Assembly: GCA_009917445.1 (NCBI GenBank) | Contig: QZEE01000003.1 | Coordinates: 62,001-126,000 of the forward strand | Source: a bacterium D16-76 | GTDB lineage: Bacteria > Bacillota > Clostridia > Oscillospirales > Acutalibacteraceae | Length of the DNA: 64,000 nt | Direction of reading: 5' to 3' | Shown here: one piece after another, positions 1 through 64,000 of the stretch | How positions within the stretch are numbered: the first letter of the stretch is position 1 | Layout of the letters: each line of letters starts with the position of its first letter | Program-made: the position numbers and the translations under genes | Notes under the pieces: generated by a model | Told to the model about the DNA's origin: nothing | The model's input: only the letters and a program-made list of their open reading frames with translations | The model's database searches: none

Positions 1-758
1 GCGGGCAGATTCTCTCTATGCTGGTGGCGGTGGTGGTGATTGCCACCCGGGAACACCAGGTACATATTACCTTGAAGGGCTTTAAGCTGGATTTTAAGAC
101 CATACGGGATATTTACGCCGTGGGGCTGCCGGGCATTGTCATGCAGTCCATTGGGTCGGTCATGACCATGGCTTTAAACGGCATCCTTTCCGGGTTTTCT
201 ACGGCGGCTTACACGGTGTTTGGGCTGTATTTTAAGCTGCAATCCTTTGTGTTTATGCCGGTTTTTGGCTTGAACCAGGGCTTGCTGCCTATTATGGGCT
301 ACAACTACGGGGCCAAAAACAAGAAGCGCCTGCTTTCCGCTTTTTATAACGGCTGCGCCATTGCCCTTGCCATTATGCTGCTGGGGACGCTGCTGTTCCT
401 GCTGGCCCCGGCCTGGCTTTTGGGCATATTCAGCGCGTCGGACGAGCTGCTTTCCATTGGCATACCGGCTTTGCGGATTATCTGCACCTGCTTCCCCTTT
501 GCGGCTTTGGGCATTGTGGTGTCCACCCTGTTCCAGTCGGTGGGGCGGGGGATTTACAGCCTTTTGCAGTCGCTTTTGCGGCAGCTGGCTATTTTAGTGC
601 CGGCGGCCTGGCTTTTGGCCCGCTTTGTGGGGCAGGTCAACGCGGTGTGGTGGGCTTTCCCCATTGCCGAGTGCGTTTCGCTGGCAGTTTCGGCGGTCTT
701 TTTTGCCCGGCTGTACCGGTCGGAGATCCGGTCCTTGGAGTCGGCTGCGGTGCGGTAG
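1..758 (+). CDS. MATE family multidrug/metabolite efflux transporter, C-terminal part
   Basis: The reading frame is open from base 3, so the start lies outside the window; about 251 residues of the C-terminal half are visible. At least five strongly hydrophobic segments are separated by short basic loops, and the stretch QSIGSVMTMALNGIL followed by GLNQGLLPIMGYNYGAKN is typical of the second half of MATE exporters. The family moves drugs or metabolites out of the cell in exchange for sodium or protons. The gene ends at a TAG and faces a minus-strand gene, with a shared hairpin terminator between them. A second, complete MATE gene lies at 32085-33422. Substrate cannot be told from sequence. 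Confidence 0.9.
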   Translation, partial: GQILSMLVAVVVIATREHQVHITLKGFKLDFKTIRDIYAVGLPGIVMQSIGSVMTMALNGILSGFSTAAYTVFGLYFKLQSFVFMPVFGLNQGLLPIMGYNYGAKNKKRLLSAFYNGCAIALAIMLLGTLLFLLAPAWLLGIFSASDELLSIGIPALRIICTCFPFAALGIVVSTLFQSVGRGIYSLLQSLLRQLAILVPAAWLLARFVGQVNAVWWAFPIAECVSLAVSAVFFARLYRSEIRSLESAAVR

Positions 759-1108
759 GCTTTAGGGGGCTCGGGCTTTGCGCCGGGAAGCGAATCGAAA
801 ACAAAAAGACGCCTTGCGGGGGTTTGATTGCCTGCAAGGCGTCTTTTTTGCTGCGGTGGCATGGCGGCGGCCATAAGCCCCTGCTGCCGATACGCTTCCG
901 CTAATTTTTGTATGGCTTCCTCTTTTTCCGGCACAAAGAAGGAATCCTTGCTTGCCAGGTTTTTGTCCGGCACGATCCGGGCGCGCCCTACTGCGTATTT
1001 TACTTCCATGGCCAGGTCCAGGGCAGACTGGGCGTCTGCCAGCACCAAGCCGTCGTGGGAGACCACGGCGATGTCTTTTTCGTTGGCTTTTATGTATTGG
1101 ATGTCCAT
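554..1108 (-). CDS. DUF4180-family protein, internally shortened and running on past its terminator (possible pseudogene)
   Basis: The start at 1108 is chosen because AGGAGG lies just upstream; a longer version from 1159 has no such site. The first ~50 residues (MDIQYIKANEKDIAVV, then DAQSALDLAMEVKYAVG) match my memory of the N-terminus of DUF4180. The following KDSFFVPEKEEAIQKL matches its C-terminal end. The ~45 residues that normally lie between are missing. The frame then runs through the terminator at 803-849 and 204 bases into the opposing MATE gene, giving 184 residues with a low-complexity tail. This suggests an in-frame internal deletion plus loss of the natural stop. An extended -10 (TGG TATAAT, minus strand, 1158-1163) lies upstream. 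Function of DUF4180 is unknown. Confidence 0.55.
   Translation of the reverse strand: MDIQYIKANEKDIAVVSHDGLVLADAQSALDLAMEVKYAVGRARIVPDKNLASKDSFFVPEKEEAIQKLAEAYRQQGLMAAAMPPQQKRRLAGNQTPARRLFVFDSLPGAKPEPPKAYRTAADSKDRISDRYSRAKKTAETASETHSAMGKAHHTALTCPTKRAKSQAAGTKIASCRKSDCKRL
803..849. terminator. Bidirectional hairpin terminator
   Basis: Perfect stem AAAAAGACGCCTTGC / GCAAGGCGTCTTTTT around a 16-base loop, with T runs on both strands. It would end the MATE transcript on the plus strand and the DUF4180 transcript on the minus strand. The minus-strand reading frame nevertheless runs through it. Confidence 0.9.
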
Positions 1109-1179
1109 CTTGGTGATCCCTCCTAAATTAAAATGCAGGGGCGTTAGCCAGACGGACATTATACCATGGGGAAGGCCTT

Positions 1180-1449
1180 AGGGGTTACGTCTCGCCTGCC
1201 GGCTCGGTCGGTTCGCAGCTTGTTTGCCGCCGGCAAACGCTTACGCCTAAAACCCCGGCTCACACCTGTAGGGCCGCTGGCGCAAAGGGCCCCACCTGCC
1301 GGTTCGGCCGGGTCAGAACGGCAACGCTTTGCGAAGCCATGCGTTTGCCCACATGGCAATCTTCCCCGCGCCTGCGGCAAGACCTTGGGAATCTGCCCTA
1401 AGAACCTGCCAGGGGCCTAACGTTCGTAAGAGGAACGTTAGGCCCCTGG
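1180..1449 (-). repeat. Composite intergenic repeat, minus orientation, with a 17-bp inverted repeat at one end
   Basis: This fills the 380-base gap between the DUF4180 and TIM-barrel genes. On the minus strand it holds the modules seen at 56-58.6 kb: a TTCTTAGGG segment, CCCAAGGTCTTGCCGCAGGC, a TTTGCGCC segment, and ACCGAGCCGGCAGGCGAGAC (also at about 58545-58570). Bases 1409-1425 and 1433-1449 form a perfect 17-bp stem (CCAGGGGCCTAACGTTC) with a 7-base loop. That stem sits just after the stop of the gene ending at 1488 and may act in its 3' end processing, although it lacks a T run. Confidence 0.75.
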
Positions 1450-1487
1450 ACCACGTAATGGGCTCTATTTTTGGTAGTGCGGTGCGG

Positions 1488-3122
1488 TTACACCAGCTCG
1501 TAGCTGACAAAGGCAAAACACCTGCTGTCACCAGCCCAGGCATTGACATTCATACTGCCCTGGCCCCCAAAGAGGGACAGCACCTTGCGCTGGTTTTGGC
1601 CGTCGGCATCCATCAGCCACAGCTCAACAGGCATATTGGGCAGATGCTCATGGGGTTCCAGCTGGTTTTCGCCGTAGGAGATGTAGGCCACCTTCTGGCC
1701 GTCTGGGGAGAGATGGGCAAACCAGTTGTTGCGGCGGTTAAAGGTGATTTGGGTCTGGTTTTGGCCGTCCTTGTCCATGCGCCAAATTTGCATAAGGCCG
1801 GATTTGGTGGAGTTATACCAGATATGCCGCCCGTCCGGGGAATACTCGGGGCCGTCGTTGAAGCCGCCTTGGGTCAGGCGCTTTTCCTCCCCGCCGGCTG
1901 TGGGGATGGTGTACACGTCTACCTCCCGCTGGCCGCCGATTTGCCGGAAGGCGCAGTAGGCCAGCTCTTGGCCGTCCGGCGACCAGCCGTGGAGGAAGCT
2001 GGGGCCCAGGGGGGTCGCCAGGCGGGGGGTGCCGCCCTGTAGGGGCAGCGTGTAGATTTGGGAGTTGAAGCCGGATTCGCTGTGGGTCATGTGGCTTACG
2101 GCCAGCTGGGTTTCGTCTGGGGAGACCACGTGGTCGTTGTTGCAGTTTGTGCATGGGCCTGTGTCCACAAGGGTTTCGGCGCCGGTGGGGATGTGGTAGG
2201 CGTACATGCGGCCCTCGGCGTTGAATAAGAGGGTATCGCTGTTTTTCAGCCAGTTGGGGGCTTCAATGACTTTGTCAAAACGGGCCAGGGTTTTTACCTC
2301 GCCGGTTTCGGTGTTGTAGGTGTTTAGGTAGCTGATGGTGTTTTGGCGGCTGACGGTAAGTTTATTCAGGCGGGCGCAGGCCGCGGCCAGCTCGGCGGGG
2401 ACATCGGGGCCGAAGTGCTCTTGGTCTAGGAGCTGGGGCACGTCCCAGGCCATGCCCAGGCGGAAGCAGCCGGGGATATCGACGCCGCCGGTGCCGATGG
2501 GCACGTCTATGGGCTCTTGGGCGCCGGCGGGGAAGTCTTTATGGTGCAGGGACTTTACCCGCCAGGCGTTGCGGGAAAGGAACGCGGCGGGGTCTTCGCC
2601 GCCGTACTGTACCCAGCCGGTGTCTACCTGGGCCTGTACCTTGCCCTGGCACAAGTCTAACAGGTATTCGTAAGCGGTGCGGCCGCCTATTTTGGCCTGG
2701 ATGTCCGCAGCCTCGTTGTGCAGCAGCAGGGCCACGCCTGCCTGGGCTAGACGGTCTGCCGCCTGCATATAGGTAAGGGCTGTCTGCTGTAAGGCGGCTT
2801 TATCCAGCTGCTGGGGGGACTTTACCACATACTGCCGCAGCCCCACCTTTCCCGCCAGGTCTATAAGGCCCCCTAAGGCCCCGGTAAGGTCTTGGGCGAA
2901 GACATGGGCCGAAAGGATGGTAAGGCCCATCTGTTTGATTTCGTCCCCGTGCTCCAGCAGCCAGCCGGTGGGCCAGACCATACGCCCTAACCCGGGGATA
3001 GCCGCTGGGGATACGCAGGGCTCTACCTGGGTGATGCCCGCCTGGGCCATGGCTTCCAGGCAGCTTAAAACATCCCCCTGCATGCCCCGCAGGGGCCCGA
3101 ACAATTGCACGCCGAATTTCAT
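1488..3122 (-). CDS. Sugar-phosphate isomerase/epimerase-like TIM barrel fused to a TolB-like beta-propeller
   Basis: This 544-aa protein has two unlike halves. Residues 1-~255 resemble xylose isomerase-like TIM barrels: MKFGVQLFGPLRG start, metal-ligand-like LLLHNEA, QVDTGWVQYGG and SLHHKDFPAG. Residues ~260-544 contain repeated WSPDGQELAY, YSPDGRHIWYNS and LSPDGQKVAYISYGE units, as in TolB/PD40 beta-propellers. There is no signal peptide, so it is probably cytoplasmic, unlike periplasmic TolB. Each half is familiar alone; together they suggest a sugar enzyme joined to a ligand- or protein-binding propeller. AAGGAGGG precedes the ATG, and a minus-strand extended -10 (TGC TATACT, 3175-3180) lies upstream. 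The substrate is unknown. Confidence 0.85.
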   Translation of the reverse strand: MKFGVQLFGPLRGMQGDVLSCLEAMAQAGITQVEPCVSPAAIPGLGRMVWPTGWLLEHGDEIKQMGLTILSAHVFAQDLTGALGGLIDLAGKVGLRQYVVKSPQQLDKAALQQTALTYMQAADRLAQAGVALLLHNEAADIQAKIGGRTAYEYLLDLCQGKVQAQVDTGWVQYGGEDPAAFLSRNAWRVKSLHHKDFPAGAQEPIDVPIGTGGVDIPGCFRLGMAWDVPQLLDQEHFGPDVPAELAAACARLNKLTVSRQNTISYLNTYNTETGEVKTLARFDKVIEAPNWLKNSDTLLFNAEGRMYAYHIPTGAETLVDTGPCTNCNNDHVVSPDETQLAVSHMTHSESGFNSQIYTLPLQGGTPRLATPLGPSFLHGWSPDGQELAYCAFRQIGGQREVDVYTIPTAGGEEKRLTQGGFNDGPEYSPDGRHIWYNSTKSGLMQIWRMDKDGQNQTQITFNRRNNWFAHLSPDGQKVAYISYGENQLEPHEHLPNMPVELWLMDADGQNQRKVLSLFGGQGSMNVNAWAGDSRCFAFVSYELV

Positions 3123-3265
3123 AGGATTCCCTCCTTGCCAGTTTGCGCGGGAGGATGCCCGCGCCGTAAAGTAAAGTATAGCACAGGCCGGCGGGGAACG
3201 CTACCTGTTACCATATGTTTTTACAAAAACCGGGGGAGGGGGATGGGAAAAGGAATTTGAGGTTT

Positions 3266-3308
3266 TTGACAAAAATCTATTGTATTGATGATAAAAATAT
3301 GAGATAAT
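3266..3308 (+). promoter_or_regulatory. Sigma-A promoter region for the MFS gene
   Basis: TTGACA at 3266-3271 stands in AT-rich DNA. The best -35/-10 pair is TTGTAT (3280-3285), 17 bases, GATAAT (3303-3308). TTGACA with TGATAA at 3289 is a second option. Confidence 0.5.
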
Positions 3309-3341
3309 GTCTATATACCTTGGGAGGGAGGCGGGTACGCC

Positions 3342-4637
3342 GTGAAAACCAAAAACGATAAGAAATTTACAAAAGTGGAAAAAAGCTGGATTTTGTACGA
3401 CTGGGCCAACTCGGTCTACGCCACCAATATATTGGCGGTGATTTTCCCCATCTACTTTAACAGCGTCTGCCAGGCAAGCGGGGCGGACAACCTGGTGCTG
3501 TGGTCCTACGGCACTTCGGCGGCTACCTTTTTAGTGGCGGTGCTGGCCCCGGTGCTGGGGGCTTTGGCCGACCACAAGGGGTACAAGAAAAAGCTGTTTG
3601 CGGCGTTCCTTTTTATCGGCGTGGCCTTCACGCTTTCCAACGCCTTTGTGGACAGCTACCAGCTGCTGCTGATGGGCTATGTGCTCAGCCATATCGGGTT
3701 TTCGGGCTCCTGTTTGTTTTACGATTCCTTCCTGACCGATGTGACCACCAGCGAGCGCATGGACCGGGTATCCTCCTGGGGCTACGCCATGGGGTACATT
3801 GGGGGCAGCACCATACCCTTTGTGCTGTCGATTGTTTTGCTGGTGGTGATGGGCATGGACAATATGCTGGCCTTTAAGCTGGTTATTATCCTGACGAGTC
3901 TTTGGTGGCTGGTGTTCAGCATACCCATGCTGAAAAATGTTAAGCAGGTGCATTATATTGAGGGGCGGGGAAGCCTGGTGCGGTCTTCCCTTTCGAACCT
4001 TTTGGGTACGGCGCGGAGCATCTTTAAAGAGAAAAAGATCTACCTGTTTTTGCTGGCCTATTTCTTCTACATCGACGGGGTGAACACCATTATTTCCGTA
4101 TCTACCTCTTATGGGACAAAGCTGGGGTTGGACAATATCAGCATGATTTTAGCCTTGCTGATGACGCAGATTGTAGCGGTGCCCTTCTCCATTTTGTTTG
4201 CCAGGCTGGCGGAAAAGATGGGGGCCATACGGCTGCTGTCTGGGGCGGTGGGCATTTATTTCTTCATTACGGTGGTGGGGTTCTTTATGGGCTTTAACAT
4301 TGAACAGCACCCCGGTGATGCAGGGGCCCTTACCCTTTCGCTGGTGCTTTTCTGGTGCATGGCTTTTTTGGTGGGTACGGTACAGGGGGGCATACAGGCT
4401 ATTTCCCGGTCGTATTTTGGCAAGCTGATACCGGCGGAGCGGTCTAACGAATACTTTGGGTTTTTCGATATCTTTGGCAAGTTCGCCGCGGTGATTGGGC
4501 CGCTGCTGGTGGCTTTCTTCACCCAGGCCACAGGGCGGGACTCTTTGGGTGTGATCAGTCTGGCGATCCTTTTCCTGGTGGGCTTTGGGCTGCTTTTTGC
4601 CTGCCGCAAGGAGGCCGGCGGCGCCCGGCAGCGGTAG
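3342..4637 (+). CDS. MFS transporter, UMF1/Atg22-like family
   Basis: This 431-aa membrane protein has about 12 hydrophobic segments. The N-terminal WILYDWANSVYATNILAVIF is the hallmark of the Atg22/UMF1 branch of the major facilitator superfamily. In fungi this branch exports amino acids from the vacuole; bacterial members are mostly uncharacterised exporters. A typical MFS loop (LADHKGYKKKLF) follows TM2. The start is GTG at 3342 with GGGAGGGAGG about 10 bases upstream. It appears to be a single-gene unit with its own promoter. Confidence 0.9.
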   Translation: MKTKNDKKFTKVEKSWILYDWANSVYATNILAVIFPIYFNSVCQASGADNLVLWSYGTSAATFLVAVLAPVLGALADHKGYKKKLFAAFLFIGVAFTLSNAFVDSYQLLLMGYVLSHIGFSGSCLFYDSFLTDVTTSERMDRVSSWGYAMGYIGGSTIPFVLSIVLLVVMGMDNMLAFKLVIILTSLWWLVFSIPMLKNVKQVHYIEGRGSLVRSSLSNLLGTARSIFKEKKIYLFLLAYFFYIDGVNTIISVSTSYGTKLGLDNISMILALLMTQIVAVPFSILFARLAEKMGAIRLLSGAVGIYFFITVVGFFMGFNIEQHPGDAGALTLSLVLFWCMAFLVGTVQGGIQAISRSYFGKLIPAERSNEYFGFFDIFGKFAAVIGPLLVAFFTQATGRDSLGVISLAILFLVGFGLLFACRKEAGGARQR

Positions 4638-4719
4638 GGCGCGGCTGTATAAGGCAGATGGGCCCTGCATAAAATAGCTGGTGTAGGTGTGCGAATCCAG
4701 AAAACAGAGGGGGCTTTTT

Positions 4720-5709
4720 ATGTGTACCAGCATTGCCATGGCCAGGGGGGATTTCTTTTTCGGGCGGAATATGGATTGGGACTGCGGGTTTGGCGAACGG
4801 GTGGCCATTACCCCCCGGCGCTTCCCTTTTGATTTCCGCAAGGCCAGGCCCATGCACCGCCATTACGCTATGATCGGCATGGGGGCGCTTACCTCGGCGT
4901 ACCCCCTATACGCCGAGGCGTCTAACGAAAAGGGCTTGTGCATGGCAGGGCTTAACTTCCCGCAGAACGCCTGGTACTCCCCTAAAATAGACCCGGTGAA
5001 AAACAACATCTCGCCTTTTGAGCTGATCCCCTGGGTGCTGGGCCAATGCGCCACTGTGGGGGAGGCCCGGTGCCTGCTGGAAAATACACACCTGGTTTCT
5101 ATACCGTATAGCGATAAGGTAGCTCTGTCCCCTTTGCACTGGCATATTGCGGATAAATCGGGGTCGATCGCGCTGGAATCTACCAAGGACGGCATGCATG
5201 TGTACGACAACCCCCTGGGCGTGATGACAAATAACCCGCCCTTCCCTTTCCAGCTGCAAAACGTGTGCCAATATTTAAACCTGGACCCGGGCACGCCCCG
5301 CAACTGCTTTAGCAGCATCGACGGCCTGGAGCCCTTTGGGTACGGCCTGGGCAGCGTGGGGCTGCCGGGGGATTTCTCGCCGGCGTCGCGGTTTGTAAAG
5401 GCGGCGTATTTAGCGGTAAACTCCATATGCCATGGGGACGAGGACAGCTGCGTGGCGCAGATGTTCCATCTGCTGGGGTCGGTAGCCATGGTGCGTGGCA
5501 GCGTGGTGGCGCCGGGGGGCGAATTGGAAATGACCACGTATACCTGCGCCATCAACGCTACGAAGGGGCGGTACTATTTTACGTCTTACCACAACAGCGG
5601 GCTGACAGGGGTGGAGCTTTTCCAGGAGGATTTGGAGGGGGAGAAGCTGGTCACGTACCCCTTGGAGGAAAAGGCCTGTGTGAATTGGCTGAACAGGCGG
5701 CAGGCCTGA
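4720..5709 (+). CDS. Choloylglycine hydrolase family protein (bile salt hydrolase / penicillin V acylase)
   Basis: This Ntn hydrolase splits amide bonds; in gut bacteria this family deconjugates glycine- or taurine-bile acids. The start at 4720 makes Cys2 the N-terminal nucleophile after Met removal; a start at 4687 would bury it. All residues expected at the active site by comparison with the Clostridium perfringens enzyme are present: Cys2, Arg16, Asp19 (GRNMDWD), Asn79 (GLNFP), Asn172 (TNNPPF) and Arg224 (SRFVKAA). The length of 329 aa is normal and there is no signal peptide, so it should act in the cytoplasm. Bile salt hydrolase and penicillin V acylase cannot be separated by motif alone. 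AGAGGGGG precedes the start. Confidence 0.92.
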   Translation: MCTSIAMARGDFFFGRNMDWDCGFGERVAITPRRFPFDFRKARPMHRHYAMIGMGALTSAYPLYAEASNEKGLCMAGLNFPQNAWYSPKIDPVKNNISPFELIPWVLGQCATVGEARCLLENTHLVSIPYSDKVALSPLHWHIADKSGSIALESTKDGMHVYDNPLGVMTNNPPFPFQLQNVCQYLNLDPGTPRNCFSSIDGLEPFGYGLGSVGLPGDFSPASRFVKAAYLAVNSICHGDEDSCVAQMFHLLGSVAMVRGSVVAPGGELEMTTYTCAINATKGRYYFTSYHNSGLTGVELFQEDLEGEKLVTYPLEEKACVNWLNRRQA

Positions 5710-5713
5710 CAGG

Positions 5714-5800
5714 GGCCAGGGGGCGGCTTGCCCCCTGGCCGTGGAAGCAATCTTTTATTTTAGATGGGAAAAGGCCCCCGCCGGTGTTGACAGGCGGGGG
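5714..5800 (+). terminator. Two tandem GC-rich hairpins after the choloylglycine hydrolase gene
   Basis: First stem GGCCAGGGGG (5714-5723) / CCCCCTGGCC (5731-5740), followed 11 bases later by TCTTTTATTT. Second stem CCCCCGCC (5775-5782) / GGCGGGGG (5793-5800), followed by ATTCTATTAT. Either could end the transcript. Confidence 0.6.
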
Positions 5801-5931
5801 ATTCTATTATATGATTATAGGCGTGCCTATAGGGCGCATGATGAGCGGGTGGGGCCTTGGCCTCATCCGCTAAGGGGTTTTCGGAGGCGTTTGCGGAAGC
5901 CTATACCACAGAAAGATAGGAGGGGCTGGGC

Positions 5932-6537
5932 ATGGCGTTTTGGAGCAAGCCCGCGGCGGCCACGGGGCCAATAGAGTTTATGGTGGTGGGGCTGGGGAAC
6001 CCCGGCCGGGAATACGAAAACACGCGGCACAACGCGGGTTTTATGGCAATAGACCTGCTGGCGGAAAAGCACCACGCAGAGGTAAAGCGGGTGAAATTCA
6101 AGGGGATAACCGGGGAGTGCCAGCTAGGCGGCCGGCGCACGCTGCTGCTGAAGCCGGGGACGTACATGAACCTAAGCGGCCAGTCGGTGCAGGAGGCCAT
6201 GGCCTTTTACAAGCTGCCGCCGGAGCGGGTGCTGGTGCTGTTTGACGACATCAACCTGGAGCCGGGGCGCATGCGCATACGCCGCAAGGGCAGTGACGGC
6301 GGGCACAACGGTATGAAAAACATCATCTACCTTTCTGGGTCGGACCAGTTCCCCCGGGTAAAAATTGGGGTAGGGAAGAAGCCCCACCCGGACTACAACC
6401 TGGCAGACTGGGTGCTGTCGAAATTCACCGAGGGGGAACGCAAAGACCTGGAAACAGCGCTGGGAAATGCCTGCGCGGCCTGTGAGCTGATAGCCAAGGG
6501 TGAGGCGGACCGGGCCATGAATCTCTATAACAGTTAA
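5932..6537 (+). CDS. pth: Peptidyl-tRNA hydrolase
   Basis: It frees tRNAs from peptides that drop off the ribosome. The 201 residues contain the family signature GLGNPGREYENTRHNAGF, with the catalytic His at residue 33. LKPGTYMNLSGQSV, FDDINLEPG, GSDGGHNGMKN and FPRVKIGVG follow in the usual order. An extra ~14 residues precede the normal start of the fold. The ATG follows AGGAGGGG. It lies just before mfd; the pth-mfd pairing is common in Firmicutes. A repeat-type hairpin separates the two genes. Confidence 0.97.
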   Translation: MAFWSKPAAATGPIEFMVVGLGNPGREYENTRHNAGFMAIDLLAEKHHAEVKRVKFKGITGECQLGGRRTLLLKPGTYMNLSGQSVQEAMAFYKLPPERVLVLFDDINLEPGRMRIRRKGSDGGHNGMKNIIYLSGSDQFPRVKIGVGKKPHPDYNLADWVLSKFTEGERKDLETALGNACAACELIAKGEADRAMNLYNS

Positions 6538-6603
6538 AATAGCAGTAATAAAATAGCAGCAATAAAATAGTAGTAAGGCTTAAATTGGTAAAGGTTTTTT
6601 GAG

Positions 6604-6666
6604 GATTCTTAAGGGTCTTTTTTTCTAAAAAAAGACCCTTAAGCGGGGTTTGGGGCAGAGCCCCAA
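6604..6666 (+). repeat. Repeat-type hairpin between pth and mfd
   Basis: Stem CTTAAGGGTCTTTTTTT (6608-6624) / AAAAAAAGACCCTTAAG (6627-6643), followed by GGGGTTTGGGGC-GAGCCCC. The same layout (TTCTTAGGG hairpin plus GGGGTTTGGGGC) recurs near 48.3, 56.1 and 58.6 kb. The inner T run could also make it a terminator for pth. Confidence 0.8.
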
Positions 6667-6679
6667 TCAAGGAGGGGCC

Positions 6680-9600
6680 ATGAAATTTATAGCAAACGCA
6701 TTGGGGGCTTCGCCGGAATACGCCAACCTGAGCCGGGCGGTAAAGGAAGGCGCGCTGCCCGGGGCGGTAACGGGGCTTTCAGGGGTGCACAAGTGCGCGG
6801 TGATGGCGTCGCTGTGCCGGGAGACGGGGCGCAAGGCCCTGGTGCTGGCGGCGGACGAGGCCGAAGGGCAGCGGTTTGGGCAGGATTTGGAAGCCATGGG
6901 CCTGCGGGTGGTGCAGTACCCTTTGCGGGACTTTAACTTCCGGGACACGGCGGCGTCCCATGAATACGAGCAGGCACGGATACAGGCGCTGACACGGCTG
7001 CAAAACGGCGGCTGCGACTGTGTCATTGCCTGCATAGACGCGGCCCTGCAGTTTACCCTGGGGCCGGGTGAGCTTTCGGCGCGGCTGTTTACCCTGGAGG
7101 CCGGGGCCCAGATGGCGCCGGAAGAGCTGCTTTCGGCACTGGTAAGCTGCGGGTATACCCGTGAGGACCAGATCGAGGGGACGGGGCAGTTTTCCCACAG
7201 GGGGGGCTTGGTGGACTTTTTCTCCCCCAGCGCCCGGGAGCCGGTGCGGGTGGAGTTCTGGGGGGATGAGATCGATTCGGTGTCCTTTTTTGACCCCCAG
7301 ACCCAGCGGCGCACCGAGCCTGTGGAGCGGGTGGACCTGGCCCCCTGCGTGGAGGTACTGCCGAAAAACGTGGGGGGGCTCATCAAAAAAATAGAAAAAG
7401 TGGGGGCTTCTCTGCGGGGGAAAAAGGCCCCCAAGGCCCGGCAGGTGCTGGAAGCGGAAGCCCAGAAGCTTAAGGACGGGCTGCACCTGGGGTCTATGGA
7501 CAAATTTATCTCGCTGGTGTACGAGAGGCCCGCAACGCTGTTTGACTATTTCCCGCCGGAAAGCAGCCTGTTGTTTTTCTCAGAGGGCAGCAAGCTGAAA
7601 GAGCGCATGCGCACCACCCTTTGGCAATGGGGCGAGGATGTGAAGGCTTACCTGGAAGAAGGCCTATTGTGCAAGGGGCTGGACATGTACAGCGAAACCT
7701 GGGAATATGCCCTGGGCCGGGCTCAGCAGGCGCCCGCGCTGTTTTTCGATGTGTTTGCCCGGGGAAGCTATGAAATCCCCCTGGGCACCCTGGTGAATAT
7801 GACGGCCCGGCAGTTCCCTGTGTGGGGCGGCGGGGTGGAGCTGCTGGTGGACGACCTTTCTGCCCTGCTGAAGCAGAAACGGGCCTGCGTGGTACTGGCC
7901 GGCACCAAACGGGCGGGGGAATCCTTGGCGCAGGACTTGAAGCAGGCCGGGCTGCCGGCGGCTTATATGGAGGGGCCCTCGGTCTGCCAGAAGGGTACCG
8001 TGACCGTGACGGACGGGGGGCTTTCCGCCGGGTTTGACTTCCCGGACGCCCAGTTTGCGCTGCTGACCCATGGGCGGCTGGGGGCGGTGAAAGCCAAAAA
8101 GAAAAAGCGGGACAAAAACAGCAAGGAGATCTCCTCCCTTTCGGAGCTTGCGCCGGGGGACTATGTGGTGCACGCGGCCCATGGCATCGGGGTGTTTGAG
8201 GGTATACACAAGCTGGAAATGAACGGCATCCTGAAGGATTACATCAAGGTGCGCTACGCCAAAAGCGACACCCTGTACGTGCCGGTGACCCAGCTGGACA
8301 TGGTGAGCAAATACATCGGCCCAAGGGAGGACGCCGGGGTGAAGCTGCACCGCCTGGGGGGCCAGGAGTGGCAGAAGCAGAAGGCACGGGTGCGGGCGGC
8401 GGTGAAGGACATCGCCAAGGAGTTGATACAGCTGTACGCCCAGCGGATGCAGGAAAAGGGCTTTGCCTTCCCTCGGGACGGGGAGTGGCAGAGGGATTTT
8501 GAGAACAAGTTCGAGTTTGACGAGACCGAGGACCAGCTGCGGTGCGTGGGGGAAATCAAGGACGACATGGAAAGGGAAGCCCCTATGGACCGGCTTTTGT
8601 GCGGGGACGTGGGCTTTGGCAAGACCGAGGTGGCTTTGCGGGCGGCGTTTAAGTGCGTGACTTCTGGCAAACAGTGCGCCATTTTGGTGCCCACTACCAT
8701 TTTGGCCTGGCAGCATTACCAGACTATCTTAAAGCGCATGGAGGGCTTCCCGGTGGATGTGGAGCTGCTGTCCCGGTTCCGCACGCCTAAGCAGCAGGAG
8801 CAGATTTTGCGCCGGGTAAAGCGGGGCAGCGTGGACATCATTGTGGGAACCCACAGGCTGGTGAGCAAGGACGTGGGGTTTAAGGACCTGGGCCTTGTGA
8901 TTATTGACGAGGAGCAGCGCTTTGGCGTGGCCCAGAAGGAGAAGCTTAAGGGGCTGTGCAAATCGGCGGACGTGCTGACCTTGTCGGCTACGCCCATACC
9001 CCGGACGCTGAACATGGCCCTTTCGGGCATACGGGACATGTCGGTAATTGAGGAAGCCCCCCACGACCGGCACCCTGTACAGACCTATGTGCTGGAATAC
9101 GACCAGGGGGTCATAAACGACGCCATCCACCGGGAGCTGCGGAGGGGCGGGCAGGTGTATTTCCTGCATAACGACGTGGGCTCTATTGAGCGGGTGGCGG
9201 CGCGGATACAGCAGAACGTGCCCCAGGCGCGCATCGGCATTGGCCACGGCAAAATGAACGAGGAAGAGCTTTCCGAGGTGTGGCGGCAGCTGCTGGACCA
9301 TGAGATCGACATCCTGGTGTGCACCACCATTATTGAGACCGGGGTGGATGTGTCTACGGCCAACACCCTTATTATCGACAACGCCGACCGGCTGGGCCTG
9401 AGCCAGCTGCACCAGCTGCGGGGCCGGGTGGGGAGAAGCAGCCGCCGGGCCTATGCGTATTTGACTTACGCGCCCAACAAGTCCTTGACCGAGATTGCCC
9501 AGAAGAGGCTTTCGGCTATACGGGAGTTTACGGAGTTTGGGTCGGGGTTTAAGATTGCCATGCGGGATTTGGAGATACGGGGCGCGGGGAATATTTTAGG

Positions 9601-10177
9601 CGGCGAACAGCACGGCCACATGGAGGCTGTGGGGTATGACATGTATGTGCGCCTGCTCAGCGAGGCCGTGGGCTTGATGAAGGGCGAAGAGCCCACCCGC
9701 AAAGTGGACGAAGGGTGCCTAGTGGATATGCAGGTGCAGGCCCATATACCGGAAAGCTACATTGAAAGCCTGAATTTGCGGCTGGACGTGTACAGGCGCA
9801 TTGCCGAGGTGGAAAGCGAAGAAGACGCCATGGATGTGACCGACGAGCTCATCGACCGCTTTGGCGACCCGCCGGCGGCGGTGAAGGGGCTTATCGACAT
9901 TGCCCTGCTGCGGGGCATGGCCGGGCGGCTGGGGGTTACGGAGGTCAAACAGCAGGGGGAGGCGATTTTGCTGTACGTGGCCCAGCTGGACATGGAACAG
10001 GTGGGCAGGCTGGTAAAGCGGATGCAGGGGCGGGTGCTCTTAAGCGCGGGCAGCCGGCCGTACCTGAGTGTGAAGCTGCAGGGCCGCGAGCCTTTGGAGG
10101 CACTGGGGGAAGTGCTGGGGGCTATGGAAGAGGCCGGACGGGGGGACAGCCCCCTTGACAAGACCGGGGGTGGATGA
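6680..10177 (+). CDS. mfd: Transcription-repair coupling factor Mfd
   Basis: Mfd is a DNA translocase that removes RNA polymerase stalled at DNA damage and recruits UvrA. The protein is 1165 aa, the usual size. The N-terminal UvrB-like region covers residues 1-~350. The RNA polymerase-interacting CarD-like domain is at about 495-560 (PGDYVVHAAHGIGVFEG). The helicase core has Walker A GDVGFGKTE near residue 643 and the DEEQ box near 743, then ATPIPRTLNMALSG, GRVGRSSR and the C-terminal TRCF domain. The start at 6680 follows AAGGAGGGG; an upstream in-frame start at 6650 lies in the repeat. The last codons contain a promoter for the next gene. Confidence 0.98.
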   Translation: MKFIANALGASPEYANLSRAVKEGALPGAVTGLSGVHKCAVMASLCRETGRKALVLAADEAEGQRFGQDLEAMGLRVVQYPLRDFNFRDTAASHEYEQARIQALTRLQNGGCDCVIACIDAALQFTLGPGELSARLFTLEAGAQMAPEELLSALVSCGYTREDQIEGTGQFSHRGGLVDFFSPSAREPVRVEFWGDEIDSVSFFDPQTQRRTEPVERVDLAPCVEVLPKNVGGLIKKIEKVGASLRGKKAPKARQVLEAEAQKLKDGLHLGSMDKFISLVYERPATLFDYFPPESSLLFFSEGSKLKERMRTTLWQWGEDVKAYLEEGLLCKGLDMYSETWEYALGRAQQAPALFFDVFARGSYEIPLGTLVNMTARQFPVWGGGVELLVDDLSALLKQKRACVVLAGTKRAGESLAQDLKQAGLPAAYMEGPSVCQKGTVTVTDGGLSAGFDFPDAQFALLTHGRLGAVKAKKKKRDKNSKEISSLSELAPGDYVVHAAHGIGVFEGIHKLEMNGILKDYIKVRYAKSDTLYVPVTQLDMVSKYIGPREDAGVKLHRLGGQEWQKQKARVRAAVKDIAKELIQLYAQRMQEKGFAFPRDGEWQRDFENKFEFDETEDQLRCVGEIKDDMEREAPMDRLLCGDVGFGKTEVALRAAFKCVTSGKQCAILVPTTILAWQHYQTILKRMEGFPVDVELLSRFRTPKQQEQILRRVKRGSVDIIVGTHRLVSKDVGFKDLGLVIIDEEQRFGVAQKEKLKGLCKSADVLTLSATPIPRTLNMALSGIRDMSVIEEAPHDRHPVQTYVLEYDQGVINDAIHRELRRGGQVYFLHNDVGSIERVAARIQQNVPQARIGIGHGKMNEEELSEVWRQLLDHEIDILVCTTIIETGVDVSTANTLIIDNADRLGLSQLHQLRGRVGRSSRRAYAYLTYAPNKSLTEIAQKRLSAIREFTEFGSGFKIAMRDLEIRGAGNILGGEQHGHMEAVGYDMYVRLLSEAVGLMKGEEPTRKVDEGCLVDMQVQAHIPESYIESLNLRLDVYRRIAEVESEEDAMDVTDELIDRFGDPPAAVKGLIDIALLRGMAGRLGVTEVKQQGEAILLYVAQLDMEQVGRLVKRMQGRVLLSAGSRPYLSVKLQGREPLEALGEVLGAMEEAGRGDSPLDKTGGG

Positions 10178-10183
10178 TATAAT
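10155..10183 (+). promoter_or_regulatory. Consensus extended -10 promoter embedded in the end of mfd
   Basis: TTGACA (10155-10160), 17 bases, TATAAT (10178-10183), with TG one base before the -10. Both hexamers and the spacer match the sigma-A consensus. The -35 lies inside mfd and the mfd stop codon supplies the TGA of the extended -10. It should drive the acetyltransferase gene at 10301. Confidence 0.88.
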
Positions 10184-10300
10184 TTTCTGGTATTTATATA
10201 AAGGGAGGAAAGCGTATCTATATCTTAGCTGTGCGCAAGCTTGTGGGATGCGGCCATGCTCTGGTTTAGGAGGCTGTTTGGAATTTTAGGAGGGTGCATC

Positions 10301-10849
10301 ATGGACCATAAGGATACGATTTTAGAAACGGGGCGGCTGGTTTTGCGGCGGTACCGGGAAAGCGATTTGCAGGATTTGTTTGAGTACCTGTCGGACCCGG
10401 AGGTGGTGCGGTACGAGCCCTATAAGCCCAAGACCCTGGAGGAAGCCCGGGAGGACCTTTCCTGGCGCGTTTCTACGGAGGAGATGGTGGCGGTGGAGCT
10501 GAAATCCAGCGGGAAAATGATTGGCAACGTGTATTTGGGCAGGCGGGATTTTGAGGCTTTGGAGATAGGCTATGTGTTTAACCGGGCCTATTGGGGCCAG
10601 GGGTTTGCCGCCGAAAGCTGCCGGGCCTTGATCGGCCTGGCTTTCCAGAAGGGCGTGCACCGGGTTTTTGCCGAGTGCGACCCCCAGAACCCGGCTTCCT
10701 GGCGTCTGCTGGAAGCTTTGGGTTTTAAGCGGGAAGGGCATTTGCGGCAGAACGTCTACTTTTGGGTAGACGGGGACGGGCGGCCTGTTTGGAAGGATAC
10801 CTATGTATATGGGCTGCTGGCCGGCGGGGAAAATCAAAAAGCAAAATAA
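10301..10849 (+). CDS. GNAT family N-acetyltransferase (RimJ/RimL-like)
   Basis: This 182-aa acetyl-CoA-dependent transferase starts ILETGRLVLRRYRESDLQDLF, the usual opening of the RimJ/RimL branch that modifies protein N-termini or small amines. EIGYVFNRAYWGQGFAAESCRALIGLAF covers the acetyl-CoA binding motif; RVFAECDPQNPASWRLLEALGFKREG closes the fold. The start at 10301 follows TAGGAGGG, better than upstream alternatives. A ~110-base leader separates it from the strong promoter at 10155-10183. The acceptor is unknown. Confidence 0.9.
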   Translation: MDHKDTILETGRLVLRRYRESDLQDLFEYLSDPEVVRYEPYKPKTLEEAREDLSWRVSTEEMVAVELKSSGKMIGNVYLGRRDFEALEIGYVFNRAYWGQGFAAESCRALIGLAFQKGVHRVFAECDPQNPASWRLLEALGFKREGHLRQNVYFWVDGDGRPVWKDTYVYGLLAGGENQKAK

Positions 10850-10853
10850 ACGG

Positions 10854-10882
10854 TAGACAACCCGCCTTTTTTGCTGTATAAT
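10854..10882 (+). promoter_or_regulatory. Sigma-A promoter for the lipoprotein gene
   Basis: TAGACA (10854-10859), 17 bases, TATAAT (10877-10882). Transcription would start about 70 bases before the ATG at 10957. Confidence 0.8.
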
Positions 10883-10956
10883 AAATGGGTATGGCAACCT
10901 TTGGCGAAACCCGTTCGGTTATGCATACAATTATAATTGTGAAAGGCATGATACCC

Positions 10957-12138
10957 ATGAGAAACGTTTTGAAAAAAGCCCTGTGCCTGCTGCTTGCTTT
11001 GTGCATGGCAGCCAGCCTGGGGGCCTGCTACAGCGAGGACAACACCTGGGCCGCCAAGCATGGCGACGATGTAATGCCCATCGGCTCGTATATTTATTAC
11101 CTGAGCAGCGCCTATACCGATGCGGGCAGCCGTGTTTCGGCCAACGATAAGATTTTGGAGGGCACCATTGACGGCCAGGGGGCCAAGGAGTGGATTAAGG
11201 ACCGGGCTTTGGCGTATATTGGCGCTTATTACTATGTCTGCGACAAGTTTGACGAGCTGGGCCTTACCTTGACCGATGAGGACCGCAACGCCATTGAGAA
11301 CGGGGCGTCTGCCTATTGGTCTTACTATAAGAGCGGCATGGAGGCCATGGGCATTTCGGAGGAATCCTTTACCAAGGCTTACGCCGAACAGAACGTGCGG
11401 GCCCAGCTGGTGCTGGAAGCCCTGTACGGCGAGGGCGGCGAAAAAGAGGTGCCGGAAAGCGAGATGCTGGACTATTACCAGGAGACGTACAGCAGCTATG
11501 AGTATATGTACGTTTCGAAGAGCAAGCTGGACGAGGACGGCAACAGCGTGGCCATCACCGACGAGGAGGCCCAGGGCATTTTGGATTCCCTGGACGATTT
11601 TTGTGAACGGATCAACAGCGAGGACATGACCTTGGCGGAGGCTTACAACGAATACTCCCAGATCTCGATGACGACCCCCAGCCACGAGGCCCCGGGGGCC
11701 ATGAAGAAAAGCCAGATGCATCCCAACATCTCTTCGGCCCTGCCGGATATGGAGGACAATGAGGTAAAGGTCATTGAGGTGGAGACAGGCGTATACCTGC
11801 TGCAGAAGCTTTCGGTTGAGGAATATTTTGACACCCAGATGGAAGACGAGGCCCAGCGCTCTGCCCTGTTGACCGAGTATAAGGGCACAGAGTTTAACGA
11901 AGACGCCATGGAGCAGGGCAAGGCCCTGGCCGGCGTTGAGGTGAACGAAAAGGCCCTGAAGAAGATCCCGGTGGACAAGGTCGTTACCAATAAAGACCAG
12001 ACCGGCGCTTCTGTAGCCCCCACCTCCAGCGGGGAGGACGAGGCGGAGTCTGAGGCAGAGGACGACGCTAAGGCGGCAAGCTCCCAAGCCAAGGCCGAAT
12101 CGGAAGCCGCTTCTGAGGCCGGGTCAGAAAAGCAGTAA
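10957..12138 (+). CDS. Lipoprotein resembling SurA/PrsA-type foldases
   Basis: This 393-aa protein has a lipoprotein signal: basic MRNVLKK, a hydrophobic core and the lipobox SLGAC with Cys24 as the lipid-attached residue. The region after ~residue 40 is helical and charged, like the SurA-N/PrsA chaperone fold. No clear parvulin catalytic domain is seen; the stretch around HEAPGAMKKSQMHPNIS and VIEVETGVYLLQKL could be a divergent one. The last ~50 residues are acidic and Ala/Ser/Glu-rich and probably disordered. It likely helps fold or retain secreted proteins outside the membrane, but this is inferred from general resemblance. GAAAGG lies upstream of the chosen ATG. Confidence 0.75.
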   Translation: MRNVLKKALCLLLALCMAASLGACYSEDNTWAAKHGDDVMPIGSYIYYLSSAYTDAGSRVSANDKILEGTIDGQGAKEWIKDRALAYIGAYYYVCDKFDELGLTLTDEDRNAIENGASAYWSYYKSGMEAMGISEESFTKAYAEQNVRAQLVLEALYGEGGEKEVPESEMLDYYQETYSSYEYMYVSKSKLDEDGNSVAITDEEAQGILDSLDDFCERINSEDMTLAEAYNEYSQISMTTPSHEAPGAMKKSQMHPNISSALPDMEDNEVKVIEVETGVYLLQKLSVEEYFDTQMEDEAQRSALLTEYKGTEFNEDAMEQGKALAGVEVNEKALKKIPVDKVVTNKDQTGASVAPTSSGEDEAESEAEDDAKAASSQAKAESEAASEAGSEKQ

Positions 12139-12235
12139 GAGGAATCTAAAAATAAGCAATTTCGACTTCTTGTACTCCTGGCGGCGCTGGGGGTACATTT
12201 TTATACACTTTTTTCTGTTTGCCCTGGTATGGCCC

Positions 12236-12264
12236 TTTACTTTTTGGAGGGGGGCGTGTATAAT
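12236..12264 (+). promoter_or_regulatory. Sigma-A promoter of the ntp (V-type ATPase) operon
   Basis: TTTACT (12236-12241), 17 bases, TATAAT (12259-12264), leaving a leader of about 105 bases before ntpF. No other strong promoter is seen before ntpD, so the nine genes are probably one transcript. Confidence 0.75.
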
Positions 12265-12374
12265 AAAGTGGTAATGCGCGCTTAAAATATTTGTACTTTT
12301 TTTGGGCGCCCTCCTATAAATTTGAGGGGGGAGGAGCATTCACATCAGGACATATTTGCAGGAGGTGAGAAATT

Positions 12375-12692
12375 TTGGCAAAAGACACCATGCAGGCCGT
12401 AAGCAAAGCGGAACAGGACGCCAAGCAAGCGGTACTGCGTGCCAAAGAGGAAGGCGAACAGCTGGTGGCGGAAGCGGCCCGGCAGGGCAAAGAGGCCATT
12501 GCCGGCGCGGTGAAGGAGGCCAAGAAAAAGGCCGACGTGCTGCGCGGGGTGGCCCGGGCCGACGCCGAGAAGCTGCGCGCCCAGTCTGTGCAGGCGCTGG
12601 AAGAGACCCAGCAGCGCCTGCAAGCCAGTGCCGGGGAGGCCCGCAGCCAGGTGGTGGGCGAGATCCGGAAAATCGTTTTGGGGCAGCCCTAA
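12375..12692 (+). CDS. ntpF: V-type ATPase peripheral-stalk subunit H (NtpF-like)
   Basis: This 105-aa protein is almost wholly charged coiled coil (Lys/Glu/Ala/Gln-rich heptads), as expected for the small stalk subunit that pairs with subunit E and anchors the catalytic head to subunit I. The start is TTG at 12375, set by AGGAGGTGAG eight bases upstream; the first ATG is at residue 5. It is the first gene of the operon, matching ntpF in Enterococcus hirae. Sequence alone shows only coiled coil; the call rests on size and position. Confidence 0.88.
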   Translation: MAKDTMQAVSKAEQDAKQAVLRAKEEGEQLVAEAARQGKEAIAGAVKEAKKKADVLRGVARADAEKLRAQSVQALEETQQRLQASAGEARSQVVGEIRKIVLGQP

Positions 12693-12708
12693 AAGGAGGT
12701 CGATGCAG

Positions 12709-15232
<2,524 letters not shown>

Positions 15233-15269
15233 GGGACCCGCTGAAAACGGAGAGAGAGGAGGGACTGGG

Positions 15270-15863
15270 ATGACCGGACTGGAATCGATCATCAATCAAA
15301 TAGCGGGGGACGCCCAGCAGGAGGCATCCGGCATTTTGGCGGAAGCAAAGGGCAAGGCCGAAAAGGCGGCCCAGGAAGCCAAAGAGGAAGCCAAGCGCCA
15401 GGCAGACGCCATTTTGCAAAAGGGCGAGCAGGACGCCAAGGAGATCCGGGAACGGGCGGAATCCGCCGCGGAGCTCTCGAAGCGCAACCAGATGCTCTCC
15501 TTTAAACAGGGCTTGATCCAAGAGGCCATAGAAGGCGCCCGGGTCGCCTTGGAAAGCGCCCCGGACAAAGAGTATTTCGACACGCTTTTACAGCTTTACA
15601 AGCGCTTTGCGCAAAAGGGCCAGGGGGAGCTGCAGCTGAACAAAAAGGACCTGGCCCGCTTGCCGGACGACTTTTTGGGCCGCATGAAAAAGGCCGTGCC
15701 AGAGGCGGACATGCACATTTCCCAGGCGCCGGCGGACATAGAGAGCGGCTTCCTTCTGGTGTATGGGGGCATGGACATCAACTGCACCTTCCGGGCGGTC
15801 TTTGAGGACGCCGCAGACGAGCTGCGGGACGCGGCCGGCCGGCTGCTGTTCCCGGTGGCATAA
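15270..15863 (+). CDS. ntpE: V-type ATP synthase subunit E
   Basis: This peripheral-stalk subunit has 197 aa, the normal size. Residues ~1-85 form a long Ala/Glu/Lys coiled coil that would pair with NtpF. The C-terminal globular part contains ESGFLLVYGGMDINCTF, matching the conserved GG-hairpin region of E subunits that binds the top of subunit B. AGAGGAGG lies seven bases before the ATG. The 37-base gap after ntpK shows no separate promoter. Confidence 0.94.
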   Translation: MTGLESIINQIAGDAQQEASGILAEAKGKAEKAAQEAKEEAKRQADAILQKGEQDAKEIRERAESAAELSKRNQMLSFKQGLIQEAIEGARVALESAPDKEYFDTLLQLYKRFAQKGQGELQLNKKDLARLPDDFLGRMKKAVPEADMHISQAPADIESGFLLVYGGMDINCTFRAVFEDAADELRDAAGRLLFPVA

Positions 15864-15899
15864 GCTGCCCACTAAGCATCAAAGAAAGGAATCCCATCT

Positions 15900-16865
15900 A
15901 TGAGTGACGATTATATCTACGCGGTAGCGCGGGTGCGTGCCAGGGAGCTCGCCCTGCTGGGCCGTCAGGACATCGACCAGCTCATGGCCTGCAGGGGGTT
16001 CGACGAGTGCCTGCGGGTGCTCTCCGACAAGGGCTGGGGCGGCGGGTCCGGCAGCTCTGCCGAGGCGCTGCTGGCGGCGGAGGAGGAAAAGACCTGGGCT
16101 TTCATCCGGGAGCTGACAGACGACCTGACCCCCTTTGCCGTGCTGCTGTACCCTATTGACTACAACAACATCAAAGCCGCGGTAAAGTGCGTGGTAACAG
16201 ACACCCAGCCCCAGGACGTATTCCTCAGCGGGGGTTCTGTAGACCCGGCGGTTATGGTGCGGTGTGTAAAGGAAAATGACTTTACGGCCCTGCCCCCCGC
16301 CATGGCGCAGGCTGCGGACGAAGCATACCACACCCTGCTGCAGACCGGCGACGGCCAGCTGTGTGACGTAATCCTGGACCGGGCCTGCTTGACAGACCTG
16401 CTGGAATGCGGCAAGGGGAGCAAGAACGAGCTTTTGGCCCAGTACGCGGAAATGCGGGTAGCGGTGGCGGATATCAAGACCGCGGTGCGCGCCTGCAGGA
16501 CCGGCAAGTCGAAGGCCTTTATTGACGAGGCGCTGGCCCCCTGCGGCACGTTGGACGTATCTTCTTTGGCGGCTGCGGCCTGCAAAAGCGTGGAGGATAT
16601 CTACGGGTACCTTAGCGCCACGCCCTACAGCGGGGCCGCCGAAAAGCTGAAGGAATCCTATTCGGCCTTTGAAAAATGGTGTGACGACCAGGTCATGGAT
16701 CTCATCAAAGAGCAAAAGCGGAACCCCTTTACCGTAGGCCCGCTGTTCGCCTATGTACTGGCGAGGCAAAACGAGATCAGCACCGTGCGGATCATTTTGT
16801 CCGGCAAGCTCAACGAGCTGGACGACGGGATGATCCGGGAAAGGTTGAGGGAAATGTATGTATAA
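15900..16865 (+). CDS. ntpC: V-type ATP synthase subunit C
   Basis: This 321-aa subunit (V0 subunit d/AC39-like) is the cone that links the central stalk to the proteolipid ring. Features include YAVARVRARELALL near the start, DYNNIKAAVKC and, near the C-terminus, GPLFAYVLARQNEISTVRIILSGKLN, which is the family signature. AAAGAAAGGA lies before the ATG. It overlaps ntpG by eight bases. Confidence 0.95.
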   Translation: MSDDYIYAVARVRARELALLGRQDIDQLMACRGFDECLRVLSDKGWGGGSGSSAEALLAAEEEKTWAFIRELTDDLTPFAVLLYPIDYNNIKAAVKCVVTDTQPQDVFLSGGSVDPAVMVRCVKENDFTALPPAMAQAADEAYHTLLQTGDGQLCDVILDRACLTDLLECGKGSKNELLAQYAEMRVAVADIKTAVRACRTGKSKAFIDEALAPCGTLDVSSLAAAACKSVEDIYGYLSATPYSGAAEKLKESYSAFEKWCDDQVMDLIKEQKRNPFTVGPLFAYVLARQNEISTVRIILSGKLNELDDGMIRERLREMYV

Positions 16866-17178
16866 GATAGCCGTATTAGGCGACCGGGACAGCATCTACG
16901 GCTTTGCTGCCCTGGGCCTGGAGGTATTCCCCACGGCCAGCGCCGAAGAAGGGGCCAAGGCCCTGCGGAACCTGTGCGAGCAGGACTATGCCGTAATCTA
17001 CATTACCGAAGCCATGGCCGAGGAGCTGGCCCCGGAGCTGGAACGCTGCCGGGAAAACCTTCTGCCGGCCGTCATCCCCATCCCCGGGGTGCATGGCAAC
17101 ACCGGCATGGGTATCCAAATGGTCAAGCACTCGGTAGAGCAGGCCGTAGGCTCGGACATCATATTCAACGAAAAGTAA
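16858..17178 (+). CDS. ntpG: V-type ATP synthase subunit F (NtpG)
   Basis: This 106-aa central-stalk subunit binds subunit D. It begins MYKIAVLGDRDSIYGFAALG and has YAVIYITEAMAEEL, typical of the Rossmann-like F subunit fold; the end MVKHSVEQAVGSDIIF is also typical. Its start overlaps the end of ntpC by eight bases. Downstream, a 206-base gap holding a repeat separates it from ntpA. Confidence 0.95.
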   Translation: MYKIAVLGDRDSIYGFAALGLEVFPTASAEEGAKALRNLCEQDYAVIYITEAMAEELAPELERCRENLLPAVIPIPGVHGNTGMGIQMVKHSVEQAVGSDIIFNEK

Positions 17179-17225
17179 CGAAACCAGCCTTAAAAAGCAA
17201 CACCACAAAATTCCAGCCGCCCCCG

Positions 17226-17350
17226 CCTTTGCCGAAAGAAGCGAAGTGTGGGAGCCCAGAGGGGCTGCTGCGTGCCAGTGGCACGCGCCCAGCAGCCGAC
17301 CGGGCCGGCAGATAAGACGGCCCCCTCTGGTGGGGGCCCAAGGGGCGCGG
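17226..17350 (+). repeat. Composite intergenic repeat inside the ntp operon
   Basis: Located between ntpG and ntpA. It holds GAAGCGAAGTGTGGGAGCCC followed by AGAGGGGC, paired at distance with the CCCTCTGGTGGGGG segment, as at 56.03 kb. Inside are GCTGCTGCGTGCC / GGCACGCGCCCAGCAGC arms and GACCGGGCCGGCAG, a variant of the module at 1.25 and 58.55 kb. No T run follows, so full termination is not predicted, but a strong RNA fold in mid-operon is likely. Confidence 0.75.
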
Positions 17351-17384
17351 CGGAAAATCATCGAGAAACGGGTGATCGAGAAAC

Positions 17385-19157
17385 ATGAGTAAAGGCACCA
17401 TCAAAAAAGTGGCCGGACCTCTCGTTATCGCCAAGGGCATGCGCGATGCCAACATGTTTGACGTGGTGCGCGTAAGCGAACGGCGTTTGATCGGCGAGAT
17501 CATCGAGATCCACGGCGACGAAGCCTCCATACAGGTATACGAGGAGACTTCGGGCCTTGCCCCCGGGGCCCCGGTAGAATCTACCGGCGAGCCCATGAGC
17601 GTGGAGCTGGGGCCTGGCCTTATCAGCAGCATCTACGACGGCATCCAGCGCCCGCTGGACGACATTATGAAGGTGGCGGGCAACAACCTTTCCCGCGGCG
17701 TGGAGGTCCCCTCTCTGAAGCGGGACGCCAAGTGGGAGTTTGTGCCCACCATGAAGGCCGGAGACCAGGTAAGCGGCGGCGATATCATCGGCACCGTGCA
17801 GGAGTCGGAGATCGTCAGCCATAAAATCATGGTACCCCCGGGGATCGTGGGCACCATCAAAGAGATCAAGGGCGGCACATATGTGGTCACCGACACCGTC
17901 TGCACCGTCACCAGCAAAGACGGCAAAGACGTGCCGGTAACCCTGATGCAGAAATGGCCTGTGCGCCGGGGCCGCCCCTACAAGCAGAAGCTGTCCCCTG
18001 ACATGCCCCTGATTACCGGCCAGCGCGTGGTGGATACCCTGTTCCCCATTGCCAAGGGCGGCGTGGCGGCTGTGCCGGGCCCCTTCGGCAGCGGCAAGAC
18101 CGTGGTGCAGCACCAGCTGGCCAAGTGGGCTGAGGCGGACATCGTGGTCTACATCGGATGCGGCGAACGCGGCAACGAGATGACCGACGTTCTAAACGAG
18201 TTCCCCGAGCTGGTGGACCCCAAAACCGGCCAGTCCCTGATGAAGCGCACGGTGCTTATCGCCAATACCTCTGACATGCCTGTGGCGGCCCGTGAGGCCT
18301 CTATCTACACCGGCATTACCATTGCCGAATACTTCCGGGACATGGGCTACTCTGTGGCCCTGATGGCCGATTCTACCTCCCGCTGGGCCGAGGCCTTGCG
18401 CGAGATGTCCGGCCGACTGGAAGAAATGCCCGGCGAAGAAGGCTACCCCGCTTACCTGGGCAGCCGCCTGGCCCAGTTCTACGAGCGCGCGGGCCGCGTA
18501 AAGACCCTGTGCTCGGAGGACCGGGAGGGCGCCCTGTCTGTTATCGGCGCGGTATCGCCTCCTGGCGGCGACATTTCCGAGCCTGTCTCCCAGGCCACCC
18601 TGCGCATTGTCAAGGTGTTCTGGAGCTTGGACTCCTCCCTGGCCTACAAGCGCCACTTCCCGGCTATCAACTGGCTTACCAGCTACTCCAACTACATGGA
18701 CACCATGCAGGACTGGTTCAACCAGAACGCCGGCGAGGACTGGATTACCCTGCGCAACAAGCTGATGCGGCTTTTGCAGGATGAATCGGAGCTGGAGGAA
18801 ATTGTACAGCTGGTTGGTATGGACGCCCTTTCCGCCCCGGACCGTTTGAAGCTGGAAGCCGCCCGGTCTATCCGCGAGGACTTCCTGCACCAGAACGCTT
18901 TCGACGACATCGACACCTACACCTCCTTGGAGAAGCAGCATGACATGATGCAGCTGATCATCGACTACTACGAAAAGGCTGCCGAGGCGCTGGGCGAGGG
19001 CGCGGACATCAACACCTTGATCGACCTGCCGGTGCGTGAGCAGATCGGCCGCTTTAAGTACACAGAGCCGGAGAAGGTCAAGGAAGTCTTCCAGGCGGTT
19101 TCCGCGCAGCTGGAAAAAGAACTTTATGACGCCAAACAGGCAAAGGAGGAATTCTGA
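17385..19157 (+). CDS. ntpA: V-type ATP synthase subunit A (catalytic)
   Basis: This catalytic subunit hydrolyses or makes ATP in the cytoplasmic head. At 590 aa it has the usual extended N-terminal region plus the non-homologous insert of A subunits. The P-loop [11 protein letters not shown] is at about residue 232. [45 protein letters not shown] (given here only as a landmark) and [13 protein letters not shown] follow in order. No clear AGGAGG is seen before the ATG, although GGTGATCGAGAAAC lies there. Its last base is shared with the ntpB start codon. Confidence 0.98.
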
Positions 19158-20530
19158 TGCCCAAGGAATATAGGACCATACAGGAGGTTGCCGGCCCCCT
19201 GATGCTGGTGCGGGACGTGGAGAACGTCGCCTATGACGAGCTGGCGGAAATCGAGCTTTTTAACGGCGAGAAGCGGCGCTGCAAGGTGCTGGAGATCAAC
19301 GAGGGCAACGCCCTGGTGCAGCTGTTTGAAAACTCTACCGGTATCAACCTTTCCAACTCCAAGGTGCGCTTTTTGGGCCGCAGCATGGAGCTGGGTGTCA
19401 GCGAAGATATGCTGGGCCGCGTGTTTGACGGCCTGGGCCGCCCCATTGACGGCGGGCCTGACATCCTGCCCGACCGCCGGGCCGACATCAACGGCCTGCC
19501 CATGAACCCCGCCGCCCGCAACTATCCCCAGGAGTTTATCCAGACCGGCGTGTCTGCCATTGACGGCCTGAACACCCTGGTGCGTGGGCAGAAGCTGCCC
19601 ATCTTCTCGGCCTCTGGCCTGCCCCATGCCCAGCTGGCGGCGCAGATTGCCCGCCAGGCCAAGGTGCGCGGCACCAACGACCCCTTTGTGGTTGTGTTCG
19701 CGGCCATGGGCATCACCTTCGAAGAATCCAACTTCTTCGTGGAGAGCTTTAAGGAGACCGGCGCTATCGACCGTACCGTTATGTTTGTGAACCTGGCAAA
19801 CGACCCGGCTGTCGAGCGTATCGCCACCCCCCGCATGGCTTTGACCGCAGCGGAGTACCTGGCCTTTGAGAAGAATTACCACGTACTGGTTATTTTGACC
19901 GACATTACCAACTACGCCGACGCCCTGCGCGAAGTTTCGGCTGCCCGTAAGGAAGTGCCGGGCCGCCGCGGCTACCCTGGCTACATGTATACCGACTTGG
20001 CGCAGATGTACGAACGCGCCGGCCGCCAGAAGGGCAAGAACGGGTCTATTACCATGATCCCCATCCTGTCCATGCCTGAAGACGACAAGACCCACCCTAT
20101 CCCCGACCTGACCGGGTATATTACCGAGGGCCAGATCATTTTGAGCCGCGAGCTGTACCGCAAGAACATCTCGCCGCCCATTGACGTGCTGCCCTCCCTG
20201 TCCCGTTTGAAGGATAAGGGCATTGGCGAGGGCCGTACCCGGGCCGACCACGCCGCCACCATGAACCAGCTGTTTGCGGCCTATGCCCGCGGCAAGGAAG
20301 CAAAGGAACTGATGGTGGTTTTGGGCGAGGCTGCCTTGACGGAGATCGACAAGCTGTACGCCAAGTTTGCGGACGCCTTTGAGACGGAGTATGTTTCCCA
20401 GGGGTATGAGTCCAACCGCGACATCGAGGGCACCCTGGACTTGGGCTGGAAGCTGCTTTCCATCCTGCCCAGGGGCGAGCTTAAGCGTATTAACGATAAG
20501 TTCCTCGACCAGTATTACGGAAAGGTGTGA
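19157..20530 (+). CDS. ntpB: V-type ATP synthase subunit B (regulatory)
   Basis: This 457-aa subunit alternates with A in the head and completes the nucleotide sites. As expected it lacks a P-loop; the matching position reads [33 protein letters not shown] and [16 protein letters not shown] are conserved B-subunit segments. The ATG overlaps the ntpA stop by one base, with AAAGGAGG upstream inside ntpA, which suggests coupled translation and matched A:B levels. Confidence 0.98.
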
Positions 20531-20536
20531 TGACCC

Positions 20537-21199
20537 TTGGCCGGCACACAAGTGAACCCAACCCGCATGGAGCTGACGCGCTTGAAGAAGAAGCTGGCTA
20601 CCGCGACCAGGGGCCACAAGCTTTTGAAGGATAAGCGCGACGAGCTGATGCGCCAGTTTCTCGACAAGGTGCGGGAAAACAAGCGCCTGCGGGAACGTGT
20701 GGAAGAGGGCATAGGGGCGGCAAACAAGAATTTCCTGCTGGCCCGGGCCGGCATGCAGGACCAGGTGCTTAACACCGCCCTGCTGGCGCCTAAGCAGCGG
20801 GTGTCGCTGGAAAGCGAGGCCGAAAACGTGATGAGCGTAGAGATACCTAAGTTCACGTTTAAGACCCGCACCCCAGACCAGAATGATATTTTTTCTTACG
20901 GCTTTGCCTTTACCTCCAGCGACCTGGACGGCGCCGTGCAGTCTTTGGCAGACGTGTTTCCGGACATGCTGGCCCTGGCCGAGTGCGAAAAGGGCTGCCA
21001 GCTGATGGCGGTGGAGATTGAGAAGACCCGCCGCCGTGTAAACGCTTTGGAACACGTGATGATCCCGGAGCTGCAGGCGAACATCAAGTACATCTCCATG
21101 AAGCTGGACGAAAACGAGCGTTCCACACAGATCCGTTTGATGAAGGTCAAGGACATGATGCTGAAACAGGCCCATGGCTATGATGACCCTCTGAATTGA
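20537..21199 (+). CDS. ntpD: V-type ATP synthase subunit D (central stalk)
   Basis: This 220-aa protein forms the rotating shaft. Long helices at both ends are split by a short middle region. It begins with QVNPTRMELTRLKKKLATA, the family N-terminus. That match supports the TTG start at 20537 (AAAGGTG upstream) over the ATG ten codons later, since homologues carry residues before VNPTR. It is the last of nine genes in order F-I-K-E-C-G-A-B-D. Confidence 0.96.
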   Translation: MAGTQVNPTRMELTRLKKKLATATRGHKLLKDKRDELMRQFLDKVRENKRLRERVEEGIGAANKNFLLARAGMQDQVLNTALLAPKQRVSLESEAENVMSVEIPKFTFKTRTPDQNDIFSYGFAFTSSDLDGAVQSLADVFPDMLALAECEKGCQLMAVEIEKTRRRVNALEHVMIPELQANIKYISMKLDENERSTQIRLMKVKDMMLKQAHGYDDPLN

Positions 21200-21318
21200 C
21201 CCTACGATTTTAGACCTAGGGAACCCTCCCCAACCCCCGCGGCTCCTTTTAAAAGAAAGGGGAATATCCCCTTATGGGGATGTTTGGCCCAAAGATTATG
21301 TCGGGGTGGTTTGCGGAT

Positions 21319-21356
21319 AAAAAAGGGCGGCAGGAAAAACCTGCCGCCCTCTTTTT
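21319..21356. terminator. Bidirectional hairpin terminator between ntpD and rubredoxin
   Basis: AAAAAA, stem GGGCGGCAGG (21325-21334) / CCTGCCGCCC (21340-21349), then TCTTTTT. It has T runs in both directions and serves the convergent ntp operon and rubredoxin gene. Confidence 0.92.
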
Positions 21357-21364
21357 CTGCTTTA

Positions 21365-21520
21365 TTATTCTTCAGTAAACTGGTCTTTGCCCAGCCCGCA
21401 CAGCGGGCATACCCAATCCTCGGGGATATCCTCGAACTTGGTGCCGGGGGCAATGCCGTTGTCCGGGTCGCCCAGGGCGGGGTCATAGCGGTAGCCGCAG
21501 GCTTCGCACACGTATACCAT
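21365..21520 (-). CDS. Rubredoxin
   Basis: This is a 51-aa iron protein. Reading the minus strand from the ATG at 21520 gives [20 protein letters not shown] and, near the end, [11 protein letters not shown]. The four Cys ligands are at 5, 8, 38 and 41 in two CxxC knuckles, with the usual [11 protein letters not shown] segment between. AAGGAGG lies seven bases upstream of the ATG. Rubredoxins carry single electrons, often to oxygen- or peroxide-reducing enzymes in anaerobes, but no such partner is adjacent. It stands alone between the end of the ntp operon and a divergent acetyltransferase gene. Confidence 0.96.
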
Positions 21521-21648
21521 ACTCGCGCCTCCTTTGCTTTTTGATAAGCCTATGATATGCTAGTTTCCTGCTTTTATTATTCCAGTATGGAAATATGGCG
21601 CCAAAATTCAGATTTGAACTTTTCTTATATTTTTTCGCACGATTTCTA

Positions 21649-21677
21649 TTGAAGTTTTGGTGCTTCTGTGGTAAGAT
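21649..21677 (+). promoter_or_regulatory. Extended -10 sigma-A promoter
   Basis: TTGAAG (21649-21654), 17 bases, TAAGAT (21672-21677), with TG one base before the -10. It lies 35 bases before the acetyltransferase start. Confidence 0.7.
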
Positions 21678-21712
21678 AATTTCAAAAGCAACGAATTTTG
21701 CAAGGAGGGCTT

Positions 21713-22189
21713 ATGGCAGAAATAACGGTACGCCCCATGAGTCCGGCAGATTTCCCGGCTTTTGACCGCTTTGACGCGGCCCTGCATAAAATGCACCAGC
21801 AGGCCCGGCCAGACCTTTTTGCCCCCTGCGGGCACCTGTTTACCCTCCGGGAGTTCGAAGGGGTCCTGGACTCCCCCGATGAGATAGCCCTTATTGCCGA
21901 GGACGGCTGCAAGCCTGTTGGCATCTGCATGGCTACTATAAAGGAGCCGCCTCCCGCGCCGTTCCTCCACCCGGTAAAAGCCGCCCATATAGGCGACCTT
22001 TTTGTGGCGGAGGAGTACCGCCGTGCAGGCGTGGGAAAAGCCCTGGTCCTTGCTGCGCAGCGCGCGGCAAAGGAAAAGGGGGCCGGACGCGTGACCCTGA
22101 TGGTATGGCCCTTTAACCAGGAGGCCTTGGGCTTTTATGAGAAGCTGGGGTTTTCCACCCGCAGCATTACCTTGGAAGCAGAGCTGTAA
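21713..22189 (+). CDS. GNAT family N-acetyltransferase
   Basis: This 158-aa protein opens with AEITVRPMSPADFPAFDRFDA. The acetyl-CoA site is in IGDLFVAEEYRRAGVGKALVLAAQRAAKEKG, with the classic RRAGVG core. The C-terminal NQEALGFYEKLGFSTRSITLE completes the fold. The start at 21713 follows AAGGAGGG. It sits 63 bases before a TIM-barrel gene and may share its transcript. Acceptor unknown. Confidence 0.9.
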   Translation: MAEITVRPMSPADFPAFDRFDAALHKMHQQARPDLFAPCGHLFTLREFEGVLDSPDEIALIAEDGCKPVGICMATIKEPPPAPFLHPVKAAHIGDLFVAEEYRRAGVGKALVLAAQRAAKEKGAGRVTLMVWPFNQEALGFYEKLGFSTRSITLEAEL

Positions 22190-22252
22190 ATTGAATCCGT
22201 CTTACTGTATTTGCGGCTTTTGTTTTAATATTCTTTTGGAGGAATACGCATT

Positions 22253-23158
22253 ATGAAACTCGGTATTATTTCTGCCCCAGAAGCCCAGAGCTTTGACCGC
22301 GCCAAAGAGCTCGGCTTGGATTTTGTGGAGTTTGACTGCAACCCCCCTGCCTTTTTTGGCCGGCCGGTGGAAGAGCTGCACGCGGTTAAGGAAGAGCTGA
22401 AAGCCGCCAGCGAGCGTACTGGTGTGGAGGTGGGCGCGGTAGGCCGCTGGGCCAGCCGCATCCTGGACGAAAAGGGCCAGATCATCCCGGAGGAGTGGGA
22501 GGCTGTGAAGTCTGTCATCGATTTTGGCGCGTATTTGGGCGCCAAGCATTACCTGTGCAGCTGCGCCTATGTGAAGGAGATTTCTTACTATCAGAACATC
22601 ACCTGCGCCATTAAGGTGCTTAACGACATTGTGGCCTATGCCAAGGAGAAGGGCATGGAGTGCGCGATTGTCAACTGCATTATGGGCAACAACTACATCC
22701 GCACCCCCGAGCAGTGGAAGCTGATTTTGAGCGAAGTGCCTGGGCTGGGCATTAAGTACGACCCCTCCCACAGCTTTGTCCATGGCGGCCAGAACGGCGC
22801 ATACCTGGAAGAAGGGCTGGCGTGGGGCAAGCACTTTAAGTATTGCCATATTAAGGGCGTTATCCAGCGGGGCGAGTCCCAGGAGCCCGAGATGTGGGCC
22901 AAGCGCGCTTTGATGGAGAAATACCCTCAGCTGAAGGACGAGCCCGGCTTTGCGCCCAACCATGGCGACAACGACTGGTATGACAACCCCCCCGCTGGCA
23001 TCGACGTTATCAACTGGCGGGCGTTCTTTGCCATCCTGTACAAGTATGGGTATGACGGCTATTTGGCTATTGAGCCCCACAGCGCAACTTGGCGCGGCGA
23101 AAAGGGCGAGAAGGGTTTGAAGTATACCATCAAGTATATCCGCGATTTGATGATCTAA
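22253..23158 (+). CDS. Sugar phosphate isomerase/epimerase-like TIM-barrel protein
   Basis: This 301-aa protein belongs to the xylose isomerase-like/AP endonuclease 2 fold. Likely metal-site segments are GLDFVEFDCNPP, KEKGMECAIVNCI, GIKYDPSHSFVHGG, YCHIKGVIQRG and YLAIEPHSATW. Members convert ketoses or aldoses or cut sugar acids, and exact substrates rarely follow from sequence. GGAGG precedes the ATG. A strong hairpin terminator follows. It is one of three such folds in this window (others at 1488-3122 and 29883-30665), and they are not close copies. Confidence 0.85.
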   Translation: MKLGIISAPEAQSFDRAKELGLDFVEFDCNPPAFFGRPVEELHAVKEELKAASERTGVEVGAVGRWASRILDEKGQIIPEEWEAVKSVIDFGAYLGAKHYLCSCAYVKEISYYQNITCAIKVLNDIVAYAKEKGMECAIVNCIMGNNYIRTPEQWKLILSEVPGLGIKYDPSHSFVHGGQNGAYLEEGLAWGKHFKYCHIKGVIQRGESQEPEMWAKRALMEKYPQLKDEPGFAPNHGDNDWYDNPPAGIDVINWRAFFAILYKYGYDGYLAIEPHSATWRGEKGEKGLKYTIKYIRDLMI

Positions 23159-23173
23159 GCTTAATACATAAAG

Positions 23174-23205
23174 AAAAGCCTGCCTCTGAGATGGGGCAGG
23201 CTTTT
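23174..23205. terminator. Bidirectional hairpin terminator
   Basis: Stem AAAAGCCTGCC (23174-23184) / GGCAGGCTTTT (23195-23205) between two convergent genes, with T runs both ways. Confidence 0.92.
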
Positions 23206-23214
23206 GGTTTTGGG

Positions 23215-24432
23215 TTAGAGATAGTAGCGGGGGTCGGTGCGGGTGCCGTTGGCGTAGACCTCGAAATGCAGGTGGTTGCCAAAGGAATAGCCGGTGCTGC
23301 CCACATAGCCGATAATCTGCCCGGCCTCTACGTACTGGCCCGGGTAGACCGCCAGGGAGCTGCAATGGGCGTAGCGGGTGGAAAAGGTCTCGTTGTGCCA
23401 AAGCAGCACGTTGTTGCCCCAGGAGTAGTGGAAGCTGGCCGAAAGCACCTGCCCGGCCTGGGCCGCCACAATGGGGGTGCCGTAGTCGGCCCAGATGTCC
23501 ATGCCGTAGTGCATGTTGCCGTCGTTGTAGATGTCCCCGTAGTTGCCGATGATATGGCTGCTGCCAATGCCCGGCAGGGGCCAGCCAGGGGCAAAGTCCC
23601 CCCGCAGGCCTACCGAACTGCTGCCGGGGTCTGGCGGGACTGCGCCGCCGTTTGCAGCGGCCTTCTCCTCGGCCTCCTTGCGGCGGCGCTCTTCCTCGTT
23701 GCGCTCCTCAATGAGCCGCTGTAATTCGGCTTCCAGGGCCGCGTCCTCCTCCTCGTTTTGTGCCAGGGTGTCTTGGGTCATAAGCTTGCGGCCTTCCAGG
23801 TCGGCAATAAGGGCCTGGTTTTCATCGTACAGCCCCCCGAGCTCTTCCTGGGCGGCTTCCAGCTCCCGCTTGACCTGTGCTTCCTCTTCCCGCATGGTTT
23901 GCAGGCGTTCCCGGTCCTGCTGGGTCTTTTGCAGGTATTCTTCGATTTGCTGTACCAGCTTTTGGTCGTGCCGGGCCGTGGCCGAAAGGAGCTCGGCTTT
24001 CATGGAGAAATCTGTGAGGCTTTCCGCGCTAAGCAGGATTTCCAAGGTGCTGATAGAGCCGGTCATGTACAGGGCCCGAACCCGCTGGGAGAATATGTCC
24101 AAGGTCTGCTCATACTCTGCCTTTGAGAGCTCCAGCTTTTTTTCCAGGGCTACGATTTCCTGGTCCATCACCTGGATGGACTCCCGGGACACATCGATTT
24201 TCTGCTCGGTCAAGTCGATCTTCTGTTGTAGGGCCTGCTGGTATTCCAGGGCTTTGTCCTCGCTTTCCCGCAGGGCGGCCAGCTGGGCTTCCAGCTCTTG
24301 GTGCTCGGCGGCTAAGCGCTCTTGCTCGGCCTGAACCTCTTCAATGGTCTTAGCGGCCGCGCTGCCTGGGAACGCCAGCCACAAGGCCAGCAAAAGGGCC
24401 AGTGCCCGTACAGCTTTAGGTCTTTTTCTCAT
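23215..24432 (-). CDS. Secreted M23 peptidase with coiled coil (EnvC/CwlO-like peptidoglycan hydrolase)
   Basis: This 405-aa protein has a Sec signal peptide (MRKRPKAVRALALLLALWLA, then FPGSAAAKT). Residues ~30-260 form a long charged coiled coil. The C-terminal LytM/M23 domain has metal-binding HYGMDIWADYGTP (HxxxD) and NHLHFEVYANG (HxH), so it is predicted to be an active zinc endopeptidase cutting peptide cross-links outside the membrane. In relatives such as CwlO or EnvC the coiled coil links to FtsEX. The start at 24432 follows AAGGAGG; the frame is open further up but only as the shadow of add. It overlaps the end of add by four bases. Confidence 0.93.
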   Translation of the reverse strand: MRKRPKAVRALALLLALWLAFPGSAAAKTIEEVQAEQERLAAEHQELEAQLAALRESEDKALEYQQALQQKIDLTEQKIDVSRESIQVMDQEIVALEKKLELSKAEYEQTLDIFSQRVRALYMTGSISTLEILLSAESLTDFSMKAELLSATARHDQKLVQQIEEYLQKTQQDRERLQTMREEEAQVKRELEAAQEELGGLYDENQALIADLEGRKLMTQDTLAQNEEEDAALEAELQRLIEERNEEERRRKEAEEKAAANGGAVPPDPGSSSVGLRGDFAPGWPLPGIGSSHIIGNYGDIYNDGNMHYGMDIWADYGTPIVAAQAGQVLSASFHYSWGNNVLLWHNETFSTRYAHCSSLAVYPGQYVEAGQIIGYVGSTGYSFGNHLHFEVYANGTRTDPRYYL

Positions 24433-25430
24433 GTTGTGCCTCCTTCCGTTTCGTCTGGCTGGTTTTGCAGCCAGAGGGCCGCTTGGGACTGGGTTTGCGC
24501 TGCCAGCCGCTGCTTTTCCGGCTCTGGCAGGAAAGCCGCCTGGCAGGCGTTTTGCAGCAAGGCGAGCTCCTCCTCTGGGGTGACGCCCAGGCCGGTAAGC
24601 CTGTGGTACTCTTCCCACAGGGTGGTGCCGGAAACAGCCATGTTATCCGTATTTACCGTGCAGCACACCCCCTGGGCCAGATAGCGACGCAAAGGGAAAT
24701 CCTGGGGGGCGGGCACGGCTTTTGTCTGCAAATTGCTGGTGTAGCAAAGCTCTAGGGGGACTTGGGCTGCGGCCAGCTTTTGGAGCAAGCCAGGGTCTTC
24801 CCCAGCGCGCACGCCGTGGCCGATACGGGCCGCGCCCATCTCCAAAGCCGCGTAGACGCTTTCCGGGCCAGCGGCCTCCCCGGCGTGGAGGGTGAAGGGC
24901 AGGCCCAGGGATCGGGCATAGTCAAAAAGGGGCCGGTACTGCCCGGTAGGGTAAAGGGCTTCGGCTCCGGCTAAGTCGCAGGCACAGACGCCCTGGCCCA
25001 AAAGGGCGCAAGCGGTTTCCAGGGTGCCGCGGTTTAGGGGGTCTTCGCCGCCGCGCATGCAGCATAGTATGACTTGGGCATGTAGGGGGGAGGCCGCCGC
25101 GCCTTTGCACACGGCTTCGGCGGCTTGGCGCTGGGTGAGCCCCTGGCGGGTGTGCAGCTGGGGGGCAAAGCGGAGCTCGGCATAAAGCAAGCCCTGCCCG
25201 TGCAGCCGCGTACACAGGGAATAGGCGGCTTTTTCCAGGGCCCAGGCGCTTTGCAGCAGGGCCAGGGGCAGGTCAAAGCATGTCAAGTAGTCGCCCAGGC
25301 TTTGGCAGCTTGCCGGGGCGCGCAGGGCCTTTTCCAAGTCGCCGGGCAGGGGGAGGCGCTGGGCTTGGGCCAGCTGGGCGGCCAGGTGTGGGGACAGGGA
25401 ACCATCCAGATGCAGGTGCAGGTCGATCAT
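24429..25430 (-). CDS. add: Adenosine deaminase family protein
   Basis: This enzyme converts adenosine to inosine in purine salvage. The 333-aa protein begins MIDLHLHLDGSL (zinc ligands His5 and His7). FTLHAGEAAGPESVYAAL supplies the next His and catalytic Glu, ARIGHGVRAGED the proton-shuttle His, and CTVNTDNMAVSGTTLWEEY the last metal Asp. The usual NTDDP reads NTDNM here, a variant I recall in some bacterial members. AGGGGG lies before the ATG; the in-frame start at 25466 has no such site. Its stop overlaps the M23 gene start. Confidence 0.93.
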   Translation of the reverse strand: MIDLHLHLDGSLSPHLAAQLAQAQRLPLPGDLEKALRAPASCQSLGDYLTCFDLPLALLQSAWALEKAAYSLCTRLHGQGLLYAELRFAPQLHTRQGLTQRQAAEAVCKGAAASPLHAQVILCCMRGGEDPLNRGTLETACALLGQGVCACDLAGAEALYPTGQYRPLFDYARSLGLPFTLHAGEAAGPESVYAALEMGAARIGHGVRAGEDPGLLQKLAAAQVPLELCYTSNLQTKAVPAPQDFPLRRYLAQGVCCTVNTDNMAVSGTTLWEEYHRLTGLGVTPEEELALLQNACQAAFLPEPEKQRLAAQTQSQAALWLQNQPDETEGGTT

Positions 25431-25553
25431 GGTTTTTCCCCCTTTATACAGAATTTGACATAACACATCTTATCACAAAAGGCCGAAAAAGTCAAAACCC
25501 GGTTAGAATTTTGGGTAAAAAGGGAGATGGCCGGGTTTTGCGGGAAAAAGGGA

Positions 25554-25582
25554 TTGACAAGTTGGTTAGTATATGCTAAACC
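25554..25582 (+). promoter_or_regulatory. Promoter of feoAB with a DtxR-like palindrome
   Basis: TTGACA is at 25554-25559. Seventeen bases on is a weak -10 (TAAACC) preceded by TGC. Across this spot runs TTAG-TATATG-CTAA (25566-25579), an imperfect palindrome whose half-sites resemble those of iron-sensing DtxR-family repressors. Binding there would block the -10 and give iron-repressed feo expression. Confidence 0.6.
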
Positions 25583-25630
25583 TAATAGGGGAGCAAAACC
25601 CAACGAACCTTGAACAAGGGAGGGAAAGGC

Positions 25631-25852
25631 ATGACGTTACAGGAAGGGATGCCCGGGGGCCGTTACCGGGTGCAGGGCACAGCGCTGCCCCTGGGGCTGG
25701 CCCGGCGCCTGCAGGCCCTGGGGATGACCCACGGGTGCCCGGTGCAGGTGCTGCGGAAAAAGCGGCGGGGGGCCATGATCATAAAAATACGGGGGAGCCG
25801 GTTTGCCTTGGGGCAGGCGGTGTCCACGCGGATTTTAGTAGAGGAGGAATAA
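25631..25852 (+). CDS. feoA: Ferrous iron transport protein A
   Basis: This 73-aa SH3-like protein aids FeoB. It has MPGGRYRVQG, then LARRLQALGMTHGCPVQVL and the terminal IKIRGSRFALGQAVSTRILVE, the usual FeoA pattern. The ATG at 25631 follows GGGAGGG. It lies two bases before feoB, whose ribosome binding site overlaps the end of feoA. Confidence 0.93.
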   Translation: MTLQEGMPGGRYRVQGTALPLGLARRLQALGMTHGCPVQVLRKKRRGAMIIKIRGSRFALGQAVSTRILVEEE

Positions 25853-25854
25853 GG

Positions 25855-27969
25855 ATGGCACAGGAGCATGGGAAGGCGGGGCAGCCTTCGGTTTCCATTG
25901 GCTTTGCGGGCAACCCCAACTGCGGGAAAACCACCCTGTTTAACGCCTACACCGGGGCCAACCTAAAAGTGGCCAATTGGCCGGGCGTTACGGTGGAAAA
26001 GAAGGAGGGGCGGTTCCGGCTGCACAACCACGAATACCGGCTGGTGGACCTGCCGGGGGCTTACAGCTTGACCTCTTACACGATGGAGGAGCAGGTGACC
26101 CGGCAGTACATTTTAAGCGACGAGGTGGATGTGATTATCGACGTGGCGGACGCCTCGGCTTTGGAGCGGAACCTTTACTTAACCCTGCAGCTTATTGAGC
26201 TGGGCAAGCCGGTGATCTTGGCCCTGAACATGATGGACATTGTGGAGAAGCGGGGCATGGAGATCGACACCCACCGCCTGCCGGAGATGCTGGGCATACC
26301 GGTGATCCCGGTGTCGGCCCGGCGCAAGACGGGGCTGGACATTTTGATGCACGCCGCCGCCCACCACCACGGGCAGGGGGAAGAGGCCATGCCCCTGATA
26401 CACCACCACGGCGGGGCAGAGGGCCCGGCCCGCACTAGTGCCACCCGGCACAAGCACCAGCACCATAAGGAATTCGCCATGGTGTACAGCGATGGCATTG
26501 AGGACAAAATCGACCAGCTTATGGAGCGGCTGGAAAAGCAGTACCCGGGCCTGCAAAACCCCCGGTGGCATGCCATCAAGCTTTTAGAGAACGACCCGGA
26601 AATCACCAAGGCCTTCCCCTTGGAGGGCCCGGCGGTGCTGGACCGCAGCTACGAGCAGGACATCATCAATGAGAAATACGATTTTATTAAAGAGGTCATT
26701 GACGAGGTGCTTGTCAATAAAGACAAAAAAGCCGCCGTCACCGACCGAGCGGATGAAGTCTTCACCCACCCGGTGTGGGGGCTGCCTATCTTCCTGCTGA
26801 TTATGGCCCTGGTGTTCTTCCTCACCTTTACCATAGGCGACTGGCTGAAAGGCTACTTTGAATGGGGGCTGGAGGTTTTCTCCGGCGGGGTGCTTTCGGG
26901 GCTGGAATTTTTGCAGGTGGCCCCGCCCCTGATTTCCCTGCTGGTAGACGGCATTATCGCCGGCGTGGGGGGCATATTGACCTTCCTGCCCAACATCGTC
27001 ATCCTGTTTTTGGCCCTGGCTTTCTTAGAGGACAGCGGCTATATGGCCCGGGTGGCCTATGTAATGGACGGCATTATGGGGCGGCTGGGGCTTTCGGGCC
27101 GGTCGTTTATCCCTATGATTTTAGGCTTTGGCTGCACCGTGCCGGCTATTATGGCGTCCCGGGCGCTGGAAAACAAAAAGGACCGCTTTAAGACCATGCT
27201 GATTACGCCCTTTATGTCTTGCAGCGCCCGTCTGCCCATCTATGTCCTGTTCTCCCAGCTGTTCTTTGGCGGGTATGCTATGCTGGCGGCTTACTCCATG
27301 TACGTGCTGGGCCTGGTTGTAGCGGTGCTGGTGGCCCTGCTCATCCACCTGTTTGACCGCAAATCTGAAGAGGAAAAGGCCCTGTCCGGGGGCAGCGCCC
27401 TTCTCATCGAGCTGCCGGAGTACAAGGCCCCCAGCGCCCATACCATTTTCATCTACGTGTGGGAAAAGGTGAAGGACTACCTGACCAAAGCGGGCACCAC
27501 CATTTTCGTAGCCTCCATCTTCATGTGGTTCCTGCTGAATTTCGGCCCCCAGGGCTACTCCCAGGACATGTCCCAGACCTTTGGCTCCCAGCTGGGCCAG
27601 TTTATCGTGCCTTTCTTTGCCCCTATTGGGCTGGGATTCTGGCAGATCGTAGTGGCGCTGATTGCGGGCATTTCCGCCAAAGAGGTCGTGGTTTCCTCCT
27701 GCGCGGTGCTGTTTAGTGTCTCCAACGTCACTTCGCCCGCCGGCATGGAGGCCCTCTCCGGGGTTTTGGCGTCCATAGGCTTTGGGCCGCTGAACGCTTA
27801 CGCGCTTATGACCTTCTCCCTGCTGTATGTGCCCTGCGCGGCCACGCTGGCTACTATCAAGCGGGAGTCGGGCAGCTGGGGATGGACGTTGTTTTCAGCG
27901 GCTTTCCAGATCATGACCGCATGGGTAGCTACTTTTATAGTATACAACGTAGGGGCCCTTTTCTTGTGA
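25855..27969 (+). CDS. feoB: Ferrous iron transport protein B
   Basis: This GTPase-linked membrane transporter brings Fe2+ into the cell. At 704 aa, the N-terminal G domain has GNPNCGKTT (residues 19-27), the VDLPGAYSL switch and LALNMMD (NxxD). A helical region follows, then about eight membrane segments with two Gate repeats (LGFGCTVPAIMASRAL and FMSCSARLPIYVL). Between the G domain and the next region (residues ~166-208) is an insert with 11 histidines in three clusters, which may bind metal. The in-frame open stretch upstream from 25573 is the feoA shadow; GAGGAGGAATAAGG sets the start at 25855. Confidence 0.97.
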   Translation: MAQEHGKAGQPSVSIGFAGNPNCGKTTLFNAYTGANLKVANWPGVTVEKKEGRFRLHNHEYRLVDLPGAYSLTSYTMEEQVTRQYILSDEVDVIIDVADASALERNLYLTLQLIELGKPVILALNMMDIVEKRGMEIDTHRLPEMLGIPVIPVSARRKTGLDILMHAAAHHHGQGEEAMPLIHHHGGAEGPARTSATRHKHQHHKEFAMVYSDGIEDKIDQLMERLEKQYPGLQNPRWHAIKLLENDPEITKAFPLEGPAVLDRSYEQDIINEKYDFIKEVIDEVLVNKDKKAAVTDRADEVFTHPVWGLPIFLLIMALVFFLTFTIGDWLKGYFEWGLEVFSGGVLSGLEFLQVAPPLISLLVDGIIAGVGGILTFLPNIVILFLALAFLEDSGYMARVAYVMDGIMGRLGLSGRSFIPMILGFGCTVPAIMASRALENKKDRFKTMLITPFMSCSARLPIYVLFSQLFFGGYAMLAAYSMYVLGLVVAVLVALLIHLFDRKSEEEKALSGGSALLIELPEYKAPSAHTIFIYVWEKVKDYLTKAGTTIFVASIFMWFLLNFGPQGYSQDMSQTFGSQLGQFIVPFFAPIGLGFWQIVVALIAGISAKEVVVSSCAVLFSVSNVTSPAGMEALSGVLASIGFGPLNAYALMTFSLLYVPCAATLATIKRESGSWGWTLFSAAFQIMTAWVATFIVYNVGALFL

Positions 27970-27979
27970 AAGGGCCCCT
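27951..27979. terminator. Hairpin over the end of feoB
   Basis: Stem AGGGGCCCTTTTC (27951-27963) / GAAAGGGCCCCT (27968-27979) with one bulged T. The feoB stop codon lies in the loop and right arm. It probably serves both convergent genes, though T runs are weak. Confidence 0.7.
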
Positions 27980-27985
27980 ACGGGG

Positions 27986-28924
27986 TTAGTATGGGTCAAA
28001 ACAGATATCCATATCGACGGTGGTGGTGATGCCCGGCACCGTACCCTGGTCGGTGTACTGCCAGATGCGGAAGTCATAATACCAGCTGGGGGCCTTTTGG
28101 TATTCGGCCAGCCAGATGGGGTAATCCTTTACCTTGTCCATGTCAAAAAAGCGGTAGCCCATGTTTTTGTTGGTGTAGAAGCAGGGGTTGTAGCCCGCTT
28201 CCTTTACCCGGCGGCAAAAGGCCGCGCCATAGGCGGCTACGTCTGCGCCCTGGGCGTCGTAGGCCCGCAGGTCTTCAGCAGGCAGGGTGTCGCTGGGGAC
28301 GGGGTTCTCCCAGTCAAACACAATGGGGTAGGTAAGCGTCCGGCCGTCCAGGACTGACAGGACGTAATCGGCCTCGGCTTCGGCTTCGGCCTCGCTGATA
28401 GCCTGGGAGAAGAAGTACACCCCCACCGGTATGCCCGCGGCGGTAGCCCCCTGGTAGTTTTGCTCGAAGCGTTCATCGGTTACCAGCAGGCCCTGGGTCA
28501 TGCCCCGGTAGCCGATGCGGATAAAGGCAAAGTCTACCATGCCGGAGGACTGCACCTGGGCCCAGTCGATCTCCCCCTGGAACTCGGAAACATCAATGCC
28601 TTTTACGGCCTTGCCGTCGTCGTAGCGGATGAAGCGGCCCTCGTCCTTGAATTTCGCCGTGTCGTATTGGCAGGCGGGCAGGTCATACTTGGGTATGAGC
28701 ACGGTGCCATTGTAAAGGTCTTCCACTTGCAGCATGTTGTCCGGTATCATCGGGGTGGGGGCGGAGGGCTCTGCCTGGGGCCCGGCGGCGTGCAGGATAT
28801 AGGCCAGGGCAATCGCCATGATCACCAGCGCCACCAAGGCGCAGCAGGCGGGCAGCAGCCATTTTTGATACCGTCTGAAAAGGATGGCCGCCTTGCCGGG
28901 CGGCCGTTTTCTGCGTGTTGCCAT
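27986..28924 (-). CDS. GH25 muramidase (lysozyme), membrane-anchored
   Basis: This 312-aa protein has a basic N-terminus and one membrane segment (residues ~25-47), so the enzyme domain sits outside. The GH25 fold keeps its acidic residues: KGIDVSEFQGEIDW (first Asp), YPIVFDWENP (Asp and Glu pair) and the terminal TTTVDMDICFDPY. It should cut the glycan backbone of peptidoglycan. The start at 28924 follows AAAGGGG; the frame is open further upstream as an artefact. It is 23 bases after a degenerate paralogue and is the last gene of a three-gene minus-strand unit. Confidence 0.92.
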   Translation of the reverse strand: MATRRKRPPGKAAILFRRYQKWLLPACCALVALVIMAIALAYILHAAGPQAEPSAPTPMIPDNMLQVEDLYNGTVLIPKYDLPACQYDTAKFKDEGRFIRYDDGKAVKGIDVSEFQGEIDWAQVQSSGMVDFAFIRIGYRGMTQGLLVTDERFEQNYQGATAAGIPVGVYFFSQAISEAEAEAEADYVLSVLDGRTLTYPIVFDWENPVPSDTLPAEDLRAYDAQGADVAAYGAAFCRRVKEAGYNPCFYTNKNMGYRFFDMDKVKDYPIWLAEYQKAPSWYYDFRIWQYTDQGTVPGITTTVDMDICFDPY

Positions 28925-28947
28925 AAGATCCCCTTTCTCTTGTCCGA

Positions 28948-29844
28948 TCAGTTTTTGTATTCTTTTAGGCTCAGGGTGACCGGCACCTGGCTTTCGATGC
29001 CAGGCACCTTGCCCTCCTTCGTGTACTGCCACATGTCGAATTTGTAGTAGAAGCTGGGAGCGGGCCGGGGCTCGGCGTACCACATGTCGTACTCAGAAAG
29101 CCGCGACAGGTCTAAGCTGTCGTAGGCCATGTCCTTGTCGCAGTAGAAGCTGGTCTTATACCCCACGGTTTTCACCTTTTTGCAAAAGGTCTGGATAAAC
29201 CCGGTAACCTGGCCGCCGTTGCAGCGCACGGTGCGGGACTTCTCGTCCACGTCCCCATCCGACTTGCGGTCGTATTCCCAGTAAAAGGCAACGGGATATG
29301 TCATCACATAGGGGCGGATCTGTTCTAAGACAAAGGTAGCTTCCTGGTCGGCCTCGGCTTCCGAGACAGCCTTGGAGTAAAAATAGACCCCCACAGGCAG
29401 GCCGGCATCTGAAGCGCCCTTTATGTTTTCCTCAAACTTTGCGTCCAGGCAGATGCGGCCCTTGCCCTTCTCCCGGTAGCCTACCCGGATCATGGCAAAG
29501 TCTACATTGCTGGCGGCTACAGAGGCCCAGTCAATGTCGCCGGCCTTCTGGTTCACGTTAATGCCGATCAGGGAAACGCCCTCGCTGCCCGTGTAGGTGA
29601 CAACGCCCTTGTCCTCCTTAAAGTCCTCGGGGTTAAAGGTGTTTACCGGTATATTGTAATAGGGGATGGTCATATCCCCTTCGTACATGTCGTTGACCTT
29701 TGCTGTGGCGCCGTCTTTCTCAATGAGCTCTACCGCGCTGGTGCGGGGCCCACGGGCCAGCATGACAGCCGAGATCGTGATGATAAGCACCACCAGCAGC
29801 GCCGTTATCCCCAAAAAAAGGTTCTTTTTTCCAAAGCTTCCCAT
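28948..29844 (-). CDS. Degenerate GH25-like membrane protein, predicted catalytically inactive
   Basis: This 298-aa protein is a diverged paralogue of the downstream GH25 gene, with one membrane segment (residues ~8-30) and the same fold order. Three of the four key acidic positions are changed: GIDVS reads GINVN, FDWE reads FYWE (only Glu kept), and the last VDMD motif reads VTLSL. DFAMIRVGYRE and AGLPVGVYFYSKAVSEAEAD remain, so the fold is likely intact. It may bind peptidoglycan or regulate its active neighbour. GGAAGGGGG lies about 10 bases before the start at 29844. Confidence 0.88.
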   Translation of the reverse strand: MGSFGKKNLFLGITALLVVLIITISAVMLARGPRTSAVELIEKDGATAKVNDMYEGDMTIPYYNIPVNTFNPEDFKEDKGVVTYTGSEGVSLIGINVNQKAGDIDWASVAASNVDFAMIRVGYREKGKGRICLDAKFEENIKGASDAGLPVGVYFYSKAVSEAEADQEATFVLEQIRPYVMTYPVAFYWEYDRKSDGDVDEKSRTVRCNGGQVTGFIQTFCKKVKTVGYKTSFYCDKDMAYDSLDLSRLSEYDMWYAEPRPAPSFYYKFDMWQYTKEGKVPGIESQVPVTLSLKEYKN

Positions 29845-29882
29845 AAAACGGGTCCCCCTTCCAACTTTATCCAAAAAAGAGC

Positions 29883-30665
29883 CTACCGCCCCCGCAGCTG
29901 GTCCAGATGCTTGGCCTTCTCAAAGGCCCGGTACAAAAAGACGTCCGGCGGCAGCTCCTGATAGTCCCAATACATGGGCTCTAAAGCCGTCATCCCTTTA
30001 TAGCCAGCGGCGGCCACCTGGCCCATTACCTTGGCCCAGGGGATGTCCCCGTCAAAGGGCAGGCGGTGCTGTACACAGCAGCTGCGGCTGGAGCCGCTGT
30101 TGTCGTGCAGGTGCAGGGCCATAAGCCTGTGGCCGTAAAGGCCCAGCAGGTCCGCCTGGGGGGTGTCGTTGTAATGGTGGCAGCAGTCGTAGCACAGCCC
30201 CAGCCGGGGGGAGGGGATGGAAGAAAATAAAGCCGCCAGGTTCTGGACGTTTTGCAGGTTTTCCAGGGCCAGGTCCACCCCCAGGTCTTCGGCCCGGGCC
30301 ACCAGGCGCTCCATGCGGGCTAAGCCCGCAGTGGTTATGGGGAAGTCATCTATGGGTACGTGCATGACCAGGGTAGGCACCTGGAACTCCTGGCAGTCCT
30401 TTAAACAAACCATGTACCGCTGGGCCAGTTCGTCCCCAGCCAGGGTATCTTCCCACAGGGCTTGCTGCCCCTCGGTAGGGGCGTGTATATTCTCAACGGA
30501 AAGCCCAGCCTCCCGGGCGATTACCGGGGCCAGGCGGTAGTCGGACCCACGGCCCAGGCGGCGGCCCCACAGCAGCATGACACTGGTAAACCCGGCCTTT
30601 TTAATGAGGCCGTACCGTTCTTCCATGGTCAGCCGGTAGCCAAACCAATCAAAGATTGAAAGCAT
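29883..30665 (-). CDS. Sugar phosphate isomerase/epimerase-like TIM-barrel protein
   Basis: This 260-aa protein of the xylose isomerase-like fold has likely metal-site segments DLALENLQNVQNL, GLCYDCCHHYND, LMALHLHDNSGSS and GMTALEPMYWD. It is the first gene of the unit that continues into the two GH25 genes (38-base gap), so it could act on a cell-wall sugar, but that is inference from context only. GGGAGGGTGG precedes the ATG. A strong minus-strand promoter lies 60 bases upstream. Confidence 0.87.
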   Translation of the reverse strand: MLSIFDWFGYRLTMEERYGLIKKAGFTSVMLLWGRRLGRGSDYRLAPVIAREAGLSVENIHAPTEGQQALWEDTLAGDELAQRYMVCLKDCQEFQVPTLVMHVPIDDFPITTAGLARMERLVARAEDLGVDLALENLQNVQNLAALFSSIPSPRLGLCYDCCHHYNDTPQADLLGLYGHRLMALHLHDNSGSSRSCCVQHRLPFDGDIPWAKVMGQVAAAGYKGMTALEPMYWDYQELPPDVFLYRAFEKAKHLDQLRGR

Positions 30666-30724
30666 TTGCCACCCTCCCAGCAGACAGTAAGGGCCAAATG
30701 CCCTATTATCCGCAGTTTACCCTT

Positions 30725-30753
30725 ATTATACAGGAAAATTGTCGAAAGTGCAA
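30725..30753 (-). promoter_or_regulatory. Sigma-A promoter for the TIM-barrel/GH25 unit
   Basis: On the minus strand: TTGCAC (30753-30748), 17 bases, TATAAT (30730-30725). Confidence 0.8.
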
Positions 30754-30815
30754 CCGATAATAGCTATTTCCCTCAATTTGGCGGGCATAAAAGTGACGGG
30801 GGCTGGGTATGGGGA

Positions 30816-30895
30816 AAGTTTCGTCCACCTTTTCAAAGGTGGTGGGGTTTTCAGGGGCAAAGCCCCTAAACCGCCGGAGGCCCTTGCCCGGGCCG
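30816..30895 (+). repeat. Palindromic repeat carrying the next gene's promoter
   Basis: In this 307-base divergent gap lie three stems in a row: CCACCTTTTCAAAGGTGG, AGGGGCAAAGCCCCT and GGCCC-TTGCCC-GGGCC followed by nine Ts. The last looks like a terminator although no plus-strand gene precedes it. The loop TTGCCC doubles as the -35 of the promoter at 30883-30912. Confidence 0.65.
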
Positions 30896-30912
30896 GTTTT
30901 TTTTGGTATAAT
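30883..30912 (+). promoter_or_regulatory. Sigma-A promoter for the acetyltransferase-ilvN pair
   Basis: TTGCCC (30883-30888), 18 bases, TATAAT (30907-30912). The -35 lies in the loop of a repeat hairpin and the T run forms the spacer. Confidence 0.65.
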
Positions 30913-30972
30913 AGCTGTTAACCCTATGGGCGCTAGGCTTTGGCTGGCGCCGGACTCAGAAAGGAAGGAACC

Positions 30973-31569
30973 ATGGAAATACGAGAATTGGCACTGGAAG
31001 AAATGCAGGAGATTTACAACACCCATATGGAAAAGGATTTCCCCCCCAGCGAGCTGCGCCCCTTTGGCAGCATCTGCCAGCTGACGGGGGAGGGGCTCTA
31101 CCGGTCTTTTGGCTGCTTTGAGGGCGGCCTTGCCGGGTACGCCACCTTTGCTATAGCGGCCAAGGGGCCCGGCCTTTTGCTGGACTACCTGGCGGTAGAT
31201 GCCGGGAGGCGGGGGCAGGGGATAGGGTCCCGGTTTTTGCCGGGCCTGCGGGAGTTGGCCGGGCCCCTGGGCGCCGGGTATTTTCTCATTGAGGTAGAAA
31301 GCCTGGAATCGGCCCAGACCCCGGCCCAGACGGAAGAGCGCACCCGGCGCATCCAGTTTTATAAGGGCTGCGGTTGCCAGGAGACACGGGTCTACTCCTA
31401 CCTTTTCGGTGTAGAATATCAAATCCTTATTTTGCCCCTGGAGGGCCAGGCTCCCTCGGACAACCAGGTGGAGGACGCTTTGCAGAACGTGTACCGCACC
31501 ATTGTGCCGCCGCTGGTGGGGGAAAGCGAAGAGGCTTACGCCCAGGTCTGCCGCTGCTACAGGCGTTAG
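30973..31569 (+). CDS. GNAT family N-acetyltransferase
   Basis: This 198-aa protein opens MEIRELALEEMQEIYNTHMEKDF. The acetyl-CoA motif is LLDYLAVDAGRRGQGIGSRFLPGLREL; RIQFYKGCGCQETRVYSYLFGVEYQIL follows. This is the pattern of GNATs that carry a C-terminal extension. The ATG at 30973 follows AAGGAAGG. It lies eight bases before ilvN and shares its promoter. No acceptor can be named. Confidence 0.88.
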   Translation: MEIRELALEEMQEIYNTHMEKDFPPSELRPFGSICQLTGEGLYRSFGCFEGGLAGYATFAIAAKGPGLLLDYLAVDAGRRGQGIGSRFLPGLRELAGPLGAGYFLIEVESLESAQTPAQTEERTRRIQFYKGCGCQETRVYSYLFGVEYQILILPLEGQAPSDNQVEDALQNVYRTIVPPLVGESEEAYAQVCRCYRR

Positions 31570-31577
31570 GGGGGCTT

Positions 31578-32048
31578 ATGAAATATACCCTTTCTATCCT
31601 GGTGGAAAACCAGCCGGGCGTACTCTCGAAAGTCGTGGGGCTGTTTTCGCGCCGGGGCTACAACATCGACAGCGTGGCCGTGGGGGCCACGGAAGACCCC
31701 ACTATGTCCTGCATCACCATTGTGGGGCAGGGGGACGATTACATTTTGGAGCAGGTGGAAAAGCAGCTGAACAAGGTGATCCCGGTCATCAAGGTGCGTT
31801 CCCTTTCGCCGGACGCGGTAGAGGCAGAGCTGCTGCTGGTAAAGGTGGGCTGCGAGGCCCAAAGCCTGGCGGAAATCAACCAGATCGCGGCCTTGATGAA
31901 GGCGGAAGTGGCGGACGTGTCGAAAAGTGCGGTAACCCTGCGCTTTGCCGGGGAGCATGAAAAGTGCGACACCCTCTGTGACCTGCTGCGGCCCTACGGC
32001 ATAAAAGAGCTGGCCCGTACCGGCATTATCGCCCTGGACCGGGGCTGA
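31578..32048 (+). CDS. ilvN: Acetolactate synthase small (regulatory) subunit
   Basis: The small subunit gives valine feedback control to acetolactate synthase, the first step of branched-chain amino acid synthesis. The 156-aa protein has an N-terminal ACT domain (YTLSILVENQPGVLSKVVGL, then FSRRGYNIDSVAVG) and the C-terminal small-subunit domain ending ARTGIIALDRG. AGGGGGGCTT precedes the ATG at 31578; a longer frame from 31374 is shadow. No ilvB or other ilv gene lies in the window, so the catalytic subunit must be elsewhere. Confidence 0.95.
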   Translation: MKYTLSILVENQPGVLSKVVGLFSRRGYNIDSVAVGATEDPTMSCITIVGQGDDYILEQVEKQLNKVIPVIKVRSLSPDAVEAELLLVKVGCEAQSLAEINQIAALMKAEVADVSKSAVTLRFAGEHEKCDTLCDLLRPYGIKELARTGIIALDRG

Positions 32049-32050
32049 TT

Positions 32051-32086
32051 AAAAAGGTGGATGGGATTTCTCCCACCCACCTTTTT
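32051..32086. terminator. Bidirectional hairpin terminator
   Basis: Stem AAAAAGGTGGATGGGA (32051-32066) / TCCCACCCACCTTTTT (32071-32086) with one A-C mismatch, between ilvN and the convergent MATE gene. Confidence 0.93.
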
Positions 32087-33422
32087 AATCTACAAGGGCG
32101 TTGCGCTTTTTTAGGTAGAGCAGCAGGCCGGTCAAGTCGGCCAGGGCCCACCCAATGGGGATGGACCACCAGATGCCCACCACCCCGATAGCGGGCACCG
32201 CCGACAGTACATAAGACAGCGCCACCCGGGTGCCCAGGGAAATGACCGTAAGTACCACCGACACCGCCGGACGCCCCAGGGCCCGGTACAGCCCATACAG
32301 CAGGAACAGGCAGCCGATGCCGCAGTAAAAGGGCCCAATAATATGCAGGTATGTAATGCCTTGGGCCAGGATGGCGGTTTCCGATGGGTCTACGAAAATG
32401 AGCATAAGGGGCTTTGCCAAAAACCACAGCGCCAGCGAGACCGCCAGGCAGTAGGCAACCGATGTAAGCACCGCGCACCGCACCCCCTGCTTGATGCGCC
32501 CCGTCTGCCCGGCCCCCTTGTTTTGGGCAATAAAGGTGGAGAAGGCGTTGCCGTACTCCTGGGCGGGCATGTAGGCAAAGGAGTCGATCTTGACCCCCGC
32601 CGCAAAAGCCGCCATCACCGTAGTGCCGAAGCTGTTTACCAGCCCCTGCACCATGAGGATGCCCAGGTTCATCACCGACTGCTGCAGGCAGGTTAAAAAG
32701 GAGTACCGGACGATTTCGCCCAGGCAGGCTTTTTCCAGCCGCAGACCGCCCAGGGCCTTGCGCAAGTCCGGGTTTTTCCACAGGGTATACAGGGCGATGC
32801 CCGCCCCGGAAACGTACTGGGCCGCCACCGTAGCCACCGCCGCGCCGGCGGCCCCCTGGCCCCATACGGCCACCAGCAGGATATCCAGGCCGATGTTCAG
32901 CGCTGTAGAGACCCCCAAAAACAGCAGGGGCACCACCGAATCCCCCAGGGCCTTTAAATAGGCCCCAAAAAAGTTATAGACCGCTATAGCGGGTATGCCC
33001 CAGAAAACCAGCACCATATAGGTGCGGGTCATGGCCGCGATCTCCCTGGGGATGTTCATCCAGGCCATAATGGCGTCTACACCCCACAGGGCCCCGGCCG
33101 TAAGCAGGGCCCCCAGGGCCATGGTAAGGGCAAAGGCCGCCCGGATGCTGGCTTTCAGCCTCCCGGGGTCCCCGCGGCCAAAGCACAGGGAAAAAACCAC
33201 CCCGCTGCCCATGCACAGCCCCAGCAGGACAGACGTTAAAAACGTCATAAGCGCAAAGGCCGAGCCTACCGCCGCCAGGGCCCCGGGCCCTACGAACCGG
33301 CCTACCACCCAGGTGTCCACCAGGTTATAGCCCTGCTGCAGCAGGTTGCCCAAGATCATGGGCAGGGCGAAAACGCACAGGGTGTGGAACACCGGGCCCT
33401 TTGTCAAATCCCGTTGGAACAC
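32085..33422 (-). CDS. MATE family efflux transporter
   Basis: This complete 445-aa protein has 12 membrane segments in two related halves. It begins DLTKGPVFHTLCVFALPMIL with the typical NLLQQGYNLVDTWVVGRFVG, and the mid-region has SFGTTVMAAFAAGVKIDSFAYMPAQEYGNAF (landmark only). It should export cations or drugs using an ion gradient. It is the last of four tightly packed minus-strand genes, with three bases between it and the SpoU gene. It is a different subtype from the MATE fragment at 1-758. Confidence 0.93.
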   Translation of the reverse strand: MFQRDLTKGPVFHTLCVFALPMILGNLLQQGYNLVDTWVVGRFVGPGALAAVGSAFALMTFLTSVLLGLCMGSGVVFSLCFGRGDPGRLKASIRAAFALTMALGALLTAGALWGVDAIMAWMNIPREIAAMTRTYMVLVFWGIPAIAVYNFFGAYLKALGDSVVPLLFLGVSTALNIGLDILLVAVWGQGAAGAAVATVAAQYVSGAGIALYTLWKNPDLRKALGGLRLEKACLGEIVRYSFLTCLQQSVMNLGILMVQGLVNSFGTTVMAAFAAGVKIDSFAYMPAQEYGNAFSTFIAQNKGAGQTGRIKQGVRCAVLTSVAYCLAVSLALWFLAKPLMLIFVDPSETAILAQGITYLHIIGPFYCGIGCLFLLYGLYRALGRPAVSVVLTVISLGTRVALSYVLSAVPAIGVVGIWWSIPIGWALADLTGLLLYLKKRNALVD

Positions 33423-33425
33423 GCC

Positions 33426-34172
33426 TTACGCCTCCTTTCCCACAGGGTTTTTCTGGGTAAATAGAAACGAGCCTATGGCCACCGACACCGCCAGGTTCAG
33501 GGAATCCACCGCAGGGCCTTGGGGGATAAACAGGCTTTGCCCGTAGCTTTGGTACACCGGCGGCAGGCCCGTGGCCTCGTTGCCGAACACCAGGGTGTAG
33601 CAGGGTACCGCGGGGCAGCTTTCCGGGGTGAGCACCCGGGCCCCGTCCAGCATAAAGGGGTAGACGCTGCGCCCGGCCCCGTGGGCGGCCAGGTAATCGG
33701 GGAAGCTGTCAAACCCTTCCACTTCCAGCTGGAAAGCCGCTCCCATGCTGGCCCGCAGGGTTTTGGGGTTCCACCAGTCCGCGCCGCCGCCGATAATGGC
33801 TAGGTCCCGTATGCCAAAGCCCAGCAGCGTGCGCATGATGGTGCCCAGGTTCCCCATGTCCGCCGGCTCTGCCAGGGCAACATGGGGTGCGCCCGGCCGC
33901 AGGGAGCCGGGGTATTTGTTAAATTCCCCGGCGGCATAGCACACTTCCTTTTGGGCGATGCGCTCTAAGGCCCGCGGCCACAGCAGGCAGGGGACGCCCA
34001 GCCCCTGGCACAGCCCGCGCAGCTTGTCCTGCTCCCGGAAATCCTCCCGGTAGTACACGGCCCGCACCTGCCCGGGCCGGTGCTTCAGCAGCTCGAAGGT
34101 GGGGAAGGGCCCCAGGGCATAGGAGTGCCCGAAATCCTTTTTATACTTTTTAGGCAGTTCCCTTTGTTCCAT
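33426..34172 (-). CDS. TrmH/SpoU family RNA 2'-O-methyltransferase
   Basis: This 248-aa SPOUT enzyme methylates tRNA or rRNA ribose with SAM. Motif 1 is PADMGNLGTIMRTLLGFGI, motif 2 TLVFGNEATGLPP and motif 3 DSLNLAVSVAIGSFLF, the three stretches that form the trefoil-knot SAM site. The first ~90 residues are an RNA-binding-like region. The target base is unknown. It is co-directional with the MATE and signal peptidase-like genes. A second SpoU enzyme is at 38547-39374. Confidence 0.92.
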   Translation of the reverse strand: MEQRELPKKYKKDFGHSYALGPFPTFELLKHRPGQVRAVYYREDFREQDKLRGLCQGLGVPCLLWPRALERIAQKEVCYAAGEFNKYPGSLRPGAPHVALAEPADMGNLGTIMRTLLGFGIRDLAIIGGGADWWNPKTLRASMGAAFQLEVEGFDSFPDYLAAHGAGRSVYPFMLDGARVLTPESCPAVPCYTLVFGNEATGLPPVYQSYGQSLFIPQGPAVDSLNLAVSVAIGSFLFTQKNPVGKEA

Positions 34173-34183
34173 AGGGGCCTCCT

Positions 34184-34957
34184 TTAATGCCTGGGCTTAT
34201 AGTGGCTGCCGCCCCGCCTGGTCGGTTTTTCGGGACGCTGCCGCCTGGGCGCTGCCAGGGGTTCTTCCTCTTTCCCTTCCAGAGCCGCCACAATAGGCCG
34301 TTCCCGCACAGGCTGGCGGGGCGGGGGGGCGGGCAAGGGGGCGTCTTCTTCCTCGTCTTCGTAATCGTCCAGCTCCCGGCGGCGCCTGGGGGCCGGGGCG
34401 CTGCGCCTGGGCGCGGGGGGGTCATAGGGCTCTTGGCCGTAGTCCACTAAGGGGCCTTCCAGCTTGGCGCTCCCCCCTGCCAGCAGAGAGGGGATAAGCA
34501 GCACCGCCAGCGCCAGCACCACCAGCACGGCCAGGCCTATCGGCGAATACAAGAACTCAGCTAAGGCCCCGCACCCGGGCAGGTAGGTGACGCACACCCC
34601 TTCTACCTGCCGGGGGTCCAGGAAATTCACATCCGGCTGGCCAAAGGCTTCCTGCTGGGTGATGTACATTTCCTCACTGGTGCCCACCACCCGGCGCAGG
34701 GTCAAAGCGCCGTCTATGCGGAAAGCCACAATGTCCCCCGGCTGGCTTTCCGGGCCTACCCGCAAAATCGCCAGGTCCCCCGGGTACAGCGAGGGCGTCA
34801 TTTCCCCGTTGGAGACTGTAAAGGGCGCGTAGCCCAACAGCACAGGGGGCTCCTCTTTTTTCACAGCCGAGCTGAAAAGCAGCATCCCGCTTGCCAGGAT
34901 GAGCACCCCCATCAGCAGCCCCAGCACGGCCCGCACCAACCACAGTAAAGCTTTCAT
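34184..34957 (-). CDS. SipW-like signal peptidase I homologue lacking catalytic residues, with a charged tail
   Basis: This 257-aa protein resembles the SipW/archaeal branch of S26 signal peptidases: a membrane segment at residues ~8-30, TVSNGEMTPSLYPGDLAIL where active enzymes have SGSMEPT...GD, then QPGDIVAFRI and a second membrane segment near 145-165. The catalytic Ser position is Glu52. The His of the usual THRVV box is Arg88 (LRRVV). Without both it should not cleave. After the second membrane segment follow ~90 residues rich in Pro, Arg and Glu, probably disordered. It starts one base after the HAD-GNAT stop, within a four-gene unit. It may bind signal sequences without cutting, but the role is unknown. 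Confidence 0.8.
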   Translation of the reverse strand: MKALLWLVRAVLGLLMGVLILASGMLLFSSAVKKEEPPVLLGYAPFTVSNGEMTPSLYPGDLAILRVGPESQPGDIVAFRIDGALTLRRVVGTSEEMYITQQEAFGQPDVNFLDPRQVEGVCVTYLPGCGALAEFLYSPIGLAVLVVLALAVLLIPSLLAGGSAKLEGPLVDYGQEPYDPPAPRRSAPAPRRRRELDDYEDEEEDAPLPAPPPRQPVRERPIVAALEGKEEEPLAAPRRQRPEKPTRRGGSHYKPRH

Positions 34958-34958
34958 C

Positions 34959-36284
34959 TTACCCCAGCCTCTTTTCCATAACAAAATTTTCCAAAGCCAT
35001 CGCCTGCCCCGTAACCGGGTGGGGCCTTTCCACCGTCTGCTTTTGTTTGACTTGGTACCCCTGCCCCTCAAAGAACCCCACCGCGCACAGGGAAGCATGG
35101 GTGGTTATGGCAGCCTCCCCGGACTCGGCGGCTTTTGCTTCCAGCGCCGAGGCAAGGGCCTTGGCCACCCCCTGCCCCTGGAAGTCCTGGTGGACATAAA
35201 GCCGGTCTAAATACCCGCCATCCAAATCGCCGAAGCCTACCACGCGCCCCTCATCGTCCACTGCCACCAGGGTAAAGTGTTCGGCCAGCGACCGCCCCCA
35301 CTGGGCGCGCCGCAGTTCGTCCATGGGCGGGGCCCAGGCCTCCACCTGTTCCCGGCTGTATTCCATCTGGCAGACCGTGTGCACCGTCCCCATAAACAGG
35401 CGGCACACGTCCTCCAAGTCTTCCTCCGCAAACCGGCGCACCGAAAAGGCCCGTTTCTCCCCCTTGGGCAGCTTCACATGGCGCAATAGCCACAGGGCCA
35501 CCCCGTCCTCCTCGTTGCCGCCAATGACCTCCGTGGCCGCTTCCTTTACCGCCGGCACTGCGTTCCCAACGGCGCAGGCCACGTCCGCCGCCGCAAACAG
35601 CGGCAGGTCGTTGACCGCGTCCCCAAAAGCCACCATCCGCTCGCACCCCAAAATTTCCTTCAGCCGCCCCGCCGCCTGGGCTTTAGTCGCCGCCTTCGGC
35701 ATCATTTCCAGCCAGTATTCCTCCCGGTACAGCTCTTGCTGAAAGGTCACCGTTATCCACGGCAGCCCCTTTGCCAACTCATACAACGGTTCCAGCGCTT
35801 CCCGTTCCCCTATAAACGTATAGTAGAACGCCTCCCCGCAAAACAGGCCGTCTTCATCCTCTACAGGCCGCAGGCGCTTGTCCCACTCCCTGTTTTGCAG
35901 ATAGTACGACTGCCCCGGCGTCTCCCTCCCCACAATCCAGGAGAGCTTCTCTACCCCGTCTATAAAAGCATACACCACCGGCCACAGCCCTAGGCCCTCT
36001 GCCTGCTGCCGCACCCACTGGCGCTCTTCAGCGGTAAAGCTTACCGAGCTCAGCGGCTTGCCCCCAGGCCCGTCCAAAATGAACGCCCCGTTGTATACGA
36101 TCACCGGCAGCTTTTTTGTCAGCCCCGCCGTTACCCGCACCGCCGAGTGCTCCGACCGCGCCGTGGCATAGGTGAACTTCATGCCCCGATCGATTAGGCT
36201 GTTTAGCGCCCATATGGTGAAGTCGGACAGCTTTTCGTTTTTTCCCAGCAGTGTGCCGTCTAGGTCGCTTACGTATAGTGTCAT
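34959..36284 (-). CDS. HAD-superfamily (Cof-type) hydrolase fused to a GNAT acetyltransferase
   Basis: This 441-aa protein has two domains. Residues 1-~265 are a Cof-type HAD phosphatase: YVSDLDGTLL with Asp7 and Asp9, FTYATARS, KAATKAQAAGRLKEILG with the conserved Lys, and AFGDAVNDLPLF. Residues ~285-441 are a GNAT domain: FSVRRFAEEDLEDVCRLF, RLYVHQDFQGQGVAKALASA and a typical C-terminal Cys-Phe strand region. Each domain has normal length, so this looks like a true fusion. The start at 36284 is chosen for GGAGGT seven bases upstream; ATG 36299 is an alternative. Substrates are unknown. Confidence 0.9.
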   Translation of the reverse strand: MTLYVSDLDGTLLGKNEKLSDFTIWALNSLIDRGMKFTYATARSEHSAVRVTAGLTKKLPVIVYNGAFILDGPGGKPLSSVSFTAEERQWVRQQAEGLGLWPVVYAFIDGVEKLSWIVGRETPGQSYYLQNREWDKRLRPVEDEDGLFCGEAFYYTFIGEREALEPLYELAKGLPWITVTFQQELYREEYWLEMMPKAATKAQAAGRLKEILGCERMVAFGDAVNDLPLFAAADVACAVGNAVPAVKEAATEVIGGNEEDGVALWLLRHVKLPKGEKRAFSVRRFAEEDLEDVCRLFMGTVHTVCQMEYSREQVEAWAPPMDELRRAQWGRSLAEHFTLVAVDDEGRVVGFGDLDGGYLDRLYVHQDFQGQGVAKALASALEAKAAESGEAAITTHASLCAVGFFEGQGYQVKQKQTVERPHPVTGQAMALENFVMEKRLG

Positions 36285-36300
36285 GGTTTTTACCTCCATA

Positions 36301-36360
36301 AGACCTCGGGACGCTGTCCCGAACCCTGCAAACCTTTTTGGGAAAAAGGTTTGATCCAAA
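36301..36360 (+). repeat. Repeat module with two hairpins, in the leader of the HAD-GNAT gene
   Basis: CGGGACGCTGTCCCG is followed by CTGCAAACC-TTTTTGGGAAAAA-GGTTTG and ATCCAAAAAC. Nearly the same block (GCGAGACGCTGTCTCGC, CTGCAAACCC, GGGTTTGATCCGAAAACC) occurs at 61376-61438 between the two parts of nrdD. Stem bases differ between the copies but still pair. Confidence 0.75.
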
Positions 36361-36383
36361 AACTTCTGCGCTTCCCGTTAGGC

Positions 36384-36592
36384 CGCCCGCCTGGGCCGCT
36401 GCGCGGCCTGCGCCAGATTCCCGCGCCCGTCTCCGAGAGCAAGCTCTCTGCGGCGGTCACGGGAATCTGGCTTGTTCCCCTGTGGGGAACCGGGCGGGCT
36501 CTATTGGGGATTAGGGTCTGTTTTAAAACAGACCCTAGGGCAGTAGGCTCTATTATAGAAAAGCGCGATTTCATAGGGACTCTGAAATCGCG
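36384..36592 (-). ncRNA. Structured RNA candidate, copy 2 (minus strand)
   Basis: Read on the minus strand from 36500: P1 5' GCCCGCC (36499-36493); P2 GTTCCCC-ACA-GGGGAAC (36490-36474); spacer; P3 GCCAGATTCCCG / CGGGAATCTGGC (36471-36460 with 36423-36412) capped by GAGAGC-TT-GCTCTC; P4 GGCCGC-GCA-GCGGCC (36408-36394); P1 3' GGCGGGC (36391-36385). Upstream on this strand are a 26-base perfect palindrome (36512-36537) and hairpin CGCGATTTCA / TGAAATCGCG (36564-36592) followed by CTTTTCTA, which also ends the HD gene transcript. The whole layout recurs at 38281-38467 with compensating changes. Confidence 0.65.
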
Positions 36593-36636
36593 TATTTTCC
36601 GGGGCTTTACACGGCCGGCTTTTGGCTTTGCTGCAT

Positions 36637-37266
36637 TTAGGAGGCATAGCGCTTGCATATTTCGTAGATTTCGCCTGTTTTCAGCCAGTTGCGAAGCGTT
36701 TGCAGCCCTTCTTCATTTTGGGGGCATGGCAAGTACCGTTTCATGTAGCCGCCGGCGGCATATTTTTCCTTCATGTGCGCTACGGCCCGCTGGATTTGTT
36801 CCTCGCCGGTCAAGCCTGAGTAATGCTTGTACCCATATTCCAGGCACCGTTCTACAATCCTTTCCGGCACAATGTCCCGGTCTGCCTCGCTTACAATGCG
36901 CCCGTACACGCTTCGCGGTTCCCGCCCTGCCGACGCCCGGTGGTCTTCCACCGCCTCCCGCATGACGGTTAGCTGCCCTGCTGTAAACCAGGTGCGCAGC
37001 TTTTCGTCTGCCATAAGGTACTGGCCCGAAGCCACCCCGTGGTTTTCCCGGCCAAACTGCAGGCCGGTATCGTGGTAAGCTGCTATGGCGTATACCATGT
37101 TGGCGTCAACCTGGCCGTAAAGCTCCCGGGCAGCGGGTATTAGCTCAAAACTGTTTTGGATTACATGCTGCACATGTTCCGGCCCGTGGGCCTGGTCAAA
37201 TCCCCGGTACAAGGGCAAAATGGTTTCCTCTATGTACGTCCGTAAGTCTTTGTTGATTTCTTCCAT
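36637..37266 (-). CDS. HD-domain phosphohydrolase-like protein
   Basis: This 209-aa protein carries the HD metal-site pattern: AHGPEHVQHVIQNS (first His), AIAAYHDTG (HD pair), VEDHRAS and SEADRDI (later ligands). Such proteins cleave phosphates from nucleotides or signalling molecules; this small form resembles uncharacterised YedJ-like members. The ATG at 37266 is preceded directly by an in-frame GTG (37269); AAGGAAAGGA is upstream. A promoter at 37417-37445 leaves a leader of ~145 bases. Confidence 0.85.
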   Translation of the reverse strand: MEEINKDLRTYIEETILPLYRGFDQAHGPEHVQHVIQNSFELIPAARELYGQVDANMVYAIAAYHDTGLQFGRENHGVASGQYLMADEKLRTWFTAGQLTVMREAVEDHRASAGREPRSVYGRIVSEADRDIVPERIVERCLEYGYKHYSGLTGEEQIQRAVAHMKEKYAAGGYMKRYLPCPQNEEGLQTLRNWLKTGEIYEICKRYAS

Positions 37267-37416
37267 CACCTGTGCATCCTTTCCTTTTACAGATTCGTGT
37301 ACGGCAGCCGCATTTATAGTATACCATCAAACCCCGCCGGAGTTCCCGGTACCCCTGCACAGCAGGGGGCGAGCGCTTCGCGCGAGAGGGACACTCCCAA
37401 GTGTTCGATAGAACAC

Positions 37417-37445
37417 ATTATACCATATCCCCCCAGCGCTTTCAA
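37417..37445 (-). promoter_or_regulatory. Extended -10 sigma-A promoter for the HD gene
   Basis: On the minus strand: TTGAAA (37445-37440), 17 bases ending TGG, TATAAT (37422-37417). A second TGG-TATACT (37323-37318) lies closer to the gene. Confidence 0.75.
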
Positions 37446-37486
37446 TTGCCAAATGGTATTTTCTAAACCGCCCGCAAAAAAGAACA

Positions 37487-37506
37487 GCCCCCCGGCAGAG
37501 GGGGGC
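37487..37506 (-). terminator. Hairpin terminator of the SGNH hydrolase gene
   Basis: Stem GCCCCCC / GGGGGGC with a 6-base loop, followed on the minus strand by TGTTCTTTTTT. Confidence 0.88.
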
Positions 37507-37527
37507 CAATCTATAAAAAGGAGAAAC

Positions 37528-38211
37528 CTATTCTTTCAGTTCCCGCAAAATCGGGAGTAAAGCGTCCAGCACGGCCTTATAGCCGTCGGCGTACATGTGC
37601 ATGCCCTCTACGGTGTAAGCGGCATTTAACCGGCCTTGGCTGTCCTTAATGCCGGCGTTCAAGTCGTAAAAATCCGCCCCCATTTTTTCGGCCAAATTTT
37701 TTGCCGCCTGATTCGCTTTTTCCAACACCCCATTGGTGCGGAACCGCAAAGCCTGCGCTATATGCGGGTCGCCTGCGGCCTCCGCATTTATGGGGTAATA
37801 GGCCAACAGATGTAAGTGAACCCCGGGCAGCGCCTGTAAGATTTTTTGTAAGATGGTTTCATAGCGCCCCATCATTTCCGGCAGGGAGTAATCGGGCCCG
37901 TTCATGTCGTTTGTGCCGATGTTGATGAATACGTGGGCTGGCTGCAAATCCAAAACGCAGACGTCCAGCATCTCTAAAAGCTGGGTGGTAACAAAGCCGC
38001 CGATGCCCCGGTTATAGACCTGGTAGGGCAAATCCTCCCCCTGTACCAGCTCGTAAAGAGGGAACTGTTCCATGAGGCTGGAGCCGGCGAACACGATCTG
38101 CCCCGGCTTCACAAACCGGTTTAGCCGCCGGTAATTTTCAATTTTCTGCTGTACCTGCCTGTGGCCAAATTCCTCCATAAAAAGCTGAATGGCTTCCTCT
38201 GTTTGAGACAT
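37528..38211 (-). CDS. SGNH/GDSL-family hydrolase (esterase/lipase-like)
   Basis: This 227-aa protein has the four SGNH blocks: VFAGSSLMEQFP (catalytic Ser), RGIGGFVTTQL (Gly), INIGTNDMNGPD (Asn) and the C-terminal EGMHMYADGY, where the usual Asp-x-x-His reads Glu-x-x-His. It has no signal peptide, so cytoplasmic. The family hydrolyses esters on lipids or sugars. It is a single-gene unit with its own terminator. GGGGGG lies before the ATG. The Asp to Glu change near the catalytic His should still allow activity. Confidence 0.9.
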   Translation of the reverse strand: MSQTEEAIQLFMEEFGHRQVQQKIENYRRLNRFVKPGQIVFAGSSLMEQFPLYELVQGEDLPYQVYNRGIGGFVTTQLLEMLDVCVLDLQPAHVFINIGTNDMNGPDYSLPEMMGRYETILQKILQALPGVHLHLLAYYPINAEAAGDPHIAQALRFRTNGVLEKANQAAKNLAEKMGADFYDLNAGIKDSQGRLNAAYTVEGMHMYADGYKAVLDALLPILRELKE

Positions 38212-38280
38212 AAAAATCCCCCCTGATTATAACGCTTTGCAGCTGCGATTATGGTAAGAAGCACATAAAAAGTTTTGGCA

Positions 38281-38467
38281 AACACGCGAGGCCGGCTTTG
38301 CCGGAATCGCGCTTTTTCAAAATAGAGAAGGTATCTAAAATATAGCAGGAGCCCGCCCGGTTTTCCGCAGGAAAACAAGCCGATTTCGAACAGCCGCCAG
38401 AGGGAGCCCGCTCCCGGAAGCGGATGTGCGAAATCGGTGCAGGCCGCGCAAGCGGCCCTGGCGGGCG
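38281..38467 (+). ncRNA. Structured RNA candidate, copy 1 (plus strand)
   Basis: This occupies much of the 335-base gap between the SGNH and SpoU genes. Elements: hairpin CGCGA...TCGCG (38285-38311) followed by CTTTTTC; P1 5' GCCCGCC (38351-38357); P2 GTTTTCC-GCA-GGAAAAC (38360-38376); AAG spacer; P3 CCGATTTCG / CGAAATCGG (38380-38388 with 38429-38437), holding CCGC/GCGG and GGGAGC-CC-GCTCCC; P4 GGCCGC-GCAA-GCGGCC (38442-38457) with a GNRA-type loop; P1 3' GGCGGGC (38460-38466). P1 closes a junction of P2, P3 and P4. Both neighbouring genes are on the other strand, so it would be its own transcript. Confidence 0.65.
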
Positions 38468-38497
38468 GCGTAGGGTAGACTGCCAAGGAATACGCGG

Positions 38498-38552
38498 TCC
38501 AGGGGCGTTAGGCCCCTGGCGGGGTTTGGGGCAGGGCCCCAAGGTCTTACAG
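38498..38552 (+). repeat. Composite repeat after the SpoU gene
   Basis: CCAGGGGC-GTTA-GCCCCTGG-type stem (compare 1409-1449) followed by GGGGTTTGGGGC and GGGCCCCAAGGTCTT, the module also at 56.12 and 58.6 kb. It touches the 3' end of the minus-strand SpoU gene at 38547. Confidence 0.75.
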
Positions 38553-39374
38553 CCCCAAAGCCCGCTGCCGGGAAGCCTCATAAAGCAGCACGGTGCAGGC
38601 GCAGGCCACGTTAAAAGAGGAAGCGGCGCACCCCTCTGCCATAGGGATGGTGCAAAGGGTGTCGCAGGCGTCCTTAAAAGCGTAGCAAAGCCCGTCGGTT
38701 TCGTTGCCCACCATAAGGAGCAAGGGGCCGGAAAGGTCTTCGCCATAAAGGGGCGACTGCTGGTGGGCTGTGGTGCCCAGCACCCGCAAGGCTGGGTAGC
38801 GGGCGCGCATGCGGCGGATGAAGTCCAGCACAGAGCGGTTGTCTGCCGCGTGTATAGCTGGGACGCGGAAGAAGGAGCCCATGGAAGCGCCTACCACCCC
38901 GGGGTCGTAAAGGTCCACCCCGTGGCCGGTTAGGATAAGCCCGCTGGCGCCCAAAGCATCGCAAGAGCGGAGGATGGAGCCCAGGTTGCCTCGGTTGGAG
39001 GGGCGGTCAAAAAGCACCCATAGGGGGTTAGGCGGGGTGTGCAGCTGGGCGAAGTCGTCTGGCCGCATGTTGGCAATGGCCAAAAGCTCAGAAGTATCCT
39101 CTTTGCCGCTGAGCTCTGCCATGAGGGCAGGGGACAGCTGGTAGTGGCAAGGGGCGTCTACCGCAGCCAGCATGTCGGCGGCCCAGCCGGAAAGGGGCGA
39201 ATCTGCGGCATAGAGGAAAGCCGCTACTTGCCAGCCGCTTTTTACGGCCTCGTTGATGTTGCGCACGCCCTCCACGAAAAACTCCCCGTACCGGCGGCGC
39301 TTCTGGCGGTTGGCCTTTAATACCTGGAATTTTTGATAGGCCGCGTTCTTGCTGAATACCCGGCGTACCTCCAC
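38547..39374 (-). CDS. TrmH/SpoU family RNA 2'-O-methyltransferase
   Basis: This 275-aa SPOUT enzyme has an N-terminal substrate-binding region (QKFQVLKANRQKRRRYGEFF, then VEGVRNINEAV) before the catalytic knot. Motif 1 is RPSNRGNLGSILRSCDALGA, motif 2 LLLMVGNETDGLC and motif 3 AEGCAASSFNVACACTVLLYEA. This resembles 23S rRNA or tRNA ribose methyltransferases, target unknown. The start is GTG at 39374, set by AGGAGGGG seven bases upstream; earlier in-frame codons lack such a site. It lies 28 bases after the URO-D gene and is probably in the same transcript. Confidence 0.92.
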   Translation of the reverse strand: MEVRRVFSKNAAYQKFQVLKANRQKRRRYGEFFVEGVRNINEAVKSGWQVAAFLYAADSPLSGWAADMLAAVDAPCHYQLSPALMAELSGKEDTSELLAIANMRPDDFAQLHTPPNPLWVLFDRPSNRGNLGSILRSCDALGASGLILTGHGVDLYDPGVVGASMGSFFRVPAIHAADNRSVLDFIRRMRARYPALRVLGTTAHQQSPLYGEDLSGPLLLMVGNETDGLCYAFKDACDTLCTIPMAEGCAASSFNVACACTVLLYEASRQRALGL

Positions 39375-39402
39375 GTTGTCCCCTCCTAATCTAGTCTTTG
39401 GC

Positions 39403-40356
39403 TTAGCGCAGGGCCTGCGCGACGGCGTGTATGCGCTTGTAATCGATCTCCGTAGGCAGCGTGCAATCGGCCCCCAGAATAAAGCCTTCCTGGCCATAGC
39501 GGGCTACAGTGTCCTTAGCGGCCTGGGCCAGCTCTTCCAGAGAGCCTTCTACCATAACGCCGCTGCGGTTGGCCAGGCCGCCCATAATGGCCTTGCCGGG
39601 GAAGAGCTTCCGGGCGTCCTCTACCGAATAGGGCACCTCATAAATGCCCCAGTTTACCACGTCGCACACGCTGTTATAGCCCTTGTACCGGTCCATGTCC
39701 AGGCCGTCCTTGCAGATGTGCAGGAACGCCTTGCACCCGGCCTTCTGGATTTCCGACAGGATAAGCTTGTCAAAGGGGGCGATCCACTTTTCAAACTCTT
39801 CCGCGGTAAACCAGCGGTGCTCGGCGCCCAAAGAGGCGTAATAAATAGCGTCAACGCCGGCCTGGCCGTAGCCGTGGGCCAGGCTGCACATGCCCTCGGC
39901 AATGCGGGCCATGGCGTCTAAGACGGGCTGGCTGTTTTCCCGCAGGTGCTCCGTTAACAGGGTGCGCACCGGGTCATAGCCGTATACGGGCTCAATAGGA
40001 TGGATAGTAGACGCCGTAATGCCGTGGAGGGTGCCCATGGTAAAGCCATCGGGCTCGCAGCGGGAAAGGATCTCCTTGGTAAATTCCAGCTGGGTATGGA
40101 TAAAGGGGGTGGCGGCGTCCATTTTGCCGATGCAGGCCCAGTCTGCCGGGGCCTTGATGGTGCCGTAGCTGGGCACCAGGTTCTCGTTCATAACCTTCAA
40201 AATGTCCGTGTCCGTCTCCTTAAAAAACTCCAAGTGGGCCTGCACCCCGGCTTCCCCGCTGTTTTTTTCCGGGGGGAAATGCAGGGAGAACCCGCAGGGC
40301 ACGTGGTCTACCGGCTGGCAGGCGATGGCGGCGTATACGCGTTCTTTTTTGGTCAT
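39403..40356 (-). CDS. Uroporphyrinogen decarboxylase (URO-D) family protein, probably a methyltransferase-type member
   Basis: This 317-aa TIM-barrel protein begins MTKKERVYAAIACQPVDHVP, the common start of URO-D-like methyltransferases (MtaA/CmuA type). GQAGVDAIYYASLGAEHRWF, KAFLHICKDG (a His/Cys pair that could bind zinc) and AIMGGLANRSGVMVEGSLEEL follow. No haem genes are nearby, so a role in haem synthesis is unlikely; corrinoid-linked methyl transfer is possible. AAAGGAGTG precedes the ATG at 40356; a GTG at 40365 is too close to it. Confidence 0.88.
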   Translation of the reverse strand: MTKKERVYAAIACQPVDHVPCGFSLHFPPEKNSGEAGVQAHLEFFKETDTDILKVMNENLVPSYGTIKAPADWACIGKMDAATPFIHTQLEFTKEILSRCEPDGFTMGTLHGITASTIHPIEPVYGYDPVRTLLTEHLRENSQPVLDAMARIAEGMCSLAHGYGQAGVDAIYYASLGAEHRWFTAEEFEKWIAPFDKLILSEIQKAGCKAFLHICKDGLDMDRYKGYNSVCDVVNWGIYEVPYSVEDARKLFPGKAIMGGLANRSGVMVEGSLEELAQAAKDTVARYGQEGFILGADCTLPTEIDYKRIHAVAQALR

Positions 40357-40441
40357 AAAAAACACTCCTTTAAAAATTTGATAATATCTAAAAAACCTTT
40401 TCTACAATTTCAAACTTGCCCGGCCCCCGTGCCAACGCAAA

Positions 40442-40463
40442 CAGGGGCCCCGAAGAGCCCCTG
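40442..40463 (-). terminator. Hairpin after glgP
   Basis: Stem CAGGGGC (40442-40448) / GCCCCTG (40457-40463), 11 bases past the glgP stop. On the minus strand it is followed by only a short TTT, so strength is uncertain. Confidence 0.55.
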
Positions 40464-40473
40464 ATGGGTAGCT

Positions 40474-42915
40474 TTATTTTGTATCCATTTTGGCCATCAA
40501 ATTTTTCTCCGGGGGCACTGGCGAAGCATGCCAGATGCTGCCCGCGTAGTCGCGGATAGACCGGTCGGCAGCAAAGCGGCCGGCATGGGCAATATTCACA
40601 AGGCCCATCTTGTTCCACACCTGCTGGTTCTGGTACAGCCTCTCTGCCCGGAACTGGGCTTCGCGGTAAGACTTGAAGTCTGCCAGCGCCATGTACCGGT
40701 CCTGGCTGATAAGGGCGTGGAAAATATCCTGGAAATGCTGCCCCCCGATGCCGTGGTTCAAAGAATCCATAGCCCGGCGCAGCAGGGCGTCATGCTGGTA
40801 CTGCAAGGTGGGGTTGTAGCCCGAGCGCTTCAGCTCCTCCACCTGGGAAGCCGTCATGCCAAATAGGATGATGTTTTCGCCCCCCACGGCCTCGTGGATC
40901 TCCACGTTGGCGCCGTCCAGGGTGCCCAGGGTCACGGCGCCGTTTATCATAAACTTCATGTTGCTGGTGCCGCTGGCCTCGGTGCCCGCCAGGGAGATCT
41001 GTTCGCTGATCTCGGCAGCGGGGGTCAAAAGCTCGGCCCAGGTGACGCAGTAATTCTCTACAAACACCACCTTCAGCTTCTTGTTCACCCGCTGGTCGTT
41101 GTTAATGACCTTTGCCAGCGCCGCAATAAACTGGATGATCTGCTTGGCAAAATAGTAGCCAGGCGCGGCCTTTGCCCCAAAGAAATACGTATGGGGGGTA
41201 AAATCCGCGTTGGGGTTCTCCAGCAGCCACTGATAGGTGGCCAGGATGTTCAAAGCGTTCATATGCTGGCGCTTATACTCGTGCAGGCGTTTTACCTGTA
41301 CGTCAAAAATCGAATCCGGGTCCACGGTCTGGCCCTGTATGCGCTTCAGGTACGAAGCCAGCCGTTCCTTGTTCCCCCGCTTGATCTCTTCCAGCTTTTG
41401 CAGCACAGAGGGGTCGTCCTTAAACCTCAGCAGGTCCACAAGCTTGTTGGCGTCGTAAATATAATCCCGGCCAATCAGCTCGGTAATCAGCCCGGCCAGC
41501 TTGGGGTTGGACTGGTTCAGCCACCGGCGGTGGGCAATGCCGTTTGTCACATTGGTAAACTTATAGGGCTCATCCATATAGAAATCATGGAACAGGTCGT
41601 CCTTCAAAATCTCGCTGTGCAGGGCCGAAACGCCGTTGACGCTGTGGGACCCAATAACCGCCAGGTTGGCCATCTTCACATAGCCGCCCGAAATGGGGGC
41701 CATGCGGGCAATGCGGTTGTGGTCCATGCCCCGGGCCTTCATCTCCTCCCAGAAGCGGCGGTTAATCTCCTCCACGATCTGGTAAATGCGGGGCAGGCGC
41801 ATCTTAAACAGGTCGCAGCCCCAGGTCTCCAAAGCCTCGCTCATAACCGTGTGGTTGGTGTAGGCCACAGTGCGCTTGATGATATCCCAGGCCGCCTCCC
41901 AGCCGTAGCCGCACTCGTCCAGCATGACCCGCATCATTTCGGGGATGGCCAGCACCGGGTGGGTGTCGTTGAGATGGATGGCCGCCAGCTTGGGCAAATC
42001 ATCCAGGCTGCTGTGGGAATACAGGTGGCGGCGGATGATATCCTGGATAGAAGCGGACACCAGGAAATACTGCTGGGAAAGGCGCAGCAGCTTGCCGTCG
42101 GTATGGTTGTCCTCGGGGTACAATACCTTGGTAATGACCTCGGTCATGGCCTGCTGTTCCATAGCCCGCATATAGTTGCCGCTGTTAAAGAGGCTCATGT
42201 CAAACTTGTTGTTCTCCGCCTTCCACACCCGCAAAAGGCTGATGCCCTTGCCGTCCATGCCGGCCACATACAGGTCGTAGGGCACGGCGGTAACGGTGGT
42301 GTAGTCCCGGTGGCGCACCGAGTGGTACTGGTCGTGCCACTTTTCCTCAATGTGCCCGTCAAAATGCACCTCTACCGAGCTGTCCGCCACAGGCTGCATC
42401 CATACGCTGCCGCCGGGTATCCAGAAATCGGGCAGCTCGGTCTGCCAGCCGTCCACCAGCTTCTGGCGGAAAAGCCCGTATTCATACCGCAGGGAGTAGC
42501 CCATGGCCGGGTACCCCTGGGTGGCCAGGCCGTCCAGGAAGCAGGCGGCCAGGCGCCCCAAGCCCCCGTTGCCCAGGCCCGCGTCGGGCTCCTGCTCGTA
42601 CAGGGTGTCCAGCTTGATGCCCATTTCCGAAAGGGCGGTGCGGAAGTTCTCTTCCAGCCCCAGGTTATAAAGGTTGTTGCGCAAAGAGCGGCCCAGCAGG
42701 AATTCCATGCACAGGTAATAGATCTGCTTGGTCTCGGTCTTTTCGGCGTTCGAGACGAACTCCGCCCGGCCCTTGGCCAAAAGCTCCCGCACAGTAAGCA
42801 CCACGGCTTTGTAGTATTCCTCGTTGCTGGCGTTTTCCAGCGAGACGCCAAAGGTATGGGACAAACGGTCCCGTATGGCGGTCTTGATCTGCGGCACGGT
42901 CAAATCGTAAGTCAT
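40474..42915 (-). CDS. glgP: Glycogen/starch phosphorylase
   Basis: It releases glucose-1-phosphate from storage glucans using phosphate and PLP. The protein is 813 aa, normal for the family. Landmarks: EPDAGLGNGGLGRLAACFLD near the active-site gate, AAIHLNDTHPVLAIPEMMR, FDVQVKRLHEYKRQHMNAL, and the PLP-lysine region SGTSNMKFMINGAVTLGTLD followed by GANVEI. No other glg gene is nearby. A plus-strand frame of ~680 codons across it is only its shadow. GGAGGC lies before the ATG; the promoter is at 42996-43024. Confidence 0.97.
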   Translation of the reverse strand: MTYDLTVPQIKTAIRDRLSHTFGVSLENASNEEYYKAVVLTVRELLAKGRAEFVSNAEKTETKQIYYLCMEFLLGRSLRNNLYNLGLEENFRTALSEMGIKLDTLYEQEPDAGLGNGGLGRLAACFLDGLATQGYPAMGYSLRYEYGLFRQKLVDGWQTELPDFWIPGGSVWMQPVADSSVEVHFDGHIEEKWHDQYHSVRHRDYTTVTAVPYDLYVAGMDGKGISLLRVWKAENNKFDMSLFNSGNYMRAMEQQAMTEVITKVLYPEDNHTDGKLLRLSQQYFLVSASIQDIIRRHLYSHSSLDDLPKLAAIHLNDTHPVLAIPEMMRVMLDECGYGWEAAWDIIKRTVAYTNHTVMSEALETWGCDLFKMRLPRIYQIVEEINRRFWEEMKARGMDHNRIARMAPISGGYVKMANLAVIGSHSVNGVSALHSEILKDDLFHDFYMDEPYKFTNVTNGIAHRRWLNQSNPKLAGLITELIGRDYIYDANKLVDLLRFKDDPSVLQKLEEIKRGNKERLASYLKRIQGQTVDPDSIFDVQVKRLHEYKRQHMNALNILATYQWLLENPNADFTPHTYFFGAKAAPGYYFAKQIIQFIAALAKVINNDQRVNKKLKVVFVENYCVTWAELLTPAAEISEQISLAGTEASGTSNMKFMINGAVTLGTLDGANVEIHEAVGGENIILFGMTASQVEELKRSGYNPTLQYQHDALLRRAMDSLNHGIGGQHFQDIFHALISQDRYMALADFKSYREAQFRAERLYQNQQVWNKMGLVNIAHAGRFAADRSIRDYAGSIWHASPVPPEKNLMAKMDTK

Positions 42916-42995
42916 AATGAAAAAGCCTCCAAACTATTATGAAAAATACCTGATTTTTGCAACCAAAGCAGGCCGTTCCTCTACAATTCCTATGC

Positions 42996-43024
42996 ATTAT
43001 ACACTAAAAACCCAGAAAAATCAA
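42996..43024 (-). promoter_or_regulatory. Sigma-A promoter for glgP
   Basis: On the minus strand: TTGATT (43024-43019), 17 bases, TATAAT (43001-42996). The rest of the 363-base divergent gap (43025-43186) shows no gene or clear site to me. Confidence 0.75.
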
Positions 43025-43186
43025 CTGCAAGAAACGCAAGAGGGGGAAAATTTCCCCACAGGAACTATAATCCCTATTTCCTCCATCATAGCACATGCGG
43101 GCGCTGGAAACAATACAAATTTGTGCTAGGGCCGGACTTTTTTACAACTTTACCAATTTTTTTCTGGAAAATCTGGCTGAAAGGGC

Positions 43187-43215
43187 TTCCCGAAACCGGC
43201 ATTTTGCTTTATAAT
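43187..43215 (+). promoter_or_regulatory. Sigma-A promoter for the ZapA-like gene
   Basis: TTCCCG (43187-43192), 17 bases, TATAAT (43210-43215). The -10 is perfect; the -35 is weak. Confidence 0.6.
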
Positions 43216-43278
43216 TAGTAAAACAGACAAAATATAGGCCCCCGGGCCATGGTATACAAGGGAAAGGATGGAGCACAA

Positions 43279-44274
43279 GTGGAAAAAAGGCGGATGCGGC
43301 TGGAAATAAACGGCATAGTGTGCGGGCTTATTACCCAGGAGAGCGAGGAATATATGAAAGCCCTCTCCGACGAGGTAGGCGAGCTGATGCGGGGGGTTAT
43401 GGTAGCCTCGCCCTACATCACCCGGGAGGCGGCGGCCCTTACGGCGGCCCTTTCCTGCTGCGACGACGGGAAAAAGAGCAGCCTGCGGGCCGCCGCCCTG
43501 CAAGAGAGGGTGGACGAGCTGGAAGTGGAAGCCGAGCTGTGGAAGGAAGAAAAAGAGGAGCTTTTGAAATCCGTAGTAGATTCCCAAAAGGACGCCCGCC
43601 TGCAAGAGCGCGCCGCCCGGCTGGAAGCTGAGAACACGGCCTTGGCGGAAACCGCCCAGCGCGCCAAAGAGCTGGAAGAGAGAACCGCCGCCCTGGAAGA
43701 CGAAAACGCCGCCCTGCGGGAAAGCGCCTCCATTGGGGCCGAGGCCCTGCGGGAGCTGGCGGCCCTGCGTGAAAAGCTGCGGGAGCTGGAAGCCCAGCAG
43801 GCCCAGCCGGCCGGGGAAAGCGAGGAAGGGGAAAAGCTTTTGCGGCTGGAAGGGGAGATTGAGGCCTTGCAGCATGAGGCCGAAGAACAGTCGGCCCGGG
43901 CCCAGCGGGCAGAGGATGAAAAGGACGCCGCTGTGACCGCGGCCAAGCGCGCCATGGAAGAAGCCAAGGGCATGATGGACGAGCTGCGGGAGGAAGCCCG
44001 CCAGGCCCGGGAAGAAGCCCGCCGCCTGCGGGAAGCCGGGGCGTCCCCGGCCCTGGACACCCTGGAGCGGCAGGCCGCCGAAGCCCAGGAGGACCAGCGC
44101 CTGCAAGAAGTGCTGGCCAAGCAGGAGGCAGCGGAAAAAAAGGAAGGGGCCGCCCCACCCCCCGAAGGTAAGCCCGCAAAAGCGCCCAGCCGGAAAAAAC
44201 GGAAAAACCCCCTGCGGTATGAGGACGAGTTCCAGCAGGAGGGCTTTGTAAGCTTTTTTGAAAAGAAGGGGTAA
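43279..44274 (+). CDS. ZapA-like cell division protein with a long coiled-coil extension
   Basis: This 331-aa protein begins with a ZapA-like domain (residues ~1-70: RMRLEINGIVCGLITQESEE, then YMKALSDEVGELM and AAALTAALSCCDD). ZapA binds FtsZ and bundles its filaments, and normally has ~80-110 residues. Here residues ~80-285 add an unbroken Glu/Ala/Arg/Leu coiled coil, and the end is basic (SRKKRKNPLRY) with an acidic/aromatic tip. I choose the GTG at 43279 with AAGGATGGAG upstream; an ATG at 43249 has no good site. It is followed by the U32 gene, a pairing I recall for ZapA-like genes in Clostridia. Confidence 0.75.
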   Translation: MEKRRMRLEINGIVCGLITQESEEYMKALSDEVGELMRGVMVASPYITREAAALTAALSCCDDGKKSSLRAAALQERVDELEVEAELWKEEKEELLKSVVDSQKDARLQERAARLEAENTALAETAQRAKELEERTAALEDENAALRESASIGAEALRELAALREKLRELEAQQAQPAGESEEGEKLLRLEGEIEALQHEAEEQSARAQRAEDEKDAAVTAAKRAMEEAKGMMDELREEARQAREEARRLREAGASPALDTLERQAAEAQEDQRLQEVLAKQEAAEKKEGAAPPPEGKPAKAPSRKKRKNPLRYEDEFQQEGFVSFFEKKG

Positions 44275-44356
44275 GGGCAGGCCCTTGCCGGCAGGCGCGG
44301 ACCCTTTACACTTTACTAAAGACGGGATGACAGCCGAAGAAAAACGGAGGGATACC

Positions 44357-46402
44357 ATGGAAGTGCTTGCACCGGCAGGGGGGCCAGAGGCCCTAAAAGC
44401 CGCCGTGTTCGCTGGGGCGGACGCCGTGTATTTAGGGGGCTCGGCTTTTGGGGCCCGGGCCAGCGCCCGGAATTTTTCCCGGGAGGAATTGGCCTGGGCC
44501 GCCGCCTTTTGCCGGGCCCGGGGCGTGCGGGTGCATGTGACGGTGAATACCCTGCTGCGGGACAGCGAAATGGAAGAGGCCCTGTCCCTGGCGGCGTTTT
44601 TGTGCTCGCTGCCCGTAGACGCGGTGCTGGTGCAGGACATGGGCCTTTTTGCCCTGCTGCGCCAGCGGGCGCCGGGCCTGCCCCTGCACGCCTCAACCCA
44701 AATGAGCCTGCACACCCCGGCCGGGGCTAGGCTTTTACACCAGCTGGGAGCGGCCCGGGTGGTGCTCAGCCGGGAACTGAGCCTGCCTGAAATCCAGGAG
44801 ATTGCCCAGGCAAGCCCGGTGGAGCTGGAAAGCTTCATCCACGGGGCCCTGTGCATGTCGGTGTCGGGCCAATGCTATTTCAGCGCTTTGCTGGGGGGCC
44901 GCAGCGGCAACCGGGGCATGTGCGCCCAAACCTGCCGCCTGCCTTTCCAGGCGCCCGGCGGCACGGGCCACGATTTATCTTTGAAAGACCTGTCCTTCAT
45001 CCCCTGGATGGAGGAGTTGGCAAAGGCCGGGGTATGCTCGGCCAAAATAGAAGGCCGCTTAAAGCGCCCCGAGTACGTGGCCGCCGCCGTATCGGCTTGC
45101 CGCCATGCTGCCGACGGGGAGGAAGTCCCCCTGGAGCTGCTGGAAAAATTAGAGGCGGTGTTCTCCCGCTCCGGCTTTACCCAGGGGTACCTGCGGGGCC
45201 AGCGGGGCCGTGGTATGTTCGGCGTGCGCACCAAAGAGGACGTGGCCGGGGCCACGGAAAAGGTCTTTGCGTCCCTGCGGGGCCTGTACCGGGGCGAGCG
45301 CCCAAGCGTACCGGTTACCCTTTCCCTGGGGGTTTCGGGGGATTCGCTTACCGTAACGGCCCAGGACCAGGAGGGGCGTTTGGCCTCGGCCTCGGCCTCC
45401 ATAGAGGAAGGGGCCGGGGGCTTGACCCAGGCGCGGAGCGTCCAACAGCTGAAAAAGACGGGGGGGACCCCCTTTTACGCTGGGGCGGTGCAGGCTCCTG
45501 ATTTTGCGCCCATCCGCATCCCCCAGCTAAACGCCCTGCGCCGCCAGGCCCTGGAGGGCCTTTTGCGGCAACGGGAAGTGGGGAAGCCTATCCCCTTTAC
45601 ACAAGGGCCGCTAGAAAAGCCGCCCCGCTGCGGGGCGGCGGGCCTTGCCCTGCGGGCGGCGTTCCGCAGCCCCGGGCAGGTCTGCCCAGAGGCCAAGGGG
45701 CTAAACGCCATCCTTTTGCCTTTGGAGACAGAAATAAGCGCCCTCAAGGGCTTGCGGGCCCAGGGCTTCCCGGCCATAATCTTAGAGCTGCCCCGGGCCA
45801 TGTTCGGCCAAGAAAGCGCTGTGCGCCGGGAAATGCAAATGAAAATGGAGGCGGGCTTTACCGCCTTTACCTGCGGGAACCTGGGGGCCCTGGCCCTTTG
45901 CCGGGAGCTGGGGGCCGAGGCCCACGGCGCTTTCCCGCTGAATATCACCAACACCTGGGCGCTGGGCTTTTTCCAGTCCCTGGGGCTTTTAGACGCCGAG
46001 CTCTCTTTTGAAATAGCCGGCCGGGAAGCGGCGGCCCTGGGGGGCAGCCTGCCCCGGGGGGCCATGGTCTACGGGCGGCAGGCGGCTATGCTTACCCGCA
46101 ACTGCCCCCTGGCAAATTCGCCTAAGGGCTGCCTGCGCTGCCAGTCCCCCGGCGCGTTGACGGACCGCATGGGGAAAAGCTTTCCGGTGGTGTGCCGCAA
46201 GGCCGGGCGCTGGGGGGTAGAGGTCCTTAACAGCGTACCCTTGTGGCTGGGCGGCCTGCCTACTGCGGGGCTGGATTTCGGCGTCTTCCGCTTTACGACC
46301 GAGGATGCCGGTACCTGCGGGCGCATCCTAACAGCCTACCAGCAGGGGGGCCATTTGGAGGGCCCGTATACCCGGGGGCTGTGGCGTAAAGGGGTGCTGT
46401 AA
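44357..46402 (+). CDS. Peptidase U32 family protein (RlhA/YrrO-like, with DUF3656)
   Basis: This 681-aa protein begins MEVLAPAGGPEALKAAVFAG, the standard U32 start. The signature ELESFIHGALCMSVSGQCYF, followed by SGNRGMCAQTCR, holds the cysteines thought to bind an iron-sulfur cluster. The C-terminal half (after ~residue 370) matches the DUF3656 extension with further cysteines (TRNCPLANSPKGCLRCQ). Some U32 members hydroxylate RNA (RlhA, TrhP) rather than act as peptidases; this architecture fits an RNA-modifying role. The start follows GGAGGG. Confidence 0.92.
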   Translation: MEVLAPAGGPEALKAAVFAGADAVYLGGSAFGARASARNFSREELAWAAAFCRARGVRVHVTVNTLLRDSEMEEALSLAAFLCSLPVDAVLVQDMGLFALLRQRAPGLPLHASTQMSLHTPAGARLLHQLGAARVVLSRELSLPEIQEIAQASPVELESFIHGALCMSVSGQCYFSALLGGRSGNRGMCAQTCRLPFQAPGGTGHDLSLKDLSFIPWMEELAKAGVCSAKIEGRLKRPEYVAAAVSACRHAADGEEVPLELLEKLEAVFSRSGFTQGYLRGQRGRGMFGVRTKEDVAGATEKVFASLRGLYRGERPSVPVTLSLGVSGDSLTVTAQDQEGRLASASASIEEGAGGLTQARSVQQLKKTGGTPFYAGAVQAPDFAPIRIPQLNALRRQALEGLLRQREVGKPIPFTQGPLEKPPRCGAAGLALRAAFRSPGQVCPEAKGLNAILLPLETEISALKGLRAQGFPAIILELPRAMFGQESAVRREMQMKMEAGFTAFTCGNLGALALCRELGAEAHGAFPLNITNTWALGFFQSLGLLDAELSFEIAGREAAALGGSLPRGAMVYGRQAAMLTRNCPLANSPKGCLRCQSPGALTDRMGKSFPVVCRKAGRWGVEVLNSVPLWLGGLPTAGLDFGVFRFTTEDAGTCGRILTAYQQGGHLEGPYTRGLWRKGVL

Positions 46403-46555
46403 ACCGCCGCGGTGGAAAAGCGGGCGGGGGAATGTTGAAAACTCTGTGGAAAGTGTGAAATACTTTACAGGCGGGAAAGGGCCTGTGCATTGGGCTTTAG
46501 GCCGGATGTTGAGATGTGAAGAATCCATGAATGGACTGGAAAGGGGAAAACCATT

Positions 46556-46999
46556 ATGCAGGGAAAGGTTTTAAAGGTCAAGCGGCTGGCAGAAGACGTA
46601 GAGCTGCCCCGCCGGGAAACAGAGGGCAGCGCGGGCTACGACCTGCGCGCCCACCTGGAAGCCCCCCTAGAGGTACAGCCAGGGGCGTGGGCCATGGTGC
46701 CCACGGGCCTGGGGGCCGAGATACCGGCCGGGCTGGCGGGGATGGTCTTTTCCCGCAGCGGGCTGGGGACAAAGCACGGCATGGTGGTGGCCCAGGGGGT
46801 GGGCGTTATTGACAGCGACTACCGGGGGGAGATCAAAGTCCCCCTGCGCAATATGGGGGAAAAGCCCTATGCGGTGCAGCCGGGGGAGCGCATTGCCCAG
46901 CTGGTGCTGCTGCCGGTGCAGCTGCTGCCGGTAGAAGAGGTGCAGGAGCTTACCCATACCCAGCGGGGCCAGGGGGGCTTTGGCAGTACGGGGAAATAG
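46556..46999 (+). CDS. dut: dUTP diphosphatase (dUTPase)
   Basis: This 147-aa trimeric enzyme removes dUTP and supplies dUMP for thymidylate. All five motifs are present: EGSAGYDLRAH, FSRSGLGTKHGM, GVIDSDYRGEIKV with the catalytic Asp, ERIAQLVLLPV and RGQGGFGSTG. GGAAAGGGG lies before the ATG. The 153-base gap after the U32 gene shows no clear promoter. Confidence 0.97.
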   Translation: MQGKVLKVKRLAEDVELPRRETEGSAGYDLRAHLEAPLEVQPGAWAMVPTGLGAEIPAGLAGMVFSRSGLGTKHGMVVAQGVGVIDSDYRGEIKVPLRNMGEKPYAVQPGERIAQLVLLPVQLLPVEEVQELTHTQRGQGGFGSTGK

Positions 47000-47080
47000 G
47001 CATATCTGGTAGGAGCGGGGGGAAAACGTGGCATATATGCGGGATTTTGCGGGTTTCTGCGAATTGTTCCGGCGGGGCGG

Positions 47081-47109
47081 TTGAGAATTGGCGGGAAATA
47101 GGGTATAAT
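47081..47109 (+). promoter_or_regulatory. Sigma-A promoter of the mreB cluster
   Basis: TTGAGA (47081-47086), 17 bases, TATAAT (47104-47109), 85 bases before mreB. Confidence 0.82.
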
Positions 47110-47193
47110 ATTGGTATAAAAATATCACAAGACAAGGGAAAGTTATGGAATCAACGCGGCGGGAAAGCCGCTGGGAAAGGCAGAGTATAATAT

Positions 47194-48246
47194 ATGGCAG
47201 GATTTTCTAGTTTCTTCTCCATGTTCTCCATGTTTTCAAAAGATATCGGTATAGACCTGGGCACCGCCAACACGCTGGTATTCATGCGGGGCAAGGGCAT
47301 TGTCATGCGCGAACCCTCTGTGGTGGCGGTAGACGTGCGCACCGACGAGGTGTTGGCCGTAGGCAAGCAGGCCAAAGAGATGCTGGGCCGTACGCCCGGC
47401 TCCATTGTGGCGGTGCGCCCTTTAAAGGACGGCGTCATTGCCGACTTTGACGTGACGGCGGCTATGCTTAAATATTTCATCAAAAAGGCGCTGAAAGCCG
47501 GGGCCCTGAGCCGGCCGCGCATTGTTATCTGTATCCCCTCCGGCGTCACGGAGGTAGAGCGCCGGGCCGTAGAGGATGCCGCCCGCCAGGCGGGCTCCAA
47601 CAACGTAGACCTGGTAGAAGAGCCCATGGCGGCCGCCATCGGCGCGGGCCTGCCGGTAGGCGAGGCCACGGGCAGCATGGTGGTAGACATCGGCGGCGGC
47701 ACCAGCGAGGTAGCCGTTATCTCCCTGGGGGACATTGTCACAGCCGTATCGGTGCGCATGGCTGGCGACAAGTTTGACGAAGCCATTGTTACGTATGTAA
47801 AAAAGAAATACAACCTGCTTATCGGTGAGCGTACCGCCGAAGAAATCAAAATGAAAATCGGGTCGGCCTTCCCCACAGAAGAGACCATCAATTCCTTTGT
47901 AGAAATAAAAGGCCGCAACCTGGTGGACGGCCTGCCCAAAAACGTGACCATCCACGCAGACGAAGTACGGGAAGCCCTGACAGACAGCGTAATGATCGTA
48001 GTAGAAGCCATTAAAGATACCCTGGAACAAACCCCGCCCGAGCTGGCGGCGGACATCATCGACCGGGGCATCATGCTCACCGGCGGCGGCGCGCTGCTGC
48101 GGGGCCTGGACCGCCTGGTAAGCCAGGAAACCGGTATCCCCGTCCACGTGGCCGAGCGCCCCTTGGACTGCGTAGTAGAAGGCACCGGCAAAAGCCTGGA
48201 AATCGAGCTGCCCAAATCCTACTACCGCTCCCGCAAGCGCACGTAA
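47194..48246 (+). CDS. mreB: Rod shape-determining protein MreB
   Basis: This actin-like protein forms filaments that guide sidewall synthesis. The 350 residues carry the phosphate and nucleotide motifs [31 protein letters not shown] and [15 protein letters not shown]. The N-terminal [12 protein letters not shown] is hydrophobic and could help bind the membrane. AAAGG lies ~12 bases before the ATG. It opens the order mreB-mreC-mreD-mrdA-minD-mgsA. A 224-base gap with a repeat separates it from mreC. Confidence 0.98.
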
Positions 48247-48315
48247 TATAAAGGACAAGCACCACCCACCGTGCACAAAACACCGCGCCCCCCACAAACG
48301 CGGGGCCGGGCAAAA

Positions 48316-48396
48316 GTTTTTGAAGGGTTCTTAGGGGGACTTTTTTCCAAAAAGCCCCCCTAAGGCGGGCCGCAGGCCGAAGCGCCGCGGCCCATA
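48316..48396 (+). repeat. Repeat hairpin between mreB and mreC
   Basis: TTCTTAGGGGG-ACTTTTTTCCAAAAAG-CCCCCCTAA (48329-48363), then GGCGGGCCGCAGGCCG and a short CGCCGCGG palindrome. It has the same layout as 6604-6666. The inner T run may weaken read-through from mreB. Confidence 0.8.
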
Positions 48397-48470
48397 GTGA
48401 GGAAAAAAGGAGGACTGCCGCGGGGCCTAGGGCTCTGGGCAGTCCGTATTCTCTTTAAAAGGGGGCCGGT

Positions 48471-49364
48471 ATGAAGGATTTTTTCAAAGGGAGCTCGCTG
48501 AAAGTGCTGATTATCGCGGTGGTGGTGCTGCTGGGCCTGGCCATCTATACGGCCACGGCAGGGGGCACCTTCATTGCGGGCCTGCTGGGGCTGGTGTCGG
48601 CGCCTATGCAGAGCATTGCTACCGATGTGACCGGGGGCGTGACGGAGTTTTTCGACCTGGAAAGCTACAGCAAGGAAGAGCTGAAAGCGCTGGTAGAGCG
48701 CCTGCAGCAAGAGCGCAGCGCCCTGGCCCAGCAGCTGGTAGACTATGAAGACAAAAAACGGGAAAACGAGCAGCTTAAACAGCAGCTGCAAATTGCAGAG
48801 CTGGAACCGGAAAATAAAATGTGCTCCGCCACGGTCATCGGCCGGGACCCCAACGACGTGTTTGCCGGCTTCTCTATTGACCAGGGCTCCCTTTCCGGCG
48901 TAAGCGTAGGGGACCCGGTGATCACCGGCCAAGGGCTGGTAGGGGTGGTCAGCCAGGTGTACGCCACCAGCAGCGTAGTCACCTGCCTGTTGTCTGAGGA
49001 CCTGCAGGTGGCGGCGGTGTCTATTGACCGGGAGGAAAGCGGCGTGGTGACCAGCAGCGTCATCACCGCCAGCTCTGGCCTTTTGCGGCTCAACTACTTA
49101 TCCAGCGAAACCAAGCTGGAGGAAGGGGACATCATCACCACCTCTGGGGCGGGGGGCTCGTACCCGGCCAATATCATCATCGGCCAGGTGCAGAGCGTGG
49201 AAAAGTCGGAAAACGACATCTCCAAATATGCCGTTATCAAGCCCTATGAAGATCTGGCCCATGTAAAGGATGTGCAGGTAATCATCAGCTTCCCCGGCAA
49301 GGGCGAGGAAGCCCCCACCCTGCCCGTGGGCGGGGAGGACCACGCCAAGGAGGACGGGGAATGA
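48471..49364 (+). CDS. mreC: Rod shape-determining protein MreC
   Basis: This 297-aa protein has one membrane helix (residues ~10-35), a coiled coil at ~60-105 and the extracytoplasmic beta domain: CSATVIGRDPNDVFAGFSID, GLVGVVSQV and DIITTSGAGGSYPANIIIGQV. It connects MreB to PBP2 and RodA outside the membrane. AAAGGGGG lies before the ATG. Its stop overlaps mreD by four bases. Confidence 0.96.
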   Translation: MKDFFKGSSLKVLIIAVVVLLGLAIYTATAGGTFIAGLLGLVSAPMQSIATDVTGGVTEFFDLESYSKEELKALVERLQQERSALAQQLVDYEDKKRENEQLKQQLQIAELEPENKMCSATVIGRDPNDVFAGFSIDQGSLSGVSVGDPVITGQGLVGVVSQVYATSSVVTCLLSEDLQVAAVSIDREESGVVTSSVITASSGLLRLNYLSSETKLEEGDIITTSGAGGSYPANIIIGQVQSVEKSENDISKYAVIKPYEDLAHVKDVQVIISFPGKGEEAPTLPVGGEDHAKEDGE

Positions 49365-49873
49365 GGGACTTTAACCGCGTCATACGCTACCTTGCCTATA
49401 CTTTAGAGCTTCTGGTGCTCTTTATGCTGCAGGAGACCCCCGGCCTGCTGCCGCCCATATACGGCGTGCGGCCGGTGCTGCTGCTGCCGGCGGTGGTGGC
49501 CATCGCCCTGTTTGAAGAGGAGGTACCCGCTATGGCCTTTGGCATCCTGGGGGGGCTTTTCTGCGATTTCGGCCTGGGCTGCGGGCTGGGCTTCCATGGG
49601 GCGGTGCTGGCCATTTTGTGCTTCCTTATCAGCCTGCAAAGCCGCTCTATCATGCAGGTAAACCTGGCAACGGCCCTGCTTACGGGCCTGTGGGCGATTG
49701 GCCTGACCATATGCGCCCAATGGTTTTTCCTATACTATTTTAAATATTCCCTGCCCCAATACGCTTTCACCCACCACTACCTGCCCAAATTTTTTTACAC
49801 CCTTTTGTTCCTGCCCCTGCTCTATTACCTAAACCGCGGGCTGTACCAGGCCGTGCGGGCCCAAGACCGCTAA
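49361..49873 (+). CDS. mreD: Rod shape-determining protein MreD
   Basis: This 170-aa integral membrane protein has about five hydrophobic segments. VIRYLAYTLELLVLFMLQET and MAFGILGGLFCDFGLGCGLG are typical of MreD. Its start overlaps mreC (ATGA), suggesting coupled translation. The family is poorly conserved; size, hydrophobicity and position support the call. Confidence 0.93.
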   Translation: MRDFNRVIRYLAYTLELLVLFMLQETPGLLPPIYGVRPVLLLPAVVAIALFEEEVPAMAFGILGGLFCDFGLGCGLGFHGAVLAILCFLISLQSRSIMQVNLATALLTGLWAIGLTICAQWFFLYYFKYSLPQYAFTHHYLPKFFYTLLFLPLLYYLNRGLYQAVRAQDR

Positions 49874-49909
49874 GGGCGGGGACGCCAGAGAGAAAGGAGC
49901 GCCAAGCAG

Positions 49910-52444
49910 ATGGAAAAACAAAAAATGAGAAGGCCCGGCAGGCTGGCCGTGTGCATCCTGCTGGTGCTGCTGATTTTCGCGGGCTTTGAACTGCGGCTGA
50001 TGCAGTGGCAGATTGTGCAGGGGGACGAGTTTGAACAGCAGGCCCTGTCCAGCCTGACCGACACCCTGGAGATCGACGCCGCCCGGGGGGAGATATGGGA
50101 CCGGGAGGGCCGGGTGCTGGCAGGCAACCGCACCTCCTACAACGTGGTGTACAACGCCCTGTACATGGACTACACCCGGGGCCGCCGCAACGCCACCATC
50201 CTAGAGGTGGTGGACCTGCTGGAAGAATACGGGGAAGAATGGGTAGACCGCCTGCCCATCGCCTTAAATGAGGAAGGGGACTACTACTTTAAAGAGGACA
50301 ACGAGGCGGAAATCGCCCAGCTGAAAAGCAAGGGCATGCTGAACCTGGCAGACTACGCCACCGCCGACGACTGCATGCGGGAGCTTGCCAAGCTCTACGG
50401 CTGCCAGGGCTTTTCCAAGCGGGATACCCGCACCATTGCCTCGGTGCGGTACGGCATGACCCAAACCGGCTACTCCCGCAACAACCCTTACATTATCGCC
50501 CAAGACGTGTCCGCCGAAATGGTGGGCATTATCAGCGAGGTGGCAAGCCAGTGGCCCGGCATAGAGGTGCGGGTGAGCGTAGCCCGCTACAGCGGCGCCG
50601 ACGGCACCCTGGCCCCCCATGTGCTGGGCTATTCCGGCACCATACAGGCCGCTAAATGGGAGCAAATCCAGGAAGAGGGCCAGCAGTACAGCTCGAAAAA
50701 CATATCGGGCTATAAAATGTCCGATACCATCGGCATCAGCGGCGCCGAAGCCGCTTTTGAAGACCAGCTGCGGGGCACCCGGGGCCAGCAGAGCATTTTT
50801 ACCGATGAAAATGGCAGCGTGGTCAGCACGGCCATGGTGGTGCAGCCAGAAGAGGGGCACACCGTGCAGCTTACGCTGGACAGCGAATTGCAGCGGGTGG
50901 CCAACCTGTCGCTGGAAAAAAACATCAAAAACAACACCAAGGCCAAAAACTGTACCGCCGGCGCGGCAGTAGCCATAGACGTAAAAAACTTCGGCGTGCT
51001 GGCCAGCAGCTCTTACCCCACCTATGACTTGAACCTTTTTTTGGAAGACAACAAGTATAACAATGAAATCCGGGGCGACGAAGAGCAGAAGCCCATGCTG
51101 GACCGCGCCTTGACCGGCGCTTACACGCCCGGCTCGGTTTTCAAGCCCCTGGTGGCCATAACCGGCTTGCAGGAGGGCGTGTTCCACTCGGGCATGGCCC
51201 TGTATGACTGCACCGGCAAGTACGTCTTTGCCGACAACACCACCCTGGGGTGCACCGGCCACCACGGCAATGCTAACGTGTATGGGGCCATAGCCGGCTC
51301 GTGCAACGCCTATTTCTGCCAGGCCGGCATTGATATCGGCATTGACAAGCTGGACGCCTATGCCGAATACTTTGGCCTGGGCCAGCTTACCGGCGTGGAA
51401 CTGCCGGAGCGCCAGGGCCTTATGTCCAACCCCCAGGAGTACATGGTGCAGCACCCGGGCGTATCCTGGACAGACGGTATTACAGCCCAAACAGCCATCG
51501 GCCAGGCAGACAACCTGTTCACCCCAATACAGCTGGCCACCTACTGCGCCACTATCGCCAACGGCGGCGTGCGCAAGCAGGCCCATTTCTTAGATAAGGT
51601 CCTGAGCTATACCGGGGAAGAGGTCCTGGAAGACTACGAGTCCCCGGTTGTTATGGACGCGGGCATTTCCAGCGAGGTCATGGGCGTTGTGTGGGAATCC
51701 ATGCGGCAGGTGTGCGTATCCGGCACGGCAAGGAGCGTTTTTGGCAACTACCCCATCAGTGTAGCGGCCAAAACCGGCACAGCGGAAACCTCCGGTGAAA
51801 TAGGCGGCACAGAAGCCAACCTGAGCTTCATATGCTTTGCGCCCATGAACGACCCGGAAATCGCCGTAGCGGTGATGATGGAGCACGGCAACGACGGCAC
51901 CTATGCCCAGAACGTGGCCAAGGATATCCTGGACCAGTATTTCGGCTTCTACACCTGGGACGAAGACGGCAACCGCCGCAACGCCGAAGGCAAGCGGGTA
52001 GACGATGAGGGCAAAGTCCTGGACGACGACGAACCGGACGAGGAAGACCCGCAAGACCCAGCCGACCCCCAAGACGAGAAGGACGGCGACGGCGAAGCGG
52101 AAGGGGACGAACCCGAATCCACCCCCAAGCCCACCCGGGGCAGCGATATCCCGGATACCCCCTTTGCCGGGGACGCGCCCTCCTCCGCCCCTGAAGAGGA
52201 AGACCCAGACACCACACCCACCCCCAAGCCCAACAACACCCCCAACGGCGGCCCCTATTACAAAGGCGCCGCCCCCAAAACCAACCGCGGCCAAGACGAC
52301 GAAACCTCCCACCCCCCCAGCAGCAGCGACCCACCCCCCGACGGCGCGGACCAAACCCCACTCGCCGCACCCCCTAAAAACGCGAGAAGCGAAGCGTGGG
52401 ATTCCAAAGGGCCCCCGGCCCTTTGGCCGCCGGAGGCGACCTAA
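49910..52444 (+). CDS. mrdA: Penicillin-binding protein 2 (transpeptidase) with a long disordered tail
   Basis: This elongation-type class B PBP cross-links peptidoglycan with RodA. The 844-aa protein has a membrane anchor at residues ~12-32 and the N-terminal dimerisation domain. Transpeptidase motifs are GSVFKP (active Ser near residue 408), SCN near 464 and KTGTAE near 621. The catalytic domain ends near FGFYTWDEDG (~residue 685). The last ~155 residues are Asp/Glu/Pro-rich and low complexity, and the final ~23 are encoded by an intergenic-type repeat, so the original stop was probably lost. AAAGGAG lies before the ATG. Confidence 0.95.
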   Translation: MEKQKMRRPGRLAVCILLVLLIFAGFELRLMQWQIVQGDEFEQQALSSLTDTLEIDAARGEIWDREGRVLAGNRTSYNVVYNALYMDYTRGRRNATILEVVDLLEEYGEEWVDRLPIALNEEGDYYFKEDNEAEIAQLKSKGMLNLADYATADDCMRELAKLYGCQGFSKRDTRTIASVRYGMTQTGYSRNNPYIIAQDVSAEMVGIISEVASQWPGIEVRVSVARYSGADGTLAPHVLGYSGTIQAAKWEQIQEEGQQYSSKNISGYKMSDTIGISGAEAAFEDQLRGTRGQQSIFTDENGSVVSTAMVVQPEEGHTVQLTLDSELQRVANLSLEKNIKNNTKAKNCTAGAAVAIDVKNFGVLASSSYPTYDLNLFLEDNKYNNEIRGDEEQKPMLDRALTGAYTPGSVFKPLVAITGLQEGVFHSGMALYDCTGKYVFADNTTLGCTGHHGNANVYGAIAGSCNAYFCQAGIDIGIDKLDAYAEYFGLGQLTGVELPERQGLMSNPQEYMVQHPGVSWTDGITAQTAIGQADNLFTPIQLATYCATIANGGVRKQAHFLDKVLSYTGEEVLEDYESPVVMDAGISSEVMGVVWESMRQVCVSGTARSVFGNYPISVAAKTGTAETSGEIGGTEANLSFICFAPMNDPEIAVAVMMEHGNDGTYAQNVAKDILDQYFGFYTWDEDGNRRNAEGKRVDDEGKVLDDDEPDEEDPQDPADPQDEKDGDGEAEGDEPESTPKPTRGSDIPDTPFAGDAPSSAPEEEDPDTTPTPKPNNTPNGGPYYKGAAPKTNRGQDDETSHPPSSSDPPPDGADQTPLAAPPKNARSEAWDSKGPPALWPPEAT
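52372..52440 (+). repeat. Repeat module forming the 3' end of mrdA
   Basis: GAAGCGAAGCGTGGGATTCC, then AAAGGGCC...GGCCCTTTGG and CCGCCGGAGGC. It is the same module as at 17.23 and 56.04 kb, where it is noncoding. Here it is read through as the last codons of the PBP2 gene. Confidence 0.8.
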
Positions 52445-52458
52445 TGGGAGTTTGATAC

Positions 52459-52487
52459 AATATTTGCCGGGGGGCAATATTTCTTTT
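52459..52487 (+). terminator. Hairpin terminator after mrdA
   Basis: Stem AATATTTGCC (52459-52468) / GGCAATATT (52473-52481, one bulged base), then TCTTTTT. Its T run leads straight into the -35 of the next promoter. Confidence 0.75.
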
Positions 52488-52515
52488 TGACAATTTGGCT
52501 GATATGTGCTAAGAT
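52487..52515 (+). promoter_or_regulatory. Extended -10 sigma-A promoter for minD
   Basis: TTGACA (52487-52492), 17 bases with TG near the end, TAAGAT (52510-52515), 22 bases before the minD start codon. Confidence 0.82.
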
Positions 52516-52536
52516 GATAAGCGAGGTGGAGTTCTC

Positions 52537-53277
52537 ATGGGAGTTTCAGTGGTAGTCACTTCTGGTAAAGGCGGCGTGGGAAAATCTACCGTGGCGCTGG
52601 GCATGGGCCGGGCGCTGGCGCAAAAAGGGCGGCGGGTGCTGTTGGTGGACTGCGACGCAGGCCTGCGCAGCTTAGACCGCATGACAGGCGCCGAAGAAAA
52701 CCTGGTATTCGATATAGCCGACGCAGCCTTTGGCCGCTGCGCGCCAGCCGAGGCCATCTACCCCTGCGGGGGGGCGGAAGGGCTCTTCCTGCTGCCCGCG
52801 CCCTCTTCGGGGGAGGACCGGATACGGCCGGCGGTCATGGGCAAACTGGTGCCGCTGTTAAAACGCTATTACGATTATGTCCTTCTAGATTCCCCCGCCG
52901 GGCTGGGGGAGGGCTTCCGGTCCGCGGCATGCGCGGCAGACCGGGCGCTGATCGTGTGCAGCCCAGACCCGGTTTGTGTGCGCAACGCCAGCGCTGCCCG
53001 GGAGCTGCTGGAAAAGCTGGGGATTGCCGACAGGCGGCTGGTGATCAACCGCTTCAGCGGGCCTTTTTTCCACGCCACCGGGGCGTACCCAGACCTGGAT
53101 GCCGTCATAGACGGGGCAGGAGCCCGGCTGTTTGGCGTGGTGCCGGAAGACCCTTTGCTGGCGGCGGCGTTCCTGCGGGGCAAGGGGGCCCCGGAAAGCT
53201 CCCCCGCCCGGAAAGCCCTGTACCGCATGGCGGGCCGGCTGGAAGGGGAGGCTGTGCCCATCCCAGACCAGCTTTGA
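52537..53277 (+). CDS. minD: MinD-like deviant Walker A ATPase
   Basis: This 246-aa ParA/MinD-family ATPase has VVVTSGKGGVGKSTVALGMG with the signature Lys11 and Lys16, VLLVDCDAGLRSLDRM (MinD usually has DxDxGLRNLD) and YDYVLLDSPAGLGEGF. This is the MinD branch that recruits the division inhibitor MinC. The usual C-terminal amphipathic helix that binds the membrane is not evident; the protein ends EGEAVPIPDQL. No minC or minE is present, although the position between mrdA and mgsA is where minCDE often lies. GCGAGGTGGAG precedes the ATG. Confidence 0.88.
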   Translation: MGVSVVVTSGKGGVGKSTVALGMGRALAQKGRRVLLVDCDAGLRSLDRMTGAEENLVFDIADAAFGRCAPAEAIYPCGGAEGLFLLPAPSSGEDRIRPAVMGKLVPLLKRYYDYVLLDSPAGLGEGFRSAACAADRALIVCSPDPVCVRNASAARELLEKLGIADRRLVINRFSGPFFHATGAYPDLDAVIDGAGARLFGVVPEDPLLAAAFLRGKGAPESSPARKALYRMAGRLEGEAVPIPDQL

Positions 53278-53514
53278 GAGGGGCGCGGCCCCGGGTTTGG
53301 ACAAAAATGAACAATTTGTGAACACGCAGTAAAAACCCTTGTGTTTTTGCAAGAAAGTGCTGTTTTGTAAACGGTTTGTAACCGCTGTAATTTATTTGTT
53401 ACGTTTAGGGTATGCCTTATTTAACTATGGTGTTCTGCGCCGGGTGGAGACCGGTGTTTGGATTTTGTATTGAAAAGTTTTTGCTATTCTGTTCTGTTGG
53501 GAGGAGAGTTACAC

Positions 53515-53913
53515 ATGAACATCGCACTGACGGCCCACGACGCGAAAAAAGAACTGATGGTACAGTTCTGCATTGCCTACTGCGGCATACTCAGCCGCCA
53601 CAACCTGTGCGGCACCGGCACCACCGGCAAGATGGTGGCAGACGCCACGGGCCTTACGCTGCAACGGTTTTTAAGCGGGCCCCAGGGCGGCGACCAGCAG
53701 ATCGCGGCCCGCATCGCCTGCAACGAGATTGACTTGCTGCTGTTTTTCCGGGACCCCCTGAACCCCAAGCCCCACGAGCCCAACGACATGAACCTTTTGC
53801 GCTTGTGTGACATGCATAACATCCCCGTGGCCACCAATATCGCCACGGCCGAGGTGCTGGTGCACGGCCTGGAACGGGGCGACCTGGATTGGCGGGATAT
53901 TGTAAAAGGATAA
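53515..53913 (+). CDS. mgsA: Methylglyoxal synthase
   Basis: It turns dihydroxyacetone phosphate into methylglyoxal, a bypass of lower glycolysis when phosphate is short. The 132-aa protein has [57 protein letters not shown] and [14 protein letters not shown], the full set of family blocks with the catalytic Asp and His. The ATG at 53515 follows GGGAGGAG. It has a 237-base upstream gap with a weak promoter-like pair (TTGTAA at 53365, TAATTT at 53388). Confidence 0.97.
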
Positions 53914-53965
53914 GGCCGCCGCTGGGCGGGCGCGGAAATTTTCTGGGGAAAATGCGGGAAAAGCC

Positions 53966-53994
53966 TTGCAAACCCCAGGGGCGCAGGGTATAAT
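53966..53994 (+). promoter_or_regulatory. Sigma-A promoter of the T-box operon
   Basis: TTGCAA (53966-53971), 17 bases, TATAAT (53989-53994). Transcription would begin near 54001, at the start of the T-box leader. Confidence 0.85.
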
Positions 53995-54000
53995 AAGGAA

Positions 54001-54253
54001 GCAAAAAATTGGCCATGACACAGGATGAGTACCCCGGGAAGCCCGGCAGAGAGAGGGGGCGCGCAAGCGCTGAAAGCCCCCTTCGGGGGGAACGGGGGAA
54101 AGACGCCTGCCAGCCGCAACTGCATAAACCAAGGAACGCGACCGGCGCGGCCTGCAGGCCGAGCTTCGCTGCGTTTGAAGTAGGGTGGCACCACGAAGAA
54201 AGCCTTCGTCCCTTCACGGCACGGCCGCAGAAGGGGGAAGGTTTTTGTTTTTG
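54001..54253 (+). promoter_or_regulatory. T-box riboswitch, predicted aspartate-specific (tRNA-Asp)
   Basis: The T-box core AGGGTGGCACCACG is at 54182-54195. A terminator follows: CCTTC-GT-CCCTTC (54203-54215) with GAAGGG-GG-AAGG (54230-54241), then TTTTTGTTTTT. Stem I landmarks are GAGTA (54027-54031), AGAGAG (54048-54053) and the distal GCTGAAAG (54069-54076). Pairing CCCCG (54032-54036) with CGGGG (54093-54097) above and CAGG (54021-54024) with CCTG (54106-54109) below leaves GAAAGACG in the specifier loop, so GAC (Asp, 54102-54104) followed by a purine is the likely codon. The antiterminator TGGC would pair with discriminator G73 of tRNA-Asp; bacterial tRNA-His has C73. Uncharged tRNA-Asp should allow read-through into mazG-like, hisS and aspS. 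Confidence 0.93.
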
Positions 54254-54267
54254 GGCGCGCAGCGTCA

Positions 54268-54336
54268 AGACCTTGGGGGCGCCGCCCCCAAGCCCCTGCC
54301 AGGGGGATGATCCCCCTGGACCCCGACGCGTTGTGT
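54268..54336 (+). repeat. Inverted-orientation repeat between T-box and mazG-like gene
   Basis: TCAAGACCTTGGGGGC-GCC-GCCCCCAAG followed by CCAGGGGGATGATCCCCCTGG. CAAGACCTTGGGG is the reverse of the CCCCAAGGTCTTG module, so this copy points the other way. It adds two strong hairpins to the leader. Confidence 0.75.
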
Positions 54337-54367
54337 AGGTGGGGTGGGGTTAAGTAAAGGAGGGTTT

Positions 54368-54679
54368 ATGGGGAAGGCACAGGATATGGTGAGGGGGGTT
54401 ATGGAGGAGCAGGGGCTGTCTTTTTCCCCAGAGGTACGGATGCTGGATTTGGTGTCGGAAACAGGGGAGCTGGCAAAGGAATGGCTGAAGGGGACAGGGT
54501 ATGGACAGAGGGAGTTTACCCATACGCCCGGTTTGGAAGAGGAGGTTGGCGACTGCCTGTTTTCCCTTTTGGCCTTGTGCGAGGCCTTGAGGATGGATGC
54601 GGACGGGGCGCTGGCCGCGGCCCTGGAGAAATACGCCCGGCGGGCCCGGGAGACTGGCAGTGTGGGCAGCGGGCGGTAG
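54368..54679 (+). CDS. MazG-like nucleotide pyrophosphohydrolase
   Basis: This small all-alpha NTP pyrophosphatase has 103 aa. The metal-binding pattern is visible: LDLVSETGELAKEWLK (ExxE) and EEEVGDCLFSLLALCEAL (ExxxD). Members hydrolyse non-standard or excess nucleotides, some act on ppGpp or dUTP. AAAGGAGGG sets the start at 54368. It is the first gene behind the T-box, 51 bases before hisS, an unusual neighbour for aminoacyl-tRNA synthetase genes. Confidence 0.87.
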   Translation: MGKAQDMVRGVMEEQGLSFSPEVRMLDLVSETGELAKEWLKGTGYGQREFTHTPGLEEEVGDCLFSLLALCEALRMDADGALAAALEKYARRARETGSVGSGR

Positions 54680-54730
54680 AAGTTTGAAAAACGGCCGGAA
54701 GGCTTGGATGAAAATAAGGAGGAACGGAAT

Positions 54731-56008
54731 ATGGAATTGTTGACAAAAGCGCCTAAGGGCACGGTGGATCTGGTGCCAGGGGCAACGGGGAAATGGCAGC
54801 TGGTAGAAGACGTGGTGAAAAGCGAGGCGGAGCTTAATGGTTTTGCGGAGATACGCACACCAGTGTTTGAGCACACCGAGCTGTTTTTGCGGGGCGTGGG
54901 CGACACCACCGACGTAGTGGAAAAGCAGATGTATACCTTTGAGGACAAGGGCGGGCGGTCTGTTACCCTGCGGCCGGAGGGCACGGCGGGCGCTGTGCGG
55001 GCTATGCTGGAAAATGGGCTGTATAATGCGGGGTATCCGGTGAAGCTGTATTACTGCATCCCTTGTTTCCGGTATGAAAAGCCCCAGTCTGGCCGACTGC
55101 GGGAGTTCCGCACCTTTGGGGTGGAGATGTTCGGGGCGGCAGAGCCTGCCGCGGATGTGCAGGTGATTGCCCTGGCGCTGTCGGCTTTTAAGCGGCTGGG
55201 CCTTGACGATGTGGGCTTGCAGCTGAATTCCATTGGGTGCCCGGCCTGCCGGAAGGAGTACCACAAGGCCTTGACCGAATATTTTGGCGCCCACAGGGAT
55301 CAGCTGTGCGAGACCTGCCTCTCCCGGTTGGAGCGCAACCCCATGCGCATTTTGGACTGCAAAAGCCCGGTGTGCGGGGAGATTGCCAAAGGCGCGCCGA
55401 AGATTACCGACTATTTGTGCGGGGACTGCCAGGAGCACTTTGGGAAGGTGCAGGGGCTGCTGGATGCCGTAGGCATCCCCTATGAGCTGGACCCCCGGTT
55501 GGTGCGGGGGCTGGATTATTACACCCGCACTGTGTTTGAGTTCCCCTCTAAGAGCCTGGGGTTTGCTTTGGGCGGCGGCGGGCGGTACGACGGCCTGGTG
55601 GAAGAGCTGGGCGGCAAGCCTACGCCTGGGCTGGGCTTTGGCCTGGGGCTGGACCGGATTTTGATGGCGCTGGAAGAGCGGGGGGCCCAGTTCCCAGAGG
55701 AGGAGCGGTGCGAGGTCTATTTGGCGGCTATGGGGGACGAGGCCGGGAAAAAGGCCTTTGTGCTGATGGATGGGCTGCATAAATGCGGTGTCTCTGCCGA
55801 CTGCGACCTGTGCGCCAGGGGCTTGAAGGCCCAGATGAAGTATGCCGACCGGATTGGGGCCAAGTATACAATGGTGCTGGGGGACAACGAATTGGAAGCC
55901 GGCAGGGCTGAGCTGAAAAATATGAAGACCGGCGAGAAAGTGGAAATCTCCATTGGGGAGGGTTTTGTGGACGAGTACCTGACGGCCAGCACAGCCCAGG
56001 AGATTTGA
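54731..56008 (+). CDS. hisS: Histidyl-tRNA synthetase
   Basis: This class II enzyme charges tRNA-His. The 425-aa protein has KAPKGTVDLVPG at the start, motif 2 PCFRYEKPQSGRLREFRTFG (compare the usual FRYERPQ-GRxR-F-Q-G), the His-binding LVRGLDYYTRTVFEF and motif 3 ALGGGGRYDGLVEELGG. A C-terminal anticodon-binding domain follows from about residue 330. AAGGAGGAAC precedes the ATG at 54731. It probably shares the T-box transcript with aspS. Confidence 0.97.
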   Translation: MELLTKAPKGTVDLVPGATGKWQLVEDVVKSEAELNGFAEIRTPVFEHTELFLRGVGDTTDVVEKQMYTFEDKGGRSVTLRPEGTAGAVRAMLENGLYNAGYPVKLYYCIPCFRYEKPQSGRLREFRTFGVEMFGAAEPAADVQVIALALSAFKRLGLDDVGLQLNSIGCPACRKEYHKALTEYFGAHRDQLCETCLSRLERNPMRILDCKSPVCGEIAKGAPKITDYLCGDCQEHFGKVQGLLDAVGIPYELDPRLVRGLDYYTRTVFEFPSKSLGFALGGGGRYDGLVEELGGKPTPGLGFGLGLDRILMALEERGAQFPEEERCEVYLAAMGDEAGKKAFVLMDGLHKCGVSADCDLCARGLKAQMKYADRIGAKYTMVLGDNELEAGRAELKNMKTGEKVEISIGEGFVDEYLTASTAQEI

Positions 56009-56025
56009 GTTTCTGACCGCACCCG

Positions 56026-56204
56026 AGCGGCCAAAGGAAGCGAAGCGCGGGAGTCCAGAGGGGTGGTGCCCCTCTGGTGGGTTCTTAGGGCGAAGCCCTG
56101 AGTGGGGGTTGGGGCAAAGCCCCAAGGTCTTGCCGTAGGCGCGGTCTTTGCGCCGGAGGCTCTAATAGGCGTGAGCCGGGGGTTTAGGGGCGGGAGCCCC
56201 TAAG
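56026..56204 (+). repeat. Longest composite repeat copy, between hisS and the VOC gene
   Basis: In order: GAAGCGAAGCGCGGGAGTCC, AGAGGGG-TGGTG-CCCCTCT, GGTTCTTAGGGC-GCCCTGAG, GGGGTTGGGGC-GCCCCAAGGTCTTG, GCGCGGTCTTTGCGCCGGAGGC, TAATAGGCGTGAGCC and TTAGGGGCGGGAGCCCCTAA. The other copies in the window are subsets of this order, so it serves as the reference copy. Confidence 0.85.
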
Positions 56205-56207
56205 GCC

Positions 56208-56236
56208 TTAAAATACCAACAGGGAAAGCATATAAT
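56208..56236 (+). promoter_or_regulatory. Sigma-A promoter for the VOC gene
   Basis: TTAAAA (56208-56213), 17 bases, TATAAT (56231-56236), just after the repeat. It would also transcribe aspS independently of the T-box. Confidence 0.65.
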
Positions 56237-56273
56237 TTTTGTTATCTTTGGATAGGGGAAGGTGGACAAAAGC

Positions 56274-56660
56274 ATGAAATGCTATACGCAAGTGTATGTT
56301 ATGGACAGCTTAGAGGCGGTGGACACCTATTGCCGGGCGTTTGGGGCCCAGGTGAGTTTTGAAATTAAGAACGAGGCCAAAACCGAGTATGAACACTGTG
56401 AGCTGTCGGTAAACGGCGAACCGATCTTGGCTGTATCCGAAGCGCCGGAGCCTTATGACGTGGGCGCCATACACAAGATGAAGTGGCAGACCATGACCTT
56501 TAACGCTTTTGAGCTGGGCAGCGAGGAGGCGGTGAAGAACGCCTTTGAGGTGCTGAAGGAAGGCGGCGTGGTGCTGGAAGATATAGGGGCGCTGCCGTGG
56601 AGCAAGTGCTGCGCTACGGTGATGGATAAATACGGCGTGTGCTGGTGGGTGGCCATTTGA
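56274..56660 (+). CDS. VOC superfamily (glyoxalase/PhnB-like) protein
   Basis: This 128-aa protein has two beta-alpha-beta-beta-beta modules of the vicinal oxygen chelate fold. It starts MKCYTQVYVMDSLEAVDTYC and has RAFGAQVSFEIKNEAKTEY, CELSVNGEPILAVSEAPE and the terminal ATVMDKYGVCWWVAI, a PhnB/DUF1428-like pattern. Such proteins are metal-dependent isomerases, dioxygenases or drug-binding proteins; the substrate is unknown. Start 56274 is preferred for GAAGGTGG nine bases upstream; an in-frame GTG at 56262 overlaps that site. It sits 40 bases before aspS. Confidence 0.85.
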   Translation: MKCYTQVYVMDSLEAVDTYCRAFGAQVSFEIKNEAKTEYEHCELSVNGEPILAVSEAPEPYDVGAIHKMKWQTMTFNAFELGSEEAVKNAFEVLKEGGVVLEDIGALPWSKCCATVMDKYGVCWWVAI

Positions 56661-56700
56661 CGGGCAGGCCGGGAAAGAATCAATAAAGGAGCGGATGAAT

Positions 56701-58488
56701 ATGGAAACGATACAGGGTTTGAAGCGGAGCCGCTATTGCGGGGAGTTCCGCATGGAGCATGTGGGCCAAAAGGTTACGGTGTTTGGCTGGTGCCAGCGGC
56801 AGCGAGATTTGGGGCAGCTGATCTTTATTGACCTGCGGGACCGCAGCGGCATTGTGCAGCTGGCTTTTGACGAGGACAGCGGCAAGGATGCCTTTGAAAA
56901 GGCGTTCCGGGTGCGGTCGGAGTTTGTGCTGGCGGCTGTGGGGACGGTGCGGGAGCGCACGTCGAAAAACAAGGAGATACCCACAGGGGACGTGGAAATC
57001 TTTGTGGAAGAGCTGCGGGTGCTGGGGGAGGCGGAAACGCCGCCCTTTGAGATCGTAGAAGGCGTTAAGGCTAATGAGGAACTGCGGCTGAAATACCGGT
57101 ATTTGGATTTGCGCAGGCCGGAGCTGCAAAGGAACCTGCTTTTGCGGCACAAGGTGGCTAAGGCCACCCGGGACTATTTTTATGACAACGGGTTTATTGA
57201 GATCGAGACGCCGATGCTCATTAAGTCTACGCCGGAGGGGGCCCGGGATTTCCTGGTGCCGTCCCGGCTGCACAAGGGGGAGTTTTACGCGCTGCCCCAG
57301 TCGCCCCAGCTGTATAAGCAGCTTTCTATGGTGGCGGGGTTTGACCGCTACATCCAGCTGGCCCGGTGCTTCCGGGATGAAGAGCTGCGGGCGGACCGGC
57401 AGCCGGAGTTTGTGCAGATCGACATGGAAATGTCTTTTGTGGACGTGGAGGACGTGCTGACCATGGCAGAGGGCTTTGTGCGGCATGTCTTTAAAGAGGT
57501 GCTGGGGGAGGAAATCCCCCTGCCGCTGCCCCGGATGACGTACCAGGACGCTATGGAACGGTATGGGTCGGACAAGCCGGACACCCGGTACGGCATGGAG
57601 ATCTGCGATATAAGCGGGTGCGTGAAGGACTGCGGGTTCGGGGTGTTTGCCAATGCTGTGGCCGGGGGCGGCAGTGTGCGGGCTATTGTAGCCAAGGACG
57701 CGGTGAAGGCGCTGAGCCGCAAGGAGATTGACAAGCTGACGGAAGCGGTAAAGGGCATTGGCGGCAAGGGCGTGGCCTGGGTGCGCATGCTGCCGGAAGG
57801 GTACGCAGGGTCTTTCCTCAAGTTTATGAAAGAGGAAGAGATGCAGGCTATCTATGAGAAGACCGGGGCGGAAGAGGGCGACGTGGTGCTGATCATCGCG
57901 GACGCCAAGACCAGCCATGTGTTGTCGCAGCTGGGGTATTTGCGGACCATTACGGCCCAGAAGCTGGGCATAGTGCCCCAGGGGATGCGGAACCTTTTGT
58001 GGATTACGGAGATGCCGTTCTTTGAGTTTGACGAGGATTTGGGGGAGTGGGTGGCTATGCACCATCCCTTTACCTCGCCGCTGGACGAGTGCCTGCCTTA
58101 TTTGGAGACGGATAAGGGCCGCGTGCGGGCAAAAGCTTATGATCTGGTGATGAACGGCATGGAGCTGTGCTCGGGGTCTATACGCATTACGGACCCGGAG
58201 CTGCAAGGGCGTATTTTTGCGCTGCTGGGGCTTAGCGAGGAAGAAGCCCATGAAAAGTTTGGGTTCCTGCTGGATGCGTTCCGGTATGGGGCGCCGCCCC
58301 ATGGGGGCATTGGTTTGGGTCTGGACCGGCTGGTGATGCAGATGGCCGGGGCTGGCAGTATGCGGGATGTGGTGGCTTATCCTAAGGTGCAGAACATGAG
58401 CGAGCTGATGACCCAGGCCCCGGCGGAGGTAGAGCCGGTGCAGCTGGACGAGCTGGGAATTATACTGGCAGAGCCCACGAAGGAGTAA
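56701..58488 (+). CDS. aspS: Aspartyl-tRNA synthetase (bacterial type)
   Basis: This class II enzyme charges tRNA-Asp. The 595-aa protein has an N-terminal OB-fold anticodon domain (residues ~15-105), a catalytic core with motif 2 LARCFRDEELRADRQPEF and QIDMEMSF, the inserted GAD domain (~275-415) of bacterial AspRS, and motif 3 GGIGLGLDRLVMQM. AAGGAG is about ten bases before ATG 56701; ATG 56695 is too close. With the T-box reading Asp, this is probably the main target of that control, though a second promoter lies before the VOC gene. Confidence 0.98.
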   Translation: METIQGLKRSRYCGEFRMEHVGQKVTVFGWCQRQRDLGQLIFIDLRDRSGIVQLAFDEDSGKDAFEKAFRVRSEFVLAAVGTVRERTSKNKEIPTGDVEIFVEELRVLGEAETPPFEIVEGVKANEELRLKYRYLDLRRPELQRNLLLRHKVAKATRDYFYDNGFIEIETPMLIKSTPEGARDFLVPSRLHKGEFYALPQSPQLYKQLSMVAGFDRYIQLARCFRDEELRADRQPEFVQIDMEMSFVDVEDVLTMAEGFVRHVFKEVLGEEIPLPLPRMTYQDAMERYGSDKPDTRYGMEICDISGCVKDCGFGVFANAVAGGGSVRAIVAKDAVKALSRKEIDKLTEAVKGIGGKGVAWVRMLPEGYAGSFLKFMKEEEMQAIYEKTGAEEGDVVLIIADAKTSHVLSQLGYLRTITAQKLGIVPQGMRNLLWITEMPFFEFDEDLGEWVAMHHPFTSPLDECLPYLETDKGRVRAKAYDLVMNGMELCSGSIRITDPELQGRIFALLGLSEEEAHEKFGFLLDAFRYGAPPHGGIGLGLDRLVMQMAGAGSMRDVVAYPKVQNMSELMTQAPAEVEPVQLDELGIILAEPTKE

Positions 58489-58497
58489 GCAATAGGA

Positions 58498-58640
58498 AGC
58501 GTGGGATTCTTAAGGGGTCGCTGCGTCCCGGGGGACGCGTCCAGCGACCGACCGAGCCGGCAGGCGAGACACTTTGCGCCGGAGGCTCTACAGGCGTTAG
58601 CTGGGGTTTGGGGCGCAGCCCCAAGGTCTTGCCGCTGGGC
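58498..58640 (+). repeat. Composite repeat after aspS
   Basis: GCGTGGGATTCTTAAGGGGTCGCTG...CCAGCGACC-type arms, ACCGAGCCGGCAGGCGAGAC (as at 1.25 kb), CTTTGCGCCGGAGGC, CAGGCGTTAGCTGGGG and GGGGCGCAGCCCCAAGGTCT. It fills the start of the 581-base gap between aspS and nrdD. Confidence 0.8.
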
Positions 58641-58686
58641 GAGGGGAGATTGCCGTGCGGCGGGGAGCGCAGGATTGGGGCCTTTT

Positions 58687-58713
58687 GGGTGGGCGGAAGC
58701 CCACCCTTTTTCT
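58687..58713 (+). terminator. Hairpin terminator downstream of aspS
   Basis: Stem GGGTGGGC (58687-58694) / GCCCACCC (58699-58706) with a GGAA loop, then TTTTTCTTG. Between it and 58900 I see no gene or known motif. Confidence 0.88.
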
Positions 58714-58945
58714 TGTGGGGGGAAGATGGCTTGTTCTTTGCCTGCTTTCGGGCGGGTGCGGGCGGGGGAGTTTACTTTGCGTAAAAGCCTGGAAAAATAT
58801 TTTTGGGGCCGGCACACCCGGGGGCGTGCGAAGTCCCTGCGTGAAACATATGGGGGGAAACCCTTGGGGGGCCTGTATGGGGGCGGCTGTGAAACCATGG
58901 GAGATAATATATTTTGAGTGGACATGTGTATAATTCACGAATCGT

Positions 58946-58961
58946 ACACAATATATGGTAT
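58946..58961 (+). promoter_or_regulatory. Candidate NrdR box
   Basis: ACACAATATATGGTAT matches 14 of 16 positions of the NrdR consensus (acaCwAtATaTwGtgt) as I recall it, and abuts the -35 of the nrdD promoter. A weaker match starts at 58902. NrdR is the common repressor of ribonucleotide reductase genes. Confidence 0.6.
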
Positions 58962-58989
58962 TGACAGGGAGGGGGAGACCGACTATAAT
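58961..58989 (+). promoter_or_regulatory. Perfect consensus sigma-A promoter of the nrdD locus
   Basis: TTGACA (58961-58966), 17 bases, TATAAT (58984-58989). Both hexamers match exactly. The leader is ~75 bases. Confidence 0.9.
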
Positions 58990-59069
58990 TAGAGGGCAGG
59001 ACAGGCCGGGGAGGCTTGTCCTGCCTGTGGCCCTGCGGCCTAGGAAGCGTAAGGAAAGGACCGGGATGC

Positions 59070-61367
59070 ATGCTGAAAACCATTATAAAAAGGAGCGGGG
59101 AACAAGCCCCATTTGACGCCGGCAAAATACGGGGGGCCATTTTTAAGGCCAATGTGCGTATTGCCACGGAGAAGTTCAGCGAGGAAGAGCTGGACAGGCT
59201 GACCGAAGAAGTGGTGGCCGAGCTGGAAAAAATGAAAGAGACCCCCACGGTGGAACAGACACAAGATGTGGTGGAGGAAAAACTGATTGCGGCGGACTAC
59301 GCCAAGACGGCTAAGGCGTATATCTTGTACCGGGCGGAGCACCAGAAGCTGCGGGAGATGGACGATGAGCTGGTGAAAATCTATTCGGCGCTGACCTTTG
59401 TGCCGGCAGAGGATGCGGACATCAAACGGGAGAACGCCAACATCAACGCGGACACAGCTATGGGTACTATGCTCAAGTATGGCTCGGAGGGGGCCAAGAG
59501 CTTTTATGACAAGTATGTGATCCCGCCCCATATCGCCCAGGCCCATGCCGACGGCGACATACACATCCACGACAAGGATTTTTACACCTTGACGGAGACC
59601 TGCTGCCAGATCGATTTGATCAAGCTGTTTAAGAATGGGTTCTCTACAGGCCACGGCTATTTGCGGGAACCCAACGACATACGCAGCTACGCGGCCCTGG
59701 CGTGTATTGCCATACAAGCGAACCAAAATGAAATGCACGGCGGGCAGAGCGTGCCGATTTTTGACTATGCCATGGCCCAGGGGGTGGATAAGACCTACCG
59801 CAAGGAGTTTTTTAAGGCACTGGTGCAGTTTTTGCAGATACACAAGGGCATGCCCTACAGCCACGCCGAGGCCCTGGTGAACGCCGCCAAGCGGGAGCTG
59901 GGGGAAAAGGTGACCATGAAGAACGTGGGGAAGTACAGCGGGCGGTTTGTGAATTTCCTGCCAAGGCACCAGAAGGAGAACGGGTACGAGGAGATTATCA
60001 CCGAGGAGGCCGAGGACGCCTGCGCCTATGCCCAGGAGGCGGCCTGGCGGGAGACCGATCACGCCACCTATCAGGCTATGGAGGCGCTGGTGCACAACTT
60101 GAATACTATGAACTCCCGGGCGGGGGCCCAGGTGCCGTTTTCGTCTTTGAACTACGGCACGGACACCAGCGAGCAGGGGCGCATGGTAATCAAAAACCTG
60201 CTGCTGGCCACGGAGGCCGGGCTGGGGGATGGGGAGACGCCTATTTTCCCGGTGCAGATTTTTAAGGTGAAGGAGGGCGTCAATTACAACGAGGGAGACC
60301 CCAACTATGACCTGTTCAAGCTGGCCATGCGGGTGTCGGCCAAGAGGCTGTTCCCCAACTTTAGCTTTATTGACGCGCCTTTTAACCTGCAATACTACAA
60401 GCCCGGCGACTACGACACCGAGGTGGCCTACATGGGCTGCCGCACCCGGGTTATGGGCAACTCCCACGACCCGGACCGGGAGACCACTTGCGGCCGGGGC
60501 AACCTGAGCTTTACTTCGATTAACCTGCCCCGGATCGGGATAGAGGCGGAAAAGGATATTAAGAAATTTTATAAGCTGCTGGACGGCCGCATGGATTTGG
60601 CGGCGGAACAGCTTTTGCACCGGTTTAAGATACAGTGCAGCAAAAAGGCGTATAACTACCCCTTCCTGATGGGGCAGGGGGTGTGGATCGACTCGGAGAC
60701 CCTTACCCGCAACGACTCGGTGGCGGAGGTCTTGAAGCACGGGACTTTGTCGGTGGGGTTCATCGGCCTGGCCGAGACCTTGAAGGCCCTTACCGGCAAG
60801 CACCACGGCGAGGATGAAAAAAGCTATGAGCTGGGCTTGGAGATTATCGCCCATATGCGGGAGTATATGGACGCTATGTCGAAAAAGACGGGCTTGAATT
60901 TTACCCTGCTGGCTACCCCGGCCGAAGGGCTTTCCGGCCGGTTTGTGCGGCTGGACCAGAAAAAGTTTGGGAAGATACCCGGGGTTACGGACCGGGAGTA
61001 TTACACGAACTCTTTCCATGTGCCGGTATATTACCCCATCGGCGCTTTTGAGAAGCTGAAAAAGGAAGCGCCTTTCCATGCCTTTACAAACGCGGGGCAC
61101 ATCAGCTATGTGGAGCTGGACGGCGACGTATGCAAGAACATTGAGGCTTTTGAAAGCGTGGTGCGGTGCATGAAGGAATCGGGCATTGGCTATGGCTCGG
61201 TAAACCACCCGGTAGACCGGGACCCGGTGTGCGGGTATAATGGTATTATCGACGACGTATGCCCCCGCTGCGGCCGCCGCGCTGGGGAGGGCGTGGCCCT
61301 TTCGAAGCTGGAAGAGCTGCGGAAGAAGTACCATGATGTGCCGGATTATACGTGCTTGATACGGTAA
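59070..61367 (+). CDS. nrdD: Anaerobic ribonucleoside-triphosphate reductase NrdD, large part without the glycyl-radical domain
   Basis: This class III reductase makes dNTPs without oxygen. The 765-aa protein has an N-terminal ATP cone (residues ~1-92, from KTIIKRSGEQAPFDAGKIRG) for allosteric control. Then comes the ten-strand barrel with TETCCQIDL (Cys178/179) and YMGCRTRVMGNS (Cys457), the likely catalytic cysteines. Near the end are zinc-site cysteines 721 (DPVCGYNG), 731 and 734 (VCPRCGRR). It stops at PDYTCLIR. The C-terminal RxxGY loop that carries the glycyl radical in other NrdDs is absent and is encoded separately at 61552-61725. Start 59070 follows AAGGAAAGGA. Confidence 0.95.
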   Translation: MLKTIIKRSGEQAPFDAGKIRGAIFKANVRIATEKFSEEELDRLTEEVVAELEKMKETPTVEQTQDVVEEKLIAADYAKTAKAYILYRAEHQKLREMDDELVKIYSALTFVPAEDADIKRENANINADTAMGTMLKYGSEGAKSFYDKYVIPPHIAQAHADGDIHIHDKDFYTLTETCCQIDLIKLFKNGFSTGHGYLREPNDIRSYAALACIAIQANQNEMHGGQSVPIFDYAMAQGVDKTYRKEFFKALVQFLQIHKGMPYSHAEALVNAAKRELGEKVTMKNVGKYSGRFVNFLPRHQKENGYEEIITEEAEDACAYAQEAAWRETDHATYQAMEALVHNLNTMNSRAGAQVPFSSLNYGTDTSEQGRMVIKNLLLATEAGLGDGETPIFPVQIFKVKEGVNYNEGDPNYDLFKLAMRVSAKRLFPNFSFIDAPFNLQYYKPGDYDTEVAYMGCRTRVMGNSHDPDRETTCGRGNLSFTSINLPRIGIEAEKDIKKFYKLLDGRMDLAAEQLLHRFKIQCSKKAYNYPFLMGQGVWIDSETLTRNDSVAEVLKHGTLSVGFIGLAETLKALTGKHHGEDEKSYELGLEIIAHMREYMDAMSKKTGLNFTLLATPAEGLSGRFVRLDQKKFGKIPGVTDREYYTNSFHVPVYYPIGAFEKLKKEAPFHAFTNAGHISYVELDGDVCKNIEAFESVVRCMKESGIGYGSVNHPVDRDPVCGYNGIIDDVCPRCGRRAGEGVALSKLEELRKKYHDVPDYTCLIR

Positions 61368-61371
61368 GGCT

Positions 61372-61438
61372 GAGGCCGCGAGACGCTGTCTCGCGCTCTG
61401 CAAACCCTTTTGGGAAAGGGTTTGATCCGAAAACCACC
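61372..61438 (+). repeat. Repeat module between the two parts of nrdD
   Basis: GCGAGACGCTGTCTCGC (a perfect palindromic arm pair) then CTGCAAACCC-TTTTGGGAAA-GGGTTTG and ATCCGAAAACC. It is close to the module at 36301-36360. The remaining ~110 bases before the small gene hold only its ribosome binding site. Confidence 0.82.
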
Positions 61439-61551
61439 GGGCCTGCCTGCTGGCGTGGCTTGGGCCCGGTAGGGGCATGTGCTTTTGCGGGCGGGATGGG
61501 GAATCTTATTTATGGCTTATCTTATATTTTGAAATTTAGGAGGAATTTTTT

Positions 61552-61725
61552 ATGACAAGCGTAAAGGAATACAAGACGGAGGGCAAAGAGGTTATTATTG
61601 GCGAGGGGCGGGATTTTGAGAGGATCCGCCGTATTACGGGCTATTTGGTGGGCACGATTGACCGGTGGAACAACGCCAAGCGGGCGGAGGAACAGGACCG
61701 GGTGAAGCACACGCTGGCAAAGTAA
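61552..61725 (+). CDS. Stand-alone glycyl-radical domain of anaerobic ribonucleotide reductase
   Basis: This 57-aa protein (57 codons plus TAA) contains DFERIRRITGYLVGTIDRWN followed by NAKRAEEQDRVKH, which is the C-terminal glycyl-radical segment normally fused to NrdD; the radical Gly would be residue 30 in RITGY. It has a perfect AGGAGG (61538-61543) eight bases before its ATG and a short unique N-terminus (MTSVKEYKTEGKEVIIGEGR). It lies in a different frame from the large nrdD part, 184 bases downstream. The two polypeptides should assemble so that NrdG can activate the glycine, by analogy with GrcA/YfiD, the spare radical domain of pyruvate formate-lyase. It is followed 11 bases later by surE. 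Confidence 0.93.
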   Translation: MTSVKEYKTEGKEVIIGEGRDFERIRRITGYLVGTIDRWNNAKRAEEQDRVKHTLAK

Positions 61726-61736
61726 GGGGAGGGCCT

Positions 61737-62486
61737 ATGCATATTTTATTGGTAAACGACGATGGAATCAACGCCCCGGGGATACGTGCGCTGGCAAAGG
61801 TGCTGAGCAAGGAGCACCGCATTACAGTGAGCGCGCCCATGGAGGAACGCAGCGCGGTGGGCCATGGGCTGACAGTGCGCGTGCCCCTCTTTACGGAAAA
61901 GCGGGAGGTGCCCGGCGCGCAGGCGGCTTATGCGGTTTCGGGCACACCGGCGGACTGCGCCCGGCTGGGCGTGCTGAGCTTGGCCGAGGGGCCGGTGGAT
62001 TTGGTGGTTTCGGGCATTAACAAGGGCTTGAACGTGGCCATGGATATGCTTTATTCCGGTACGGTGTCGGCCGCTATGGAGGCGGCTATGCTGGACAAGA
62101 AGGCTATTGCGGTTTCGACCCAATGGGAGGGGGATTTTGACAAGGCCGCGGAGATTTTTGCCCGGCTACTGGCCCAGCTGGATATGGAAAAAGATATTGA
62201 TTTTATGCTGAATGTGAACATCCCCACCCTGCCCGGCCAGGAGGTGAAGGGGGTAAAGTGGGTGCCGGCGGGCCGCACGCATTTGTGGGCCGACACCTAT
62301 GAGCACCGGCAGACCCCGGATGGCAGGGACTATTACTGGCTGAAGAACCTGCAGGACGCCGCTACCCCGGATTTTGGGCTGGGCCATGACATTGGCTGCG
62401 TGGCAAACGGGTATGTGGCGCTGTCGCCGCTGGTTTATGATTTGACGGACGGCGAGGGTTTCCGGGATAAGGACTTTGAGCTGTAA
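61737..62486 (+). CDS. surE: 5'-nucleotidase SurE
   Basis: This metal-dependent nucleoside 5'-monophosphatase has 249 aa. Motifs: HILLVNDDGINAPG (metal-binding Asp pair), MEERSAVGHGLTVRVP, VSGTPADCARLG and VVSGINKGLNVAMDMLYSGT. The start at 61737 follows GGGGAGGG. It sits between the radical-domain gene and nrdG, so it may balance nucleotide pools in the same unit. No pcm or nlpD is nearby. Confidence 0.96.
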   Translation: MHILLVNDDGINAPGIRALAKVLSKEHRITVSAPMEERSAVGHGLTVRVPLFTEKREVPGAQAAYAVSGTPADCARLGVLSLAEGPVDLVVSGINKGLNVAMDMLYSGTVSAAMEAAMLDKKAIAVSTQWEGDFDKAAEIFARLLAQLDMEKDIDFMLNVNIPTLPGQEVKGVKWVPAGRTHLWADTYEHRQTPDGRDYYWLKNLQDAATPDFGLGHDIGCVANGYVALSPLVYDLTDGEGFRDKDFEL

Positions 62487-62513
62487 CCGCGCAAGGAAAA
62501 GGAGGGGAAAGCG

Positions 62514-62843
62514 GTGGCTTTTACGGTGAACATCTACTACACAGGCGAAGGGGGCAGCGCCCGCCGGTTTGCCGAAGAGATGGTGGAAAGCGGCCTTGTG
62601 GGGCAGATCCGCGCGAAGGATGGCAACGAGCGGTATGCGTATTTCTTCCCCATGGAAGACCCGGAAACGGTGCTGCTGATCGACACCTGGCGGGACCAGG
62701 AAGCTTTGGACGCGCACCATGCTTCCCCAATCATGGGGGAGATTGTCAAGCTGCGGGACAAGTATGGCCTGCACATGCGGGTGGAGCGCTATGTTACAGA
62801 TGAGGAAGCGCCGGGGTCAGATGAGAGGTTCATCCGCCGGTAA
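62514..62843 (+). CDS. Antibiotic biosynthesis monooxygenase (ABM) domain protein
   Basis: This 109-aa ferredoxin-like dimeric alpha-beta barrel starts MAFTVNIYYTGEGGSARRFA and has YAYFFPMEDPETVLLIDTWR and DQEALDAHHASPIMGEIVKL, the typical W-x-x-x-x-ALDxHHxSP pattern of ABM proteins. Homologues act on quinones or have unknown roles. The start is GTG at 62514 with GGAGGGG upstream. It lies between surE and nrdG in one tight run of genes. Confidence 0.87.
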   Translation: MAFTVNIYYTGEGGSARRFAEEMVESGLVGQIRAKDGNERYAYFFPMEDPETVLLIDTWRDQEALDAHHASPIMGEIVKLRDKYGLHMRVERYVTDEEAPGSDERFIRR

Positions 62844-62877
62844 GAAGTGTGGATAGAAAGGGCAGGTGGGTTTTGCG

Positions 62878-63375
62878 ATGAAGCTGCGGGTTGCTGGCGT
62901 GGTGGGGGAGTCGATTGTGGACGGCCCCGGCATACGGTACGCTGTTTTTGTACAGGGGTGCCCCCATCATTGCCCGGGTTGCCACAATCCCCAGACACAC
63001 CCTTTTGAGGGGGGGCGGGAGATGGACACGGAAGAGATTTTCGCGGCCTTTCAGGGGGACCCGATTTTAAAGGGGATCACCTTTAGCGGGGGCGAGCCCT
63101 TTTGCCAGCCAGGGCCTTTGGCAGAACTGGCCAGGCGTGTGCATGGGATGGGCAAGGATGTGCTTACCTTTACCGGCTATACCTATGAACAGCTGGCGGC
63201 TATGGAGGACCCGGGGGTGCAGGCTCTTTTGGCGGAGACGGACACCTTGATAGACGGGCCCTTTTTGCAGGAAGAAAAAAACCTGGAGCTGCGCTTCCGG
63301 GGCAGCGAGAACCAGCGGGTCATTGACCTGGGGGAGACCCGGCGGATAGGGCGGCTGGCCCTGCTGGAGGACTAA
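62878..63375 (+). CDS. nrdG: Anaerobic ribonucleotide reductase activating enzyme NrdG
   Basis: This radical-SAM enzyme creates the glycyl radical on the reductase. The 165-aa protein has the cluster motif QGCPHHCPGC (Cys28, Cys32, Cys35 as CxxxCxxC), then GITFSGGEPFCQP for SAM binding, and ends with a normal NrdG-type LRFRGSENQRVID. AGGTGG lies eight bases before ATG 62878. Here it must act on a glycine carried by a separate 57-residue protein, encoded ~1.2 kb upstream in the same unit. Confidence 0.96.
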   Translation: MKLRVAGVVGESIVDGPGIRYAVFVQGCPHHCPGCHNPQTHPFEGGREMDTEEIFAAFQGDPILKGITFSGGEPFCQPGPLAELARRVHGMGKDVLTFTGYTYEQLAAMEDPGVQALLAETDTLIDGPFLQEEKNLELRFRGSENQRVIDLGETRRIGRLALLED

Positions 63376-63379
63376 AAAA

Positions 63380-63408
63380 CGGGGCGCTTTCGGGCGTCCC
63401 GCATTTTG
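63380..63408 (+). terminator. Hairpin terminator after nrdG
   Basis: Stem CGGGGCGC (63380-63387) / GCGTCCCG (63394-63401) with one G-T pair, then CATTTTGTT. It closes the nrdD-to-nrdG unit. Confidence 0.82.
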
Positions 63409-63509
63409 TTATGGCTATAGTCATGAAAGCAATACATCATGTAGGTAATAAAATGCAGGCGCAGCGCGGGCCGCCCCTGTGGGACGGACCAAGCAAAAGA
63501 CGGTGCGCG

Positions 63510-63592
63510 GCATCGGGAGTCCAGAGGGGGCCTGCCCCTCTGGCAGAGCGCGAGACAGGGTCTCGCGGCCTTGCGCCGCAGGCAGAAAGGAA
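63510..63592 (+). repeat. Composite repeat before the phosphodiesterase gene
   Basis: CGGGAGTCCAGAGGGGGCCTG-like arm with CCCCTCTGG, then GCGCGAGACAGGGTCTCGC and GGCCTTGCGCCGCAGGC. It combines the first and last modules of the family. Confidence 0.75.
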
Positions 63593-63600
63593 GAGGGCTT

Positions 63601-64000
63601 ATGAAGTGGATGATCGCGTCGGATATACATGGCTCGGCTGTGTGGTGTGAACGGATGCTGGGGGCTTTCCAGCGGGAGGGGGCGGATAAGCTTTTGCTCT
63701 TAGGGGATTTGCTCTACCATGGGCCGCGGAATGATTTGCCGGAGGGGTATGGGTCCAAGGCGGTCATCGAGATGCTTAACGGGGCCAGGGAGAAAATCTT
63801 TTGCGTACGGGGCAATTGCGAGGCTGAGGTTGACCAAATGGTGCTGGGGTTCCCGGTGCTGGCGGATTACTGCCTGGTGGAAGCGGCGGGGCGGCTGGTT
63901 TTTGCCACCCATGGGCACCACTATAACGTGCAGTCGCCGCCTTTGCTGGGGGCGGGGGATGTGCTGCTGCACGGCCACACCCATGTGCCTATGAAAGCCC
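63601..64000 (+). CDS. YfcE/MJ0936-type metallophosphodiesterase, N-terminal part
   Basis: The frame is open from ATG 63601 to the window end (133 codons), so the gene is cut off. It reads MKWMIASDIHGSAVWCERML, then LLLLGDLLYHGPRND, VRGNCEAEVD and FATHGHHYNV, LLHGHTHVPM. These are the D-x-H, GD, GN-H/C and GHTH metal-site blocks of calcineurin-like phosphodiesterases. In the GNxD/E block Cys stands after Asn, as in E. coli YfcE (GNCD). AGGAAGAGGG lies before the ATG. Confidence 0.95.
   Translation, partial: MKWMIASDIHGSAVWCERMLGAFQREGADKLLLLGDLLYHGPRNDLPEGYGSKAVIEMLNGAREKIFCVRGNCEAEVDQMVLGFPVLADYCLVEAAGRLVFATHGHHYNVQSPPLLGAGDVLLHGHTHVPMKA

Follow-up and report, generated by a model that had tools for sequence, protein, structure and literature searches.

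A class III ribonucleotide reductase very probably made in two chains, with its radical glycine on a separate 57-residue protein

Ribonucleotide reductases supply the building blocks of DNA. Oxygen cleaves glycyl-radical chains at the glycine. The radical of glycyl-radical enzymes is described as being held on the catalytic chain (PMC8683613), and in the class III ribonucleotide reductase NrdD of Prevotella copri it is placed at Gly711 of that same chain, within a domain (residues 676-739) where the radical loop is found together with a zinc site (PMC11226230). One-chain NrdDs with an ATP-cone (P. copri, 8p23; Streptococcus thermophilus, 9d3x) serve as our reference here. GrcA/YfiD and the phage T4 protein Y06I are described as spare parts of pyruvate formate-lyase, small free glycyl-radical proteins that replace the damaged piece of an enzyme made complete; as of 2021 only these two had been validated, and whether other glycyl-radical enzymes have spare parts was raised as a question (PMC8683613). 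Pseudomonas NrdJa/NrdJb, a class II reductase with another cofactor, is reported to be split near the C-terminal zinc-finger end into two chains that are both needed, with NrdJb mediating disulfide exchange (PMC4520616, PMC9669993). Split reductase genes are also reported from some organisms, with six split phage nrdD genes described whose breaks, where explained, come from introns, inteins or homing endonucleases; the nrdD of Aeromonas phage phiAS4 lies in three coding regions and is left unexplained (PMC3653736). The initial sequence-only reading of the locus presented here knew of no described nrdD split of its kind, and in the open-access literature (including PMC9531940, PMC9669993, PMC4390871, PMC2795772, PMC3019208, PMC4493059, PMC11226230, PMC12662201, PMC11528403 and PMC12288474) we likewise found no description of one; because the search covered open-access papers only, an earlier description may exist elsewhere.

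The locus lies in a 64,000-nucleotide stretch of DNA (the window) from the Acutalibacteraceae bacterium D16-76, and all window features given below are on the forward strand. Its nrdD (59070..61367) encodes a class III catalytic chain of 765 residues that matches positions 1-530 of the 562 of PF13597, together with an ATP-cone, in a Pfam search, and that scores over the cut-off of NCBIfam NF005497. The PF13597 barrel and finger-loop cysteine of a class III enzyme are both present, whereas the RxxGY motif with which such a chain should itself end is found on a separate reading frame: the protein ends PDYTCLIR, 31 residues past its last zinc cysteine, without a glycyl-radical segment. An alignment of 30 NrdDs shows no variation at Cys178 and Cys457 and almost none at Cys179. 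The zinc-finger segment (61221..61274), the final portion in common with one-chain NrdD, has three cysteines, 721, 731 and 734, all invariant in these 30 proteins, and Asp718 occupies the place of the first zinc cysteine of P. copri NrdD; this aspartate is itself invariant in all 30, 7 of which are fused. The sequence-only reading therefore stands as regards the length of the chain, its ATP cone, Cys178/179/457 and the missing RxxGY, and needs amending as regards the zinc cysteines, of which there are only three. An AlphaFold model built with 30 sequences (pLDDT 83.8, pTM 0.79) has its best PDB matches in P. copri NrdD, with residues 5-244 and 283-704 of which (8p23) the window protein aligns, and predicts a helix at residues 744-753 within the C-terminal tail, RAGEGVALSKLEELRKKYHDVPDYTCLIR (61278..61364). 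Judged from its sequence, the large chain retains the ATP-cone, the barrel, the substrate and finger-loop cysteines and the zinc segment.

The missing segment is encoded by a 57-codon gene that we name grd (61552..61725; FERIRRITGYLVGT), with its own ATG, an AGGAGG 8 bases 5' of it and an expected radical site at Gly30. Because positions 59070 and 61552 differ modulo 3, nrdD and grd are read in separate frames, and the small gene has a distinct start; a single frame broken by a stop codon is thereby rejected. The protein matches PF13597 positions 531-562 (E 2e-8; 33.7 bits against a cut-off of 26.2) and, over their C-terminal ends, three NCBIfam NrdD models (E 1e-14 to 9e-9); these scores stay below the models' cut-offs, which are set for complete NrdDs. 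No other family is matched at E up to 1; PF01228 (Gly_radical) is absent, and with it the relationship to pyruvate formate-lyase that a GrcA-type protein would have. Gly30 is invariant in 19 aligned radical proteins, which have an invariant core in common. Projected onto P. copri NrdD, the large chain extends up to residue 704 and the small one covers 707-739, a complementarity that we counted in favor of a two-chain enzyme; because the P. copri domain at 676-739 holds both elements, the break lies past the zinc segment and ahead of the radical loop. By these matches the small chain is homologous to the part of NrdD made up of the glycyl-radical loop and the C-terminal tail, as had been read from the letters alone. 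Over a 38-codon core of 21 radical genes from the genus and its near relatives, compared in 210 pairs, the medians of pN and pS were 0.051 and 0.535. In the 178 pairs for which dS was finite, dN/dS had a median of 0.052 and a largest value of 0.234. Purifying selection acts on the small gene.

Like a one-chain NrdD, the pair thus has a barrel, ATP-cone, finger-loop cysteine, zinc segment, radical motif and NrdG partner; the difference is that the radical glycine sits on a separate protein and not on the same chain (for the one-chain form, PMC11226230). The dedicated activase expected of a class III system is encoded nearby by nrdG (62866..63375; over the TIGR02491 cut-off), a radical-SAM protein that would be expected to act on Gly30. 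Genes for a SurE nucleotidase (61737..62486; PF01975, E 1e-56) and a small ABM-domain monooxygenase-like protein (62514..62843; PF03992, E 1e-11) intervene between grd and nrdG, and this lack of adjacency we counted against a two-chain enzyme.

On the sequences, we nevertheless consider it very probable that nrdD and grd together specify a single functional class III ribonucleotide reductase composed of two chains. From these we infer that NrdG would generate the radical on Gly30 of the 57-residue protein, that the radical loop would dock into NrdD beside Cys457 and hand over the radical at each turnover, acting as it does in a one-chain NrdD, and that the small protein may be replaced after oxygen damage. 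Such damage would cost the 57-residue part and not the 765-residue enzyme, because oxygen cleaves at the glycine.

The PF13597 search covered 60 genomes, the organism's own and 59 relatives, 28 of the latter from the same genus. Of these 28, 27 gave a match to the catalytic part and another, apart from it, to the radical segment, on one contig in 26 and on two in G023; G024, which is 60% complete, has neither piece, and the catalytic part is matched only partially in G002 and G014. Because the same split recurs in 27 of the 28 and also in other families, a sequencing or assembly error is ruled out. The sequence-only reading had asked whether both pieces occur side by side in related species; they share a contig in 26 of the 28. 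PF02867, the family of class I/II reductases, was not found in any of the 29 genus genomes, of which 20 reach a completeness of 90% or more with contamination of 5% or less; in control genomes that search detected a class I/II reductase in 11 of 14. A complete further NrdD occurs in the genus only in the organism's own genome, G007 and G018, with part of one in G006, and the split pair is the sole reductase found in 24 of the 28 genus relatives, G024 being set aside. It is probably the only reductase of most members, as far as genome searches can indicate.

The full-length second nrdD of the organism's own genome, at G000:C72, we counted against the two-chain reading. It permits the alternative that this phage-type gene does the work, with the window locus a decayed nrdD and the small gene a remnant. 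We regard this as highly unlikely: the C72 gene sits among genes for a phage DNA polymerase, primase/helicase and exonuclease, only 2 of 28 relatives (G007, G018) were found to carry another complete nrdD, as opposed to 27 of 28 for the split pair, no class I/II reductase was found in the 29 genus genomes, and the small gene has a median dN/dS of 0.05. A full-length nrdD elsewhere, which the sequence-only reading had foreseen as a possible refutation if joined with decay of this locus, does exist, but the decay does not. In 19 further genomes with the split the pattern is more mixed, with 14 lacking a PF02867 match and 5 having one, and with another NrdD in three of the 14 (G030, G034 and G048). 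Both groups were counted against the two-chain reading; the split pair is the sole reductase found in 11 of the 19, G240 included.

The split recurs, is conserved and is distributed beyond the genus, in most of which no other reductase was found beside it, and the two-protein form seems to be that of many anaerobes of the gut. A scan of genome contigs yielded at least 572 confirmed loci, and of the best 80, which were kept and sorted by reading frame, 71 encode the segment alone, 8 are fused and the remaining one, L126, is a fragment of a fused frame lying where its contig ends. These best 80 include loci from Acutalibacter, Scatolibacter, Butyricicoccus, Massiliimalia and Lachnospiraceae, and also from Selenomonadaceae, Bacilli, Mycoplasmatota and Desulfovibrio, many of the records being metagenome-assembled, such that single outlier taxa could be contamination. 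An NrdG-like gene is present in 54 of the 71 stand-alone loci, a segment-less NrdD in 62, and the other nine, which we counted against the reading, have no NrdD within the stretch examined. Within the order, the match table as we read it gives a stand-alone segment in 35 of 117 genomes (own included; G382, a contig-edge piece, left out). The two-chain class III enzyme first proposed from the sequence alone thus gains support from the genus relatives (27/28), from its presence in other families and phyla, and from purifying selection.

The neighboring position of the two genes in those 62 of 71 loci (among the best 80 of at least 572) would also suit a different explanation, in which frameshifting, bypassing, RNA splicing or protein trans-splicing would unite the two frames into an ordinary NrdD, and intron- or intein-split nrdD genes are known in phages (PMC3653736). 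Several features make this very improbable. The 57-codon gene has its own start and ribosome site, and the large chain carries a tail of its own. The N-terminus of the radical protein varies freely, with about 60 extra residues before the motif in Selenomonadaceae and others, and the roughly 20 residues otherwise found there are, in our judgement, too few for half an intein. In five of the longer forms no Pfam family other than PF13597 scored over its cut-off, and the fold of the N-terminal part of the longer proteins, from a weak model (pLDDT 78, pTM 0.44), had no match at E up to 1e-3. Furthermore, the segment can lie far from its partner: of 14 genomes examined for this, G086, G122, G191, G240 and G264 have a split NrdD with a distant segment or one on another contig, which we call state (c). 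In G240, a single-contig genome, the pieces are about 430 kb apart, and by our reading the radical gene adjoins an nrdG-like frame; G191 additionally has a full-length NrdD; and the large chain of G122 terminates FERIHRITE, just where the motif would come next. The window pair does share with the phage genes an nrdD in more than one coding piece (PMC3653736), and differs from them in that the radical segment is a separate gene, conserved in cellular genomes and sometimes unlinked. With NrdJa/NrdJb it has in common a break near the C-terminal, zinc-finger end of a reductase; class and cofactor are different, and PF02867, which the class II chain would match, is not among the matches of the window NrdD at E up to 1.

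Besides split pairs, our state (a), there is a state (b), seen in 7 of 17 genomes examined for it, in which a complete NrdD is accompanied by a free segment and by no truncated NrdD (G029, G043, G312, G313, G365, G376 and G385); G333 resembles these but has an extra NrdD fragment, and G327 has an NrdD in pieces on two contigs. Such a free segment is likely, from this gene content, to be a spare part. These genomes, and the conceptual likeness of the free protein to GrcA (PMC8683613), raise the possibility that the small protein is only a rescue factor for oxygen-cleaved NrdD and no obligate subunit. That reading suits G376 and similar genomes. For the window it is very unlikely: although the 57-residue protein is, like GrcA/YfiD, a stand-alone glycyl-radical protein, it matches PF13597 and supplies a piece that its partner never has, the damageable segment of the partner, found in the 7 of 17 genomes, being absent from the window NrdD. 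Lacking a segment of its own, that NrdD should therefore not work without the small protein. The two situations may be connected, as in the genus coded g233: G376 has a complete NrdD and a free segment, whereas in G340 and G397 the family match runs only to position 539 and the free segment is on another contig, with a short tail in the G340 chain at the place of G376's radical motif. This pattern looks like a spare part taking over. NrdD candidates are thus now available in many genomes, as obligate subunit and as spare part.

The place where fused chains have the radical motif is taken, in the split chains listed, by a tail past the zinc segment. Each tail was compared with its own radical protein against shuffles (L126 being dropped from 104 pairs), and z exceeded 2 for 20/20 long, 17/57 mid-length and 15/26 short tails; with the GE.V motif that they share removed, these counts fell to 8/20, 4/57 and 7/26. 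The signal of a relic in cis is hence strong only for long tails, which we counted against a two-chain history, and the tail of the window NrdD gave z 0.0 in the whole-tail test. An EE.DR-like motif, picked after inspection, occurs in 16 of the 20 long tails, themselves mutually related, against a shuffle mean of 0.39. The long tails are likely to be a dead copy of the radical segment, on this resemblance.

A quick tree was built from 87 NrdDs (55 split, 32 fused), obtained from 143 reading frames by keeping the 130 of the subfamily and removing 15 far rows and then near-duplicates. It requires 11 changes between the split and fused states, at least 7 of them forced by starred branches; shuffled states needed a mean of 26, and none of 500 shuffles was as low as 11. 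This count does not distinguish gain from loss or transfer, and transfer between lineages can add changes. A single origin, with all split rows in one clade, was rejected on the quick tree (AU p 3e-36; 86 rows, the long-branch row L244 left out). The split appears, from this tree, to have arisen in several lineages.

Viral records carry the segment as well. Among the best 80 of 423 IMG/VR loci, each taken with up to 4 kb on either side, 62 have a stand-alone segment and lack an NrdD in the locus, 7 have a stand-alone segment and an NrdD, 10 are fused and 1 is cut; 5 phage or plasmid loci were counted apart. Whole-record searches for 50 of the 62 (records of 8 to 95 kb) matched the radical segment only in 50/50, with 47 exceeding the PF13597 cut-off; because no record was rated at least 90% complete, an NrdD may lie outside the record. 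Twenty neighboring proteins from 8 loci were searched; matches to endolysin, tail fibre, primase, radical-SAM or PAPS-reductase families came from 7 of the loci, and the neighbors at L176 had no family match. In Acutalibacter genomes, the neighbor of a stand-alone segment is an adenine methylase at L034 and a SpoVG gene at L035. The viral copies would presumably act on the host NrdD, and records with the radical piece alone suggest a small route to influence host nucleotide supply. Together with the complete NrdDs accompanied by a free protein, these lone segments lend support to the idea that the subunit is replaceable on its own.

It is plausible that a free copy of the radical segment was first a spare part, sometimes mobile, and that in several lineages it then replaced the large chain's own copy, which decayed or disappeared. 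Extending this, we tentatively propose, at somewhat less than an even chance, that the radical glycine is an exchangeable cartridge: free NrdD-type radical proteins would serve as spare parts, travel on phages and other mobile elements, be open to loading by host NrdG onto host NrdD during infection, and in several lineages have displaced the enzyme's own segment to leave an obligate two-chain enzyme, its parts perhaps from different genomes. Practically, a two-chain form would allow radical formation, docking, turnover and oxygen cleavage to be measured separately, by adding or swapping the small protein, and surveys that demand a full-length NrdD may miss or misjudge such enzymes.

Some regulatory features accompany the window genes. 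The region between nrdD and grd (61368..61551) contains stable predicted hairpins, with 2 of 200 shuffles equally stable for 61362-61551 (z -2.8), and no inverted repeats of 12 or more bases were found in it. An NrdR-box-like operator lies 5' of nrdD (58946..58961), with 2 mismatches to ACACWATATATWGTGT, which we take to be the consensus; 0.14 such sites were expected in the window, and 13 of 100 shuffles contained one or more. A sigma-70 promoter-like site (58961..58989), called by consensus match only (12/12), is one of 5 found in the stretch against 2.5 expected, and shares one base with the operator-like site.

The anaerobic ribonucleotide reductase of the window carries an aspartate, Asp718 (window 61221–61232), in place of the first zinc cysteine of the one-chain NrdD of Prevotella copri, and this residue is invariant across all 30 of the aligned NrdDs, fused NrdDs included. 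Three further NrdDs, at loci L020, L026 and L033, possess a C-terminal extension of the CPNCKMA type, which on reading of the sequence is putatively thioredoxin- or glutaredoxin-like.

On either side, the stretch from grd, the gene for the 57-residue radical subunit, to nrdG is flanked by a palindrome-like repeat of 27 bases, its copies (61375–61401 and 63543–63569) lying on opposite strands with one mismatch, and an equivalent was found in 0 of 100 shuffles.

Additional, divergent free radical proteins with the motif TGYLTGTxDGWN are encoded in Acutalibacter genomes (L034, L035 and L036). An adenine methylase lies near this second radical protein at L034 and a SpoVG gene at L035, surroundings that perhaps represent integrative elements. 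A longer type (L078:4824–5105 and its relatives) is extended by approximately 60 residues N-terminal to the glycyl-radical motif; a fold search with a weak model of this type returned no match at E 1e-3, the model itself predicting a beta-alpha-beta-beta arrangement.

Among the best 80 of 423 IMG/VR loci (L164–L243), many viral records encode an NrdD-type glycyl-radical protein alone, and no NrdD catalytic part was found in any of the 50 viral records searched whole, none of which is rated at least 90% complete. In the record of Eggerthella phage EL753P1, the radical segment (L246:3843–4081) is split over two reading frames downstream of a 952-residue nrdD product. The D16-76 genome itself holds, on contig C72 (L002; L297 and L298), a full-length, phage-type nrdD with an nrdG-like gene of its own, neighboured by genes for a phage DNA polymerase, a primase/helicase, an exonuclease and RtcB.
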